Of a stretch of 64,000 nucleotides of DNA, positions 1-64,000 are shown piece after piece. Positions within the stretch are counted from its first letter, which is position 1. Each line of letters begins with the position of its first letter. The position numbers and the translations under genes are program-made. This DNA is from Thiorhodococcus drewsii AZ1 (GTDB taxonomy: Bacteria > Pseudomonadota > Gammaproteobacteria > Chromatiales > Chromatiaceae), in NCBI RefSeq assembly GCF_000224065.1, contig NZ_AFWT01000004.1:62001-126000 (forward strand), read 5' to 3'. The notes beneath the pieces are model-generated. The model was not told the origin of the DNA. It saw nothing but the letters and a program-made list of their open reading frames with translations, and ran no database searches.

Positions 1-1407
1 CATTTCAGCGCACGGAATTTCACCGAGTTCTCGGCGCGACTGCGTCGTGAGACGCATCTGCTGGCACGCTGGTTCGAAGAATCACGCTTCGAATCCGATC
101 CGCCCACGATCGGATTCGAGGCCGAGGCCTGGCTGATCGACGCCGACGGATCGCCCGCGCCCAAGGTGGAGACGCTGCTGGACTCGCTGGCGGATCCGCT
201 GATCGTCCCGGAACTCGCGACCTTCAATATCGAGTTCAACGGGACGCCCGCCGCACTCGAAACGGATGCCTTCTCGCGACTGGCCGCCGAACTCGACGCC
301 ACGCTTGAGCGCACCAACCGCGCCGCCGCCAGCGCGGATATCCGAGTCGCCATGATCGGCATCCTGCCGACGGTTCGCCAGGCGCACCTGACGCTCGATG
401 CCATGACGCCGCGCAAACGCTATCGCGCACTCAACGAACAGGTCTTTTCGTTGCGACATGGACGCCCGACGCGACTGCTGATCGAGGGACGCGATCGACT
501 GGACCTGAACTGGCACGATGTCATGCTGGAAGCGGCGGCCACCTCCTTCCAGGTTCATCTCAAGGTTTCGCCAGCCGAATCCGCACGGGTCTACAACGCC
601 TCCAAGATCCTGAGCGGTCCCATGGTCGCGATCTCGGCCAATTCGCCCTTCCTGTTCGGCCATGACCTCTGGGAGGAGACCCGCATCGCGCTCTTCGAGC
701 AGGCGGTATCGGTCGGCGGCGCGGTACTTCAGGAACGCGTCAATTTCGGTTTTCGCTATGCCCAGCACTCCATCCTGGAGACCTTTCAGTCCAACGTCGA
801 CCGCTATCCGGTCCTGCTCCCCCAGCTCATGGACGAGCCGCCCGAGCAACTGGCCCATCTGCGACTGCACAACGGCACCATCTGGCGCTGGAATCGCCCG
901 CTGATCGGGTTCGACGCGCACGGCACGCCCCATCTGCGCATCGAGCACCGGGTCATGCCATCCGGCCCGTCGGTACCCGACGTCATCGCCAACATGGCGC
1001 TCTATGCCGGGGCGGTATGCTCGCTGGCACGGGAAGAACCGGCGCCGGAATCGCGGCTCATGTTCCTGCATGCCCAAAAAGGGTTCTACGATTGCGCGCG
1101 CGACGGATTGGACGCCACCATCCCCTGGCTCGATGGCACCGAATTGCCTGTATGGCGCATCCTCGCCGAGGATCTCATCCCACGGGCGCGGATCGGCCTC
1201 GCCAAGCTCGGGATCGACCCGGCGGAGATCGCGCATTGGCTCGGGATCATCGAGCAACGTCTGAGCAGTCGCCAAACCGGCGCACGATGGCAGCGGACCT
1301 GGGTGGCCAGACACGGACCCGACCTATCCGGCCTGTTGGAGTCCTATCTCGAACATCAGCGAGCAGGAAATCCGGTCCACGAATGGACACTGGACGGCTC
1401 GGCGTGA
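1..1407 (+). CDS. GCS2-family glutamate-cysteine ligase-like protein (5' end cut by window)
   Basis: The reading frame is open from the first base, so the start lies outside the window; 468 codons are visible. Near the start it reads TIGFEAEAWLID, the acidic motif that opens GCS2-type carboxylate-amine ligases, which join glutamate to an amino group using ATP. Further on, RLLIEGRDRLDLNW and an SANSPFLFG-like stretch also fit the family. The exact substrate cannot be read from sequence. The next gene follows after 48 bp on the same strand, so co-transcription is possible. Family call is fairly secure; function as a true glutathione enzyme is not. Confidence 0.72.
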   Translation, partial: HFSARNFTEFSARLRRETHLLARWFEESRFESDPPTIGFEAEAWLIDADGSPAPKVETLLDSLADPLIVPELATFNIEFNGTPAALETDAFSRLAAELDATLERTNRAAASADIRVAMIGILPTVRQAHLTLDAMTPRKRYRALNEQVFSLRHGRPTRLLIEGRDRLDLNWHDVMLEAAATSFQVHLKVSPAESARVYNASKILSGPMVAISANSPFLFGHDLWEETRIALFEQAVSVGGAVLQERVNFGFRYAQHSILETFQSNVDRYPVLLPQLMDEPPEQLAHLRLHNGTIWRWNRPLIGFDAHGTPHLRIEHRVMPSGPSVPDVIANMALYAGAVCSLAREEPAPESRLMFLHAQKGFYDCARDGLDATIPWLDGTELPVWRILAEDLIPRARIGLAKLGIDPAEIAHWLGIIEQRLSSRQTGARWQRTWVARHGPDLSGLLESYLEHQRAGNPVHEWTLDGSA

Positions 1408-1455
1408 GTCCCGGGAGGCTATCCGATCGACGCACTCGACGAGTAGACTGCCGAG

Positions 1456-2436
1456 GTGGAATCGTCCGTCGCTCCTCCTTCATCATCGCTTCCTTGGCGC
1501 CCTGCCTGGTGGGGCGGCTGGCTGCACCTGCCGCTTGCGCTTTTCGCCATGCTGCCCTATCTGGATCTGGCACTCGAACGCCGCCCAGACTGGCCCGAGT
1601 ACGCCATCGGCATGACCCTGCTCGGTCTTTTCCTACTCGGCGTTTTCAGCCCCAGGCTTCAGGCGTTCGGTCCCGTGCTGTGCGGCCCTCGACCGGGAGC
1701 GCGGCCTAGGGTCGCGCTCACGTTCGACGACGGACCGGACCCGGAGACGACCCCCAGGGTGCTCGATGCGCTCGGCGAGCATCGAGCCACCTTTTTCGTC
1801 ATCGGCGAGAAGGCCAAGCGATACCCGGAGCTGGTCGCCGCCATGCACACGGCCGGCCATCAGATCTGTAGTCACGGGATCCGGCACTCATGGTCGCTCG
1901 TGCTCTCGCCCTGGCGGGCGCGAAGACTGACGCTCGGCGGTCTGCGCGCACTGAACCAGGTCGGAGTCCAGGATCGGCGGTTTTTTCGTGCACCCTACGG
2001 ACTCATGACGCCGCCCCTGATGTCGGTGCTGCGCGAATCCGGGATCACGCCGGTCGGCTGGAGCCTGCGCTCCTGGGACAGCATCCACCCTGGCCCGGCG
2101 GACACCTTCGCGATTCGACTCGCCCAACGCGCCCGCAATGGTGACATCATCCTGATGCATGACGCCCCCGAGCATCCGGGCGGAAGACGTCCGCTCGGCA
2201 TTGAGGCGACCGCTACGCTGGTGCGCACGCTCACGTCCAGGGGATTCGATCTGGTGACGATCGAGACGCTCTATCGGGGCGATGAGGCGGAAGCCTCCCC
2301 GGAAACGGGAACAACGACCATTGGAGGACGCACGGCGCGCAGATCGCGCGGCAGGCGTCGCAACAGAACCGCCCGAACCCAGACAGCGGCGGGCGAACGC
2401 ACCCTGGAGCGCGACCGTTTTGCACGAACTCCTTGA
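1456..2436 (+). CDS. Membrane-anchored polysaccharide deacetylase (NodB domain)
   Basis: 326 residues with a GTG start. An N-terminal hydrophobic region (about residues 14-65, two likely membrane segments) precedes a NodB/CE4 domain. The domain shows LTFDDGPDP (catalytic and metal-binding aspartates), SHGIRHS (metal histidines), RAPYG, a GWSLRSWD motif and LMHD near the end, in the expected order. Such enzymes remove N-acetyl groups from cell-wall or exopolysaccharide sugars. The last ~45 residues are Arg-rich and outside the domain. The next gene probably starts 10 bp after the stop. The natural substrate is unknown. Confidence 0.82.
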   Translation: MESSVAPPSSSLPWRPAWWGGWLHLPLALFAMLPYLDLALERRPDWPEYAIGMTLLGLFLLGVFSPRLQAFGPVLCGPRPGARPRVALTFDDGPDPETTPRVLDALGEHRATFFVIGEKAKRYPELVAAMHTAGHQICSHGIRHSWSLVLSPWRARRLTLGGLRALNQVGVQDRRFFRAPYGLMTPPLMSVLRESGITPVGWSLRSWDSIHPGPADTFAIRLAQRARNGDIILMHDAPEHPGGRRPLGIEATATLVRTLTSRGFDLVTIETLYRGDEAEASPETGTTTIGGRTARRSRGRRRNRTARTQTAAGERTLERDRFARTP

Positions 2437-2446
2437 GCCAATATCC

Positions 2447-3484
2447 ATGCTACAAGAATTCGACCGACTGCCCGAAGGACTCCTGGATTGCGACAGCCGC
2501 CAACTGGCCGAGCAGCTAGGTATGCCCACCCTCATCCATCTCTCCGGCGCCCGAGAGCCCGCGCTCTTCGTCTCGGTGCTCATGCACGGAAACGAAACGG
2601 TCGGCTGGGATGCCATGCGCGAGCTCTTGCGCGACCGCCTGACGCGATTCGGCGAGCTGCGTCTGCCGCGTTCGCTGAGCCTCTTTATCGGCAACGTCAC
2701 GGCAGCCGCCTGTGGCGTACGCCATCTTCCCGGACAACCAGACTACAACCGGGTGTGGCCAGGCAGCGACCTGGAACCCTGCATCGAGCAGGAACTCATG
2801 GCCCGGGTCACGGAGATCATGCGCCAACGGGGCATCTTCGCCAGTCTGGACCTGCACAACAACACCGGCATCAACCCGCATTACGCCTGCGTCAACCGGG
2901 TCGAAAATCCGTTTCTTCGACTCGCGATGCTCTTCGGCCGAACCCTGGTCTATTTCACCCGCCCCACCGGCGTCCAGTCGATAGCCATGGCAGAGCTCTG
3001 TCCGGCGGTCACGGTGGAATGCGGCAAGGTCGGCGATCGGCAGGGCATCGAGCACGCGCGGCGTTTCGTCGATGCGGCGCTGCATCTGACCGAGCTGCCC
3101 GATCATCCGGTCAAGCCCCAGGATATCGACCTCTTCCATACCGTCGCACGCGTGAAGGTCCCGGAGACGGTGCGCTTCGGTTTCTCACCGGCCGATGCGG
3201 ACCTGCTGCTAGACCCGGAGCTGGAGCGATTCAATTTCCGAGAGCTACCGCGCGGAACGCCCTTCGCCAGGCTGCGCAACGGCGAGGTCCGTGGGTTCGA
3301 GGTACGGGATACGGAGGGAGCGGATGTCGGCGAGCGCTATTTCCGCATCGAGGATGGCGAGATCCGTCTGCGACGGCCCATGATGCCCTCCATGCTCACG
3401 CTCGACGAGACCGTCATCCGTCAGGATTGTCTCTGCTACCTGATGGAGCGCTACGCGGGAGGGCTTCCAAAACTCAGCCGATGA
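2447..3484 (+). CDS. M14-type succinylglutamate desuccinylase/aspartoacylase family enzyme
   Basis: 345 residues from the ATG at 2447. The frame is open further upstream to 2282 but that would overlap the deacetylase by 155 bp, and the family core begins shortly after 2447. Zinc-site motifs are visible: LMHGNET (His and Glu ligands), DLHNNTG (third ligand) and VECGK with the likely catalytic Glu. Members hydrolyse N-acyl amino acids or related amides; the substrate here cannot be told. Its stop overlaps the stop of convergent lipA by 11 bp. Confidence 0.75.
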
Positions 3485-4454
3485 CCTCGCCGGCCTGCTG
3501 GTCGGCATGGTAGGAAGAGCGCACCATGGCACCGCTGGCGACGTTGACGAAGCCCATGCGCTCGCCTTCGACGCGCAATGCCTCGAACTCGTCCGGAGTC
3601 CAATAGCGCGCCACGGGGAGATGATCGCGCGACGGTTGCAGGTATTGCCCGAGAGTCAGCATCTCGCAGCCGTGCGCGCGCAGGTCGCGCATCACCTCCA
3701 ACACCTCGTCGCGCTCCTCGCCGAGCCCCAGCATGATTCCCGATTTGGTCGGGACTCCTGGATAGCGTTCCTTGAATGCCTTGAGCAGACCCAAAGAACC
3801 GGCATAGTCGGCACCGGGACGTGCCTGGCGATAGAGCCTGGGCACCGTCTCCAGATTGTGATTGAAGACGTCGGGCAGCGCGCCCTCTCCGGCGAAGCAG
3901 TCCAAAGCGATCGCTTCCCGACCGCGGAAGTCCGGAACCAGGATTTCCAGACGCGTTTCTGGATTCCTGACCCGCACGGCGCGCAGACAGTCCGCGAAAT
4001 GTCCGGCCCCGCCATCGCGCAGATCGTCGCGGTCGACCGAGGTGATGACCACATAACGAAGCCCCATCAGGGCGACCGATTCGGCCAGATGCTCGGCCTC
4101 TTCGGTGTCGACCGGACTCGGCCGGCCGTGGGCCACGTCGCAGAATGGACAACGCCGCGTGCAGACGTCGCCGAGGATCATGAAGGTGGCAGTGCCATGA
4201 TTGAAGCACTCGCCCAGATTGGGGCACATGGCCTCCTCGCAGACGGTCGCGAGCTTGGCCTCGCGCAACAGACGCTTGATGCGCTGCACGCCCGGCCCGA
4301 CCGGCGCCTTGGCGCGGATCCAGCTCGGTTTGCGTAGCGGCTCGACGGAAGGCACAACCTTGACCGGAATGCGGGAGAGCTTGTCCTTACCGCGTTGATG
4401 GGTCTCGGGGTTCGCCCGCGAGGGCGCATTCAAGGTCGGTCGTTCTTCGGACAT
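3474..4454 (-). CDS. lipA: Lipoyl synthase
   Basis: Radical-SAM enzyme that inserts two sulfurs into octanoyl groups on lipoyl domains. The auxiliary-cluster pattern [12 protein letters not shown] and the radical-SAM motif CTRRCPFC are both present and correctly spaced. I choose the ATG at 4454 (326 residues, normal family length); an upstream in-frame ATG at 4541 would add 29 residues with no family similarity. It is the last gene of a minus-strand run yjbQ-RLP-idi-lipA, with a 107-bp gap to idi. lipB is not in the window. Confidence 0.95.
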
Positions 4455-4561
4455 GGATGGCCTGGATAGCGGATCTTGGATGCCCCTGAAGATGGGGATG
4501 ACGGACCCGAATCGGGATGGGCGAGAGAGGAGGTCACCCAAACTCCGATCCGGCCGGGAAC

Positions 4562-5134
4562 TCAGTTGGGGAAGAGTCGCTCGATCAGCAGATGGAACCA
4601 GGGCGTGAACCAGTCGGGATGCATCCGCAGGGCGCGCCGAATCGCTGGGATGGACATCCAGCGCCAGGCACCGATTTCGGAGGGGTCGGGACGGGGATCG
4701 CCCGCGTGGACGCCATAGAAAATGTGCAGATATTCATGCTCGATCAGCCCTGAAGACCGGTCCTCGGCCCGATACAGCATCTGCTCGTGCTCGGCGAGCG
4801 GAACGCGAATGCCGAATTCCTCCTTCAGACGTCGCCCGGCCGCTACCGAGGTCGATTCCTCCGGGCGCGGATGGCCGCAGCAGGTGTTGGACCAGCGGGT
4901 CGCAAAGTGATATTTGCAGTCCGCGCGACGCTGCAGCAACAGACGATCCTCGGCATCGAACACCAGGATGGAAAAGGCGCGATGCAGCTGACCTTCGCGA
5001 TGCGCCTCGAACTTGCCCGCCGTTCCCAGAGGGAGGTCCTGCTCATCGACCAGGATCAGCTGTTCCAGAGACTCTTGCTGGCTGAGCCGTTCGAGCTCGT
5101 CAGCCGCCAATGGTGGAACGATTCTGGCGCTCAC
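4562..5134 (-). CDS. idi: Isopentenyl-diphosphate delta-isomerase, type I
   Basis: 190 residues. It interconverts isopentenyl and dimethylallyl diphosphate, the entry point to carotenoids, quinones and the bacteriochlorophyll tail. The catalytic cysteine motif SNTCCGHP, the Nudix-like EEFGI segment and the EHEYLHIF motif with the catalytic Glu are all visible. Type I (Nudix-fold, metal-dependent) is clear from these. It lies 43 bp downstream of the RuBisCO-like gene on the same strand, close to the photosynthesis cluster, which fits a role in pigment supply. Confidence 0.95.
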
Positions 5135-5177
5135 GACTCACCCCCAGTGTCTTGACCTTCGAATCGACCGGTCGCCA

Positions 5178-6482
5178 TCACGATCGGCGACCCCCAAATG
5201 CCGTCATGGCGGCCTCCAGTTCAGTATGTGTCTTCGCCCGCTCATCGAGCGACACGCCCGCGACAATGGCGTCCCAGGCCTGCCGAATGCTCTTGGCACC
5301 CCCCTGGGGCCCCATTGGATGCCCGAAGACGCCGCGACCGGGAACGAAACCGAAATCGACCGTCCCGACCTTGTCGTGGAGGGTCTTCAGCGTCCCCGCC
5401 CAGTCACTGCCACCGGGCACCGGCAGGCTGCGCTTCAACGACCCCATCGGCCCCAGACAGGCATCGACATTGGCCAGCACCTCCTCATCGGAGGTATGCA
5501 TGCGCTCGCCAAAGCCCGGCATGATGATGGAGTCGAATCCAGCCAAGCGCTGTAGTTTGGAAAAGACCTGCGAATGGATGCCAAAGTTCCCCAACCGACT
5601 GAAGGGCGCAATGAAGGGAAAATGGGCGATCAGCGGAACGCGCGCATGCTTACGCAGCATTCTGACCGCGCTCAAACCGACCGGCATGGCATTGATCAGC
5701 AGGGCGTTGGCGCCGTTTGCGACCGCAAGGTCGTGCTGTTCGATGAGACGATCCACCTCGTCGGTGATGTTGGCGAGATAGATCTTCGGGGTTCCGGTCT
5801 CGACCTCGGCGCGACGCCGAGCCTCGCCGAGCAGACGCGAGCGTTCCTGCAGCGGACACCAATCGGTATCCCCCAGCATCTCGTCGTCCTTGGCGATGTC
5901 CAGGCCGCCGAGCCAGCTCTGATAACCGAGATCGCTGAAGACATCGGGCGGCAAACCGATGTTGGGCTTGATGACACCGAAGAAAATGGGACGATCGTAG
6001 GCCTGAAGCATGTCCCGAATACCCTCCACGCCAAATCTCGGTCCCTCGAAATGGGCGAGATAGGCGTCCGGGAAATGGACATCCAGCAGCTTGACCACGG
6101 CGGCGCCCGGCGAGAAGAAGGTCCCCTCGCCGCATACGGCGCTCAATAGGTTCGGGATGCGCGGACCGAAATTGCCATGCGGATGGGCGATGGTCACCCG
6201 ACAGGCGTGCACCGGCTCGCCTTTGGCGTTGCCGATACCGTAGCTGAAGTCAGGCTGCGTACCCAGCACCTCCAAGCCGATGACCCGGGCGCCGAATCGC
6301 GGCCTCAGATCCTCGTTCGAACCGACCCGACGCCACTGCGCGGTCGATTGCTCGGCACAAAAATGCGCGGCGGCAAGCTCAGGATCTCCGACGCACTCCA
6401 GATAGTATTCGAGTTTGATATAGGCGTCGGAGTCCAACGCCTGCGGATCGGCGAAGAATCCCGCCCAATCACTCTCTTGCAT
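5178..6482 (-). CDS. RuBisCO-like protein (form IV)
   Basis: 434 residues with the RuBisCO large-chain fold. GVIKPNIGL keeps the first active-site lysine (spinach K175) but has Asn where K177 should be. [10 protein letters not shown] keeps the carbamylated lysine and the metal-binding Asp/Glu. The loop-6 region reads [13 protein letters not shown] and lacks the essential K334, and the HR substrate-binding pair is replaced within [10 protein letters not shown]. It therefore cannot be a normal carboxylase and fits form IV, most like the group found in Chlorobium and Allochromatium. Characterised relatives act in sulfur or methionine-salvage chemistry. It begins 3 bp after the yjbQ-family stop codon, so the two are very likely co-expressed. 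Confidence 0.93.
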
Positions 6483-6485
6483 GCC

Positions 6486-6914
6486 TCAGGATTCCCCTGC
6501 GATCTGGATTCTCAGCAGCCGCTGGTCGCGTGGACCATCCAGCTCGATAAAAAAGATGGATTGCCAGCCACCTAAGAGCAGTTCGCCATCCGCGATCGGG
6601 ATGATCTCGGAGGCGTTCATGAAGAGGCCGATCAGATGCGAATGCGCGTTCGGCCGGCCATCGACAGGATCCCGGTCGTGGCCGTAGCCGGCGCCGGGCG
6701 GCGCGACGCGGGAGAGAAAATCCAGCATATCCTGCTGCAGCATCGTCTCGCGCTCGTTGAGGGCGACGAAGGCAGTGGTATGGGATGAGGTCAGGATCAG
6801 ATGGCCGTTGCCGACCGGATGCGCCTTCAGCACATCGCGCACCCTATCCGTCACGTCGATGATCTGGATCGGAGCGCTCGTCGGGATCGACAGGCTTTCG
6901 CAGTGAAATCGCAT
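6486..6914 (-). CDS. yjbQ: YjbQ/UPF0047 family protein
   Basis: 142 residues from the ATG at 6914. An upstream ATG at 6956 is rejected because it would run through the puf terminator hairpin. The family pattern SSHTTAFV followed by NAHSHLIGLFM and a GGWQSIFFIELDGPR end is clear. Members form small trimers, and some show weak thiamine-phosphate synthase activity; the physiological role is unsettled. It is the first gene of the run toward the RuBisCO-like gene, idi and lipA. Confidence 0.88.
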   Translation of the reverse strand: MRFHCESLSIPTSAPIQIIDVTDRVRDVLKAHPVGNGHLILTSSHTTAFVALNERETMLQQDMLDFLSRVAPPGAGYGHDRDPVDGRPNAHSHLIGLFMNASEIIPIADGELLLGGWQSIFFIELDGPRDQRLLRIQIAGES

Positions 6915-6934
6915 CGAACAGCGCTCAAATAAAA

Positions 6935-6969
6935 ACGGGCGGGGTATGCTGAGCATTCCCCCCGCCCGT
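6935..6969 (-). terminator. Intrinsic terminator ending the puf operon
   Basis: Arms ACGGGCGGGG (6935-6944) and CCCCGCCCGT (6960-6969) form a perfect 10-bp stem. On the minus strand it is followed by TTTTATTT. It lies 20 bp after pufA3 and 20 bp before yjbQ. Confidence 0.9.
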
Positions 6970-6989
6970 CGAGTTCCTTAGTCCCAAGT

Positions 6990-7178
6990 TCACTTGGCGA
7001 CTGGCAGAGGGGTAATCTGTGCGGCAGCCTCTGCGGAGATCGGCGGACCCTGAAGGAAATCGTAGTAGGACGAGCTGACCATCAGGATGTAGTGGATCGC
7101 GAATGCGAGCACAAGCAAGAAGGCCGCCAAGCCCATGATCGCCATACGCGGGTCGAAGACCAGCCAAATCTTATGCAT
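6990..7178 (-). CDS. pufA3: LH1 antenna alpha subunit 3
   Basis: 62 residues. It starts MHKIWLVFDPR like other LH1 alpha chains, followed by one membrane helix with the bacteriochlorophyll-binding histidine in AIHYILM. After the helix it reads YYDFLQG, where alpha-1 and alpha-2 have FNWL, so the Trp that normally touches the pigment acetyl group is missing. The C-terminus is extended (PPISAEAAAQ...). It pairs with pufB3 86 bp upstream. The changed contact residues suggest a spectrally different antenna; that part is inference. Confidence 0.93.
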   Translation of the reverse strand: MHKIWLVFDPRMAIMGLAAFLLVLAFAIHYILMVSSSYYDFLQGPPISAEAAAQITPLPVAK

Positions 7179-7264
7179 CTAGATGTCTCCTGAACGAAAC
7201 ACGGGACGCCGGTGAGGTACCGGCCTCCCGTCTTTATTTCCACCCGAGGGCGGAAGCTTGGCAA

Positions 7265-7405
7265 TTACAGCCAGGGGCGCCAGAGCCAAGCCAGGATGTG
7301 TGCGATAACCACGATCCCGAAAAACATGGTCATGCTCTGGGTGAAGATGCCATGGAACTCTTGAGCTTCAGCCTCGGTCAGTCCAGTCATGCTCTTATCA
7401 GCCAT
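7265..7405 (-). CDS. pufB3: LH1 antenna beta subunit 3
   Basis: 46 residues, read directly: it begins [20 protein letters not shown] and ends [12 protein letters not shown]. The conserved EFHGIF (outer His) and AHILAW (pigment-binding His) mark an LH1 beta chain, with the WRPWL end typical of Chromatiaceae. It lies after an internal terminator behind pufA2 and forms the third beta/alpha pair. Confidence 0.94.
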
Positions 7406-7500
7406 TGAATTACCCTCAATTTCTCTTCTTCGGCCCGTTGGCCATTAACCGCGATCATTCACGCGGCAAGTAATACCGGTGGCGCGCCAGAGACAACTTC

Positions 7501-7519
7501 AAAAAGCGTCTCGGACGCT
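7501..7519 (-). terminator. Intrinsic terminator between pufA2 and pufB3
   Basis: Stem AGCGTC/GACGCT with a 3-nt loop; on the minus strand it runs directly into TTTTT. It begins 20 bp after the pufA2 stop, so it could reduce expression of pufB3A3 relative to pufB2A2. Confidence 0.75.
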
Positions 7520-7538
7520 GCCTAAACCAGCTCGTGGC

Positions 7539-7673
7539 TCAGGAGCCACTCAGCCAGTTGAAGGCCGGGCTGCTGAGCAGGATGAAGTGGATCAACAGGC
7601 CCAGCACGAACAGGAAACCAAAAATGGCAACCAAGGTTCTACGCGGATCGAAAATCTGCCAGATCTTATGCAT
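7539..7673 (-). CDS. pufA2: LH1 antenna alpha subunit 2 (short form)
   Basis: 44 residues read from the ATG at 7673: [12 protein letters not shown], one membrane helix with the pigment His in [10 protein letters not shown], then AFNWLSGS and stop. It keeps the NWL contact motif but lacks the ~20-residue C-terminal tail of alpha-1 and alpha-3. It pairs with pufB2 83 bp upstream. Confidence 0.94.
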
Positions 7674-7756
7674 GTGTATTCTCCGGTCTCTTACTGGTGG
7701 GCGCTGCTATAGCAACAATCGCCCGATCGGTCAACAACACTAAAAACCCAAGGCTG

Positions 7757-7903
7757 TTACAGCCAAGGACGCCACAACCACACGAGGATGTGTGCAACGA
7801 CGACAATCCCCGTGAACGCGACGAAACTGGACACGAAGATGCCATGGAATTCCTTGGCCTCATCCTCTGTTAGTCCAGACATCGAGCGGTTCTCGCTAGC
7901 CAT
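7757..7903 (-). CDS. pufB2: LH1 antenna beta subunit 2
   Basis: 48 residues read from the ATG at 7903 with a good ribosome site (GTAAGGAG). It begins [11 protein letters not shown], continues EFHGIF and ends [12 protein letters not shown], the LH1 beta signature. It lies downstream of pufC, separated by ~176 bp containing a hairpin. Confidence 0.94.
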
Positions 7904-8036
7904 TAGATGACTCCTTACAGATCGTCAGGATGGCTCTACGAATTCGACACTAAGGCCATTCTCACTCTCTCCGCAACCATGTCCTCCAAGGGGTCACCTT
8001 GGCTGCGGCTTCGAACCGGCGCCACGCGTATCCATC

Positions 8037-8065
8037 GCTGGCGCCACTCTGGCGTCCCTGCCAGC
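8037..8065 (-). promoter_or_regulatory. Hairpin after pufC, possible mRNA stabiliser
   Basis: Outer arms GCTGG/CCAGC and inner arms CGCCA/TGGCG enclose a 3-nt loop, 14 bp after the pufC stop. No U-run follows on the minus strand, so it looks more like an RNA decay barrier or attenuator than a terminator. Regulatory role is inferred. Confidence 0.45.
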
Positions 8066-8079
8066 AATCGGGTCCCAGA

Positions 8080-9162
8080 CTACAGCTTTTGTGGAGCTGG
8101 AGCTGCGGCCTCGACTGGAGCCGGTTCCACAGGGGCAGCCGCTTCAGGCGCTGCCGCCTGCGAGGGGCCTTGGAGAGCCGGATAGTCCTTCATCATCTGT
8201 GCTGCATAGAGCGGCTTGTAAGCGCCCTGATGGCAGGTCATACAGCTGATCTTGAAGGGATCGCCGTAGGGACCCTTACGCGATGCCGGCAGCACGTCGT
8301 TCAGAGGCCAGATGTAGTTCTGGTTCATGTCACGAACGTGGCGAATCGCATACCAGGCGGTGGTCCGCTTCGGGGTACTCTGATCCCAAGCGTAGAACGA
8401 ACGGGTGTTATGGCAGAAGGTGCAGTTGACGCCGAGTGCGTCGGAGATCTGCATCATCAGACCATAGGTCCATTCGGCTTGCTTGAGCGAGGTCTTGTTA
8501 CCCTCGGGCAGAGCGGTCTGGCCGATGACCCGAATCTCGTTCGCCTGATCGAGGAACGGAGTGTAGGGGTCGTAAGGCAGAGCAGCATAGGCCACGGTGG
8601 ACGCACCATAGTTCTGACCGGTCGGCGTCATGCCAGAAGGCTGACCCGGACCCGGATCGGTGGTCCAGACATACTTCGGCACGGGGTTGCCACGATGACA
8701 GGTGTAGCAGGTCACACCGGTGTTGGCCACGTGCTTCTTCCAGTCCGCGTTGGTCGCACGGACCATCTCGAACATCCGACGGGACACCTTCTTGGTGTAG
8801 ATGTCGTCGGAGGCCCAGTTACCCGGAACGTGGCAGTAGTTACAGCCTTCCTTCGGCGAAACCCAGGTGGTCACGGCGACCATGGTCCGGGTGAACTCGG
8901 CAACCGTCAGATCGCCGAGGACCTGGACGTTCTCGTACACGCTAGAGACCTTGGGACCGCCGGGAGCCGCAGCCGGAATGGCGGCGGGCGGAAGGTTCTC
9001 CTTGATGGAGGCCTCCAGCAACCGTGGGTTGTAGTTCTGCTGCATGGCAAGACCGCGATAGCCGGTCTGCACGATCTCTGGCGACGGACGCTCGCAGCCG
9101 AAGAGGACTACCGAAGCGACCAGAGCGACAAAGGGTACTGATGCACGCTTTCCGATCTTCAT
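8080..9162 (-). CDS. pufC: Reaction-centre tetrahaem cytochrome c subunit
   Basis: 360 residues. The signal peptide ends in a lipobox (VVLFGC), so the mature protein is lipid-anchored on the periplasmic side of the reaction centre. Four haem-binding CXXCH motifs are present: CNYCH, CYTCH, CTFCH and CMTCH. It passes electrons from soluble carriers to the oxidised special pair. The start overlaps the pufM stop by 4 bp (ATGA). The C-terminus is rich in Pro and Ala. Confidence 0.97.
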
Positions 9163-10130
9163 TGCGACACCCCCGTCAGATATGGGTTTTCAACTGTCAC
9201 AGTGCTCGGATAGCTCGGAGCAACACCGTGCTTCACCGCCCAGAGATACCAGTTCTCGACCACAGTTCCGGTCAGGAGGATGCCGATACCAGCGGTGATG
9301 ACGGTCAGAACCGCAAACCACCAAGCCCAACGGTGGATCGACTCCATGGAGGCATTGAAGCCCATGGTCCAGCGCCAGAAGATTGCCGCGCGCTCTGCAG
9401 CGGTACCACGATCGACGATCTGATCGATCTCACGGTCGCCACCAAAGCGGCTCACGGAGAGGATCGTCGCGCCGTGCATGGCGAACAGCAGAGCCGAACC
9501 GTACAGGAAGGCGATCGACAGCATGTGGAACGGGTTGTAGTACAGGTTGCCGTAACGGATCGAGAAGGCAGCCGTCCAGTCAAGGTGCGGGAAGATGCCG
9601 AAAGGCACGGCCTCTGCCCAGCTTCCCATCATCACCGGGCGAATGAAGCCCAGAACCAGATAGAAGAAGATCGCCGAAGCGAACGCCCAAGACAGGTGCT
9701 GATTCATCCCGAGCGCCTCAGCGCGCTTGTAGGTACGAACCCACCAAAGAATGATAGCCATGGTCAGGAAGAACCCAGCCATCAACCACCAACCGCCCTC
9801 AGAGAGAGGCGGAATGCTCAGACCATACTGAGGAGCAGGTGGCTCCAGCGCAAGCCAGAAGAAATGCTTGACGAACTGAATGACATTCCAGTCCACCGAC
9901 GCCAACATATTGAAGCCGATGATGAACAGGGCCACGAAACCGAAAATCAGAGACAGCGTCCCGGTGAAACCAAGGTAGAGCGGACCGATCTGTGCGTCAC
10001 CGATCTTCCCAAGCCAGTAGGAAAAAATGGGCTTGCCAATCCGCGGCAGATGGCCTTTCGGCAACGGCACCCCGGGATAAGCCGGAGAGCGTACCTGCAC
10101 GCTGGTAAAAATATTTTGATATTCAGGCAT
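9159..10130 (-). CDS. pufM: Photosynthetic reaction centre M subunit
   Basis: 323 residues, normal for Chromatiaceae. Five membrane helices are visible. Conserved histidines for the special pair and iron site occur in [15 protein letters not shown] and SIHRWAWW. With PufL it holds bacteriochlorophylls, bacteriopheophytins, quinones and the non-haem iron. It begins 16 bp after pufL and overlaps pufC by 4 bp. Confidence 0.97.
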
Positions 10131-10146
10131 TGTAGTCTCCTAGTTC

Positions 10147-10983
10147 CTACCAGAGCGGGAGCTCAAGCCACCAGTTCCACCATTCCGGCCAACCGCGGGT
10201 CCAGAAGGGTCCACTGATAACGATACACACCGCGCTCCAGAAGACTGCACTCAGAGCCAGGAACAAGCCCAGGCGATGGATAGCGAGCGCACCGATGGAG
10301 TAACCGACGATATCGCGGAAGAAGGTGTTCTCGTGCTCGCCCGTCTTCACGCACTCGCCTTCTTGCGGATTCGTCACCGACAGGATCAGCGAGCCATGCA
10401 TCGACAGCGCCAAGCAGTTGGTGAAGAAGAACGCAATCGCGAGCATGTGCGCCGGATTGTAGTGGAAGTGCAGGTACTGGTAGCCAGTGTTCGACACCCA
10501 GTCAAGGTGACTGAGGATCCCGTAGGGGAACCCATTACCCCATGCACCCAGCAGAATCGGACGCACCACGACGAGCGTGATGTAGGCGCCGATGGCGAAG
10601 CTGAACGCAAAGGGAACATGGAAGCCGATACCAAGCTTGCGGCAAATCTCGACTTCTCTCAGAGCCCATGAACCAAAAGCGCCGATGGCGCATATGGTGA
10701 TGATCTGCCAAAGACCGCCTTCGGTCAGCGGCGCCATCCCAAGCCCGTAACTGAGATCCGGCGGATTGATGCTGATCTGCCAGATGTTATAGGTCTGAAG
10801 CTCGGGGGTTGGACCGATGGTAGCGCCCCAAACGATCAGGAGCGTTCCCAGCAATGCGAAGAAGAAGCCCGACACTCCGAAGAAGCCGACGTAAAACGGC
10901 CCCACCCAGAAGTCGAATAGGTCTCCCCCTATTAGCGTCCCGCCACGGACGCGATATTTTCTCTCAAAACTGAGCATGGCCAT
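10147..10983 (-). CDS. pufL: Photosynthetic reaction centre L subunit
   Basis: 278 residues. It starts [17 protein letters not shown] like other L chains, followed by five membrane helices. Ligand histidines appear in [19 protein letters not shown] and [10 protein letters not shown]. It is preceded by a 116-bp gap after pufA1 that can form a hairpin. Confidence 0.97.
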
Positions 10984-11045
10984 CGTAAAATCCTCTGCTG
11001 GGGAGGCATCCTGGCCGGCTGCCCCCTCTTAGCACTGCGGCGGTA

Positions 11046-11076
11046 GGTGAGGCTGCCCGGTCGACAATGCCTCGCC
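11046..11076 (-). promoter_or_regulatory. Hairpin in the pufA1-pufL gap
   Basis: GGCGAGGC and GCCTCACC (minus strand) can pair over 7 of 8 positions across a 15-nt loop. A hairpin at this place is known in other purple bacteria to protect the pufBA mRNA segment and so raise antenna over reaction-centre expression. That role here is by analogy. Confidence 0.4.
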
Positions 11077-11099
11077 TGCCACCCCCGTCAAGGACGCGA

Positions 11100-11297
11100 T
11101 TACCGTTGCGGGACAACCGGCGTCACTTGCTGGACCGAAGCGGCCGGAACGCCATCTTCGAGCCAATTGAACTCAGCAGTGCTCAGCAGGATCATGTGGA
11201 TCGCGAGACCAAGAATGATCAAAAAGACGCCCAGAGCGATCAGCACGCGGCGGGGGTCGACCAGCAGCCAGATTTTCCAAAGATCAGGAGACATCAT
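11100..11297 (-). CDS. pufA1: LH1 antenna alpha subunit 1
   Basis: 65 residues (or 64 from the second Met at 11294). [16 protein letters not shown] leads into one helix with the pigment His in [10 protein letters not shown], then EFNWLEDG and a 20-residue tail ending VVPQR. From memory this is close to the Allochromatium vinosum alpha-1 chain. It follows pufB1 by 84 bp. Confidence 0.95.
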
Positions 11298-11381
11298 CGT
11301 TTTTTCCTCTAGTCAATAACGGATGGGGCGATTCGAGTTAGCCGGCACGCTCTCGCGCGGCTCAGCCATTACCCAGAACGA

Positions 11382-11525
11382 TTACAGCCAGGGGCGCCAC
11401 AGCCATGCGAGGATGTGCGCAATGACAACGATCCCGAAGAACGCCGTCATGCTCTGCACGAAGATGCCGTGGAACTCTTGAGCTTCTTGTTCGGTCAGAC
11501 CGGTCATGCTGGTGTTGTCAGCCAT
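11382..11525 (-). CDS. pufB1: LH1 antenna beta subunit 1
   Basis: 47 residues read from the ATG at 11525 with a strong ribosome site (GGAGGG, 7 bp upstream). [20 protein letters not shown], then the pigment site [12 protein letters not shown]. This is the first gene of the puf operon proper. Confidence 0.95.
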
Positions 11526-11865
11526 CGTTAAACCCTCCGAATCTGGAGATGAATCATAAAGTTACGCCGCACTCAACCCGTGCGGCACGGGAACGCCGTG
11601 GATCAATCCGCCACGACAGAGAAACAGCCCGCTGCGGCAGGCACATCCTCAATCCGCGACCCCCTGTCACAGCGGATCGCAAAATTCGGTTCACCACTTC
11701 CCTGGCACCACACTCACCCTTGATCGCCAGCCTGAAACGAAACGGCCGGATCAATCATCCATCAGAGTGAGATAAGGTCTCGGGACATGCCGTCGCGAGC
11801 CTCACTCCGCTCGCGCTACGACCTTAACCCGCCGAGAATTGCCTTACGGGGTGCCCGGATTTGCG

Positions 11866-11909
11866 TGTCAGTCTAGCTTGACTGACACAGATGTCAATCT
11901 ACATTTACA
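11866..11909 (-). promoter_or_regulatory. Putative puf promoter with paired CrtJ/PpsR-type sites
   Basis: On the minus strand TTGACA (11892-11897) and TAGACT (11870-11875), 16 bp apart, resemble a sigma-70 promoter. A perfect TGT-N12-ACA site (TGTCAATCTACATTTACA, 11892-11909) overlaps the -35 box. Exactly 8 bp away lies TGTCAGTCTAGCTTGACT (11866-11883), which differs from the consensus in its last base. CrtJ/PpsR is known to bind such pairs cooperatively at 8-bp spacing and repress photosynthesis genes in air. A regulator gene is not in the window. Confidence 0.65.
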
Positions 11910-12180
11910 CCTGTTTTGAGCACAAACTGATCGAGGACAGGATGGAGTCAATGGGCATGGCCCGAGAGGGGTGGTCGCCGCGAACGAACGCCCACATCGA
12001 CGGGAAGTCGGCGACCTAAAACGGGAAGCGAAACCGGCAGCCGCGCGGGAGAGAAGCAATTAAAAGGGGCACCATCCGAAGAGGATGACTGGGCGAGAGA
12101 CAAGGACCGCCACACACGATCGGCACCACAAGGCGCCCCGCTAAAGACCAAGCAAGGCATGAATCAGACATCAGCGCCAC

Positions 12181-12205
12181 TCAGGGGCCGTCTAACGACC
12201 CCTGA
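12181..12205 (-). terminator. Strong hairpin just after bchZ
   Basis: On the minus strand TCAGGGGTCGT and ACGGCCCCTGA pair over 11 positions (one T-G) around a 3-nt loop, starting 21 bp after the bchZ stop. No U-run follows, so it may be a processing or pause site rather than a full terminator. Confidence 0.5.
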
Positions 12206-12226
12206 CGCACTCACACCAAGCGAGCG

Positions 12227-13681
12227 TTAGACCGCACCCGACGCCAGCGCCTTCTGCGTTTGCGTCACACGCTCGACGGTGACACGCTCCTCGCCATCGG
12301 TACGGGCGCCTCGCTCAGCGGCATCGCGCAAACGCTTCGCGGCCGAAATTCGCACCAGAACCGGCTGAGACTCGACGATCCGATCGAACAGGGCACGCGC
12401 GCCCTCATCCCAAGGCAGTTCGCGATGCAATCGCGCGGGTGTCGCGTCGACCTTATCGAGATCCGTGCCCAGCGGCAGGATATTGAAGAGCGCGTCGAAC
12501 AGGGCGTTGCAGACCTCCTGCACCAGATAGGTGGCGCCGGAATAGCCCATGAAGGGCGTCCCGGTATGGCGCCGGATCACGGTCCCAGGGAAGGAGGCGG
12601 GGATATAGGTCGCGCGCCCGCCGATCTCCGACAGATACATGCGCTCGTTGTAGCTGCCGAAGACGATCAGAGGCGTCTTCTCGTGCACCGCCTTGCGGAT
12701 GAGGTCGTTGTCCGGTTTGACACCTGCCTTGCGCTCGAAGGCGAAATTGCAGGGCAGCCCCATCTCGTCCTCTAGGAAATGCCGCAGACCGCGCGCATAG
12801 GTCTCGCTCGCCGCCACACCGAAGCTCGCCGTGCCGAAGAAGTCCTGGGTCACCGAGCGCCACAGATCCCAGATCGGCTTGATCGTGGTGTGCTTCTCGC
12901 GCTCGATGAAGGGCTCGGGATCCAGCTCCAGCAGTTCGCCCAAGGCGCGCAGGAACTTGGTCGTGCTGTGCAACCCGATCGGGGCCTGCAAAAAGGGCCG
13001 ATCCAGTGCCTCGCACAGCGTTCGACCGAACTCACGGTACATGCAGATATTGACATCCGCATCCGCCAGCTTGGCCACATCGTCCAGATGACTGCCCAAC
13101 GGGAAGGTCATATTGACCTCGGCGCCGACACCCTCGACCAGACGCCGGATCTCGGCCAAATCGGACGGCGAGTTGAAGACACCGTACATGGGTCCAATGA
13201 TGTTGACCTTGGGGCGCTCACCGGCCGCGCGCGGCTTGCGCTTGGGCGCCGCGCCCTTCTTGGGACCGAACTGGGTCCAGAGCCAATAGATGGCGCGATT
13301 GGCGCTCTGCCACTGATCCTCGTCGATGGTGCGCGGCAAGAAGCGCAGGATGCCGGTCCCCTGGGGCGTCACACCACCGCCGATCATCTCGGCGATGGAA
13401 CCGGTCACCACCACGGCCGGACGCGAGGGATCCAGGGTCTCGAAGGCCCGGCGCATCGCCTCCTCCGTCCCCTTCTGGCCTAGCTCCTCTTCGCCGAGCC
13501 CCGTCACCACGACCGGCAGCTCATGGGGCGGCAAGCCGTCGGTGTAATGCAGCACCGCCGTGACAGGCAGGTTCTCGCAGCCAACCGGGCCGTCGATGAT
13601 GACCTGCAGCCCCTTGATGGCGGCGAAGGCATAGACGGAGCCCCAGTAACCGCCTGCGCGGTCGAGGTCATTGATCAACAT
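12227..13681 (-). CDS. bchZ: Chlorophyllide a reductase subunit Z
   Basis: 484 residues from the ATG at 13681, chosen because bchZ proteins start just before the conserved [13 protein letters not shown] and a GAGAGAG ribosome site precedes it; an upstream start at 13702 would add seven residues. NifK-like subunit that with BchY binds the catalytic cluster and substrate for reduction of ring B of chlorophyllide a. Conserved [12 protein letters not shown] carries a cluster-ligand cysteine. It follows bchY by 161 bp. Confidence 0.96.
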
Positions 13682-13842
13682 CGGAAAATGCTCTCTCGTC
13701 AAAAACCGCGCCGACCGAGCCGTCGCGATCTCGCTCTTGATTCTGAATAGGGCCGATCAACCGGTCAGGGCCGCGCGGAGGATGCCGGTCGGACAGCCAC
13801 CGCGTGAATCTGCCAGCCTCATCGGCCCCGCGTCGATCCGCA

Positions 13843-15333
13843 TCAGGCGCGCTTGGCCGCCGGGCGCTTGGTTCCGCGCTTGACCGGCATCTGCTGCCAC
13901 ACGCCACTCGTCTCACCCTCGCCGACGCCCTCGAAGAAGGCGCGCATGGCGACGAAGCGCTCCTTGTTGGCCAGAGCCGCGTTGATCACCTGGGCCAGCG
14001 AACCCGCACCGGCCGGCCCCATCAAGGGACGCGCCGAGATCAGATTGGTGAAATAGAGCGCCGGGATCTGGCGTTCCTTGGCCGCCTGCACGACCGGCGT
14101 CGTGCCGATGGCGAGATCGGGATCGAGCGACTTGACCGCCGCCAGATCCTGCTCCAACGAGGCGCGGAACTGCACCGGAACGCCGCGCGCTTCAAGCCAG
14201 GCGCGGTCGCCTTCGTTCCAAGGCGTGCGCGGACAGGCGGTCCCGACATAGGGCACCTCGGCACCCGACTCGATCAGCAGACGCGCCACCAACAGCTCGG
14301 AGCCCTCGTAGCCCGAGACGATAATCCGACCCTTGATCGGCATCGCCGCCAGCGCACCACCGATGGCCGGCAGAAATTTGTTCTTGGCCGCGTCGACCTT
14401 ATCCTGGGCGATTCCGCAGGCTGCACCGATGGCATCCAGCCAGGCCGCCGTGCCTTCGCGTCCGACCGGAGCCGAGCCCACGATGGGACGACCGGCTGCG
14501 GAGAATTCGCGACAAGAGGCGGCATACTGTGGATGGATGGCGGCCACGGCCTGACAGTCCAGCGCGGCATAGAGTTCGCGCCACTCGCGGGTCGGCACCA
14601 CCGGACCGACCGCCAGACCCAGCGGTTCCAGCATCATGCCGATGCCCACCGGATCCGCCGGGAACATCTCGCCCAGCAGGGTTACCGTGGGACGCTCGCT
14701 ACGACCGCCGCGCGGGGCCTGAACCGGCCCCTGCTCGGCCTCCAGACGGGCGTACTGGAGCATGGCGCCGGCCAGCACGTCCTTGGCCTCGGCATGGGTC
14801 GGAGTACCGAAACCAGGCACATCGATCCCCAGGATACGCACACCATTGAGCTGCTTCGGCAGCAGACGCAACGGCACGCCCGAGGCGGTCGGCACGCAGA
14901 GATTGATGGCGACGATGGTGTCCACCCGCTCAGGATCGGCCAGTTTGAGCACCGCGTCGCGCGCGTCCTCGAACAGCCGGCCCGAGACCAGGGACTCCGA
15001 GTCGAAGGGCACATAACCGATCGAGCGGCGCGCGCCGTAGAAGTGCGCGGTAAAGCTCAGACCGTAGACACAGCAACCCGAACCGACCAGGACCATGGCG
15101 GTGCGACGCATACGCAAGCCGACCCGCAGCGCGCCGAATGCCGGACACATGGTTTGGGGCTGATCGTGCGGCCCCATCGGATAGTCGGCCGTGAGACGCT
15201 CGATCAGTTCGGCGTTGCCCGCAGCCACAGCGGCCGCCTTGAGCGTCTCGGGATTGCCGCAGGCACCCGTTTCAGGCACCTGATCGTGTGATGAATCGCT
15301 CGCCATACCGGTGCTCCGCTCAGGCTCAGACAT
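13843..15333 (-). CDS. bchY: Chlorophyllide a reductase subunit Y
   Basis: 496 residues, NifD-like partner of BchZ. Cysteines expected to hold the shared [4Fe-4S] cluster lie in TMCPAFGALRVG and VLVGSGCCVYGL. NLCVPTASGVPLRLLPK is another well conserved stretch. Its start overlaps bchX by 8 bp, which suggests translational coupling. The C-terminal tail is Lys/Arg-rich. Confidence 0.96.
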   Translation of the reverse strand: MSEPERSTGMASDSSHDQVPETGACGNPETLKAAAVAAGNAELIERLTADYPMGPHDQPQTMCPAFGALRVGLRMRRTAMVLVGSGCCVYGLSFTAHFYGARRSIGYVPFDSESLVSGRLFEDARDAVLKLADPERVDTIVAINLCVPTASGVPLRLLPKQLNGVRILGIDVPGFGTPTHAEAKDVLAGAMLQYARLEAEQGPVQAPRGGRSERPTVTLLGEMFPADPVGIGMMLEPLGLAVGPVVPTREWRELYAALDCQAVAAIHPQYAASCREFSAAGRPIVGSAPVGREGTAAWLDAIGAACGIAQDKVDAAKNKFLPAIGGALAAMPIKGRIIVSGYEGSELLVARLLIESGAEVPYVGTACPRTPWNEGDRAWLEARGVPVQFRASLEQDLAAVKSLDPDLAIGTTPVVQAAKERQIPALYFTNLISARPLMGPAGAGSLAQVINAALANKERFVAMRAFFEGVGEGETSGVWQQMPVKRGTKRPAAKRA

Positions 15334-16324
15334 CGTCGTAGACGACTTCGAGCGACGGCTTGGCGATCGCCGCCGCGTCGCACATGTCCTCCGGACGCGC
15401 CGGCTCCAGCACCACGTGACGGCCGACCTGGTCGCCCTTGAAGAGATTCAGCAGCGCCTCGTGCGCGAGCGGTTTAGGCCGCACCGGAGGCGCCTCGGCG
15501 ACGTTGGTCGCCAGCTCGGCGAACAGGGGTCCCCACTCGCCATCGGGGATACCGATGATCTCGTAGTTGGCGCTCTTGCGGCGGATCTCCTCGTGGGCCG
15601 GAATGGTGGCCAGAATCGGGATGTCGACGCCCTCGGCGAAGGCCTGAGCCTCGCCGGTGCCATCGTCCTTGTTGATGACCATGCCGGCCACGCCGACGTT
15701 GCCACCGAGCCCGCGGAAATATTCCACCGCCGAGCAGACGTTGTTGGCGACATAGAGCGACTGGAGGTCGTTCGAGCCGACGATGATGACCTTCTGGCAG
15801 AGATCGCGCGCAATCGGCAGACCGAATCCACCGCACACCACATCGCCCAGGAAGTCGAGCAAGACATAGTCGAAGTCCCACTCGTGGAAGCCCAATCCCT
15901 CCAGCAGCTCGAAGCCGTGGATGATGCCGCGACCGCCGCAGCCGCGACCGACCTCGGGACCGCCCAGCTCCATTGCGTAGACGCCGTCACGCTTGAAGCA
16001 GATGTCGCCGATCGCCACCGACTCGCCAGCCTTCTTCTTCTCGCTGGAAACGCCGAGGATGGTCGGACAGTTGCGCCCGCCGAACAGCAGGGTCGCAGTA
16101 TCGCTCTTGGGATCGCAGCCGATCAGCAGAACCTTTTTGCCCTGCTGCGCCATCATGTAGGAGAGGTTGGCCAGCGTGAAGCTCTTGCCGATACCGCCCT
16201 TGCCATAGATGGCGATGACCTGAGTCTCTTTGATGGCCGGCGCAGCGGCCGGATCCGTGGCGGCCTGGGATGAGGCGCTCGGCACGGGAGCATTGACGGG
16301 TACATTCACGCGATGGATCTCCAA
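15326..16324 (-). CDS. bchX: Chlorophyllide a reductase iron protein subunit X
   Basis: 332 residues, NifH-like ATPase that feeds electrons to BchY/BchZ. The P-loop IYGKGGIGKSFT, the CDPKSDT switch motif and two cluster cysteines in GRGCGGRG and DVVCGGF are all visible. A ~30-residue Ala/Pro-rich N-terminal extension precedes the fold. It overlaps bchC by 19 bp and bchY by 8 bp. The gene is not a nitrogenase subunit: its neighbours are bch genes. Confidence 0.96.
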   Translation of the reverse strand: MEIHRVNVPVNAPVPSASSQAATDPAAAPAIKETQVIAIYGKGGIGKSFTLANLSYMMAQQGKKVLLIGCDPKSDTATLLFGGRNCPTILGVSSEKKKAGESVAIGDICFKRDGVYAMELGGPEVGRGCGGRGIIHGFELLEGLGFHEWDFDYVLLDFLGDVVCGGFGLPIARDLCQKVIIVGSNDLQSLYVANNVCSAVEYFRGLGGNVGVAGMVINKDDGTGEAQAFAEGVDIPILATIPAHEEIRRKSANYEIIGIPDGEWGPLFAELATNVAEAPPVRPKPLAHEALLNLFKGDQVGRHVVLEPARPEDMCDAAAIAKPSLEVVYDDV

Positions 16325-17271
16325 TCAAGAATCATCTTCAAGCATGTCGGATCACCGAATGCCGTTCGGTAGGCCGAATCGGCCTCGGCCGCCGGGACGC
16401 GATGGGTAATGAGCCCATCGAGCGAGAGCCGGCCAGACTCCAACAATGAGCGCACCGCCGCCAGATCGGACGGCTGGAACTCGGCGGCGATACGGAAGCG
16501 CGCCTCGCGCATGAAGGCCGGCGGAAAGGTGAAGGACACCGGCTCATGATAGAAGCCGGCGAGCACGATCTCGCCGCCGCGCGCCATGCGGGCGACCAGG
16601 CTGTCCAAAATCTTGGCGTCGCCACTCATGTCGCAGATGGTGCGGTAGTCGCGGCGCGGATCCTCGTCCGGGGTCATGACGTCGTAGTCGTAGCCCTCGG
16701 CACCGGCATGACGCACCGGGTTGGTCTCCCAGACGACCGGGCGCGTCCCCTCCCCTAGCGCAGCGATGCGCGCCAGCAATCGCCCGAGCACGCCGTGACC
16801 GACGATCAGCTCGACATGCGGCGAGGGTCCGGCGATGGCGTGATAGGCAGTCGCGGCCAGGGCCAACAAGACGCCCTGCTCGCCGAGCGAGTCCTCGACC
16901 GGCATCAGCCGCGCCGCAGGAACCACGACCCGCGAGGCCGCGCCACCGAAGAGTCCGCGCACCTCCCCATAGCAGAGCGCACCCGGCACGAACACCCGCT
17001 GACCCACGGCGAGCCCGGCCTGGGGACCGGCATAGATGACATGACCGACGGACTCATAGCCCGGAACCAGCGGATAGCCCATACCAGGAAATGGCGGCAT
17101 CCGCCCAGACCAGAGCAGGCGCTCGGTACCCGTGCTGATACCGCTCCATTCGATATCGACCACGACGTCCGCATCGCCGGGAGGCGTCAGCGCCAGACGC
17201 TGAAGAGAGAGGCGTTCGGGTTCTTCGAGAACGACGGCGAGTGCTTCGAGTTTCGGCGTATCTGGGTTCAA
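16306..17271 (-). CDS. bchC: Bacteriochlorophyllide a dehydrogenase
   Basis: 321 residues, medium-chain dehydrogenase-like. It oxidises the 3-hydroxyethyl group to the 3-acetyl group of bacteriochlorophyll a. The conserved WSGISTGTERLLWSG and VPGYESVGHV are diagnostic. The best start is a TTG at 17271, as the conserved region begins about ten residues later and no ATG or GTG lies nearby. The gap to crtF is 136 bp and holds no clear promoter. Confidence 0.93.
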   Translation of the reverse strand: MNPDTPKLEALAVVLEEPERLSLQRLALTPPGDADVVVDIEWSGISTGTERLLWSGRMPPFPGMGYPLVPGYESVGHVIYAGPQAGLAVGQRVFVPGALCYGEVRGLFGGAASRVVVPAARLMPVEDSLGEQGVLLALAATAYHAIAGPSPHVELIVGHGVLGRLLARIAALGEGTRPVVWETNPVRHAGAEGYDYDVMTPDEDPRRDYRTICDMSGDAKILDSLVARMARGGEIVLAGFYHEPVSFTFPPAFMREARFRIAAEFQPSDLAAVRSLLESGRLSLDGLITHRVPAAEADSAYRTAFGDPTCLKMILDWRSIA

Positions 17272-17407
17272 AATGTGACTCTGGACAAGTTGAATCTGAC
17301 AGGCCGCCCAGTTTAACGAAAGTTGACAGCCAGTCTAGGGCGGCGACAGCAGGGGATTTAGCGGGAGCAGGGTCGAACGAAGGGATTCAGGCAACACACT
17401 CCAGCGC

Positions 17408-18547
17408 TCAGCACTCCGCACCGGAGCCACGCTGCGCGAGCATGAGCTGGGTCAAAAAGGGACGACGGGGCGCCAGCTGACGCACCTGACCGAGATCGGC
17501 TGCGCGCAGCATGGCATCCAGTTCGCGCGGCGAGCGCGCCCGCCCGCTACCCATCGCCAGCAGATAGAAACCGAAATAGGCATCCCCAATGGGCTCCGCA
17601 CCTGGCGTCTCCGCCATGGGCTCGGCGACCATCAGCGTGCCCCCGGAGGGCAGCGCCTTGGACGCTGCGGCGATAAAGGATTGCGCCGCCGCATCATCGT
17701 GATCGTGCAGCACCCGCACCAGCGAGACGATGTCCGCCCCTTCCGGCAGCGGATCGCGCAGCACGTCGCCTCCAACGGCGGTCGCACGATCGGCCAACCC
17801 CTCGCGCTCGAACCGGGCGCGCGCCCGCTCCGCCACCGCAGGCAGATCGAAGAGGATGACCCGCAGATGCGGCCAGCGCTTGGCGGCCGAGACCAGGAAG
17901 GTTCCGTCGCCGCCCGCCACGTCGAGCAGACAGCGATGATTCTTGAGCGAATAGGCGTCCAGCACATCGTCGGCGATGAACTGCTGCGACTCGGACATGA
18001 GGTTCGTGTAACCGCCAACCCGATCCGCATCCGCCGAGGCTGGCGCCTCTGCGTCGACATAGGCCCAGTAATCCTTGAGCGAGCGACTCCGGGCCTCTCC
18101 GCGCAGCAGGGCGACCGGGTCGGCCAGATCCGCATAGACCATGTGATGATGCTCGACCATCGCCGCGATCCCCGGGTTGCCGACCATGGCCGCACCCAGC
18201 GTGCCGAGCGCATAGCGCTCCCCGTCCAAGGACTGGACCAGACGCAGGCTCGCCGCCGCACGCAGCAGCCGGCGCGCAGCGTCCGGCGACAGCGCGAGCC
18301 GATCGCTCAGCTCATCGAGCCGCCGAGGCCCCTCGGAGAGGATCGCGAAGAGATCCAGACGCACGCAGGCGAAGAGAACCTGGGAATAGACAAAGCCCGC
18401 AACGATATCGAACAGCGCACGCGCCCGACGTTGCGCAATGAGACGGGTCAGAGGAAAACTCGCCGCCCAGCGTTGAAAGCCGGGGCTGGAGAGCACACGA
18501 TTGCGCAGAGCCAGCCAACGATCCAAGACTCGCACGAATGAATTCAC
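17408..18547 (-). CDS. crtF: Carotenoid O-methyltransferase (demethylspheroidene/hydroxyneurosporene type)
   Basis: 379 residues from a GTG at 18547; no good ribosome site is visible and TTG (18550) is equally possible, so the start is uncertain. An N-terminal dimerisation region with a winged-helix-like segment (LDELSDRLALSPDAARRLL) precedes an SAM-dependent methyltransferase domain with LLDVAGGDGTFL. It methylates the tertiary hydroxyl introduced by CrtC, giving methoxy carotenoids such as spirilloxanthin or rhodovibrin. It lies 53 bp after crtE. Confidence 0.9.
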   Translation of the reverse strand: MNSFVRVLDRWLALRNRVLSSPGFQRWAASFPLTRLIAQRRARALFDIVAGFVYSQVLFACVRLDLFAILSEGPRRLDELSDRLALSPDAARRLLRAAASLRLVQSLDGERYALGTLGAAMVGNPGIAAMVEHHHMVYADLADPVALLRGEARSRSLKDYWAYVDAEAPASADADRVGGYTNLMSESQQFIADDVLDAYSLKNHRCLLDVAGGDGTFLVSAAKRWPHLRVILFDLPAVAERARARFEREGLADRATAVGGDVLRDPLPEGADIVSLVRVLHDHDDAAAQSFIAAASKALPSGGTLMVAEPMAETPGAEPIGDAYFGFYLLAMGSGRARSPRELDAMLRAADLGQVRQLAPRRPFLTQLMLAQRGSGAEC

Positions 18548-18600
18548 CAACAGCGGAGGAACGGCACCCGAATGGGCGCCTCGGGACCGAGATCTTGCGC

Positions 18601-19461
18601 TCAGGCAGCCCTTTGCGCGAGGTTCTTCGGCATGATGTGGCGCGATTCGGCCATCAGCACCTCGGCCAACTGCTCGGCGCCTGGACAGGGCGGAATGGCA
18701 TCGATCGCCCCCTTCATCAGACCGCGCAGACGCTCGATGGCGCCGTCGATACCCAGCTCGCCGGCCGCGCTTGGACGATTGAGCAGGGCATCGCGGCCGA
18801 CCGGCTTGCCGACCTCTTGGGCGCTGGCCGCAACGTCGCGCAGATCGTCGGCGACCTGATAGGCCTCGCCGATACGATCGCCGACCACGCGCCAGGCATC
18901 GGCGTCCGCGCCAGCGACTTGAGCACCGGCGGCCGTCGCTGCGGCGAACAGCGAACCGGTTTTGGTGCGATGATATTCCTCGACCGACACCGTCGGCTCG
19001 CACTCCCAGGCCTGACCGGCGGTGATACCGAAGGGCATGCCGACCGAGCCGCTGACCGTGAGCAGCAAGGGCCCGAGACGTTCGGACGGGATACTGCGCG
19101 CCAGATGCTCGAAGGCGAGGATGATGAGCGCGTCACCGGCCAGAACGGCCAGCGGCTCGCCGAAGGCGCGATGCACCGAAGGCACGCCTCGACGCAGGGG
19201 AGAATCGTCGAAACAGGGCAGATCGTCGTGCACCAGGGAGGCACAATGCAGCAACTCGATCGCGGCGGCAACGGCATCGGCGGCTGCGTAATCCTTACTG
19301 CCGCAGGCGGCGGCGACGGCGAGACACAGGCGCGGACGCACGCGAGCGCCACCAGGGAATACCGAGTGCCGTACGGCCTCGGCCAGCCGCGGAGGACACC
19401 CCGGGACCACGTGATCGATGGCTGCCGCCAAAGCCTGCTCAATTCTTGTCGTGGCATCCAT
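18601..19461 (-). CDS. crtE: Geranylgeranyl diphosphate synthase
   Basis: 286 residues from the ATG at 19461, which has a strong ribosome site (GGGGGAG); an upstream ATG at 19554 lies beyond the promoter sites. Both aspartate-rich motifs of trans-prenyltransferases are present: DDLPCFDD (the longer bacterial type II form) and DDLRD. It makes C20 diphosphate for carotenoids and the pigment tail. It starts the minus-strand superoperon and diverges from crtD. Confidence 0.94.
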   Translation of the reverse strand: MDATTRIEQALAAAIDHVVPGCPPRLAEAVRHSVFPGGARVRPRLCLAVAAACGSKDYAAADAVAAAIELLHCASLVHDDLPCFDDSPLRRGVPSVHRAFGEPLAVLAGDALIILAFEHLARSIPSERLGPLLLTVSGSVGMPFGITAGQAWECEPTVSVEEYHRTKTGSLFAAATAAGAQVAGADADAWRVVGDRIGEAYQVADDLRDVAASAQEVGKPVGRDALLNRPSAAGELGIDGAIERLRGLMKGAIDAIPPCPGAEQLAEVLMAESRHIMPKNLAQRAA

Positions 19462-19491
19462 CGATGCACTCCCCCGGTAACCGCAGTTCAA

Positions 19492-19535
19492 TGTAAGGAT
19501 TAGTTGACACTCAAGTGTGTCATGTACAATAGACA
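19492..19535. promoter_or_regulatory. Divergent crtE/crtD promoter with two CrtJ/PpsR-type sites
   Basis: Two perfect TGT-N12-ACA palindromes: TGTAAGGATTAGTTGACA (19492-19509) and TGTCATGTACAATAGACA (19518-19535), separated by exactly 8 bp. They overlap TTGACA (19504-19509) and TACAAT (19525-19530), a possible crtD promoter with 15-bp spacing. Between them lies a further inverted repeat TGACAC/GTGTCA. Paired sites with 8-bp spacing are the known arrangement for cooperative CrtJ/PpsR binding. Confidence 0.75.
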
Positions 19536-19580
19536 TCAATACCAGACGCGTCAATGCGAATCAAGGGAGGCTGCAACCTG

Positions 19581-21077
19581 ATGCCCAGAGACAGGGTAAT
19601 CGTCATCGGCGCCGGTATCGGAGGCCTCACGTCCGCCGCCCAACTCGCCGCCCGAGGCATGCGAGTCCGCGTTTTGGAGAGCGCGGACTATCCCGGCGGA
19701 AAGATGCGCCAGATCGACATCAACGGACGGGGAATCGACTCCGGCCCCACCGTCTTCACCATGCGCTGGATCTTCGAGGATCTCTTCTCGGACGCTGGCG
19801 CGTCGCTCTCGGACTATCTGAGACTTCAACCGCTTGAAATCATAGCACGCCATGCCTGGAGCGAGCATGAACGGCTGGACCTCTTCTCCGACCACGAACG
19901 CTCGATCGAGGCGATCGGCGATTTCGCCGGAGCGGCCGAGGCACGCGGCTATCGCGCCTTCAGCGAGCAGGCCCGCATCATCTATGAAACCCTCGACAAG
20001 ACCTTCATCCGCGACACCCGACCGAGCATCCTGGGACTCGTGGGCCGCTGCGGCATACGCGGCTTCGGCAATCTGAGCGGGATCAAGCCCTACGACAGCC
20101 TCTGGCAGACGCTGGGACAGTATTTCAAGGACGAGCGGCTGCGGCAGCTCTTCGGACGCTATTCGACCTACTGCGGATCCTCCCCCTTCGAATCGCCGGC
20201 AACGCTCATGCTGATCGCCCATGTCGAACAGCAGGGCGTCTGGAGTATCGAGGGCGGCATGCACCAGCTCGCATGCGCCCTGGGGCGTCTCGCGCAAGAA
20301 CATGGCGCCGAATTCCGCTACGGAACCCGGGTCGAGGAGATTCTGGTCGAGCATGGCCGGACCACCGGCGTCCGACTCGCCGACGGCGAGGTCATCCCAG
20401 CGGACGCCGTCATCTTCAACGGCGACCCGGCCGCGCTCGCCGCAGGCCACCTCGGCGCCACGGCCGCAAAGGCGCTGCCGGGCCACAGACACGCGACTCG
20501 CTCCCTGTCCGCCATCACCTGGAGCCTGGTCGCCAAGACCGAGGGATTCCCACTGGCACGGCACAACGTCTTCTTCTCGCGGGACTATGCTGCCGAGTTC
20601 AAGGATCTCTTCCGTCACGCCCGCCTCCCCGACGAGGGCACCCTCTATATCTGCGCCCAGGATCGCGGCGCCGAGCTTGATGGGAACTCGACCGAGGGTG
20701 AGCGACTCTTCTGCCTATTGAATGCCCCGGCACGGGGCGATGTACATCCTTTCGATGCCTCGGAGATCGACCAATGCGAACAGCGGGTATTCTCACTCTT
20801 GGAACGTTACGGCCTGAGGGTGTGCAAACGCGCCCAGGAGACCCAGGTCACGACGCCCGCACGCTTCGACCAACTCTTTCCGGCAACCGGCGGAGCACTC
20901 TACGGACAGGCGACCCACGGCTGGAGGGCATCGTTCAATCGTCCGGGCTCTCGGACCCGAATTCACCGACTCTATCTGGCCGGGGGCAGCACGCATCCGG
21001 GAGCGGGCGTGCCGATGGCGGCGATGTCGGGGCGCCTGGCGGCGAACTGCCTGTTCGAGGACCTCGGTTCGACCTAA
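19581..21077 (+). CDS. crtD: Carotenoid 3,4-desaturase (CrtI/CrtD family)
   Basis: 498 residues from the ATG at 19581 with GGGAGG ten bp upstream; an earlier ATG at 19554 lacks a ribosome site. FAD-binding VIVIGAGIGGLTSAA at the N-terminus and a typical end (LYLAGGSTHPGAGVPMA). Context (crtC, crtF, crtE) argues for CrtD, the 1-hydroxy/methoxy-carotenoid 3,4-desaturase, rather than phytoene desaturase CrtI, which is not seen here. Its 3' end overlaps the crtC frame. Confidence 0.88.
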   Translation: MPRDRVIVIGAGIGGLTSAAQLAARGMRVRVLESADYPGGKMRQIDINGRGIDSGPTVFTMRWIFEDLFSDAGASLSDYLRLQPLEIIARHAWSEHERLDLFSDHERSIEAIGDFAGAAEARGYRAFSEQARIIYETLDKTFIRDTRPSILGLVGRCGIRGFGNLSGIKPYDSLWQTLGQYFKDERLRQLFGRYSTYCGSSPFESPATLMLIAHVEQQGVWSIEGGMHQLACALGRLAQEHGAEFRYGTRVEEILVEHGRTTGVRLADGEVIPADAVIFNGDPAALAAGHLGATAAKALPGHRHATRSLSAITWSLVAKTEGFPLARHNVFFSRDYAAEFKDLFRHARLPDEGTLYICAQDRGAELDGNSTEGERLFCLLNAPARGDVHPFDASEIDQCEQRVFSLLERYGLRVCKRAQETQVTTPARFDQLFPATGGALYGQATHGWRASFNRPGSRTRIHRLYLAGGSTHPGAGVPMAAMSGRLAANCLFEDLGST

Positions 21078-21997
21078 GCATCGACAACAACGGCTATGTC
21101 TGGTGGTACCTGGACGCCTTGAGCGACGACGGCCAGCACGGACTGACCCTGATCGCGCTCATCGGCAGCGTTTTTTCGCCCTATTACGCCTGGTCGCGCC
21201 AGCGTGGTCAGGCCGATCCGCTCGACCATTGCGCAATCAACGTCGCGCTCTACGGGCGCAACGGCAAGCGCTGGGCCATGACCGAACGCGGACGCACATC
21301 ACTGCACCGCACCGGAGACAGCCTGACGATCGGACCCAGCGCGCTGGCCTGGGACGGCGACGCACTGGTCATCGACGTCGACGAGATCGCAGCGCCCATC
21401 CCCGCCCGCATTCGCGGGCGGATCAAGGTCCACCCCGAGGCCATCAACACGCAGGACTTCGCGCTCGACGCAGACGGCCGGCACCGCTGGTGGCCGGTCG
21501 GCCCCGTGTCGCGCGTGGAGGTCGAGCTCAAACATCCGAATCTGCGCTGGAGCGGTCCCGGCTATCTGGACTCCAATCGAGGCAGCGAGCCACTGGAGGA
21601 CGCCTTCCAGGGTTGGGACTGGTCGCGCGCCGAACTCAAGCAGGGCGCGGCCATCCTCTATGACGTGCGTACGCGCGAGGGACGCGGACCCGGTGCCGAG
21701 CTGGCGCTACGCTGCGACCATCGCGGCCAACTCGACCGCTTCGACCCACCGCCGCGCGTGCCGTTGCAAACCACCCGCGTCTGGCGCATCGGACGCGGCA
21801 CCCAGAGCGAGCCAGGGCACGAGACCAGGGTCGTCGACACGCTGGAGGACACCCCCTTCTACGCCCGTTCGGTGATCGAGAGCCAACTGCTCGGCGAGCA
21901 CGCCACCTCGGTCCACGAAAGCCTCTGTCTCGACCGCTTCAGCTCGACCTGGGTCAGAACGCTGCTACCCTTCCGCATGCCCCGCATCGCCCGCTGA
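21047..21997 (+). CDS. crtC: Carotenoid 1,2-hydratase (start uncertain)
   Basis: The conserved core GYVWWYLDALSDDGQHGLT and FSPYYAW identifies CrtC, which adds water to the psi end of acyclic carotenoids. No ATG, GTG or TTG lies in frame between a GTG near 20819 and the core. The listed start is a CTG at 21047 (316 residues). The only ATG is 20774, which has GGAG eight bp upstream and would give 407 residues overlapping crtD by about 300 bp. The end at 21997 is firm; the start is not. Confidence 0.85.
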   Translation: MPVRGPRFDLSIDNNGYVWWYLDALSDDGQHGLTLIALIGSVFSPYYAWSRQRGQADPLDHCAINVALYGRNGKRWAMTERGRTSLHRTGDSLTIGPSALAWDGDALVIDVDEIAAPIPARIRGRIKVHPEAINTQDFALDADGRHRWWPVGPVSRVEVELKHPNLRWSGPGYLDSNRGSEPLEDAFQGWDWSRAELKQGAAILYDVRTREGRGPGAELALRCDHRGQLDRFDPPPRVPLQTTRVWRIGRGTQSEPGHETRVVDTLEDTPFYARSVIESQLLGEHATSVHESLCLDRFSSTWVRTLLPFRMPRIAR

Positions 21998-22005
21998 GAT
22001 CCGCG

Positions 22006-22029
22006 TCGTCAGGCCGAACGGCCTGACGA
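22006..22029. terminator. Bidirectional hairpin between crtC and the ABC transporter gene
   Basis: TCGTCAGGCC and GGCCTGACGA form a perfect 10-bp stem with a GAAC loop between two convergent genes. No U-run on either side. Confidence 0.6.
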
Positions 22030-22032
22030 CAG

Positions 22033-23850
22033 CTAACGCTCGTCCGTGTCCGCGCCCTCGCGCTGCTGCAACTCCCACATAGAGGCATAGAGTCCGCCGC
22101 CCTCGAGCAGCACGCGATGCGTGCCCTGCTCGCGAATACGTCCCTGCTCCATGACCAGGATCCGGTCGGCGTCGACCACGGTCGACAATCGGTGGGCGAT
22201 GATGAGGGTGGTGTGATTCTCGGCCACCTCGGACAGGGTCTGCTGGATCGCCTGTTCGGTACGACTGTCGAGCGATGAGGTCGCCTCGTCGAAGACCAGG
22301 ATGCGCGGCTGCTTGAGGATGGCCCGAGCGATCGCGACCCTCTGCTTCTCGCCACCCGAGAGCTTGAGCCCGCGCTCGCCGACGACCGTATCCCAACCGT
22401 CCGGCAGGCTCTCGATGAAGGTGCGGATATGGGCCATCTCGGCGGCGCGCTCGATCTCGGCGCGGCTCGCGTCGGGACGACCGTAGACCAGGTTGTAATA
22501 GATGCTGTCGTTGAAGAGCACCGTATCCTGGGGAACGATGCCGATCGCCGCACGCAGGCTCTCCTGGCTGACCTCGCGCACGTCCTGTCCGTCGATGAGA
22601 ATGCGCCCGGCACTCACGTCGTAGAAGCGGAACAGCAGACGCGACAAGGTCGACTTGCCCGCCCCGCTGTGCCCGACCACGGCCAGGGTCTGACCGGGCT
22701 CGATGGAGAAATCCAGATCATGCAGAATCTGGCGTTCGGGCTGGTAATGGAAATCCACATGCTCGAAGCGGATGCCGCCCTCGCGCAACGCCAGGGATGG
22801 AGCCTCGGGCCGGTCCTGGATCTCGGGCTTGCGATCCAGCAACTTGAAGATGAGGTCCATGTCGGCCAGTGCGTATTTGATCTGGCGATAGACGATCCCG
22901 AGGAAGCCGAGCGGGATGAAGAGCTGGAGCATGAGGGCGTTGACCAGCACCAGATCGCCGATGCTCATGGTGCCCGAGACCACCCCATGAGAGGCGAACG
23001 CCATGATGATGGTTACACCGACCGCGATGATGGCACCTTGACCGAAATTGAGCACCGACATGGAGGTTTGGCTGGCAACCGCCATCTCTTCCCATTCGGC
23101 CAGGGTATCGTCGTAGCGACTGAGTTCGAGCCGCTCGTTACCGAAATATTTGACCGTCTCGTAGTTGAGGAGACTGTCGAAGGCCTGGGTGTTGGCCTGC
23201 GAATCCAGACGGTTCATCCGGTGCCGGTATTCCATCCGCCACTCGGTAATGGCGAAGGTGAAGGCGAAATAGACCGCCACCGTACCGAAGGTCACCAGCG
23301 CGAACGAGAGCGCGTAATGGCTGAGCATGATGATCGCCACCAGCGAGAACTCGACCAGCACCGGCAACACGCTGAACACCAGATAGTTCATGATGGTCGA
23401 GACTGAGCGCGTGCCACGCTCCAGGTCGCGGCTGACCGCCCCGCTCTGGCGTTCCAGGTGATAGCGTAGCGAGAGACGATGCAGATGTTCCAGCACTCGG
23501 GTCGAGAGTCGGCGCATGGCGCGATAGCGCACCCGCGCGAAAACCACGTCGCGCAACTCATTGAAGAGCGAGGCGCTGAGCTTGAGCGCGCCATAGGCCA
23601 AGAGCAGGCTGACGGGCAGAACCAACATCTGCCGAGACGGATTCTGGAAGGCGTCGACGATGTCCTTCAGAATGAGCGGAACGCCGACATTGGCGGTCTT
23701 GGCCAACACCAGGCAGCCGATCGCGAGCGCGGCGCGACCGCGAAACTCCCACAGATAGGGCAGCATGCCGCGCAGGTTGTACCAATCGCGACGGTTCCCG
23801 TGGACCCGCTCGGTCGCGAAGACCCGGTTCATCTGACCTTGTGTTTTCAT
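22033..23850 (-). CDS. Atm1-type ABC transporter (fused membrane and ATPase domains)
   Basis: 605 residues. An N-terminal six-helix exporter domain (about residues 30-330) is followed by an ATPase with Walker A GHSGAGKSTLSRLL, signature LSGGEKQRVAIARA and Walker B ILVFDEATSSLD. The YNLRGMLPYLWEFRGR start and overall match point to the Atm1/HMT1 group, which exports glutathione-linked sulfur or metal species. Substrate is inferred from family. It is convergent with crtC and probably not part of the pigment genes. Confidence 0.87.
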   Translation of the reverse strand: MKTQGQMNRVFATERVHGNRRDWYNLRGMLPYLWEFRGRAALAIGCLVLAKTANVGVPLILKDIVDAFQNPSRQMLVLPVSLLLAYGALKLSASLFNELRDVVFARVRYRAMRRLSTRVLEHLHRLSLRYHLERQSGAVSRDLERGTRSVSTIMNYLVFSVLPVLVEFSLVAIIMLSHYALSFALVTFGTVAVYFAFTFAITEWRMEYRHRMNRLDSQANTQAFDSLLNYETVKYFGNERLELSRYDDTLAEWEEMAVASQTSMSVLNFGQGAIIAVGVTIIMAFASHGVVSGTMSIGDLVLVNALMLQLFIPLGFLGIVYRQIKYALADMDLIFKLLDRKPEIQDRPEAPSLALREGGIRFEHVDFHYQPERQILHDLDFSIEPGQTLAVVGHSGAGKSTLSRLLFRFYDVSAGRILIDGQDVREVSQESLRAAIGIVPQDTVLFNDSIYYNLVYGRPDASRAEIERAAEMAHIRTFIESLPDGWDTVVGERGLKLSGGEKQRVAIARAILKQPRILVFDEATSSLDSRTEQAIQQTLSEVAENHTTLIIAHRLSTVVDADRILVMEQGRIREQGTHRVLLEGGGLYASMWELQQREGADTDER

Positions 23851-23951
23851 GCCCTGAGTATCATGCCCCTGTCGATTCGATCATGTCGCCAAGCGCGCGC
23901 CAAGAGCCGACGCGTCGCCTTCGCGGCAACGAGAAATATTAAAGAGGACGA

Positions 23952-24308
23952 ATGATGTCAGATCCTTCCCTGGACAGCACGGGTTGTGCCCTACAGGAAC
24001 CCTATGCACTGCAGGTGCTGGGCGATGAAATGGAGCCGGAGTTCCCGGATCGCTGCATCGTCATCATCGAGCCGAGCGACAGCTGCCACCACGGGCACTA
24101 CGTCTTCGCCGAGGTGGAAGGCGTGCGCTGGTTTCGACAGTATCTGGAAGAGACGCCCGGATCCGCACGCCTGGTCGCGCTGAATCCGCTCTACCCCGAG
24201 ATCGAGCTACAAGGGCTGGAATGGTCGGTCCTTGGGCGCATCATCCAGCGCAACGTGAGACGCAAAATCAAGCATTACGATTATTCTCAGACACCCGAAA
24301 CATCCTGA
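23952..24308 (+). CDS. S24 (LexA-fold) domain protein lacking catalytic residues
   Basis: 118 residues (a second Met at 23955 is an equal start choice). The fold pattern of LexA/UmuD C-terminal domains is visible: ALQVLGDEMEPEFPDRCIVII, a central VRWFRQYL and LNPLYPEIEL near the end. In active S24 proteases the first motif reads G-x-S-M and the second carries a Lys. Here Ser is replaced by Glu and Lys by Arg, so self-cleavage is not expected. There is no DNA-binding N-terminal domain. The next gene follows after 42 bp. Role unknown. Confidence 0.7.
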   Translation: MMSDPSLDSTGCALQEPYALQVLGDEMEPEFPDRCIVIIEPSDSCHHGHYVFAEVEGVRWFRQYLEETPGSARLVALNPLYPEIELQGLEWSVLGRIIQRNVRRKIKHYDYSQTPETS

Positions 24309-24350
24309 GCGGAGGCCGATCGCCACCCGCCACTCTCAACGAGGCCACGC

Positions 24351-24995
24351 ATGGATATCGAAACCCTATACGAAGCGGTCGAGCTGGTACGCAAGAGCGG
24401 ATATCACGGCAACGCCAGGGAGACGACATTCATGCGCACCTATCCCCTGCTGCTGACGACGGCCGCCCAAGCACCGAGCGACAGTCCGGTCGAGAGCTTC
24501 CTGCGCGTGGCGACGCTCGCCTACGGCTGGATGCCGCGCTCGCTCTGTATCGACGCCAACCATCTCGACCAGGCCGCGGAGGCCTGCGTGAGCGCGCGCC
24601 AGGACGGCACCTCGATCTCGCTCGACTGTATCGAGCCCGTCGCCGCCTGCCTCGGATCCCTGGTCGGAGCCGCCAGGGTGCTGCATCTCTTCAGCCCCTC
24701 GGTCTTTCCGCTCTGGGGCCCCAGAGTCGAACGCTTCCGACTCGGCGACATCCCGTCCAACTACCACATGACCCAGTCCCGCAACTATCTGGCCTTCATC
24801 GACGAGGTCCAGAGCATCGCCTCCCACCCGCTGTTTCTGACCTTCCACCACGAATACTGCACCGCCTTTCAGGCCAAGCTGCAACGGCTGCAAATCCCGG
24901 CCTATCCGCTCACCCAGCCCAGAGTGATCGAATCGGCGGCCTGCGAGCTGGCGCCGCCGATGGAGGATCAACGCACCGGCGGCTGGACCCTATAG
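24351..24995 (+). CDS. Unknown protein, 214 residues
   Basis: I do not recognise a family. The protein looks soluble, with no signal peptide or membrane segment, and is moderately rich in Leu and Ala. It lies 42 bp after the degenerate S24 protein on the same strand, so the two may form an operon. A hairpin follows 30 bp after the stop. Codon use matches the GC-rich neighbours, which supports it being a real gene. Confidence 0.65.
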   Translation: MDIETLYEAVELVRKSGYHGNARETTFMRTYPLLLTTAAQAPSDSPVESFLRVATLAYGWMPRSLCIDANHLDQAAEACVSARQDGTSISLDCIEPVAACLGSLVGAARVLHLFSPSVFPLWGPRVERFRLGDIPSNYHMTQSRNYLAFIDEVQSIASHPLFLTFHHEYCTAFQAKLQRLQIPAYPLTQPRVIESAACELAPPMEDQRTGGWTL

Positions 24996-25024
24996 CCCGG
25001 CGCCGAAGACGTTTACTCCAACGC

Positions 25025-25055
25025 ATGAAGGCCGGGAAAAGATCCCGGCCTTCAT
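25025..25055. terminator. Hairpin, probable terminator
   Basis: ATGAAGGCCGGGA and TCCCGGCCTTCAT pair perfectly over 13 bp with a 5-nt loop, just after the unknown gene at 24351. No long U-run follows. Confidence 0.65.
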
Positions 25056-25113
25056 TCCCGCTCGGACGTCCAGCGACGTCCATTTAAGGAATCGTCCAAC
25101 AACCGATTCCCGA

Positions 25114-25144
25114 TTTTCGTAGGTGCGACTGTATTCGCATCGAC
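25114..25144. repeat. REP-like palindrome (degenerate copy)
   Basis: GTAGGTGCGACT-GT-ATTCGCATCGAC preceded by TTTTC. It matches a better copy at 56749-56778 in 27 of 31 positions or so and belongs to a small palindromic repeat family different from the one at 30878-32522. Confidence 0.6.
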
Positions 25145-25204
25145 ATCAAGCCGCCCTGTTTCTGAAACGTCTGCAGCACCGAGAGACACCCATTCAGCCA
25201 ACCC

Positions 25205-25678
25205 TCAAGCGGCCTTGAGCATCCCACGGACATTGGCATGGAAGATGGACTTATGGACATCGCCCAGACTCAGCATGCCGACAAGCCGCCCCTCCTCCGT
25301 CACCGGGATACGACGAAAGTTGTGCCGGACCATCTCGGTCGCGGCACGCAGCAGATGCATCTCGGGACCGACCGAAATCGGATTACGCGTCATCAACTCC
25401 TCGGCCGGCAGGTCGAGAATGTCGGAATAGCGCGCCATCTCACGATCCAAATCCACATGATGCATGCCCTCGGACATCAGGTCCTCCAACTTGGGGAACA
25501 GACAATGCAGCACATCCTTCTCTGCGATCACCCCAATCAAACGATTTTCCTCGTCGACCACGGGCAGACCATGGAAACGATAGAGGCACATCAATGAAGC
25601 GACCTCGGCGATCTTGGCATTGGGCGCAACGGCTCGAACCGAACGGCTCATGGCATCTTTGACTTTCATCTCACGCAT
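25205..25678 (-). CDS. CBS-domain protein
   Basis: 157 residues made of two CBS motifs. The first begins VKDAMSRSVRAVAPNAKIAE with GLPVVDEENRLIGVI; the second begins LMTRNPISVGPEMHL with RIPVTEEGRLVGMLSL. Such pairs bind adenine nucleotides and act as energy-sensing modules. It stands alone with no enzyme domain. The partner is unknown. Confidence 0.85.
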   Translation of the reverse strand: MREMKVKDAMSRSVRAVAPNAKIAEVASLMCLYRFHGLPVVDEENRLIGVIAEKDVLHCLFPKLEDLMSEGMHHVDLDREMARYSDILDLPAEELMTRNPISVGPEMHLLRAATEMVRHNFRRIPVTEEGRLVGMLSLGDVHKSIFHANVRGMLKAA

Positions 25679-26214
25679 CCTCCTCTCATCGTTGTGTCGT
25701 CATGATCCACCTCTGTCTATATTCAAGCTCAGGCAGGCGGATGCGATTCAGTATAGTCGGCGCAACTGTGAAAACGTTGAGTGCACACCCAACACCCCCA
25801 AGGCCCGGCGCCCTCACAGAAACCCTCCAGGCGTAAAGACCACCGCTCGCCCCTTCAAGCTCAAGCTTCATTCAGCTCCGCTCCGCGACCGGCAGTGGAC
25901 ATCGCCCGCCTCCGGTAGTCACGTCAAACCGAAATGGCCCGATCGCGGATGAGCCGCACTCGCTCGGCCCGAGCGACGCTTCCTCGCCGAACGCCGCGTA
26001 GCGCCAGCAACGGCGCGGCACCCGCCGATTTATCCACAAACCTCCCACAGACAGACCACACCTGAGACGCCCAAATATCACAACATCTAGTGGTTGACTC
26101 ATAATTCATCGCGTATATATTGACGCCATTCCAGGCCCAGCGCGCGCCTGCCGACGCCCGCGTATCTCGCCCGACACAGGCCGAGAAACCCAGACCAAAC
26201 CACCAGGAGGAGCC
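25679..26214. other. Intergenic region upstream of nrdA (536 bp)
   Basis: No gene is seen. The half nearest nrdA becomes AT-rich and carries the NrdR-box-like sequences. A strong ribosome site (AGGAGG) precedes the nrdA ATG. The distal half shows nothing I can name. Confidence 0.55.
26080..26125 (+). promoter_or_regulatory. NrdR-box-like pair upstream of nrdA
   Basis: ACAACATCTAGTGGTT (26080-26095) resembles the NrdR consensus. CGCGTATATATTGACG (26110-26125) matches its TATATATTG core, with centres 30 bp apart, close to the usual three-turn spacing. NrdR represses ribonucleotide reductase genes when dATP is plentiful. Matches are partial, so this is a prediction. Confidence 0.5.
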
Positions 26215-29200
26215 ATGTCCGCCACCCAAACGCCGCCCGCGAACCCGATCCAGAACGTCACCAGCATCGCCAAGAACGAGGCGCAAAACGACGCGGGGAT
26301 CGAGATCGCCGCGCATGCCCCCGGCACGGTGCAGGTCATCCGGCGCAACGGCAAGGTCACCCATTTCGATCCCAACAAGATCATGGTCGCCATGACCAAG
26401 GCCTTCCTGGCCGTTGAGGGCAACTCGGCTGTCGCCTCCAGCCGCGTCCACGATCGTGTACGCGAACTGAGCGAACAGGTAACAGCGGCCCTGACCCGTC
26501 GCCTGCCCGGCGGCGGCACCGTGCACATCGAGGACATCCAGGATCAGGTCGAATTGGCACTGATGCGCGCCGGGGAGCACAAGGTCGCGCGCGACTACGT
26601 CCTCTACCGCGAGTCCCGCGCCCGCGAGCGCGCCGAGAAGACCGCCGCGACCGCCGAGGTCCAGGAGACCACCACACTCAACGTCACCCTGGACGACGGC
26701 AGTACCCGCCCGCTGGATGTCGAGCGCATGGCTCGGCTGGTCGACGAGGCCTGTCGCGACCTGGACGCCGTCGACGCCCCGGCCATCCTCGCCGAAACCC
26801 TGCGCAATCTCTTCGACGGCGTGCGCGAGACCGACGTGCGCCAGGCGCTGGTCATGTCCGCACGCACCCTGATCGAACGCGAGCCCAACTACAGCCAGGT
26901 CGCCGCCCGGCTGCTGCTCGACATCCTGCGCCGCGAGGCACTCGGCTTCCTCGACATGGCCGCCGGCGTCGAGACCCAGGCCGACCTGGCAGAACGCTAC
27001 TCCGATTATTTCGCCGCCTACATCAAGCGTGCCGGCGATCTGGAGCACCTGGACCACCAGCTCGCCCGCTACGACCTCAAACGGCTCGGTGCCGCGCTCA
27101 AGCCCGAACGCGACCTCCAGTTCACCTATCTGGGCCTGCAGACACTCTACGACCGCTACTTCATCCACACCGCCGAGGGCATTCGCTTCGAGCTGCCACA
27201 GGCCTTCTTCATGCGCGTCGCCATGGGGCTCGCCATCAACGAGATCGACCGCGAAGAGCGCGCCATCGAGTTCTACGAGCTGCTCTCCAGCTTCGACTTC
27301 ATGTGCTCCACGCCGACCCTGTTCAACTCAGGCAGCCTGCGCCCCCAGCTCAGCTCCTGCTTCCTAACCAGCGTCCCGGACGACCTCGACGGCATCTACA
27401 GCGCCATCAAGGACAACGCGCTCCTGTCCAAATTCGCCGGCGGACTCGGCAACGACTGGAGCCGGGTGCGCGGCATGGGCGCGCATATCAAGGGGACCAA
27501 CGGCAAGAGTCAGGGGGTGGTGCCCTTCTTGAAAGTCGCGAACGACACGGCAGTCGCCGTCAACCAATGCTTCGCGCCCGAAACCACCGTTTTCACGGCC
27601 GACGGCCCCAAACCTATTGAGGACGTGAAGGTCGGCGACCTGGTGCTCGGCCAGCGTGGACGCTATCGCGAGGTGACCGAGCACTTCGTCTACGACCAGA
27701 AGGACGCGCCCATGGTCCAGGTCGCCGTCAAACACTCAATCAACGACCTCAAGGTCACCGCCGGCCATCCCTTCTGGGCGATCCGGGGCGTACCGATGGA
27801 GCAGAGCATCGAGCGCACCCTGAGCCAGATCGAGCATGCGCGCTTCAAGCCAGACTGGATCGATGCCGGCCAGCTCGCGCGCGGCGACTATGTGGCGCAG
27901 GTGATTCCATCCGAGGTCGTGCCGGTTGACGGCCTCAGCGAGGACGATGCCCGCCTCTACGGCATTTTGCTGGGCGATGGACACCTGACGCGAGGCCGCG
28001 AATTCGGCGTCTCGGGCAACCCCAGCGCAGACGCCAGCCATCTCCAGTTCGTCCGCAACTACCTGACCGAGCGCGGCATCCACTTCTGGGAGAACGGTCG
28101 CGACGCAACCTATCTGCAGATCAAGTGGAGCGTCGGCCTGGGTCTGGCGCGCTGCGCCACCACCGGCCAGTACGTTGGATTGGATCAGGCACACCTGCCC
28201 TTCAGCTACGAGGATCTGTACGACGCGCAAGGCAACAAGCGCATCGCGCGGCGCTTCAGCCATCTGCCGCACAACCAAACACTGGCGCTGGTCCAGGGTC
28301 TGCTAGAGACCGACGGCGGCATCTCGCGCGGCAAGGAAATCTATTTCACCTCCACCTCCGCACCGCTGGCCGAGGGTCTGCGCTACCAGTTGCTGCGCCT
28401 CGGCATCCCCTGTGCAGGGCAGTACCGCGCGCGCGACAACGCACACCAGGGCACCCGCAGCGACGGCTCCGTCGTCTCCTTCACCGGCACCACCCGCGCC
28501 TTCGACCTGCGCATCCCCGCCACGCCCCAGATCGCCGATCTCATGGGCGTCCCGGCGCTGACCAAGCACAACTGGTTCCGGCTCGGAAACTGGATCTTCA
28601 CCCGCGTCAAATCGGTCACCGAGATCAAGCCAGTCGCCCAGGTGCACGACCTCAAGGTCGAGGGCGACGAGACCTACATGACCGCCGCCGCACTGGTCCA
28701 TAACGGCGGAAAAAGGAAGGGCGCCGTCTGTGCCTATCTCGAAACCTGGCACATCGACATCGAGGAATTCCTCGACCTGCGCAAGAACACCGGCGACGAC
28801 CGCCGCCGCACCCACGACATGAACACCGCCAACTGGGTGCCGGACCTGTTCATGAAGCGCGTCGCCGAGGAACAGCACTGGACCCTCTTCTCCCCGGACG
28901 AGACCCCCGATCTGCACGACCTCATGGGCCAAGACTTCGAACAGGCCTATCTGGCCTACGAGGCGCGCGCCGAGCGCGGCGAGATGAAGGTCAGCAAGCG
29001 CATCAAGGCCGTCGACCTCTGGCGCAAGATGCTGGCCATGCTGTTCGAGACGGGGCATCCCTGGATCGCCTTCAAGGATCCCTGCAACCTGCGCTACACC
29101 AACCAGCATGTCGGCGTGGTGCACAGCTCTAACTTGTGCACAGAAATTACCTTGCATACCAATGACTTAGAGATCGCAGTCTGCAACCTGGGCTCGATCA

Positions 29201-30282
29201 ACCTGGCTGCGCACGTCACCGACAAGGGGCTCGACACCAAGCGGTTGCAGAAAACCGTGCGCACCGCCATGCGCATGCTCGACAACGTCATCGAGTACAA
29301 CTTTTACAACGTCCCCCAGGCGCGCAAATCCAACCTGCGTCACCGCCCGGTCGGACTCGGCATCATGGGCTTCCAGGACGCCCTCTACCGGCTGCGCCTG
29401 CCCTACTCCAGTCTGGAGGCGGTGCAGTTCGCCGACCAGAGCATGGAATATCTGAGCTACTACGCCATTGAGGCCAGCTCCGAGCTGGCGGGCGAGCGCG
29501 GACGCTACCAAAGCTTCGAGGGCTCGCTCTGGAGCCAAGGCATCCTGCCGATCGACTCCATCAAACGACTTGAGGAAGGTCGCGGCGGCTATCTACAGAT
29601 GGACACCGGAACCACGCTCGACTGGGACAGCCTGCGCGAGCGGGTCAGGAGCGTCGGCATGCGCAACTCCAACTGCATGGCCATCGCCCCGACCGCGACC
29701 ATCAGCAACATCGTCGGCGTCAGCCAGTCGATCGAGCCGACCTATCAGAACCTCTACGTCAAATCCAACCTCTCGGGCGAGTTCACCGTGGTGAACCCCT
29801 TCCTGGTCGCCGACCTCAAGGAACGCGGACTCTGGGACTCGGTCATGGTCAACGACCTCAAATACTACGATGGCTCCGTCCAGCAGATCGACCGCATCCC
29901 CGACGAGATCAAGAAACGCTACGCCACCGCCTTCGAGGTCGACGCCCGCTGGCTCATCGAGGCCGGCAGCCGGCGCCAGAAATGGCTCGACCAGGCCCAG
30001 AGCCTCAACCTCTACATGCAAGAGCCCAGTGGCAAGAAGCTCGACAACCTCTACAAGCTCGCCTGGGTGCGAGGATTGAAGACCACCTATTACCTGCGGT
30101 CCATGGGCGCGACGCATGTCGAGAAGTCGACCATGGCGGATTCGAACAAGGCAAATCGATTGAGTGCGGTTGGTGGGAGTTATATCGCGATGGATAAAAG
30201 CACGCCGGATGGAAAGGGAAATGGGGCGGCTGCGCCGAGTGCTTGTTCGATATTGGATCCGGAGTGTGAGGCTTGTCAGTAG
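26215..30282 (+). CDS. nrdA: Class I ribonucleoside-diphosphate reductase large subunit, intein-containing
   Basis: 1355 residues; 976 remain if the intein (452-830) is removed. Two ATP-cone domains lie at about 38-135 and 158-245, as in Pseudomonas-type NrdA. Downstream are the redox cysteine region (SSCFLTS), the radical-site motif SSNLCTEITLHTND with VCNLGSIN, the MAIAPTATISN phosphate loop and a C-terminal redox pair (CEAC). The intein splits NQ from GGKRKGA, which corresponds to the substrate-specificity loop 2 of E. coli NrdA. The small subunit gene nrdB does not follow; an AT-rich orphan gene does. The last ~55 codons use visibly lower GC at third positions. Confidence 0.95.
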   Translation: MSATQTPPANPIQNVTSIAKNEAQNDAGIEIAAHAPGTVQVIRRNGKVTHFDPNKIMVAMTKAFLAVEGNSAVASSRVHDRVRELSEQVTAALTRRLPGGGTVHIEDIQDQVELALMRAGEHKVARDYVLYRESRARERAEKTAATAEVQETTTLNVTLDDGSTRPLDVERMARLVDEACRDLDAVDAPAILAETLRNLFDGVRETDVRQALVMSARTLIEREPNYSQVAARLLLDILRREALGFLDMAAGVETQADLAERYSDYFAAYIKRAGDLEHLDHQLARYDLKRLGAALKPERDLQFTYLGLQTLYDRYFIHTAEGIRFELPQAFFMRVAMGLAINEIDREERAIEFYELLSSFDFMCSTPTLFNSGSLRPQLSSCFLTSVPDDLDGIYSAIKDNALLSKFAGGLGNDWSRVRGMGAHIKGTNGKSQGVVPFLKVANDTAVAVNQCFAPETTVFTADGPKPIEDVKVGDLVLGQRGRYREVTEHFVYDQKDAPMVQVAVKHSINDLKVTAGHPFWAIRGVPMEQSIERTLSQIEHARFKPDWIDAGQLARGDYVAQVIPSEVVPVDGLSEDDARLYGILLGDGHLTRGREFGVSGNPSADASHLQFVRNYLTERGIHFWENGRDATYLQIKWSVGLGLARCATTGQYVGLDQAHLPFSYEDLYDAQGNKRIARRFSHLPHNQTLALVQGLLETDGGISRGKEIYFTSTSAPLAEGLRYQLLRLGIPCAGQYRARDNAHQGTRSDGSVVSFTGTTRAFDLRIPATPQIADLMGVPALTKHNWFRLGNWIFTRVKSVTEIKPVAQVHDLKVEGDETYMTAAALVHNGGKRKGAVCAYLETWHIDIEEFLDLRKNTGDDRRRTHDMNTANWVPDLFMKRVAEEQHWTLFSPDETPDLHDLMGQDFEQAYLAYEARAERGEMKVSKRIKAVDLWRKMLAMLFETGHPWIAFKDPCNLRYTNQHVGVVHSSNLCTEITLHTNDLEIAVCNLGSINLAAHVTDKGLDTKRLQKTVRTAMRMLDNVIEYNFYNVPQARKSNLRHRPVGLGIMGFQDALYRLRLPYSSLEAVQFADQSMEYLSYYAIEASSELAGERGRYQSFEGSLWSQGILPIDSIKRLEEGRGGYLQMDTGTTLDWDSLRERVRSVGMRNSNCMAIAPTATISNIVGVSQSIEPTYQNLYVKSNLSGEFTVVNPFLVADLKERGLWDSVMVNDLKYYDGSVQQIDRIPDEIKKRYATAFEVDARWLIEAGSRRQKWLDQAQSLNLYMQEPSGKKLDNLYKLAWVRGLKTTYYLRSMGATHVEKSTMADSNKANRLSAVGGSYIAMDKSTPDGKGNGAAAPSACSILDPECEACQ
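27568..28704 (+). mobile_element. Intein with LAGLIDADG homing endonuclease inside nrdA
   Basis: 379 residues. Splicing block A starts CFAPETTVFTADG with Cys as first residue; block B has VTAGHPFW; the C-terminal blocks read VHDLKVEGDETYMT and end VHN. Two endonuclease motifs are visible: LYGILLGDGHLT and LVQGLLETDGGIS. All residues for splicing are present except the next one: the first residue of the C-terminal host segment is Gly, not Cys, Ser or Thr. Both endonuclease motifs keep their acidic residue, so the homing activity may be intact. Confidence 0.93.
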
Positions 30283-30400
30283 CCGAACCCTATTGACAGG
30301 TTATCGTTTAATATATTATTTGCGACCAGATGCATGAGAACCTGACCGCAATATAGAAAATACACCCGGAACACAAGAGACTAAAGCGAGAGAAAATTCT

Positions 30401-30871
30401 ATGGAAAAAACCAAAGAAATGCTATTTATGCTTCAGCGCTTTCAAATACTAGCGCTGTTCACTAATTCCGCGACTGAAAAAAACGTCACACCAAGCTATG
30501 CCTTTGCATGGTTTGATAGCGTCTACCCTTTCCTCAGCGAAAGCGCCCCGTGGCACAAACCATACGCGGACTGCTTCAAGGTCCAAGAGCCTGAACTAGA
30601 AGAATTACACTCATTTCTCTGTGATAAATGGGACGCGAACCAGCCGATCTCATTCTATGACCTTGAAAGTCATTATGGAATTCATGGCTCCAGCAGCCCA
30701 GGTCCAGTATGGAGCCGACACAGCCTTCGGAGTGCATGTCGATATATCTACCTGTTGGAAAATAACTTCGATAACGCCTTTTGGACCGCACTATGCAAGA
30801 ATGGACATTGCCCTATGGAAGCACATAGTATCACCAGTGAATTCGGACCTAAAAACATCTACTTCGAGTAA
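30401..30871 (+). CDS. AT-rich orphan protein, 156 residues
   Basis: Not recognised. The product is soluble, rich in aromatic residues (Phe, Tyr, Trp) and Ser, with no signal peptide or membrane segment. Third-position GC and codon choice (AAA, TTT, ATA-rich) are clearly below all neighbours, suggesting recent transfer. The upstream gap contains TTGACA and AT-rich sequence that could be its own promoter. It lies where nrdB would often be and ends 7 bp before the first repeat copy. Confidence 0.6.
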   Translation: MEKTKEMLFMLQRFQILALFTNSATEKNVTPSYAFAWFDSVYPFLSESAPWHKPYADCFKVQEPELEELHSFLCDKWDANQPISFYDLESHYGIHGSSSPGPVWSRHSLRSACRYIYLLENNFDNAFWTALCKNGHCPMEAHSITSEFGPKNIYFE

Positions 30872-30877
30872 TCCCGC

Positions 30878-31048
30878 GTAGGGCGCAATAGCGATAGCGT
30901 ATTGCGCCGCATGGTTTGAAAATGCTCACATCAAAACCCGACCAACGTCGCATGCTGCTCGGATTTCGAGGGTGTTCCTGGTTCCGCCAACCTGATCGAC
31001 CTGTGCCAATTTCCATTCGGCGCAATACGCTTCGCTATTGCGCCCTAC
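30878..31048. repeat. Composite REP-type repeat, copy A
   Basis: Begins with the palindrome GTAGGGCGCAATAGCGATAG followed by CGTATTGCGCC, and ends with the inverted form (GGCGCAATACGC...GCGCCCTAC). The ~110 bp between includes CTCGGATTTCGAG and CAACCTGATCGACCTG, shared with copies B and C. It resembles a BIME-like unit of two inverted REPs. Confidence 0.88.
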
Positions 31049-31131
31049 ATGGATCAAGGCGAGGCTGACGCGCGTTCTTTCGGCCGCCCCTCCGCTGGAG
31101 ACGATCGAGCCCCACACGGACAGACTGACAC

Positions 31132-31629
31132 ATGACACTCGAACGCAAGATCGCGTCGATCTTCCGGTTGACCGACGAAAACTGGATGCGACACGCCAAT
31201 CCTCTCAGCGTGTGGAGCCGCTATTCCGTGCTGCCGCTGCTCATGCTGGCGATTTGGAGCCGGACCTGGATCGGCTGGTGGTTTCTCGTTCCAGTTGCCC
31301 TATCGATCACCTGGACGCTGATCAATCCGGCGCTGTTTCCAAAACCGGAATCGACCGACGCCTGGGCCTCGAAGGCGGTGCTCGGCGAGCGCCTCTATCT
31401 GGATCGCGATCGGGTCGAAATCCCCGACCATCATCGCTCGCCCCTATTCGCCATTCTCAAGACCGTCGCCTTGGTCGGCTTTCTGATCGCCCTCGGGTCG
31501 GCACTCGTCTACTCGATCCCTGGCGCCGCCAGTGGCCTAGCGCTGACCTATCTTGCAAAAAGCTGGTTCCTGGACCGGATGGTCTGGCTCTATGAAGATA
31601 TGCGGCGCAAACGCCGCCTTCATCCATGA
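31132..31629 (+). CDS. Small integral membrane protein (probably DUF6653)
   Basis: 165 residues with about four hydrophobic segments in two pairs (residues 32-70 and 107-140) and a charged end (RRKRRLHP). The start MTLERKIASIFRLTDENWMRHANP and YSVLPLLMLAIWSRTWIGWW recall family DUF6653, though I could not check. Codon use is normal for the genome. It sits between repeat copies A and B and may be a resident gene flanked by insertions. Function unknown. Confidence 0.7.
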   Translation: MTLERKIASIFRLTDENWMRHANPLSVWSRYSVLPLLMLAIWSRTWIGWWFLVPVALSITWTLINPALFPKPESTDAWASKAVLGERLYLDRDRVEIPDHHRSPLFAILKTVALVGFLIALGSALVYSIPGAASGLALTYLAKSWFLDRMVWLYEDMRRKRRLHP

Positions 31630-31642
31630 ACGTTCAGCCCGC

Positions 31643-31814
31643 GTAGGGCGCAATAGCGATAGCGTATTGCGCCGCATGTTTGGCAAGCGGCTCAGGTGAT
31701 CGCCACACCAACGCTGCATGCGGCTCGGATTTCGAAGTTGCTCCTGGTTTCGGCAACCTGATCGACCTGTGCCGACTTCCTTTCGGCGCAATACGCTTCG
31801 CTATTGCGCCCTAC
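31643..31814. repeat. Composite REP-type repeat, copy B
   Basis: Same organisation as copy A: an opening palindrome, ~110 bp with CTCGGATTTCGAAG and CAACCTGATCGACCTG, and the inverted palindrome GGCGCAATACGCTTCGCTAT at the end. It ends 36 bp before the transposase start. Confidence 0.9.
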
Positions 31815-31850
31815 ATTTGGCGGAGTGGTTGGCTCGGACACGGAGGAAAT

Positions 31851-32360
31851 ATGCCGGACTATCGTCGCGTTCGGGTTCCGGGTGGGACCTATTTCTTCAC
31901 GGTGAATCTGCTGGAACGCTATCCGAACGATCTGCTGGTCCGGCATATCGATGCGTTGCGCGAATCGGTGCGGCGGGTTCGGGGTCGCTATCCCTTCCAT
32001 ATCGACGTCTGGGTGGTGCTGCCGGATCATCTGCATGCCATCTGGACCCTGCCGGAGGGCGACGACGATTACGCCAATCGCTGGCGAACCATCAAGCAGC
32101 ATTTTTCGCGTGCGATCGAGCCGACCGAATCTCGCTCGGCAGTGCGGATGCGTCGCGGCGAGCGGGGTATCTGGCAACGACGCTTCTGGGAGCATGCGAT
32201 TCGCGACGACCGCGATTTCGCGACGCATTGCGACTATGTGCACATCAACCCGGTAAAGCATGGCTATGTGGAACGGACTCGGGATTGGCCGTTTTCGACC
32301 TTTTCCCGATTCGTCGAGGCGGGGATCTACTCGGAGGATTGGGCGATCAATCCAACGTAG
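31851..32360 (+). CDS. REP-associated tyrosine transposase
   Basis: 169 residues with a good ribosome site (GGAGG). It is of the IS200-like Y1 fold: the metal-binding HUH-type motif is DHLHAIWTLP, and the catalytic Tyr is expected in CDYVHINPVKHGYV. Such proteins cut and move REP palindromes. It lies between repeat copies B and C. Its stop codon TAG is part of the repeat C sequence itself (GTAGGGCGC), showing how tightly gene and repeat are linked. Confidence 0.92.
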   Translation: MPDYRRVRVPGGTYFFTVNLLERYPNDLLVRHIDALRESVRRVRGRYPFHIDVWVVLPDHLHAIWTLPEGDDDYANRWRTIKQHFSRAIEPTESRSAVRMRRGERGIWQRRFWEHAIRDDRDFATHCDYVHINPVKHGYVERTRDWPFSTFSRFVEAGIYSEDWAINPT

Positions 32361-32522
32361 GGCGCAATAGCGCTAGCGTATTGCGCCGCATGGTTGGCAA
32401 GCGATGCGTCTCGATGCTCGACTGACGTCACATGCCTCAGATTTCGAGGTTCTGGTGTCGACAACCTGATCGACCTGCGCCTGCTTCCTTTCGGCGCAAT
32501 ACGCTTCGCTATTGCACCCTAC
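32357..32522. repeat. Composite REP-type repeat, copy C
   Basis: Opening palindrome GTAGGGCGCAATAGCGCTAG, internal TCAGATTTCGAGG and CAACCTGATCGACCTGCG, closing inverted palindrome with one change (ATTGCACCCTAC). Slightly shorter than A and B. Confidence 0.88.
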
Positions 32523-32580
32523 GGTTGGAGCCGCCCGCGTAGCTCAGGCGACGGCGAGACGGCTCCGCTCTCGGATGAGA

Positions 32581-34146
32581 TCAGCCCCCGAGCACGTAGC
32601 GCCGCTCGTGGCTCAACCCCATGTAGAGCGCGACACACATGGCGAGCAGCACCAGGGTGAAGGGCAATCCGACGCTGATGGCCGCCGCTTGGAGCGCGCC
32701 GAGTGCGTCGGCGCCGCCGCCGAAGAGCAGGGTCGCCGCGATGAGTCCCTCCATGACCGCCCAGAAGATACGCTGCGGAACGGGTGCGTCGAGCTTACCG
32801 CCAGCGGTGATGCTGTCGACGACGAGCGAGCCGGAGTCCGAGGAGGTGATGAAGAACACCAGCACCAGGACGATGGCCAGGAAGGAGGTGATGCTCGCCA
32901 GAGGCAGGTTGGCCAACATCTGGAACAGCGCCAGTGAAACCTCTGAGATGCCATCGGCCAGCTCGCCGACGCCCGCCTGCATCTGATCGATGCCGAGTCC
33001 GCCGAAGGCGCTCATCCAGACGATGGTCACCAGGGTGGGCACCAGCAGGACGGCGGTGATGAACTGGCGCACGGTCCGCCCCTTGGAGACGCGGGCGATG
33101 AACATGCCGACGAAGGGCGACCAGGAGATCCACCAGGCCCAGTAGAAGACGGTCCAGCCGTGATAGAACTTTTCGTCGTCGCGTCCGATCCAGCTGCTCA
33201 GCGGAATCAGGTTCTCGACATAGTCCATGGCGGTGGTGGCGACACGCCAGAAGATCCCAAATCCGGCACCGACGGCGATGACGAACACCAGCAAAATCAG
33301 GGCCAGCAGCATGTTGATGTTGCTCAGCAGTTTGACACCGCCGTCGAGCCCGCGCATCACCGAGATGACAGCGACCGAGGTGACGCCGACGATAATGGCG
33401 ATCTGAAGGTTGATGGTATTGGGCAGATCGAAGAGATAGTGCAGCCCGCTCGCCGCCTGCTTGGCGCCGAACCCGAGCGAGGTGGCCAACCCGAAGATGG
33501 TGGCCATGACGGCGACGATATCGATGACGTGACCGAACCAGCCCCAGGACTTGTCCTTGATGAAGGGGTAGAAGGCCGAGCGGATGGTCAGGGGCAGCCC
33601 CTTGTTGTAGGTGAAAAAGGCGAGCGAGAGCCCGACGACCGCATAGATGGCCCAGGGATGCAGCCCCCAGTGGAACATGGTCGCCCCGAGCGCCAGATCG
33701 GCCGCCTCTTGAGTCCCCGCTTCCACGTTGAGCGGGGTTCCGTACCAGTCGCTGAAATAGGCCGCCGGCTCGGCGACGCTCCAGAACATGAGTCCAATGC
33801 CCATGCCGGCCGCGAACAGCATGGCGAACCAGGACCAGAGCGAGAACTCGGGCTTGGCATCCACGCCGCCCAGACGAATCGAGCCGACTGGCAAGACGAT
33901 CAGGGCGATGCAGAAGAGCACGAAGATGTTTCCGGCGACCAGAAACAGCCAATCGAAGTTATCGATCGACCAGGCCTTGGAGCCTTCGAATGCCTGCTTG
34001 GCCTCGTTGGGAAACACCAGTGTGCCGATGACGAAGGCCAGCACCAGCAGGCTGGAGATAATGAAGACGGGGTTGTGCAGATCCATGCCCCAGGCACGGA
34101 TGTTGTCCTGTCCGATTTCGTAATCGGTATTGTAACGTTCTGGCAT
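32581..34146 (-). CDS. BCCT-family betaine/choline/carnitine transporter
   Basis: 521 residues from the ATG at 34146 with GGAG ten bp upstream; the frame is open further but without similarity. Twelve membrane segments are expected. The family glycine motif MGIGLMFWSVAEPAAYF and the Trp motif WTVFYWAWWISWSPFVGMF followed by RVSKGRTVRQF are clear. Such carriers import osmoprotectants with sodium or protons. The short C-terminus lacks a long osmosensing tail. Substrate not assignable. Confidence 0.92.
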   Translation of the reverse strand: MPERYNTDYEIGQDNIRAWGMDLHNPVFIISSLLVLAFVIGTLVFPNEAKQAFEGSKAWSIDNFDWLFLVAGNIFVLFCIALIVLPVGSIRLGGVDAKPEFSLWSWFAMLFAAGMGIGLMFWSVAEPAAYFSDWYGTPLNVEAGTQEAADLALGATMFHWGLHPWAIYAVVGLSLAFFTYNKGLPLTIRSAFYPFIKDKSWGWFGHVIDIVAVMATIFGLATSLGFGAKQAASGLHYLFDLPNTINLQIAIIVGVTSVAVISVMRGLDGGVKLLSNINMLLALILLVFVIAVGAGFGIFWRVATTAMDYVENLIPLSSWIGRDDEKFYHGWTVFYWAWWISWSPFVGMFIARVSKGRTVRQFITAVLLVPTLVTIVWMSAFGGLGIDQMQAGVGELADGISEVSLALFQMLANLPLASITSFLAIVLVLVFFITSSDSGSLVVDSITAGGKLDAPVPQRIFWAVMEGLIAATLLFGGGADALGALQAAAISVGLPFTLVLLAMCVALYMGLSHERRYVLGG

Positions 34147-34611
34147 AGGCGTCGACTCCGTTGCGGTCTTGAAGGAAGCGACGCGCGCCCGCGAGGCGAA
34201 ATCGGGATACGAATCCCTCTCCTGCCCCGACCGGCAATGGATCGACGTCCCCTGCTGCGGAGACCGCCGAAGGCGAGTGATGACCCGAAAAACCTTGGTG
34301 CGATCTTGTCTCGGAGCCCGTGCAGAGTTGCCCTGCCCGAGGGCAGCCTTCGCCAGTAGATAACGGACTCGACCTTGAACCGAGACTTGAAACGAAGACG
34401 GTCTAGCGGTCAGCAGACCGACCAGAATCGAAGGCACGCGCTGCCGGGCCGCGATCATCAGGCACGAGCGAGCGTCAGTGTTGACTCGACCTTTTCACCC
34501 TACAGACTCGAAGCGAGCGCTTCAAGGGCGACGGGGAGGCGAGAGGGGAACGCATGGGTTCGAATGCGGAGAGGACCTCGGCGCATCACCATGCGGCCGA
34601 GGCACCCTGAA
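34147..34611. other. Intergenic region, BCCT gene to lipoprotein gene (465 bp)
   Basis: No supportable gene. Only the hairpin at 34576-34602 stands out; the rest shows nothing I can name. Confidence 0.5.
34576..34602 (-). terminator. Hairpin after the Cys-rich lipoprotein gene
   Basis: CCTCGGCGCAT and ATGCGGCCGAGG pair almost completely (one bulge) around a 4-nt loop, 9 bp after the stop codon. No U-run. Confidence 0.5.
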
Positions 34612-35025
34612 TCATTGACAGCCCGAAACGCAGACCTCGCGGCTATCCACGATTCCGCCGCAGTTGCTGTAGCAGACGCGATAGTCGCCATCGCATTGCG
34701 AGGTATTCACCTGCTCGTTGCACGCATAGCTGCTATCCGTGCATTTCGCGCGCTCGGAGTCGCTCTTGGCCGTGCTGATGCAGGCCGTATAGTTGACCAT
34801 AGCGCTTTGCTGGCAGTTCGATCGATTCTGGGCCGCCCGCCCCTCGGCGTTGGAGCGGCACATCTCGCGCATCGCCAGACATTGATTGAGACACCGCTTG
34901 CCCTCGAGATTGCTAGGCGGCGTATAGGTATAGACGGTGCGGTACATGGGTCCACAGGCCGTCAATAGTGGGATCAAGGCGCCCAGAACGAGGGCGGATA
35001 GAAGCGGTCGTTCGATCTTAACCAT
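34612..35025 (-). CDS. Cysteine-rich lipoprotein, unknown function
   Basis: 137 residues. The signal peptide ends in lipobox LLTAC, so it is membrane-anchored. The mature part contains 12 further cysteines, several as CXXXC pairs (CLNQC, CYSNC, CVSGC), suggesting a disulfide-knitted fold. No catalytic motif is recognised. It stands alone, with a hairpin after it and a divergent gene about 300 bp upstream. Confidence 0.75.
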   Translation of the reverse strand: MVKIERPLLSALVLGALIPLLTACGPMYRTVYTYTPPSNLEGKRCLNQCLAMREMCRSNAEGRAAQNRSNCQQSAMVNYTACISTAKSDSERAKCTDSSYACNEQVNTSQCDGDYRVCYSNCGGIVDSREVCVSGCQ

Positions 35026-35326
35026 GGTCGATCCTTGGAGTCGGTTGAGGCTGCCCCGCTCGACATGGAGGACGCAGCGAGCGAGCGGCGAAACAAGGGG
35101 ACATGCCGCCCGTCCCTTAGCCTAAATAAAGGTCTCGACCGGGTAAAGCACACCGCGCCGCGCCGCGTGGCACCGACCCCCACTCCAGATTCACGCAGGG
35201 TTCATCCCGAGCATGCACCCAAGTGCCCGATCATGCTATGAATTGGGGGCCGTGATCCAAGCGCGCGGCCGGCTCCCAAGAGATCGCGAGCCGAACCCCA
35301 TCAACCGATCGAGAGGATTCAGCCAC
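35026..35326. other. Divergent gap upstream of the Rap1a-like gene (301 bp)
   Basis: No gene or clear motif is seen apart from GAGAGGA before the ATG at 35327. Confidence 0.45.
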
Positions 35327-35725
35327 ATGTCGAGAAAACCCTTGCTTGTCGCGACCTTGGCCGCGGCGATGACGGTCTTGCTGGGCAGCCAGCCTGCCAT
35401 CGCGGTCCAGGACGAAGACATCGACTTCGATACCACGGAAGATCTCTATCAGGTGTGCTCGGTCGAGCCCGGCGCACCGGAATACGTCCCCGCCTCCTTC
35501 GCATGCCGGGGCTTCATCCACGGAGCCGTGCAATATCACGACGCAGTCACGGACCGTAAGAAGCTGAAACGTTTGATTTGCTATCCGAAGAACGTGACCA
35601 CCGACGATGGGCGCATGGCATTCGTCGCCTGGGCGAAGAAGAACGCCGGGAATGAGAAACTGATGAACGAAACACCCGTTGTGGGTCTCGTGCGCGCGCT
35701 TGCCGAGAAATATCCATGCAAGTAG
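35327..35725 (+). CDS. Exported Rap1a/Tai-family protein
   Basis: 132 residues from the ATG at 35327. A signal peptide (about 1-26, ending PAIA) precedes a small domain with CRGFIHGAVQYH, a basic middle and VRALAEKYPCK at the end. This spacing of cysteines and the G-x-I/V-x-G pattern fit the Rap1a/Tai family, whose founding members are type VI secretion immunity proteins. No effector or secretion gene is nearby, so an immunity role is not supported here; many family members are of unknown function. Confidence 0.65.
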   Translation: MSRKPLLVATLAAAMTVLLGSQPAIAVQDEDIDFDTTEDLYQVCSVEPGAPEYVPASFACRGFIHGAVQYHDAVTDRKKLKRLICYPKNVTTDDGRMAFVAWAKKNAGNEKLMNETPVVGLVRALAEKYPCK

Positions 35726-35769
35726 CGCTCGCGAGCCATCCCCTTTCATCTCATCAGGAGCGTCCAACC

Positions 35770-35997
35770 ATGCCTAAACTCGCCATCCCATTCGCGCTCG
35801 CCGCTGTTATCGGTATCGCCGGCTGCGGCACTACCACGGGAGAACGCGCCGGTAGCTCCGCCCTCATGGGCGCGGCCGGCGGCGCACTGATCGGATCGCT
35901 GAGCGCAAACGCCGGGGCCGGGGCACTCATCGGAGCCGGTGCTGGAGCGCTCGGGGGCTATCTGTACGATCAGCACAAAAAGGGACACATCGACTGA
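35770..35997 (+). CDS. Glycine-zipper lipoprotein
   Basis: 75 residues. Lipobox IAGC after a short signal peptide, then a Gly/Ala-rich stretch (MGAAGGALIGSL, GAGALIGAGAGALGGYL) typical of glycine-zipper domains that pack against membranes. Ends YDQHKKGHID. It lies 44 bp after the Rap1a-like gene. Confidence 0.8.
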   Translation: MPKLAIPFALAAVIGIAGCGTTTGERAGSSALMGAAGGALIGSLSANAGAGALIGAGAGALGGYLYDQHKKGHID

Positions 35998-36005
35998 GTC
36001 CAGAG

Positions 36006-36041
36006 GGGGCGGCGCCGCATGGGCCAACAAGGCGCCGCCCC
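36006..36041 (+). terminator. Hairpin after the glycine-zipper gene
   Basis: GGGGCGGCGCC and GGCGCCGCCCC form an 11-bp stem eight bp after the stop. No U-run. Confidence 0.6.
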
Positions 36042-36083
36042 TGATCGACATTGCCCCGCCGGCCCATGTCTCGTAGTATCAAG

Positions 36084-36107
36084 GGCGTGCTCCACCCGGA
36101 GCACGCC
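36084..36107 (+). terminator. Hairpin before the FMN riboswitch
   Basis: GGCGTGCTCC and GGAGCACGCC form a perfect 10-bp stem with an ACCC loop, just before the riboswitch. It may end upstream transcripts. Confidence 0.5.
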
Positions 36108-36112
36108 AGTCG

Positions 36113-36257
36113 CTTATTCTCAGGGCAGGGTGAAATTCCCGACCGGCGGTGATTCCGCGACAGCGGAGCAGCCCGCGAGCGCCTGCCGCAAGGCAGGGTC
36201 AGCAGATCCGGTGCGAATCCGGAGCCGACGGTTAGAGTCCGGATGGAAGAGGATAAG
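36113..36257 (+). promoter_or_regulatory. FMN riboswitch (RFN element)
   Basis: Conserved blocks of the FMN aptamer occur in order: CAGGGCAGGGTGAAATTCCC, GACCGGCGGT, AGCCCGCGAGCGCC, GGTCAGCAGATCCGGTGCGA and TTAGAGTCCGGATGGAAGA. P1 pairs CTTAT (36113-36117) with ATAAG (36253-36257). Downstream, TACCG (36262-36266) can pair with CGGTA (36302-36306) around a GTCCC-TTCG-GGGAC hairpin, followed by TTTAT, a possible expression platform. It controls ribB. Confidence 0.97.
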
Positions 36258-36370
36258 GCAGTACCGACAGCGTCCCTTCGGGGACATAGCTCCCTATTGC
36301 CCGGTATTTATACCAGCCGTTTCCAAAACGCCCTGATTCTGGCACATCGACAAGCCGGTATCAGAGAGCC

Positions 36371-37135
36371 ATGAATCAGATCGAATCCAACCAGACTCAT
36401 TCGACGAGTCTCTTGAGCCGTTTCGGCTCACCCCTGGAACGCGTCCAGATCGCGATCGAGCATCTCCGTCAAGGCGGCGGGATCCTTCTGGTCGACGACG
36501 AGGATCGCGAGAACGAAGGTGATCTCATCTTCCCCGCCCACACCATCACCGCGCCGCAGATGGCGATGCTTATCCGCGAGTGCAGCGGAATCGTCTGTCT
36601 CTGTCTCGACGAGGCACGGATCCAGCAGCTCGAACTGCCGATGATGGTCGAGCACAACACCAGCCAAAACGGGACGGCCTTCACCATCACCATCGAAGCG
36701 CGCCACGGCGTGACGACCGGCGTTTCGGCCGCCGATCGAGTAACGACCATTCAGGCGGCGATCGCAGACAATGCGCGACCGGAGGATTTGTCGCACCCAG
36801 GGCACGTCTTTCCGCTGCGCGCACGTGCCGGAGGCGTTCTAGCCCGACGCGGTCATACCGAGGGCACGGTCGATCTCATGACGCTCGCGGGATTCGGACC
36901 AGCCGGGGTGCTGTGCGAACTGACCAACCCGGACGGCACCATGGCGCGACTGCCGGAGGTGGTCGCGTTCGCCGAACGCCACGAGATGCCGGTGCTGACG
37001 ATCGAGGACCTGGTCGCCTACCGCCAGGGCCGGCTGGGCCAGCGGTCCGTAGTGACGGCGAAGACATCGGCCGCAAACGCGGATGATTGCGCCGAAGCCG
37101 AGCCCGTGGAAATGAATCAGGCCGTCTCAGCCTGA
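36371..37135 (+). CDS. ribB: 3,4-dihydroxy-2-butanone 4-phosphate synthase
   Basis: 254 residues. Converts ribulose 5-phosphate to the four-carbon precursor of riboflavin plus formate. Catalytic region [16 protein letters not shown] is followed by [13 protein letters not shown] and the [13 protein letters not shown] motif. There is no C-terminal GTP cyclohydrolase II domain, so it is the single-domain form. The C-terminal ~35 residues extend beyond the usual core. The FMN riboswitch 114 bp upstream fits feedback control by flavin. Confidence 0.95.
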
Positions 37136-37200
37136 TCGGAGTGGTTGGCGGAGGCCGAAACATGCCTCCGCCAACCGAGCAATACCGAAACGCCTCGCGC

Positions 37201-38067
37201 TCAATCGTGAGCGTGATCCTCATCCTCACTGTCCATGTCGGCCCGCATGAACTCGGCCCAGGATGACAACTTCGCGTAGTCATCCGGCGGATTCAAGGAC
37301 TCGGGACGGAAATCGGATCTCTGCTCGACCGAGATCACCTCGATTGTTTCGCTCGCCTCGTCGGCAATGGTCGGCGGCACCATCATACCCATCATATCTG
37401 CCGCCGCATTGGGCACGATTTTGACGGGGTAACCCTTGGCCACGATGGCGTCGAACGCCTCGGCCATCGGATCGGCGCCACTCTGTTGAGCCCCGAGCTG
37501 ATGGGTCATGGCATCGATCTCCTCGCGCATCTTGCGTTCCCAACGCCGGAAGGCGTCCAGATCGAACTCCTTCTTGATCGCGGCCTCAAGATTCGAAGAG
37601 ACCCAAACCGAGCTATAGGGCGTGTCGTTGATCGTAATGAGGTAGGATTCAGCCTCGTAGCCCGCAACCGTCCCCTCTCCGTCACGCTTGAAGCCAACCT
37701 TGCCGCGACCCGTGCCCTGGATCATGGCACCGACCATCGCCTGCATCTGCTCCCGCTGCTCGGGGGACAAGGTCGCGATCTGACGCTCGAATTCCGCCTT
37801 CAGAGTGGCCATCAGTTCGTCGAGCCCACCCTCGCATGCGCCCTCGAAATAGACGCGTGCCTCGTGGTTCACCATGAGACACCGATCCTGCTTGAGGTCG
37901 ATGCGATTCATGAGACGCCCGGATTCGACCTCGAAATAGGCACCGTCATGATAGATCCGCGTCTGCGGCTCGCCATCCAGATTCTCGGTGACCACCAGGG
38001 CCGCCTCGCTGCTCGCCGACATCAATCCGGCCGCCATAGCTAGCGGCAATAGCCAGTGTCTCGACAT
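37201..38067 (-). CDS. Exported protein of unknown function (DUF4412-like)
   Basis: 288 residues from the ATG at 38067 with a GAGGAG ribosome site. Signal peptide about 1-23. The mature part has the ...RIYHDGAYFEVESGRLMNRIDLKQ pattern of proteins annotated DUF4412, then a helical, charge-rich middle and an acidic end (SEDEDHAHD). Likely periplasmic. No enzyme motif is recognised. Confidence 0.65.
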   Translation of the reverse strand: MSRHWLLPLAMAAGLMSASSEAALVVTENLDGEPQTRIYHDGAYFEVESGRLMNRIDLKQDRCLMVNHEARVYFEGACEGGLDELMATLKAEFERQIATLSPEQREQMQAMVGAMIQGTGRGKVGFKRDGEGTVAGYEAESYLITINDTPYSSVWVSSNLEAAIKKEFDLDAFRRWERKMREEIDAMTHQLGAQQSGADPMAEAFDAIVAKGYPVKIVPNAAADMMGMMVPPTIADEASETIEVISVEQRSDFRPESLNPPDDYAKLSSWAEFMRADMDSEDEDHAHD

Positions 38068-38250
38068 GTCATCTCCTCGTTGTATCGATCGGTATCGGCG
38101 ATGTCGCATCACCATGGGAGCGCCATTCTATCTTGAATCGATGGGGACAAATTTCCGCGGCCGATCCTGTTCGGACTATCTCGGAAATCGGTATGGACAG
38201 GCCGCTGCGGGCGCACTAGCCTCGGTCATCCAATCGACCCGGAGGCCAGC

Positions 38251-38718
38251 ATGAACGGATCCAATACCATCATCAGAACAGGTCTCGTCCTCGCCGCATC
38301 CCTGTCACTGGGCCTCGGCGCCAGTGTTCGAGCGGACTGCGATCCCGGATCAAAGAGTCTCTTCACCTGCCAGACTCGGCACAACGGCAAGCGGATCGAG
38401 GTCTGCGACGACGGCAAGACCATCCGCTATTCATTCGGCAGGGACAAGCAGCCCGAGATCCTGCTCAAGGTACCGCGCGATCAGGCCAGCAGCTATCAGT
38501 GGAGCGGCTTCGGCCGCGCCATGACCTATTCGGTCAACATCCCTAACGGTCGGTTCGAATATCGCGTCTTCGCGGGTGCGGAAAAGGATGCGACGGAGGG
38601 TTATGCCGGAGTCAATGTCGTGAAGGACGGGGAACAGATCGCAACCGTCGAGTGCGACCCCAAGCGGGTCGAAGAGCACTTGCAGGGGCTTGACCTCAAA
38701 CGCGCCGAGGAATGGTGA
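38251..38718 (+). CDS. Exported protein of unknown function
   Basis: 155 residues with a clear signal peptide ending about ASVRA. The mature domain includes paired cysteines (CQTRHNGKRIEVC) and the pattern RIEVCDDGKTIRYSFG, seen in small beta-rich periplasmic proteins. No named family recalled with confidence. Confidence 0.65.
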   Translation: MNGSNTIIRTGLVLAASLSLGLGASVRADCDPGSKSLFTCQTRHNGKRIEVCDDGKTIRYSFGRDKQPEILLKVPRDQASSYQWSGFGRAMTYSVNIPNGRFEYRVFAGAEKDATEGYAGVNVVKDGEQIATVECDPKRVEEHLQGLDLKRAEEW

Positions 38719-38790
38719 GTGGGCGCAGGATCGGAAGCAACGGTCGAACCTTGGCGCAGTCTGCTGCCCGGAGTTTCGCTGCACTCCACC

Positions 38791-38829
38791 CCGGCTACGA
38801 ACCCGTAGCCGGATGAAGCGCAATCCGGG
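38791..38829. repeat. REP-like double hairpin
   Basis: CCGGCTAC/GTAGCCGG (8-bp stem) overlaps CCGGAT/ATCCGG, spaced by GAAGCGCA, a pattern common among bacterial REP elements. It lies between convergent genes. Confidence 0.55.
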
Positions 38830-38849
38830 TAGACCGCCAGGGCGGGAAC

Positions 38850-38868
38850 CCGGGCGGACATCGCCCGG
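38850..38868 (-). terminator. Hairpin after the dTDP-rhamnose operon
   Basis: CCGGGCG and CGCCCGG form a 7-bp stem with a 5-nt loop, 12 bp past the rfbD stop. No U-run. Confidence 0.5.
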
Positions 38869-38880
38869 AGTGGAATGGCT

Positions 38881-39795
38881 CTACCGTTTCAGCTCTTCGA
38901 GACACTGCGTCAGCGAGAGACGCCAGTCGGGCATCGACAGTCCGAAGGTCTCTTGGAAGAGACTGTTGTCGAGCACCGAGTACATGGGACGCATGGCCGG
39001 GGCCTGATATTCGGTCGAGGGAATGGGAATGAGGCGCGCATCCAGGCCGCTTGCCTCCAGGATAGCGCTGGCGAAGCCGCACCAGCTCACCTGCCCGGCG
39101 CCGGTGAGGTTGTAGAGCCCACCGACCTGGTCCAGGTCCAAATCGCCGTGCAGCACGCGATAGAGCACCATGGAGGTCATCTCGGCCAGCATGCGGCTCC
39201 AGGTCGGCGAGCCGATCTGGTCGTCGACCACCCGCAACTCTTCACGCTCCTTGAACAGACGCAGCATGGTCAGCAGAAAGTTGGCCCCGCGCGCGCCATA
39301 GACCCAGCTGGTGCGGAAGACCAGCGCCTTGGCGCCCGACTCCAGCAGTGCGCGCTCGCCGCCGAGCTTGGTCTCGCCGTAGACATTGAGCGGATCGGGC
39401 GTGTCGTCCTCGGTATAGGCGCGGTTCAGATTGCCGGAGAAAACGAAGTCGGTCGAATAATGGATGATCGGCGTCCCGGTCTTCGCCAGCAGAGCCCCCA
39501 TCTCGCCCACGGCGTCGGCGTTGATGCGCTGGGCGATCTCGCGATCGGCCTCGGCCTTGTCGACCGCCGTGTATGCTGCGGCATTGATCACGGCATCGGG
39601 CTTGGTCTCGCTGATGAGCCGGGCCAGAGCATCTGGATCCATGAGATCGATGACGGGACCGCATTCGCCCTCGATCGAAGCGGCAACCACGTCACCGATG
39701 CCAGCCAGCGTGCGGCGCAACTCCCAGCCGACCTGTCCATTCGAGCCAATCAGCAGCAACGTGGGCCGACTGCCCGAACAACCTGTATTCTTCAT
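38881..39795 (-). CDS. rfbD: dTDP-4-dehydrorhamnose reductase
   Basis: 304 residues. Last step in making dTDP-L-rhamnose for surface polysaccharide. Nucleotide-binding LLIGSNGQVGWELRR, catalytic YGETKLGGE and the intact NAAAYTAVDKAE motif are visible. It overlaps rfbC by 4 bp and ends the operon rfbB-rfbA-rfbC-rfbD. Confidence 0.95.
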   Translation of the reverse strand: MKNTGCSGSRPTLLLIGSNGQVGWELRRTLAGIGDVVAASIEGECGPVIDLMDPDALARLISETKPDAVINAAAYTAVDKAEADREIAQRINADAVGEMGALLAKTGTPIIHYSTDFVFSGNLNRAYTEDDTPDPLNVYGETKLGGERALLESGAKALVFRTSWVYGARGANFLLTMLRLFKEREELRVVDDQIGSPTWSRMLAEMTSMVLYRVLHGDLDLDQVGGLYNLTGAGQVSWCGFASAILEASGLDARLIPIPSTEYQAPAMRPMYSVLDNSLFQETFGLSMPDWRLSLTQCLEELKR

Positions 39796-40358
39796 GCGTA
39801 ATCCTCGTAACCTGGCAGGCGAGACGCTGGGATGTCGGCGAGAGGTAACGCCTCGCGGTCCTTGCGGGAGAGTTCTGGACTGGCCTCAAGAGGCCAGTCG
39901 ATACCGATCTCGGGGTCGTCCCAGCGCACGCTGAATTCTGTTTCTGGACTGTAATAGTCCGTGTTCTTGTAGACGAAGAGCGCCGTCTCGGCGGTCACCA
40001 GAAAACCGTGGGCGAAGCCGGGCGGAATCCAGAACTGACGTTTGTTCTCGCCCGAAAGCGTCGCCCCGACCCATTGTCCGAAGGTGGGGGATCCACGACG
40101 GATATCCACGGCGACGTCGAAGACCTCGCCCGCCAGTACCTGCACCAGCTTACCCTGGGCATGCGGATGCTGGACATGAAGCCCGCGCAGCACACCCTTG
40201 CGGGAAAAGGACTGGTTGTCCTGCACCATCGGCTGAGGGATACCGAACTCGGCATAGCGATTGGCGCGATAGGTCTCCAGGAAATAGCCGCGCTCGTCGC
40301 CCCAGACCTTGGGCTCGATGATCAGGACGCCGGGCAGCTCGGTTTCGATGACCTTCAT
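39792..40358 (-). CDS. rfbC: dTDP-4-dehydrorhamnose 3,5-epimerase
   Basis: 188 residues, cupin fold. Conserved [25 protein letters not shown] and [10 protein letters not shown] carry the catalytic His and substrate contacts. It overlaps both neighbours by 4 bp, which suggests coupled translation. Confidence 0.96.
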
Positions 40359-41236
40359 ACCCGCCCCCGCTGGATCAGGCTCAGCAAATAATCACCGTAA
40401 CCGCTCTTCTGCAGCTCGGCGGCCTGTTCGCGCAAGGTGGCCTCGTCGATCCAGCCGTTGAAATAGGCGACCTCCTCGGGACAGCAGATCTTGAGCCCCT
40501 GACGTTTTTCGATGGTCTCGATGTACTGCCCGGCCTCCATCAGGGAGGCATGGGTGCCGGTATCGAGCCAGGCGGTGCCGCGCCCGATGCGAATCAGCGA
40601 GAGCTCGCCCTGGCGCAGATAGCAATTGTTGAGATCCGTGATTTCCAGCTCGCCGCGCGGCGAGGGGGCGAGGCCGGCGGCCAGATCGCAGACCTTGCCA
40701 TCGTAGAAATAGATCCCGGTCACCGCCCAATTGGACTTGGGCGACTGGGGCTTCTCTTCCAGGTTCACCACTCGTCCCTCGGCATCGAACTCGGCAACGC
40801 CGTAACGCTCGGGATCGGAGACGTAATAGCCGAAGACGCTCGCCCCCTGCTCACGGGCACTCGCCGCCTTGAGCTGATCGACCAGTCCATGGCCGTAGAA
40901 GATGTTGTCGCCGAGGATGAGACAGGAGGGCGCATCGCCGACGAAGTCGCGGCCGATGATGAAGGCCTGCGCCAACCCGCCCGGATGCGGCTGCTCGGCG
41001 TAGCTCAACGAAAGTCCCCAGCGCGAACCGTCGCCCAACAGGGCGCGGAACATGGGGAGATCCTGCGGGGTAGAGATGATGAGGATCTCGCGAATCCCCG
41101 CCAGCATGAGCGTCGACAGGGGATAGTAGATCATCGGCTTGTCGTAGACCGGCAGCAGCTGCTTGCTGAAGATGCGCGTCAAGGGATAGAGCCGGGTGCC
41201 GGAGCCGCCGGCCAGGATGATGCCTTTACGATTCAT
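40355..41236 (-). CDS. rfbA: Glucose-1-phosphate thymidylyltransferase
   Basis: 293 residues. Makes dTDP-glucose. Signature [14 protein letters not shown], then [16 protein letters not shown] and LGDNIFYG. Second gene of the operon, 9 bp after rfbB. Confidence 0.97.
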
Positions 41237-41245
41237 CGTGTGTCC

Positions 41246-42304
41246 TTACTGCTCGGTGCCGAGACGCTCGCCGCGATAGCGCCCGGAGGTAATGCCCTGA
41301 CACCAGTCGGGATGGTCCAGATACCAGCTCACCGTCCGGCGCATGCCGGACTCGAAGGTCTCCAGCGGTTCCCAGCCCAGCTCGCGTTTGAGCTTGCTGG
41401 CATCGATCGCATAGCGGCGATCGTGGCCAGGGCGGTCGGTGACGAAGCGCTTGAGCTGGACGTGCGGACTGTGCGGCGCGTCGGGCAGCAGCTCGTCGAG
41501 CAGGGCGCAGAGGGTATCCACCACCTGCAGATTGGTCCGCTCGCTGTTGCCGCCGACGTTGTAGACCTCGCCGGGCGTGCCCGCCTCCAGCACCCGCCAG
41601 ATGGCACGGCAGTGGTCGGTGACGAACAGCCAGTCGCGGATGTTGCCGCCGTCACCGTAGATGGGCAGCGGCTCGCCACTCTGAGCCTTGAGGATCATCA
41701 GCGGGATCAGCTTCTCGGGGAACTGATAGGGACCGTAGTTGTTCGAGCAGTTGGTGGTGAGCACCGGCAGCCCGTAGGTATGGAACCAGGCTCGCACCAG
41801 ATGATCCGAGGCCGCCTTGGAGGCCGAGTAGGGCGAATTGGGCGCGTAGGGCGTGGTCTCGGTGAAAAGAGCGGTCGGCCCCAGCGAGCCGTAGACCTCG
41901 TCGGTCGAGACGTGCAGGAAGCGGAAACCCTCGCGCGCACTGCCGCTGAGCCGATTCCAGTGGGCACGGGCGCAGTCGAGCAGATTGAAGGTGCCCACCA
42001 CATTGGTCTGGATGAAGGCGCCCGGCCCGTCGATGGAGCGGTCGACATGGCTCTCAGCGGCGAAGTTCACCACCGCGTCGACGGCATATTCGGCCAGCAG
42101 ACGACTCACCAGCGCGGCATCGCCGATGTCGCCCTGGACGAAGACATGCCTCGGGTTACCCTCGAGATCGGCCAGCGTGTCCAGATTGCCGGCGTAGGTC
42201 AAGGCGTCCAGGTTGACCACGCGGACATCGGTCTCGTTCAGCAGATAGTGAACGAAGTTGCCGCCGATGAAACCCGCGCCACCGGTTACCAATAGGGTAC
42301 GCAT
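41246..42304 (-). CDS. rfbB: dTDP-glucose 4,6-dehydratase
   Basis: 352 residues. Extended SDR enzyme: NAD-binding [13 protein letters not shown], catalytic [10 protein letters not shown] and [10 protein letters not shown]. First gene of the rhamnose operon; ssb lies 52 bp upstream on the same strand, so the two may share a promoter. Confidence 0.97.
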
Positions 42305-42356
42305 GAAGCCCTCCTAGAGCCACGCGAGAGGATGTGAATCCTCTACAGAATCGTCT

Positions 42357-42860
42357 TCAGAACGGGATGTCGTCGTCGAAGTCGGGGCCGCCGCCGTAAC
42401 TGCCGCTCGAACCACCGGCCGGGGCCGAGGGCTGCTGCTGCGGAGCGCGGCCACCACCGCGCGGGGCCGACATGGACTCCTCCGGATAGGGTGCGGCGGA
42501 GCCGCCGCCCATCCCCTGACGACCGTCGAGCATCTGCATGGTGCCGTTCATATCCACCACGACCTCGGTGGAATAGCGGTCCTGACCATCCTGCCCCTGC
42601 CATTTGCGGGTGCGGAGCTTGCCCTCGACGTAGATTTTCGAACCCTTGCGCAGATACTGTTTGACGATCTCGGCGACCTTGCCGAAGAAGACCACGTTGT
42701 GCCACTCGGTGCGCTCCTGACGCTCACCGGTGTTGCGATCCTTCCAGGTCTCGCTGGTCGCGATCCGCACATTGGCCACCGCGTCGCCGCTCGGCATGTA
42801 GCGAACCTCGGGATCGGCCCCGAGATTGCCGATCAAGATCACCTTATTGATACCCGCCAT
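42357..42860 (-). CDS. ssb: Single-stranded DNA-binding protein
   Basis: 167 residues. N-terminal OB fold ([20 protein letters not shown]) to about residue 110, then a flexible Gly/Gln/Pro-rich linker and the conserved acidic tip DFDDDIPF that recruits repair partners. It lies 90 bp downstream of the MFS gene on the same strand and near uvrA, though the latter reads the other way. Confidence 0.97.
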
Positions 42861-42950
42861 ACCTTCCTCCCGCTACACGCCGTGCGTGAGCGATTGTTGT
42901 CTCGCAAAAAATCAAACGGCCAGCCAGACATCGGCATCGGATGCCGATTC

Positions 42951-44387
42951 TCAAGCGCTGGCCGAAAAGGCCTGCAATCTTGCCCAATCGAGCTGGCGAC
43001 TGTCCACTTTGAGGTAGGCCACACCCTCATCGCGGGCGATCACCGCCTCCTCGACGCCGGGCACATCCAACAAACGCTGCTCCACGTCGGGCACCGCATC
43101 CTCGGGCAGGATACCGAGAGTCAGTATGTGGCGTGTCAGGTTGGCCGGAATGCGCATGGTCGCGACGACGCCGATCCAGGCCAGCGAGGTCATCGCGCCG
43201 ACCAGATAGACGGCCTGCGGACCGAAGCTGCCATGCGCCCAACCGCCGAGCAGTCCTCCCAGGAAGGCGCCGACGAACTGGGAGCTGGAAAAGACCCCCA
43301 TGGCCGTTCCCTTAGCCCCGGCCCGGGCGGCCTTGGACACCAGCGACGGCAGCACCGCTTCCAGCAGATTGAAGATAGTGAAAACCACGACCAGCAGGAA
43401 GGCCGCGAGCCAGAGCGACCAATGGAACAGATAGAAGCCGAACATGGTTGCGCCCAGCGCGATCACGGCGCCGAGCAGGACCGGCTTGACCTTGCCCAGA
43501 CGCTCGGCCATGACAATGAAGGGCACCATGGCCAGGATGGCGAGCAGCACGGCCGGCAGATAGATCATCCAGTGATCGACCGGAGCCAGCCCGGCCGACT
43601 CGACCGAGAGCGGAAGCACCACGAACATGCTCACCATGGTCAGATGCAGCATGAAGATGGACAGGTCGAGCCGCAGCAGGGTCGGGTTGCGGAGCACGCC
43701 CGAGAGCTGATCCAGCACCGGCTGGGCATCGCGATGGACCATGGAGCGATCCGGGTCCGGAACCACATAGGCCAGGATCAGCATACCGACGATCGCCAGC
43801 ACCGAGGTCAGGGCGAAGATGCCCGAGATGCCGATCCAGCGCGCGATGGGCGGACCGATCACCAGGGCCGCCGCGAAGGAGAGCGCGACGCTGATGCCGA
43901 TCGCCGCCATGCCCTTGGTGCGGACCTCATCACGCGTCAGGTCGGCGGTCAAGGCGATGATCGCTGCAGCGATCGCACCGCTGCCCTGAAGCGCGCGACC
44001 CAGGATCACCCACTGGATGCTATCGGCCAGCGCCGCAACCAGGCTGCCCAGGGCGAAGAGCGCGAGCCCGCCATAGATGACCGGCTTACGCCCGATACGG
44101 TCGGACAGCAAACCGAGCGGAATCTGTAGGATCGCCTGCGTCAGTCCGTAGGCGCCGATCGCAAGGCCGATCAAGAGCGGCGTCGCACCGGGAAGATCGT
44201 CGGCGTAGAGCGCGAAGACCGGCAGCACCATGAAGAGGCCGAGCATACGGGTGGAAAAGATGGCAGCAAGGCCCATCGCGGCGCGGCGCTCGGTGGGCGA
44301 GAGCGGAGTCTTGGGGATTTCGAGATTTGGCGTATCTGATGACTTCACGGCCGATGGCCTTTGCTTCTTGACGTCGAAGCTCCGCAT
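42951..44387 (-). CDS. MFS transporter with C-terminal YAM-like domain
   Basis: 478 residues from the ATG at 44387; the open frame runs further but into uvrA leader sequence. Twelve membrane segments, with the MFS motif GLLSDRIGRKPVIYGGL after the second. The C-terminal ~65 residues form a soluble ferredoxin-like domain (VPGVEEAVIARDEGVAYLKVD) as in E. coli YajR, a proton-driven exporter. Substrate unknown. Divergent from uvrA with a ~100-bp gap. Confidence 0.88.
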   Translation of the reverse strand: MRSFDVKKQRPSAVKSSDTPNLEIPKTPLSPTERRAAMGLAAIFSTRMLGLFMVLPVFALYADDLPGATPLLIGLAIGAYGLTQAILQIPLGLLSDRIGRKPVIYGGLALFALGSLVAALADSIQWVILGRALQGSGAIAAAIIALTADLTRDEVRTKGMAAIGISVALSFAAALVIGPPIARWIGISGIFALTSVLAIVGMLILAYVVPDPDRSMVHRDAQPVLDQLSGVLRNPTLLRLDLSIFMLHLTMVSMFVVLPLSVESAGLAPVDHWMIYLPAVLLAILAMVPFIVMAERLGKVKPVLLGAVIALGATMFGFYLFHWSLWLAAFLLVVVFTIFNLLEAVLPSLVSKAARAGAKGTAMGVFSSSQFVGAFLGGLLGGWAHGSFGPQAVYLVGAMTSLAWIGVVATMRIPANLTRHILTLGILPEDAVPDVEQRLLDVPGVEEAVIARDEGVAYLKVDSRQLDWARLQAFSASA

Positions 44388-44488
44388 AATAGCAGCTCGG
44401 CTTGGACGGAAGCAGACGCTCCGCCGCCGTGATCCGCACCAAGCCTCGCGAACCTCGCGACCAGGCACCCAATCCCCCGGCAGACTCC

Positions 44489-47314
<2,826 letters not shown>

Positions 47315-47633
47315 GCCCATCGTTCCCCGAATCTCAACCGTCTGGTGGTTTTGCGCCACCCCCTAGTCAAATGCCCCACCCCTGACCGCCGCCCGACAAC
47401 GCCAATCGCGATGGGCGACGGCGCATGCGGGACATCGAACGACTCAGGTGCCCCGCTCACGCGCCTCAACTAATTGATAAACAGATCCTCGACTTGATAA
47501 ACAGATCCTCGACGCGGATCAACCAAGTCCACCTTGGCGTTTCATCAGGGCACAAGCCCTATGGCACGATAGTTGTTATTTAATCGACTTCACCCTTCCG
47601 CTCACATGATCAGCCCAAGGGAGTCGTCCATCC
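47315..47633. other. uvrA to MscS-family gene gap (319 bp)
   Basis: No gene is seen. The notable item is a perfect 20-bp tandem duplication at 47474-47513; the rest is unremarkable. Confidence 0.5.
47474..47513. repeat. Perfect 20-bp tandem duplication
   Basis: TTGATAAACAGATCCTCGAC occurs twice in direct succession (47474-47493 and 47494-47513), about 120 bp before the MscS-family gene. Each unit begins with a -35-like TTGATA. Confidence 0.9.
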
Positions 47634-50222
47634 GTGATCTCCGCTCGCCTCGCCCGTCTTTCCTTCATTGCCCTCGCGCTCGTCTGCTTCTCGCTTTCGA
47701 CGCTCGCACAGGACACCCCTGACGCAGCGGCGGCGGATGCCACCGCAACCGATACCCCAGCCACGCAAGCGCCGGAGGCAAAGAACGGACTCGACCCCGC
47801 TCTGGTCGGTCTCCCCGCGCTTCCTGGACAGGACGCGTCGGCCGAGGATATCGACAAGACGCTGAAGCGGATCGATGACCGAATCGCAGAGGTCAAGGAC
47901 GAGGACGCACCGCCGCCCTCCACCAACCAAGACGAAGGACCCGCTCCTGATCCGAGGCTCGAACCGCTGCGCGACCTGCGACTCTCGCTGCAACGTCGAG
48001 CGACCCTGCTCTCGCGACACCAGGAGCTGCAGCGCTCGCTGACCGAGCTACAGGCCTCACAGGAGGCATTACAGCAGAAGGGCCTGCCTGAAAAGCCGCC
48101 CTACCCGATCGCGGAAATCGATCGCTTGTATAGCGAGCATCGACTGGCCAGGCATGCCGCCGAGGCGGCCGAGCGCGCACTGGAGATCGCGCGTCAACAG
48201 ACCGAAGCGGCGACCAAGGAGATCGAAACCCAGGAGCAGGAGCGCCGACGCGCGCGCAGCCAGCTGGAACAGGCCGCGCCCGAAAGCGACAAACTGCAGC
48301 TCGAGCGCCGACTGGAAGCCGCACGACTCGGCGTACTCGCCTCACGGCAACGGCTGGCAACGGCGCAGCGCACCCTAGAGGTCGCGCATCTGGAGGCGAA
48401 GGTCGACCGACAGCGTAGCGACCTGCTGAGCGCCAAAATCGCGCGCATGAAGGATCAGGTCAGCTTCACCAAACAGATGTTGGACGAACGGCTCGCGGAG
48501 CTGAATGCACACGCAACCCAGATCCGCCAGCGGATAGACGCCTTGACCCGGACCGGAAACCAGGCCGAAAGCGCCCTGTTCGATGCCCGCCAACGGCTGG
48601 AGCGCAACCAGGACGAAGCTCGCGCACAGTTCCTAACGGAAGCGGTCGCGGCCAGCGAGGCCGAGCTCGCATCCTCGCGCAAGGGCATCGGCTATCTGCG
48701 CCATGCGCTCACGAGCATCGCTTCGGAGCGCACACTCTGGGAGCGTCGCTATCGACTCTATCAGGAAGACGAAGCGGCCTCGCTGGTCAACTGGCTGAAA
48801 GAGACGACCGACCTCGCCGACAACATCGAGGCCGAAACCCGCTATCTGCAAGACGAGCTTGCCACGCTGCGATCGATGCAGCTCGCGCTCACCCAGCGGC
48901 TCGGCGACTCAGGTCTCGCGGATGATCTGCGCACCGCACTGAAACGCCGACTCGCGGCCCTGGATGCGCAGGAAAAACGCGCCGAGGAGTTGCTCGGCGT
49001 CGAGGACCAGGTCAGCGCCCTGGCGGACCGATTCAAGGACGAGCTCGATCCGCTGGTGAGCCGTCGCACCCTGTCTCAGCGACTCGACGACGCCGAGAAC
49101 TGGGTCTCGTCCTGGTGGAACCGGGAACTGTTCGTCTTCCAGGACCAGGGGTTCTATCTGCGCGACATCGTCACCGGCGGCACGGTCTTCCTGCTGGTGA
49201 TCCTGGCCGTATCCCTACTGAAGCGGCTTCTGAGTCGCACGGTTCTGCCGCGCCTGGTCTCCGCCAGCAACGGCGAGAAACGCGCACCCCGGGCACTGGT
49301 CCTGGCGCTGGTGCGCAATACCAGTCAGCTGTTCGTGGTGATCATCGCCTTCTACGCCTCGATGGCGGTCTCCGGCCTGCTTCCAGGACGTCTGCAAGAC
49401 TGGCTCTGGACCATTCTCGTCGTCGTCTTCTGGCTCCAGATCGGAATCTGGGCCAGCGCGGGCGCAGTCGATTATCTCAACCGCCAACGCAGTCGCCGCG
49501 AGCGGCAGGATCCCTCGGCGGTCAGCGGCTACGGACTCATTCTCTTCTTCATCCGCGTCGGCATCTGGAGCATCGTGCTCATCTCGGTGCTCACCCATTT
49601 CCATTACCCCATCACCGGGCTCATCGGTGCGTTGGGGGTGGGGGGCATCGCGGTCGCCTTCGCGGTGCAAAACATCCTTGCCGATATCTTCAGCTCCATG
49701 GCCATCATCCTGGACAAGCCGTTCAGGGTCGGCGACTTCGTGGTGACCGGTTCGACTCTGGGCGTCGTCGAGCAGATCGGTGTCAAAACAACCCGGATCC
49801 GCAGCCTCTCCGGCGAGCAGGTCACCATGTCGAACACCGAACTGCTCAACAGCCGCATCCACAACTACAAGCGCATGGAGGAGCGCCGCGTCGTGTTCAG
49901 GCTGGGCGTGGTCTACCAAACCGAGCCGGATCTGCTCGAGCGCATCCCCGGAATGATCGAGCGCATCATTCGCGACCAGGCGCATACACGATTCGATCGC
50001 GCCCATTTCTTCGAGTACGGCGACTTCGCGCTGCTGTTCGAGATCGTCTATTACGTCCAGGGACCGGACTACAACCGCTACATGGATATCCAGCAGGCGA
50101 TCAATCTGGCGATCAACCGCCGTTTCCGAGAGGAAGGCATCGAGTTCGCCTATCCGACACAGGAGCTCATCCTCAGACATGCCGGCCCGCAGCCGGGCAG
50201 CGCGGACACGGGCAACGCCTGA
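47634..50222 (+). CDS. Large MscS-family mechanosensitive channel (MscK/KefA-like)
   Basis: 862 residues with a GTG start and a signal peptide (about 1-26). A long coiled-coil periplasmic region (about 60-490) rich in Glu, Arg, Gln and Leu precedes several membrane segments (from about 510). A MscS pore and beta domain follow: GVGGIAVAFAVQNILADIFS, then KPFRVGDFVV. Such channels open under hypo-osmotic stress to release solutes. It is shorter than E. coli MscK (about 1120). A hairpin follows the gene. Confidence 0.88.
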   Translation: MISARLARLSFIALALVCFSLSTLAQDTPDAAAADATATDTPATQAPEAKNGLDPALVGLPALPGQDASAEDIDKTLKRIDDRIAEVKDEDAPPPSTNQDEGPAPDPRLEPLRDLRLSLQRRATLLSRHQELQRSLTELQASQEALQQKGLPEKPPYPIAEIDRLYSEHRLARHAAEAAERALEIARQQTEAATKEIETQEQERRRARSQLEQAAPESDKLQLERRLEAARLGVLASRQRLATAQRTLEVAHLEAKVDRQRSDLLSAKIARMKDQVSFTKQMLDERLAELNAHATQIRQRIDALTRTGNQAESALFDARQRLERNQDEARAQFLTEAVAASEAELASSRKGIGYLRHALTSIASERTLWERRYRLYQEDEAASLVNWLKETTDLADNIEAETRYLQDELATLRSMQLALTQRLGDSGLADDLRTALKRRLAALDAQEKRAEELLGVEDQVSALADRFKDELDPLVSRRTLSQRLDDAENWVSSWWNRELFVFQDQGFYLRDIVTGGTVFLLVILAVSLLKRLLSRTVLPRLVSASNGEKRAPRALVLALVRNTSQLFVVIIAFYASMAVSGLLPGRLQDWLWTILVVVFWLQIGIWASAGAVDYLNRQRSRRERQDPSAVSGYGLILFFIRVGIWSIVLISVLTHFHYPITGLIGALGVGGIAVAFAVQNILADIFSSMAIILDKPFRVGDFVVTGSTLGVVEQIGVKTTRIRSLSGEQVTMSNTELLNSRIHNYKRMEERRVVFRLGVVYQTEPDLLERIPGMIERIIRDQAHTRFDRAHFFEYGDFALLFEIVYYVQGPDYNRYMDIQQAINLAINRRFREEGIEFAYPTQELILRHAGPQPGSADTGNA

Positions 50223-50639
50223 TCCATGACGGGCGACATCATTCGGCCGGTCGAGCGACGCTCGACCGGCCCCTGCTCAGGACCTCTCCAATGCCTGCTG
50301 GAGAGGCTCGCAAGGTGACGCTGGAATCAGGCCGAAAGCAGGTCTCCCCGGCCACGCCCGAGTTTGCCCATGGGATGCAAAACGGCTAGACTTGCGAAAA
50401 TTCGCAAATAAACCATGGACTTCAGGAGTCAGTTTCCCGTGTAGACAGCCCCGGCTCGCCACGCGTTTGAGCCAAACGCCCATATCCAGATCTCGACGCG
50501 ATGCCGCACCTGATGCCTGCGCCTCCCTCCGACTCCCCCGGTTCTCAGATCGCTCCCCTCGCCGCTTAGGCGGCCGGCCTTCGCGTTTTTCATCCATCGC
50601 CGATCCGCTCGGCTCTCTCCGCGAAGGTTCCGACTCAGC
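50223..50639. other. Gap between the MscS-family and SulP genes (417 bp)
   Basis: No gene is supportable. It holds the terminator-like hairpin at 50245-50271; nothing else is recognised. Confidence 0.5.
50245..50271 (+). terminator. Strong hairpin after the MscS-family gene
   Basis: GGCCGGTCGAGC and GCTCGACCGGCC form a perfect 12-bp stem with a 3-nt loop, 22 bp past the stop. No U-run. Confidence 0.65.
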
Positions 50640-52115
50640 ATGAAATCCATCCGCCAGGATTGGCTCTCCAACGTCCGCAACGATCTGCTCGCCGGCCTGG
50701 TGGTCGCGCTGGCGCTCATCCCCGAGGCGATCGCCTTTTCCATCATCGCCGGCGTCGACCCCAAGGTCGGGCTCTACGCCTCCTTCAGTATCGCCACGGT
50801 CACCGCCTTCGTCGGCGGCCGGCCCGGCATGATCTCGGCAGCCACCGGTGCCATGGCCCTGGTGATGGTCACCCTGGTCAAGGACCATGGTCTGCAATAT
50901 CTGCTGGCCGCAACCGTGCTGACCGGCGTGCTGCAGATGCTCGCCGGCTGGCTGCGTCTGGGCAATCTGATGCGTTTCGTCTCGCGCTCGGTCATCACCG
51001 GATTCGTCAACGCACTCGCCATCCTCATCTTCATGGCTCAACTTCCCGAGCTGATCGGCGCGACCTGGCAGGTCTACGCCATGGTGGCCGCCGGTCTGGC
51101 GATCATCTATCTCTTCCCCTACCTGACCAAGGTCGTTCCCTCACCACTGGTGACCATTCTCGTGCTGACCGGCGTGGCCATCTGGCTCAACCTCGACGTG
51201 CGCACCGTCGGCGACATGGGTCAGCTACCCGACAGCCTGCCCATGTTCCTGCTGCCCCAGATCCCGCTCAATCTGGAGACGCTTCAGATCATCTTCCCGG
51301 TGTCGGCCACGCTGGCCGCCGTGGGTCTGCTGGAATCGATGATGACGGCCACGATCGTCGACGACCTGACCGATTCGTCGAGCAACAAGAACCGCGAGTG
51401 CGTCGGTCAGGGCGTCGCCAACGTCGCGACGGGCTTCCTGGGGGGTATGGCCGGCTGCGCCATGATCGGCCAGTCGGTCATCAACGTGAAATCGGGCGGA
51501 CGCGGACGACTCTCGACCCTCGCCGCCGGCGTCCTCTTGCTGCTGATGGTGGTCTTCGCCGGCGACTGGGTGGCGCAGATCCCCATGGCCGCTCTGGTGG
51601 CGGTCATGATCATGGTCTCGATCGGCACCTTCAACTGGGCCTCGATTCGCAATCTGCGCGACCATCCGCTGTCGGCCAACGTGGTGATGCTCTCGACCGT
51701 GATCGTCGTGGTGGCCACACACAACCTGGCGCAAGGCGTCCTCGTCGGTGTGCTGCTCTCCGGCTTCTTCTTCGCCAACCGGGTCGGCAAGGTGCTCTAT
51801 ATCGGATCGGTCTCGCTCGACGAGGGTCGCACGCGCGCCTATCTGGTCACCGGACAGGTCTTCTTCGCCTCGGCCGACCGCTTCGTCGCCTCCTTCGACT
51901 TCAAGGAGGTCATCGAGCGCGTGCGTATCGACGTCAGCCGCGCCCATTTCTGGGACATCACCGCCGTCAGCGCACTCGACCAGGTGGTCATCAAATTCCG
52001 CCGCGAGGGCACCGAGGTCGAGGTCATGGGTCTCGACGAGGCCAGCGCGACCCTGATCGACAAGTTCGCGGTCCACGACAAGCCCGATGCCGTCGAGCAT
52101 CTGATGGGACACTGA
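50640..52115 (+). CDS. SulP-family anion transporter with STAS domain
   Basis: 491 residues. A membrane domain with the start [20 protein letters not shown] and [14 protein letters not shown], typical of SulP carriers, is followed by a C-terminal STAS domain (about 395-485). Family members carry sulfate, bicarbonate or other anions; the substrate cannot be read here. The universal stress gene begins 12 bp later, so the pair likely forms an operon. Confidence 0.88.
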
Positions 52116-52127
52116 AGGAGATTCGCC

Positions 52128-52991
52128 ATGCAAGAGGAAAACAAGATCCTGGCCTGTGTCGACCGCTCGGACTATGCAGACACCGTGACGGACGCGGCAA
52201 CCTGGGCGGCATGCCGTCTGGAGGCTCCGATGGAGCTGCTGCACATCCTCGACCGACATCCCGAAAGCGCCAGCGGCAAGGACCATAGCGGCACGATCGG
52301 CTTCAACGCCCAACAGCACTTGCTCGAGGCACTGTCCGAGGAGGATGCGGCGCGCAGCAAGGCCGCGCGCGAGCAGGGACGGCTCTTTCTCAATCGGTTG
52401 CGCGAGCGCGCCATCGCCGCCGGGGCCACGGCGCCCGACGTGCGCCAACGCCACGGCGAGCTCGAAGAGGTGCTGGTCGAGCAGCAACCCGGAGTGGGTC
52501 TGTTCGTGCTCGGACGCCGGGGCGAATCGGCCGAGGCCACCCAACGCGATCTCGGACGCAATGTCGAGCGCGTGGTGCGGGCGCTCAAGCGGCCCATCCT
52601 GGCGGTCACCGAGCAGTTCCAGACACCGCGACGGGTGATGCTCGCCTTCGACGGCGGCGGCATGGCGCGACGCGGCGTGGAGCTGGTCGCCAAGAGCCCG
52701 CTGTTCACCGGCCTGCCGATCCATGTGCTGATGTCGGGCAAGACGACCCGGGATGGCGCGAAGCAGCTCGAATGGGCCAAAACGACGCTGGAGACGGCGG
52801 GCCTCGAAACCCAGGTGGATCTGGTTCCGGGCGACGCCGAGAACGTCATCGCCCGCTCGGTGCGCGAGCGGGAAATCGACCTGCTCGTCATGGGCGCCTA
52901 TGGTCACTCCCCGATCCGCGCCCTATTGTTCGGCAGCAAAACCTCCGATCTGCTGCGCTCAGCCAAGATTCCGACACTGCTGCTGCGCTGA
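52128..52991 (+). CDS. Tandem universal stress protein
   Basis: 287 residues with two USP domains (about 1-155 and 160-287). The second keeps the ATP-binding pattern MGAYGHSPIRALLFGS; the first has LGRRGESAEATQRDLGRN in the same place. Its tight coupling to the SulP gene suggests regulation of, or response to, anion transport. That link is inferred from position. Confidence 0.88.
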   Translation: MQEENKILACVDRSDYADTVTDAATWAACRLEAPMELLHILDRHPESASGKDHSGTIGFNAQQHLLEALSEEDAARSKAAREQGRLFLNRLRERAIAAGATAPDVRQRHGELEEVLVEQQPGVGLFVLGRRGESAEATQRDLGRNVERVVRALKRPILAVTEQFQTPRRVMLAFDGGGMARRGVELVAKSPLFTGLPIHVLMSGKTTRDGAKQLEWAKTTLETAGLETQVDLVPGDAENVIARSVREREIDLLVMGAYGHSPIRALLFGSKTSDLLRSAKIPTLLLR

Positions 52992-53445
52992 TCAAGGACC
53001 GGAGAGCCACGGGCGGGATCCTTGGCTTTCCGGCCCCGGCGATTTCCCGGCGGATGAATGGAGTCGATGCGGCAGAAAAACAGGGACGACGACCACACAG
53101 CGTCCTCGCGCTCGCCGGCGGCAACTTGAGTTCATCATGAATCCGCCATAGTTGCTGCATGTCCGGCAGCAGGCATTCTGGGTTAGGATCTTCCGAGCCG
53201 CAGCCTTCCCTCGACACGCATCGGACACGAGACGCACATGCAGCCGCCCCATATCGCGGCCCCCAGTCTCCAGGTCCGCCAAGGAAGGCAGCGCTCATGC
53301 GCGCCCTAACACGCACTTATCCGGCTGCGTCAATGATCGCGGTCGTCCAACCCTGCACCTTGGACAGCCCTCCCGGATCAGACTCGGGGGGGCCGCCGAT
53401 CAGGATCAGAGCCATGCCCCGTATCGAGATACGTAAGGAGATTCC
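52992..53445. other. Gap upstream of the chemoreceptor gene (454 bp)
   Basis: No gene is supportable. A good ribosome site (AAGGAG) precedes the ATG at 53446. No sigma-28 flagellar promoter is recognised. Confidence 0.45.
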
Positions 53446-55293
53446 ATGCTCATTCGCCATAAACTCTACAGTTTGTCCGCATTGTCGGTCGGCGCGTTGC
53501 TGATTCTGATGCTCGGCGTCTGGTGGTCTTGGACGGAGCTGAATAGGCTCGACGCAGCCAAGGAAATCGCGTACGAGCTGCACCAGCACCTGCTGCATAC
53601 GCGTCTCGATCAGCAGGCGTTCCTGATCCAGCTCGACGAAACGCATCCCAAGCAGTTACGCCAGGAGGCCGCCCAGTTCGACGAACATCTCGCCGAGCTG
53701 CGCGACAGAATCGCAGGTACAGGTAAAGGTCTGGACGCCAGCGATCTCGATGCCTTAAAGGACGCCTTCGATGGGTATCTGAAGACATTCGAGCAACTGG
53801 TCGGAGAATATCGAACGATCGGCTTCGATCCGGAATCCGGCCTCTACGGCAGCCTTCGCGAGGCCGTGCACCAGGCGGAGAAGAGCGTCGACGCCCGCCA
53901 GCGCGACGACCTCCTAGCCGGGATCCTACAGCTGAGACGGCACGAGAAGGACTTCATGCTGAGATCCAACACCAAGTACGTCGACAAGTTCGAAAAGGAC
54001 TACCGCAATCTGATCGATCTAGCCGGAAACGACCAGGAGCTGATCTCCACGCTGACGGGCTATCGTCAGGATTTCCTTGCGCTGGTCGAGGCGAAGGAGC
54101 GCGTCGGCCTGGCCCCCGATCAGGGCATCCGAGCCGAGCTCGCCGCCAGGATGCAGAAGACTTCCTCCCTGCTCGGCGGGCTCGCGGACCATCTCGAAAA
54201 GACGCTGAAGAAGGAAGGGAGCGCCATCGTTTGGAGACTGCTGGCACTCTCGCTCCTGGTCACGCTAGGCGTCGCCTCGCTCACATGGTGGATCGTGCGC
54301 AGCCTCGATCGCGGGCTGGGGCGGGCGATCGGTGTCATCAACGACATCGCGGAACACCACGACCTGACGCTGAAACTCGGCCTCGAAGGCAAGGACGAGC
54401 TGGCCCAGATGGGGCGCGGATTCGACTCCATGCTCGCCAGCATGCGTCAGGTCATCCAGCAATGCCGGGACGCGGTCGATCACCTCACTCAAATCACCGC
54501 CGAACTCTCGGCCAACGCCGACGAGACCTCTGAGGGAGGACGTCAACAGCTCGCGGAAGCAGACCAGCTGGCGACCGCCATCACCGAGATGGGCGCAACC
54601 ATTGAGGAGATCGCGCGCAATACCGAGATGGCCGCCGAACGCACCCGCCGCACCAGCGAGAACACCCAACAGAGCCATCATCAGGTGGAGGAGACCATCC
54701 GGCGCATCCAATTGCTGTCGCAACGGCTGGAGGAATCCAACGCGGCAGCCTCGAAACTGGCGCAGAGCGCAACGACCATCGGCTCTGTACTCGACGTCAT
54801 CCGGGGCATCGCCGAGCAGACCAACCTGCTGGCGCTCAACGCCGCCATCGAGGCCGCCCGCGCCGGCGAGCAGGGACGCGGCTTCGCCGTCGTCGCCGGC
54901 GAGGTCCGGACGCTGGCGATGCGCACCCAGACCGCCACCGAGGAGATCGCGGGCATCATTGCCAACCTGAACCAGACCACGGACAACATCGTCCAGCTCA
55001 TCGACCACTGCCATACGGAAGGACAGGAAAGCGCGACTCAGGCCACCCAGGCTGGAACCTTTTTGGCCGAGATCGCCGCAGACGTGTCCTCGGTGCTCGA
55101 CATGAGCACCCAGATCGCCGCTGCGATCGAGGAGCAGAGCCATGTCGCCTCGGAGGTGAACCGCAACGTGGTCGCCATTCGGGACGTCGCCGAGCGCTCG
55201 GCGGAGGCCGCCCACACCAACGCCGAGAGCACCAACATGGTCGCAAGCCAGTCCGAAGGTCTGTCCCAGGTCATCAGCCGGTTCCGGGTATGA
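53446..55293 (+). CDS. Methyl-accepting chemotaxis protein with HBM-type sensor
   Basis: 615 residues. Membrane segment about 8-30, a helical periplasmic sensor (31-260), second membrane segment about 263-285, HAMP linker, then a signalling hairpin with the tip [20 protein letters not shown]. The periplasmic motif [16 protein letters not shown] is characteristic of the helical bimodular (HBM) domain, whose studied members sense organic acids. It stands alone; no che genes are adjacent. Confidence 0.93.
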
Positions 55294-55301
55294 TGCGCCG
55301 T

Positions 55302-55333
55302 CCCGGGGCCGTCGGATGATCGGCGGCCCCGGG
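55302..55333 (+). terminator. Hairpin after the chemoreceptor gene
   Basis: CCCGGGGCC and GGCCCCGGG form a 9-bp stem eight bp after the stop. No U-run. Confidence 0.55.
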
Positions 55334-55365
55334 AGGCCTCTCATTCATTCCCGACGAACCATTCC

Positions 55366-55806
55366 ATGCTGCAAGAAACCCACATCATCACGGCCGCGCA
55401 CGTCATACAGCTCGCGGTCGCACCGGTCTTCCTCATCACCGGCATCAGCGGCATGCTGTCCGTCATGACGAGCCGGCTCGGACGCATCGTCGACCGAGGG
55501 CGCGTCGTCGAAGCCTCCGCCGCCGACGGGTCCATGGACGCCAAATGCGCCGAGGACGAACTCAGGCACCTCTCGCGCCGAGGGCGTTTCATCACCGTAT
55601 CGATCGGCCTCTGCACCCTCACCGCACTGCTGGTTTCGGCCATCATCGCCATGCTGTTCATCGGATCCTTTCTCTCTTTCGACGTCTCCCTGTTCGTCGC
55701 CCTCTTCTTCGTGGTGGCCATGCTCGCCTTCATCGTGGCGCTGCTGTTCTTCCTGCGCGAGGTCTTCATCGCCATCGGTGGACTCGAATTCCGCCAACGC
55801 GGCTGA
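55366..55806 (+). CDS. DUF2721 membrane protein
   Basis: 146 residues with three hydrophobic segments (about 15-32, 76-100, 106-135). The start with LAVAPVFLITGISGMLSVMTSRLGRIVDR is characteristic of DUF2721. Function unknown. It lies just before rlmJ with a 49-bp gap. Confidence 0.85.
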   Translation: MLQETHIITAAHVIQLAVAPVFLITGISGMLSVMTSRLGRIVDRGRVVEASAADGSMDAKCAEDELRHLSRRGRFITVSIGLCTLTALLVSAIIAMLFIGSFLSFDVSLFVALFFVVAMLAFIVALLFFLREVFIAIGGLEFRQRG

Positions 55807-55855
55807 CGGAACGCACCCAGAACGTCCCCCCCTATCACACGCGGAGCGGATCCAC

Positions 55856-56710
55856 ATGTTGAGCTATCTGCACGGCTTTCACGCCGGCAATCACGCGGAC
55901 GTCCTCAAGCACGGCGTCCTCGCACTTCTGATCGAGACACTCACCGCCAAACCGAAACCCTTGGTCTATCTGGACTCTCACGCCGGGGCCGGTCTCTACG
56001 ACCTGGACGGCGAGCAGGCCGCCAAGACCGGCGAATTCGCGAACGGCATCGGCCATCTCTGGCCCATGCGCCACGACCTTCCCGAACTCGCGGGCTATTT
56101 CGACAGTATCGCCGCGCTCAATCCGGACGGCGGTTACGTCCGCTACCCGGGCTCGCCCGAGCTGGTCCGTCGACTGCTGCGCCCGGACGACCGGCTGATC
56201 CTGATGGAATTGCATAAGGCCGAGGTGCACGGACTGCGCGCCGCGCTGGATGGGGATTCACGGGTCCACATCCATCATCGCGATGGATTCGAAGGGCTGC
56301 CGGCACTGCTACCGCCAAAGCCGGCGCGGGGACTGGCTCTGATCGATCCACCCTACGAGGTCAAGACAGACTACGCGGAGGTCGCCCGCTGTCTCGCTGC
56401 CGCCCATGCGCGTTGGCCGACGGGCGTCTACGCCATCTGGTACCCCAGACTGGGGCTCGACCGCGATCAATCGGAGACATTGCTGCGTGGACTCCTCGAC
56501 AGCATCCCCCGTGTGCTGATCGCAGAACTCTCGGTTAGCCCCCAGACGCGGGACTTCGGCATGCATGGGTCGGGAATGGCCCTGGTGAATCCACCCTGGC
56601 GGTTCGAAGAGCGCCTCAAGACGCTGCTGCCGCGACTCGCGGCGGCACTGACGCTCGAAGGAACAGGTGGGGACAACTGGCGCGTCGCCTGGAGAGAGGC
56701 GACGGCCTGA
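55856..56710 (+). CDS. rlmJ: 23S rRNA (adenine2030-N6)-methyltransferase
   Basis: 284 residues from the ATG at 55856. Starts MLSYLHGFHAGNHADVLKH, the diagnostic RlmJ opening, and carries the DPPYE catalytic motif of N6-adenine methyltransferases. Uses SAM to modify A2030 of 23S rRNA. An intrinsic terminator follows. Confidence 0.95.
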   Translation: MLSYLHGFHAGNHADVLKHGVLALLIETLTAKPKPLVYLDSHAGAGLYDLDGEQAAKTGEFANGIGHLWPMRHDLPELAGYFDSIAALNPDGGYVRYPGSPELVRRLLRPDDRLILMELHKAEVHGLRAALDGDSRVHIHHRDGFEGLPALLPPKPARGLALIDPPYEVKTDYAEVARCLAAAHARWPTGVYAIWYPRLGLDRDQSETLLRGLLDSIPRVLIAELSVSPQTRDFGMHGSGMALVNPPWRFEERLKTLLPRLAAALTLEGTGGDNWRVAWREATA

Positions 56711-56732
56711 GGAAGGGAGCGACGAGCACGCG

Positions 56733-56752
56733 ACCGAGACGTCTCGGTTTTT
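56733..56752 (+). terminator. Intrinsic terminator after rlmJ
   Basis: CCGAGACGTCTCGG is a perfect palindrome followed directly by TTTTT, 23 bp past the rlmJ stop. It overlaps the start of a REP-like repeat. Confidence 0.75.
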
Positions 56753-56778
56753 CGTAGGCGCGAATGTATTCGCACCTA
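56749..56778. repeat. REP-like palindrome (well-formed copy)
   Basis: GTAGGCGCGAAT-GT-ATTCGCACCTAC after TTTTC; 12-bp arms with one mismatch. The related degenerate copy is at 25114-25144. It sits between the convergent genes rlmJ and corC. Confidence 0.65.
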
Positions 56779-56785
56779 CTTAAGC

Positions 56786-57664
56786 TTAGTCTTCGTCCTC
56801 CGAGACATGCTCGGAGTCGGGCGCATCCAGGCGCTCGATGCTCAGAAGATGCACGCGACGGCTGTCGGCGCGCATCACCGTGAAACAGAATCGACCGAGC
56901 TCGACCGATTCGCCACGTTTCGGCAGGTGCCCCAAGGCGTTGACCACCAGACCACCGATGGTATCGAAGCCCTCGTCCGAGAAATCGCTGCCGAAATACT
57001 CGTTGAAGTCCTCGATGGCGGTGCGGGCCTTGGCGCTATATTCGTTCTCGCCGCGCTGGAAGATACCCGACCCCTCATCGTAGTCGTGCTCGTCGTCGAT
57101 CTCGCCGACGATCTGCTCCAACACGTCCTCAATGGTCACGAGTCCGGCTGCGCTGCCGTATTCGTCGACGACGATCGCCATGTGGTTGCGGCTGGCACGG
57201 AATTCCTTGAGCAGGACGTTGAGACGCTTGCTCTCGGGGACGAAGACGGCGGAGCGGAGCAGATCGCGAATGTTGAAGGCACGACGCCCCGAGTTGAGAC
57301 AGAATGAGAGCAGGTCCTTGGCCAGAAGGATCCCGACCACCTCGCCCTTGTCGTCGCCAGTGACCGGAAAGCGTGAATGGGCGGATTTGACCGCGATCTG
57401 GAGAATCCGCTCCAGAGAGTCGTCCCTCTTCAGAGACACCATTTCAGCGCGCGGAATCATGATGTCACGGACGCGCAGATCGGATACCTGCAAGACGCCC
57501 TCGATCATGCTCAAGGCATCCGTGTCCAGAAGCTCCCGTTCCCGGGCGTCCTTCAGCAACTCCACGAGTTGCTCCTTGTCCTGTGGTTCGCCTCCAAGCA
57601 AATGGCCAAGTCGTTCGAGCCAATTGCGTGAACGCGAACCCTCGCTAGATCGATCGCTCGCCAT
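56786..57664 (-). CDS. corC: CorC-type CBS/transporter-associated domain protein
   Basis: 292 residues: two CBS motifs (from IMIPRAEMVSL and LLRSAVFVPESKRLN) and a C-terminal CorC_HlyC domain (FSDEGFDTIGGLVVNALGHLP). It lacks the DUF21 membrane domain, so it is the soluble CorC form linked to magnesium/cobalt handling. It ends the conserved cluster miaB-ybeZ-ybeY-corC, with a 6-bp gap after ybeY. Confidence 0.92.
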   Translation of the reverse strand: MASDRSSEGSRSRNWLERLGHLLGGEPQDKEQLVELLKDARERELLDTDALSMIEGVLQVSDLRVRDIMIPRAEMVSLKRDDSLERILQIAVKSAHSRFPVTGDDKGEVVGILLAKDLLSFCLNSGRRAFNIRDLLRSAVFVPESKRLNVLLKEFRASRNHMAIVVDEYGSAAGLVTIEDVLEQIVGEIDDEHDYDEGSGIFQRGENEYSAKARTAIEDFNEYFGSDFSDEGFDTIGGLVVNALGHLPKRGESVELGRFCFTVMRADSRRVHLLSIERLDAPDSEHVSEDED

Positions 57665-57670
57665 GAGGTG

Positions 57671-58177
57671 TCAATGATCCTCCAGGTCAACCTGGTTTTC
57701 GTAGGGAGGCGCGAATCCTAACCCGCGCATGATGTCTGTTTCCAGCGTCTCCATCTCGTCCGCCTGCTCGTCGGTAATATGATCGTAATCAAGAAGATGC
57801 AAGACCCCATGCACCACCATGTGCGCCCAATGGGCGAGCGGTTCCTTGCCCTGTTCCAGGGCCTCGCGCCGCACCACATCGGCGCAGATCACCAGATCGC
57901 CGATGAGGTCGGCGATGGAAGCCTCGGAGGCCACGCCGGGAGGTAGCTCGAACGGAAAGGACAGCACGTTGGTCGCATAGTCGCGCCCCCGGTACTGCAG
58001 ATTCAGCGCGGCGGCCTCGTCCGGATCCACCACCCGAATCGTCATGGCCGCACGCTCCCGACGCCCGACCAATGCGGCCTTGGCCCAGCGTTCGAACTGG
58101 GGCGGCAAGGGCAGATCCGGGCAGTCGGTCGCCACCTGCAGATCCAGATCCAACGACACGTCCACGAAGACGCTCAT
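57671..58177 (-). CDS. ybeY: Endoribonuclease YbeY
   Basis: 168 residues. Metal-binding motif HGVLHLLDYDH (three His) marks this RNase, which works in 16S rRNA maturation and ribosome quality control. It overlaps ybeZ by 4 bp. Confidence 0.97.
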   Translation of the reverse strand: MSVFVDVSLDLDLQVATDCPDLPLPPQFERWAKAALVGRRERAAMTIRVVDPDEAAALNLQYRGRDYATNVLSFPFELPPGVASEASIADLIGDLVICADVVRREALEQGKEPLAHWAHMVVHGVLHLLDYDHITDEQADEMETLETDIMRGLGFAPPYENQVDLEDH

Positions 58178-59175
58178 GCCTGCTCCTCCTGCCCGGCACC
58201 GCGTGGCGGCGGATTTTCGAAGGCGTCATAGGCATTGACGATGCGCTGAACCAGTGCATGACGCACCACGTCGCGCGCACTGAAGAAGGTGAAGCTGATG
58301 CCATTCACGTTCTGAAGGATATCGATCGCCTGACGCAGCCCCGATAGTTGGCCACGCGGCAGATCGACCTGGGTGATATCGCCGGTGATCACGGCGGTCG
58401 AACCGAAGCCGATGCGGGTCAGGAACATCTTCATCTGCTCGGGCGTGGTGTTCTGGGCCTCGTCGAGGATGATGAAGGAGTCGTTGAGTGTGCGTCCGCG
58501 CATATAGGCCAGCGGGGCGACCTCGATGACGTTGCGCTCGATCAGCTTGGTGACCTTCTCGAAGCCCAGCATCTCGAACAGTGCATCGTAGAGCGGACGC
58601 AGATAGGGATCGATCTTCTGCGCCAGATCGCCGGGCAGGAAACCGAGCCGCTCGCCGGCCTCGACCGCCGGACGCACCAGCAGCAGACGCCGCACCCGGT
58701 CCGACTCCAGAGCCTCGACCGCGCAGGCGACCGCGAGATAGGTCTTGCCGGTACCGGCTGGCCCCACCCCGAAGTTGATGTCATTGCGCACAATGGCGTG
58801 GAGATATTCCTGCTGATTCGCTCCGCGCGCGCGAATGAGCCCGCGCTTGGTCTTGATGACGACCTCGGGAAGACGCCCCTCGACCTCCTCCGCCAGCCCA
58901 TCGGCTCCGGATTCCTGGAGCGCGAGATGGATCTTCTCCGGCGTCAGCACCTCGTTCGCCGTATCGGCGTAGAGGTCGCGCAGCAGGCGCTCGCCGAGCA
59001 TGACCGAGGGGTGCTCGCCGACGAGACGGAAGGAGAGACCGCGATTGTTGATTTCGATGCCCAGCCGGCGTTCGAGCTGGCGCAGGTGTTGATCGAGTTG
59101 GCCGCAGAGGTTGGCGAGACGCGCGTTGTCCTCGGGCGCGAGCTGTAGGTCCAGCGTTTCAGGTTGAGTAGACAA
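58174..59175 (-). CDS. ybeZ: PhoH-like ATPase YbeZ
   Basis: 333 residues. Walker A GPAGTGKTYLAVA and Walker B FIILDEAQNTTPEQ are clear. Partner ATPase/helicase of YbeY. It lies 6 bp after miaB in the conserved cluster. Confidence 0.95.
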   Translation of the reverse strand: MSTQPETLDLQLAPEDNARLANLCGQLDQHLRQLERRLGIEINNRGLSFRLVGEHPSVMLGERLLRDLYADTANEVLTPEKIHLALQESGADGLAEEVEGRLPEVVIKTKRGLIRARGANQQEYLHAIVRNDINFGVGPAGTGKTYLAVACAVEALESDRVRRLLLVRPAVEAGERLGFLPGDLAQKIDPYLRPLYDALFEMLGFEKVTKLIERNVIEVAPLAYMRGRTLNDSFIILDEAQNTTPEQMKMFLTRIGFGSTAVITGDITQVDLPRGQLSGLRQAIDILQNVNGISFTFFSARDVVRHALVQRIVNAYDAFENPPPRGAGQEEQA

Positions 59176-59181
59176 TGGGAC

Positions 59182-60513
59182 TCAGGACGTCAGATGTCCG
59201 CGAAGTGAATTGGGAAGGGCCTCGCTGATACTGAGGTCCACGAAGGTGCCGATCAGATCCGAAGGGCCATCGAAGTTGACCACCCGGTTGTTCTCCGTTC
59301 GGCCGGAAAGCTGGGCGGGATCCTTGCGCGAAGGTCCCTCGACCAGCACGCGCTGCACCGTACCGACCATCTGCCGGCTGATGCGCTGCGCGTTGGTGCT
59401 GATCCGCTGCTGCAGACGCTCGAGACGCTCCTTCTTGACCGCCAGCGAAACGTCGTCCGAATAGTCGGCCGCCGGGGTGCCCGGACGTCGGCTATAGACG
59501 AAGCTGAAGCTGTGGTCGAAACCGATCTCGTCGACCAGAGCGAGCGTATCGGCAAAGTCTTCCTCGGTTTCGCCCGGAAAGCCGACGATGAAATCCGAGG
59601 AGATGCTGATGTCCGGACGGACCAGACGCAGACGGCGGATCTTGTCGGCATACTCAGCGGCCGTGTGACCACGCTTCATGGCAGCCAGAATGCGGTCCGA
59701 GCCGGACTGCACCGGCAGATGCAGGAAGCTTACCAACTCGGGCACCTCGGCGAAGACCTCGATCAGGTCGTCCGAGAACTCGACCGGATGACTGGTGGTG
59801 AAGCGGATGCGTTCGATGCCCTCGATCGCCGCGACATAGCGGATCAGCAGGGAGAGAGCGCCCGTTTCGCCTTCAGCATCCGCCATCTCACCACGATAGG
59901 CATTGACATTTTGTCCGAGGAGATTGACTTCGCGCACTCCCTGCTCGGCCAAACCGGCCACCTCGGCGATCACATCGTCGAGCGGACGGCTGATCTCCTC
60001 GCCACGCGTGAAGGGCACGATGCAGTAGGTACAGTATTTGGAGCAGCCCTCCATCACCGAAACGAACGCGGTCGGACCCTCGGCCTTGTGTGCCGGGAGA
60101 CAGTCGAACTTCTCGATCTCGGGGAAAGAGACGTCGACCTGAGCGCGCCGCTCTGCCCGCAGGTCCTTGAGCATCTGTGGCAGACGGTGCAGGGTCTGGG
60201 GACCGAACACCAGATCCACGTAGGGCGCCCGATCGCGGATGGCCTCGCCCTCCTGGCTCGCCACGCAGCCGCCGACGCCGATGACCAGATCGGGGCGAGC
60301 GGCCTTCCAGGGACGCCAGCGTCCGAGCTGCGAGAAGACCTTCTCCTGCGCCTTTTCGCGCACCGAGCAGGTGTTGAGCAGCAGCACGTCGGCCTCTTCG
60401 GGCGTCTCGGTCAGCTCCAGTCCCATCGACTCGTGCAAGGCGTCCGCGATGCGGGCCGAGTCGTATTCGTTCATCTGGCAGCCAAAGGTTTGAATATAGA
60501 GCTTAGAGGGCAT
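59182..60513 (-). CDS. miaB: tRNA-2-methylthio-N6-dimethylallyladenosine synthase
   Basis: 443 residues. The N-terminal cluster cysteines lie in [17 protein letters not shown] and GGCVASQEG; the radical-SAM motif is [13 protein letters not shown]-terminal TRAM domain follows. Adds the methylthio group to A37 of tRNAs. First gene of the cluster. Confidence 0.97.
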
Positions 60514-60694
60514 GAAAATCCGCCATCGGAGGCAGTGGGTCGAGGGCCTTCATACAGGCTTGGATGGGGGTAAGCAACGGGTCGTCAATCCCAAATCAGG
60601 ATCGAGATTGGGGTAGCAAGGGCGCGTATCCTGCTAAAACAGCGGTTTAGTGTCAACCCTCCGCACCGGGGCGACGTACTGCCCATCTGCGTCC

Positions 60695-61970
60695 TCAATA
60701 GCGGGTGAAGGAGAAATCGCCAACCTCGTTTCGATATTCCTTGTACCAGTCGCCGTCGATGAAAATCCAGGTTTCCTCGCTTCGGGTCAGAGTCGGTGGC
60801 TTGGAATAGGTTCCCCCCCGGGGAAGCTTCAACGCCGGAATCTCATAGCTAAACTCCACGGCGACACGCGCCACCTTCCCTTCCATCTGGGCATCCAAGA
60901 TCTTGAAATCCCACTGCTTGACCCGCCCCGACTGCCCGACATAATCGGTCACAGGCATCCGACGGCGGAAGTAGGGATCGAACAAGGCATAGGCCGTCTC
61001 GTAGTCGCCTTTGACCAAAGCGCCCCAGAAATCCGCAACACGCGCTTCGAGGCGCGCCTTGTCGGCTGCGGGTTTCTGGTCTGACGACTCCCGAATGGTC
61101 GAGTCGGCAGGCAGGTCATAGAGATAGAGGTCCGGTATGGCCAGGTCGTCGGTGCGGTAGCGCGAGCCAATCAGCCATAAATCAGGACCCGAGGCACGCA
61201 GATTGTCGACGAAGGGAAAGAGCACGTCCTCGAATCGGCCCGGGGCGTCCACTGGGACATCCTGCTCCAGCCAGGTCGAACCCGCATCGGCCGAGCGGTT
61301 GTAGTAGAGATCCCCGCGAAGATTGCGGTAATCGTTCCAGGCCACGACGACCTGACCATCCTGCCCCAACGCCATTTGGGGAAAGTTGTCCTGAGTGATG
61401 TCGAATGGATAGTGGCGCAAAGGCCGGATCGGCTCCCAGCTCACACCGCCATCCGATGAGCGGGTGAAATAGACGTGGTTCTTGCGCGGCTGGCTCGTCT
61501 GCTGGGCGCTGCGGGCGCTGAACGCCAGATAGACATGCGCGTCGCGCGCGATCAGGTAGAGATGCCAGACCCGTGTTGGTGGTGCTGAACTGAACGCCTC
61601 CATAGGGAGCCAGCATCTGCGGATCATTGAACAGGGGTCCGCTACCCTCGCTGGACAGGAAGACACCGGAGGCATCAAACGTCAACATATCGTTTGCACG
61701 ACCGGATGCGGACACTTGCTTGATACCCTCGTCAATACAGGGCGAGGCGAGGTCTGCCGACTTGGTGAAATAATTGAGATTCACCACCCCCTGGGGATCC
61801 TTGTTGACCACCGACACGATAGTCGCCACCGTCGGGCTGCGTGTCATCACGGGAAACAGCATTGCATCCGCATGGCTCGGTCCGGGAACGACGGCGGCCA
61901 AGGCAACAAGACCTGTCGCGCCGATCGTTGTGACAGCCTCAAACCCTACCCTTAAGCTTGGTTTTTTCAT
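60695..61970 (-). pseudogene. Frameshifted exported protein, N-terminal domain joined to a BNR/sialidase-like part
   Basis: From 61970 the frame encodes a signal peptide and a short domain (MLFPVMTRSPTVATIVSVVN) that makes sense to about 61575. There the sense frame switches to RVWHLYLIARDAHVYLAFSA and continues to 60695. The second part holds sialidase/BNR-like repeats (HVYFTRSSDGGVSWEPI, LYYNRSADAGSTWLE) and a C-terminal domain resembling a small SnoaL/NTF2-like fold. Either one gene with a frameshift or two genes joined by deletion. Sequencing error is also possible. Confidence 0.7.
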
Positions 61971-62313
61971 AATTATGACCCTAAGGTGCGTCGCTCGGTA
62001 ATGATGGGATCAGCGTGAAAAACGGCGCGCCATGGAGGACGCCATCGGAAGGAAGCTCTTTCAAGGCTAGTCGCAAATAACGGATCCGCAAGACGTTGAC
62101 GGACTCGAACCCATATCCGCCAACCGAATGACGGCAACCGCACCGAGCCACCAGCAGAACATGCCACCGAAGACCAGGCCCGCCCGAGCGCAAGATGCGG
62201 ATGCGTCCGGGTTGATCTCGATCAATGAATGCAATACCCAGTCGACACACCATCTAGTTGACGTTAAACTTTGCGCCAACAAGATATAGCGTCACCTTTT
62301 TTAGAGAGTCTCC
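61971..62313. other. Intergenic region upstream of nrdD (343 bp)
   Basis: No supportable gene. The 3' part holds NrdR-box-like sequences; the rest shows nothing I can name. Confidence 0.5.
62247..62294 (+). promoter_or_regulatory. NrdR-box-like pair upstream of nrdD
   Basis: ACACCATCTAGTTGAC (62247-62262) shares CATCTAGT with the box before nrdA. ACAAGATATAGCGTCA (62279-62294) is a weaker match, with centres 32 bp apart. Likely joint control of both reductases by NrdR; prediction only. Confidence 0.5.
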
Positions 62314-64000
62314 ATGGGCACCGGTCAACCAATCTTTCCAACATTGCCGACACGCGTCAGTAAACGCGACGGCTCCGAGGTCCGTTTCGACGCCTCCAAG
62401 ATCGAATCCGCGATCCTGCGCGCCGGACAGGCAACGGGAGAATTTGGACAGATGGAGACCGGTCTGCTGACCGCTCAGATCGTCAAGGTGCTGGCGCATC
62501 GTTTCGGCGACGGACGCCTTCCCGAAATCGAGGACATCCAGGACGTCGTCGAGCAGACCCTGATCTCGGCCAACCATTTCGAGACTGCGCGCGCCTATAT
62601 TGTCTATCGCGAGCAACGCAAGAAGCTGCGCACCGACACCCGCGTCCTGGTCGATGTCACCGCCTCCATCAGCGAATATCTGGACCGCTCGGACTGGCGC
62701 GTCGCCGCCAACGCCAACCAGGGCTACTCGCTCGGCGGGCTCATCCTCAACACCTCGGGCAAGATGATCGCCAACTATTGGTTGAGCCATGTCTACCCGC
62801 CCGAGATCGGTCAGACCCATCGCGAAGGCGATCTCCACATACACGACTTGGATATGCTTTCCGGCTATTGCGCCGGCTGGTCGCTGCGCAACCTACTCAA
62901 CGAGGGGCTGAACGGCGTACCCGGGAAGGTCGAGGCCAGCGCGCCCAAGCACATGTCCTCGGCGATCGGCCAGATCGTCAATTTCCTCGGCACCTTGCAG
63001 AACGAATGGGCCGGCGCCCAGGCGTTCTCCAGCTTCGACACCTACATGGCGCCCTTCGTGCGCGTCGATGAACTGCCCTACAAGCAGGTCAAGCAGTACA
63101 TCCAGGAACTGATCTACAACCTCAACGTGCCGTCACGCTGGGGAACCCAGACGCCCTTCACCAACCTGACCTTCGACTGGGTCTGCCCGGACGACCTCAA
63201 GGAGCAGGTGCCCGTGATCGGCGGCGAGGAGCAGCCCTTCACCTACGGCGACCTCCAGGCCGAGATGGACATGATCAATCGAGCCTATATCGAGGTCATG
63301 ACCGAGGGCGACGCCAAGGGCCGGATCTTCACCTTTCCGATCCCGACCTACAACATCACCCCGGACTTCCCCTGGGAGAGCGAGAACGCCGAACTGCTGT
63401 TCGAGATGACCGCGAAGTACGGCCTGCCCTACTTCCAAAACTTCATCAACTCCGAGCTCACCCCCAACATGGTGCGCTCCATGTGCTGCCGTCTGCAGCT
63501 CGATCTGCGCGAGCTGCTCAAGCGCGGCAACGGACTCTTCGGCTCGGCCGAACAGACCGGATCGCTCGGCGTGGTCACCATCAACTGCGCTCGTCTCGGC
63601 TATACCCACAAGGGTGACGAGGCCGGACTGATGGCGCGGCTCGACGAGCTGCTCGACATCGCTCGCAACAGCCTGGAAATGAAGCGCAAGGTCATCAAGC
63701 GCCACATGGACGCGGGGCTCTTCCCCTATACCAAGCGTTATCTGGGCACACTGCGCAATCATTTCTCGACCATCGGCATCAACGGGGTCAACGAGATGGT
63801 CCGCAACTTCAGCGGCGACGCGGACGACATCACCACCCCGAACGGCCACGCGCTGGCCTGCCGACTGCTCGATCACGTCCGCGAACGCATGCTCGAATTC
63901 CAGGAAGCGACCGGCAACATGTACAACCTGGAGGCCACCCCGGCCGAGGGAACGACCTACCGCTTCGCCCGCGAGGACCAGAAGCGCTATCCGGACATCA
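62314..64000 (+). CDS. nrdD: Anaerobic ribonucleoside-triphosphate reductase (3' end cut by window)
   Basis: 562 codons are visible from the ATG at 62314; the frame continues past the window. An N-terminal ATP-cone (VSKRDGSEVRFDASKIE) is followed by the class III core (HREGDLHIHDLDMLSGYCAGW, YNLNVPSRWGTQTPFTN). The glycyl-radical site lies beyond the end. It makes deoxynucleotides without oxygen, which suits a phototroph living in anoxic light. nrdG, its activase, would be expected downstream. Confidence 0.95.
   Translation, partial: MGTGQPIFPTLPTRVSKRDGSEVRFDASKIESAILRAGQATGEFGQMETGLLTAQIVKVLAHRFGDGRLPEIEDIQDVVEQTLISANHFETARAYIVYREQRKKLRTDTRVLVDVTASISEYLDRSDWRVAANANQGYSLGGLILNTSGKMIANYWLSHVYPPEIGQTHREGDLHIHDLDMLSGYCAGWSLRNLLNEGLNGVPGKVEASAPKHMSSAIGQIVNFLGTLQNEWAGAQAFSSFDTYMAPFVRVDELPYKQVKQYIQELIYNLNVPSRWGTQTPFTNLTFDWVCPDDLKEQVPVIGGEEQPFTYGDLQAEMDMINRAYIEVMTEGDAKGRIFTFPIPTYNITPDFPWESENAELLFEMTAKYGLPYFQNFINSELTPNMVRSMCCRLQLDLRELLKRGNGLFGSAEQTGSLGVVTINCARLGYTHKGDEAGLMARLDELLDIARNSLEMKRKVIKRHMDAGLFPYTKRYLGTLRNHFSTIGINGVNEMVRNFSGDADDITTPNGHALACRLLDHVRERMLEFQEATGNMYNLEATPAEGTTYRFAREDQKRYPDI

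Follow-up and report, generated by a model that had tools for sequence, protein, structure and literature searches.

A YjbQ-family protein as near-constant partner of the IV-Photo RuBisCO-like protein, with isoprenoid genes as recurrent neighbours

In anoxygenic phototrophic bacteria, the gene for the RuBisCO-like protein (RLP) of the IV-Photo type is accompanied almost without exception by a gene for one particular kind of YjbQ protein, designated YjbQ-P below, and the isoprenoid genes dxs and idi recur in the neighbourhood of the two. This near-obligate pairing and its dxs/idi neighbourhood are new here. The tight partner of the Photo RLP is yjbQ, not idi, and a coupling of the two genes can be regarded as very likely. 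To our knowledge YjbQ proteins, which are found in bacteria as well as archaea, have no settled role. The function of the Photo RLP was still unknown at the time of a 2018 study on R. palustris (PMC5893883). With the pair tied to phototrophy and to dxs and idi, the question of what each of these two orphan proteins does becomes a single one that can be tested. No mention of YjbQ together with RuBisCO-like proteins was found in the literature searched; older papers on RLP gene neighbourhoods lay outside this search, and an earlier notice is possible.

The locus in Thiorhodococcus drewsii AZ1 and its RLP

The pair was analyzed starting from a stretch of 64,000 nucleotides (the window) of the T. 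drewsii AZ1 genome, which comprises 5.5 Mb in 141 contigs. On the minus strand of the window the gene order is bchY, bchZ, pufL, pufM, pufC, two small LH1-like gene pairs, yjbQ, the RLP gene, idi and lipA. Families were assigned by Pfam and NCBIfam profiles, and sequence matches in related loci are consistent with the names given to the puf and bch genes. The features are:

8080-10983, minus strand: pufC, pufM and pufL (ORFs and Photo_RC matches)
6990-7178, minus strand: pufA (LH1 alpha), the last puf gene upstream of yjbQ (ORF MHKIWLVFDPRMAIMG..., identified by eye)
6926-6970, minus strand: terminator-like hairpin (6934-6970) with U-rich tail (fold -29.6 kcal/mol, z -3.35)
6486-6914, minus strand: yjbQ of the RLP-linked clade (YjbQ-P), 142 aa (PF01894 110 bits, TIGR00149 98 bits)
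5178-6482, minus strand: IV-Photo RuBisCO-like protein, 434 aa (PF00016, RuBisCO_large, 179 bits; 2qyg 680 bits)
4562-5134, minus strand: idi, type 1 isopentenyl-diphosphate isomerase (TIGR02150 124 bits, PRK03759 167 bits)
3474-4541, minus strand: lipA, lipoyl synthase (radical SAM) (TIGR00510 409 bits, cut-off 310)

The Photo_RC matches lie at 9222-9980 and 10150-10896 of the window (G000:C138:71222-71980 and 72150-72896). The score of yjbQ against TIGR00149 of the UPF0047/YjbQ family is above the curated cut-off (67.75 bits), and idi exceeds both curated profiles for the type 1 enzyme (cut-offs 105.8 bits for TIGR02150 and 127 bits for PRK03759). Gaps of 3 bp separate yjbQ from the RLP gene, 43 bp the RLP gene from idi and 20 bp idi from lipA. 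The coordinates, strand, first two gaps and family names that an earlier note on this DNA had given for yjbQ, RLP and idi were all recovered. That note did not list lipA, which extends the run and keeps its position after idi in most of the puf-linked related genera.

The earlier note had also placed the group directly behind the puf operon. This holds for the position, but a single transcript is not implied, since a strong hairpin separates pufA from yjbQ and the yjbQ group thus need not share the puf transcript. None of 200 shuffles was equally stable (0/200), and a script search revealed comparable hairpins 5' of yjbQ in eight related loci (L038, L043, L044, L046, L048, L049, L054 and L065). 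A terminator scan of the window did not return the hairpin at 6934-6970, apparently owing to the loop limit of the scan. A simple read-through extension of puf into the yjbQ group was rejected because of this hairpin and its U-rich tail.

Among proteins of solved structure, the window RLP scored 680 bits with R. palustris RLP2 (2qyg) and about 653-654 bits with C. tepidum RLP (1tel/1ykw), versus 200 bits for the next solved family. These scores place it by sequence in the IV-Photo subgroup, as the earlier note had supposed. It is about 66-70% identical to these two proteins, carries the same invariant active-site residues, and shares with the known members a phototroph-bound distribution; the protein itself does not differ from them, and what is added here is its obligate YjbQ-P partner. 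In 158-159 aligned Photo RLPs, that of the window included, the RuBisCO-equivalent residues E60, W66, K175, K201, D203, E204 and H294 are kept, the replacements T65Q, N123E, T173V, K177N, R295F, K334R, S379G and G381S are fixed, and the H327 position is I or V. The catalytic residues of the window RLP are the same as in the others. The base K175 and the Mg/carbamate ligands K201, D203 and E204, which enolisation requires, are retained, whereas the residues for carboxylation are replaced. The invariance of the active site across two phyla favours one common reaction. Arginine at the K334 position is shared with RLP1-like proteins, among which 3qfw, presumably R. palustris RLP1, and the second RLP of the T. 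drewsii genome. This second protein (locus L266, about 6986-8200, minus strand; G000:C129, about 76.0-77.2 kb) is RLP1-like with 3qfw as its best solved relative, and its gene sits directly after a transketolase that is split into N and C halves. Outside the Photo type, the nearest RLPs of the window protein are 3nwr and OiaX-like proteins (200-227 bits), not the DeepYkr isomerases.

YjbQ-P as the constant partner

The survey of RLP gene neighbourhoods across Chromatiaceae that the earlier note had proposed showed yjbQ upstream of the RLP gene and in the same orientation in 74 of 75 testable genomes of the family. One more genome (G099) stands outside this count because its contig begins within the RLP gene. 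The sole exception, G017, harbours both genes apart from each other (RLP in L109, YjbQ-P in L293); its RLP gene adjoins a coaD-like gene, and its yjbQ-P a TtcA-like gene at a contig end (names by eye). The same adjacency was found in both other gammaproteobacterial genomes (L112 and L113), in all six Ectothiorhodospira loci, in nine of nine alphaproteobacterial loci and in the one locus from Chloroherpetonaceae. Mostly a few bases lie between the genes, and in a minority of loci, several from Rhodopseudomonas included, about 30 to 1,250 bases. The remaining neighbours differ among lineages (PriA, MinC, an SQR-like gene, phosphoribulokinase, phospholipase D, acyltransferases and others), so that no larger conserved cluster keeps yjbQ and RLP together. 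An SQR-III-like oxidoreductase gene lies just 5' of yjbQ-RLP in Ectothiorhodospira and in G299 (L176, L178, L181 and L113), a possible sulfur link in these organisms.

A profile built on the RLP-linked YjbQs gave at least 186 bits in 75 genomes of the family, all of them with the RLP, and at most 138 bits with any other match. By this measure YjbQ-P is present in 75 of the 76 RLP-positive and in none of the 118 RLP-negative genomes of the family; Fisher p-values for this co-occurrence ignore the relatedness of the genomes and were not used as an argument. The distribution bears on another explanation, namely mere co-residence in the photosynthesis gene cluster of a yjbQ, an RLP gene and an idi that are functionally unlinked. 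Indeed, puf lies beside the group in 11 of 20 genera. However, yjbQ still adjoins RLP in eight of the nine genera without puf nearby, and does so in other classes and in a second phylum. Together with the co-occurrence, this makes co-residence as a general account extremely unlikely; the survey data refute it for yjbQ and RLP, and it is possible for idi alone.

In a tree of 126 sequences the YjbQ-P proteins form one clade (support 100/98), which excludes four YjbQs of solved structure and 23 further YjbQs of the genomes searched. They share with the UPF0047/YjbQ family (E. coli YjbQ; 1vph, 2p6h and 1xbf) the fold and D62, H79, H93, W117 and E124, the first four of which occur throughout the family. 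YjbQ-P stands apart as a clade of its own, with its fixed RLP partnership and an extra D-x-R stretch ahead of the NAHSHL motif, the D85 and R87 of which are invariant in 99 of 99 sequences and rare in other YjbQs. The predicted model of YjbQ superimposed on 1vph and 2p6h with TM values of 0.85-0.91, and a fold search returned nothing but YjbQ structures already known and some weak chance matches of capsid-like type, without a functional hint. Tree distances of YjbQ-P and RLP correlated far above permutations (r 0.62), but shared ancestry inflates such a correlation and it was not counted as an argument for co-evolution. The YjbQ-P of the window is the only YjbQ of T. drewsii. Two genomes of one genus have a second, non-P yjbQ about 4.7 kb downstream of the RLP gene (L051 4747-5148, L053 4815-5219), adjoining astE-like and gcs2-like genes.

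Isoprenoid neighbours and possible functions

In 13 of 20 genera of Chromatiaceae, idi is no more than 2.5 kb away from the pair; three arrangements occur, and one representative of each was verified as a true Idi. It follows RLP in ten genera, precedes yjbQ in one (g36), and is divergent at a distance of about 2.3 kb in two (g33 and g45); furthermore, it is found 5-7 kb away in three of ten g39 genomes. The grouping of yjbQ, RLP and idi is far above chance. Residence in a pigment cluster could explain part of the idi linkage, because most idi loci lie beside puf: in most Chromatiaceae idi belongs to the photosynthesis gene cluster or borders on it, and pigment reasons alone could account for its place there. 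At the g33 and g45 loci puf is not nearby, and the annotated neighbours include no pigment gene. The neighbours annotated for the alphaproteobacterial pair included no isoprenoid gene.

In Chlorobiaceae the pair is split. None of 64 loci has yjbQ near RLP, and each of the eight genomes searched harbours one YjbQ-P gene away from RLP, in all eight as the gene immediately upstream of dxs, which encodes DXP synthase. For the other yjbQ copies in the genomes searched, no adjacent dxs was found. A link of the group to isoprenoid-precursor genes is thus conserved, through idi in Chromatiaceae and through dxs beside YjbQ-P in Chlorobiaceae; the lack of a conserved idi/yjbQ linkage that the earlier note had named as grounds for refutation was not observed. 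In the Chlorobiaceae loci displayed, the genes preceding RLP encode an aldolase fused to a short-chain dehydrogenase (NF006193, 1362 bits) and an enzyme of the LsrF type (NF006081, 512 bits, cut-off 297), both matches being above the NCBI cut-offs; an SDR gene lies 3' of RLP and, in most, bchF upstream. The substrate of LsrF is a C5 dicarbonyl 1-phosphate with a terminal methyl group, which is related to 5-deoxyribulose-1-P but more oxidised; deoxyketose-1-phosphates are the substrates of RhaD-type aldolases.

That the pair is involved in DXP/MEP supply is a serious, though tentative, possibility. It is likewise tentatively proposed that YjbQ-P and the Photo RLP are two obligately paired enzymes of one pathway at or next to DXP, which would help isoprenoid supply for pigments in cells making bacteriochlorophyll and carotenoids. 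Co-inheritance, operon-like order, the tracking of reaction centres, the invariant RLP site and the idi/dxs neighbours support this reading. Against it count the R. palustris rlp2 deletion with no phenotype reported, the alphaproteobacterial neighbourhoods without isoprenoid genes and the fact that the nearest RLPs are OiaX-like proteins and 3nwr. One specific version, a shunt from 5'-deoxyadenosine to DXP that turns radical-SAM waste into isoprenoid precursor for pigment tails and carotenoids while YjbQ-P clears the wrong epimer, is doubtful. In the wider reading, too, the RLP would be an enolising isomerase, as its residues (K175, K201, D203 and E204 kept; K334R) suggest, probably acting on a methyl-terminated pentulose phosphate, most plausibly 5-deoxyribulose-1-P. 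The latter could arise via MtnP- and MtnA-type enzymes from 5'-deoxyadenosine, a waste product of radical-SAM enzymes, here presumably those of bacteriochlorophyll and cofactor synthesis. On chemical grounds, a 1,3-isomerisation of the R. rubrum type would convert 5-deoxyribulose-1-P directly into DXP, with no sulfur to strip. YjbQ-P might perform an adjoining step, for example correction of the wrong epimer or removal of a dead-end phosphate; this guess is the weakest part of the scheme. Active RLP1 forms both the xylulose and the ribulose epimer, at 3:1 (PMC5893883). In E. coli, overexpression of YjbQ bypasses pdxB, like that of HisB and Php (PMC7954711), which by analogy hints at an activity of YjbQ on small phosphates.

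An MtnA-family protein and an MTAP-like phosphorylase were present in all 30 Photo-RLP genomes checked, the phosphorylase in Chlorobi being a distant match to MTAP only. As a discriminating partner of RLP, mtnA was rejected: it occurs in 184 of 194 family genomes, and is therefore permissive for an RLP route but not diagnostic. The two upstream enzymes likewise occur in the DHAP shunt of 5-deoxyribose salvage (MtnP, MtnA, Ald2), and an aldolase/dehydrogenase fusion is encoded in the Chlorobiaceae RLP operon. However, the DHAP shunt ends in DHAP and an aldehyde, whereas the proposed Photo-RLP route would end in DXP. No RLP route to DXP was found in the searched papers on 5-deoxyribose salvage. 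Assays of single proteins and the knockout of rlp2 alone may have missed the function, as the partner and the right substrate were perhaps not included. If the DXP reading is true, the pair gives the MEP pathway a second RLP-dependent entry. If the 5'-deoxyadenosine shunt is true, the Photo RLP is assigned, YjbQ gains a physiological role, and an anaerobic waste-to-pigment loop specific for anoxygenic phototrophs is at hand.

The earlier note had suggested a link between sulfur salvage and isoprenoid supply, after the example of R. rubrum, where an RLP channels methylthio-sugar phosphate toward deoxyxylulose phosphate. The isoprenoid part of this suggestion is supported by the conserved idi/dxs neighbours, but the sulfur-salvage part is not. 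The precedent is the DeepYkr RLP of R. rubrum, which isomerises 5-methylthioribulose-1-P (MTRu-1P) in the MTA-isoprenoid shunt (PMC4958253). As in the locus studied here, an RLP in that shunt (R. rubrum, R. palustris RLP1) has a small second gene nearby and is tied to DXP and isoprenoids, and its K175 and the arginine at the K334 position are common to the Photo RLP. However, the partner there is a cupin methylsulfurylase instead of YjbQ, and the RLP is of a different subfamily. Neither the window RLP nor the Photo RLPs in the related loci examined had a cupin-type MTXu-5P methylsulfurylase among their annotated neighbours. The window RLP is of the Photo type and not of the DeepYkr type of that shunt, and T. 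drewsii has a separate RLP1-like gene elsewhere in its genome. A very slow conversion of MTRu-1P by RLP2 in earlier in vitro work is reported in PMC5893883, but in that study itself activity of R. palustris RLP2 on this substrate was undetectable, and deletion of rlp2 left MTA metabolism unaffected, with no phenotype reported and the function of RLP2 left open (PMC5893883). The MTA route is thus largely refuted for R. palustris and, as far as published data go, contradicted for the Photo subfamily; it is highly unlikely that the Photo RLP joins sulfur salvage to isoprenoids in this way, consistent as the idi and dxs neighbours would be with it.

The notion that YjbQ-P and the Photo RLP serve sulfur oxidation or the handling of redox stress, with the isoprenoid neighbours being incidental, is unlikely. 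The C. tepidum RLP has been tied to sulfur oxidation and stress by its mutant phenotype, as cited in PMC5893883, and the carriers are mostly sulfur phototrophs, among which Ectothiorhodospira with an SQR-III-like gene near the pair; yet such effects are absent in the R. palustris mutant (PMC5893883), pleiotropic mutant effects may be indirect, and dxs and idi recur beside the pair genes in separate lineages. It is also rather unlikely that the Photo RLP works like OiaX/OiaC and decarboxylates a beta-keto sugar acid phosphate, or cleaves a C-C bond in it, with YjbQ-P as a helper enzyme. OiaX and 3nwr are the nearest RLPs by score and an LsrF-type thiolase, an enzyme that cleaves a beta-dicarbonyl, is encoded in the Chlorobiaceae RLP operon, but the OiaX score is 227 against a cut-off of 700, K334 is replaced by R throughout the Photo clade, and no apiose-pathway genes were recognised in the annotated neighbourhoods. 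For a role in thiamine or B6 supply, in which RLP would make or spare DXP for thiazole or pyridoxal and YjbQ-P would be ThiE-like or phosphatase-like, it can be argued that TIGR00149 is named secondary thiamine-phosphate synthase, that overexpressed YjbQ bypasses pdxB in E. coli (PMC7954711), and that DXS, the gene of which adjoins that of YjbQ-P in Chlorobiaceae, requires thiamine diphosphate. Nevertheless, this role is decidedly unlikely: no thi or pdx biosynthesis gene was recognised directly next to the pair in the annotated loci, and the restriction to phototrophs is left unaccounted for. The thiamine hint of the earlier note refers to a weak promiscuous activity, and the annotated neighbours included no thiamine gene.

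Distribution and phototrophy

Of 194 genomes of the same family, 76 carry the Photo RLP, which is rare in wider samples: 3 of 274 genomes in the class sample (T. drewsii among the three), 1 of 398 in the phylum sample (T. drewsii itself) and 1 of 385 in an alphaproteobacterial sample (its centre genome). These three samples together added just two further loci. A genome-wide scan yielded 80 named loci, in Chlorobiaceae, one member of Chloroherpetonaceae, Ectothiorhodospira, Rhodopseudomonas, Rhodoplanes and Rhodopila. Reaction-centre genes (PF00124) are present in 78 of the 194 family genomes, 75 of which also have the Photo RLP, one of these 75 by a weak Photo_RC match only. The only RLP genome of the family without a reaction-centre match is G099, which is 76% complete. 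Three genomes (G083, G120 and G144) have a reaction centre and lack both RLP and YjbQ-P, which shows that the module is dispensable for phototrophy. The RLP thus tracks phototrophy closely, yet is not required for it. One plasmid copy of the Photo RLP was found in PLSDB. In Candidatus Thiodictyon syntrophicum, the yjbQ-RLP group is located with idi, puf and bch on a 485-kb plasmid (NZ_CP020372.1 43891-45198, G106:C3).
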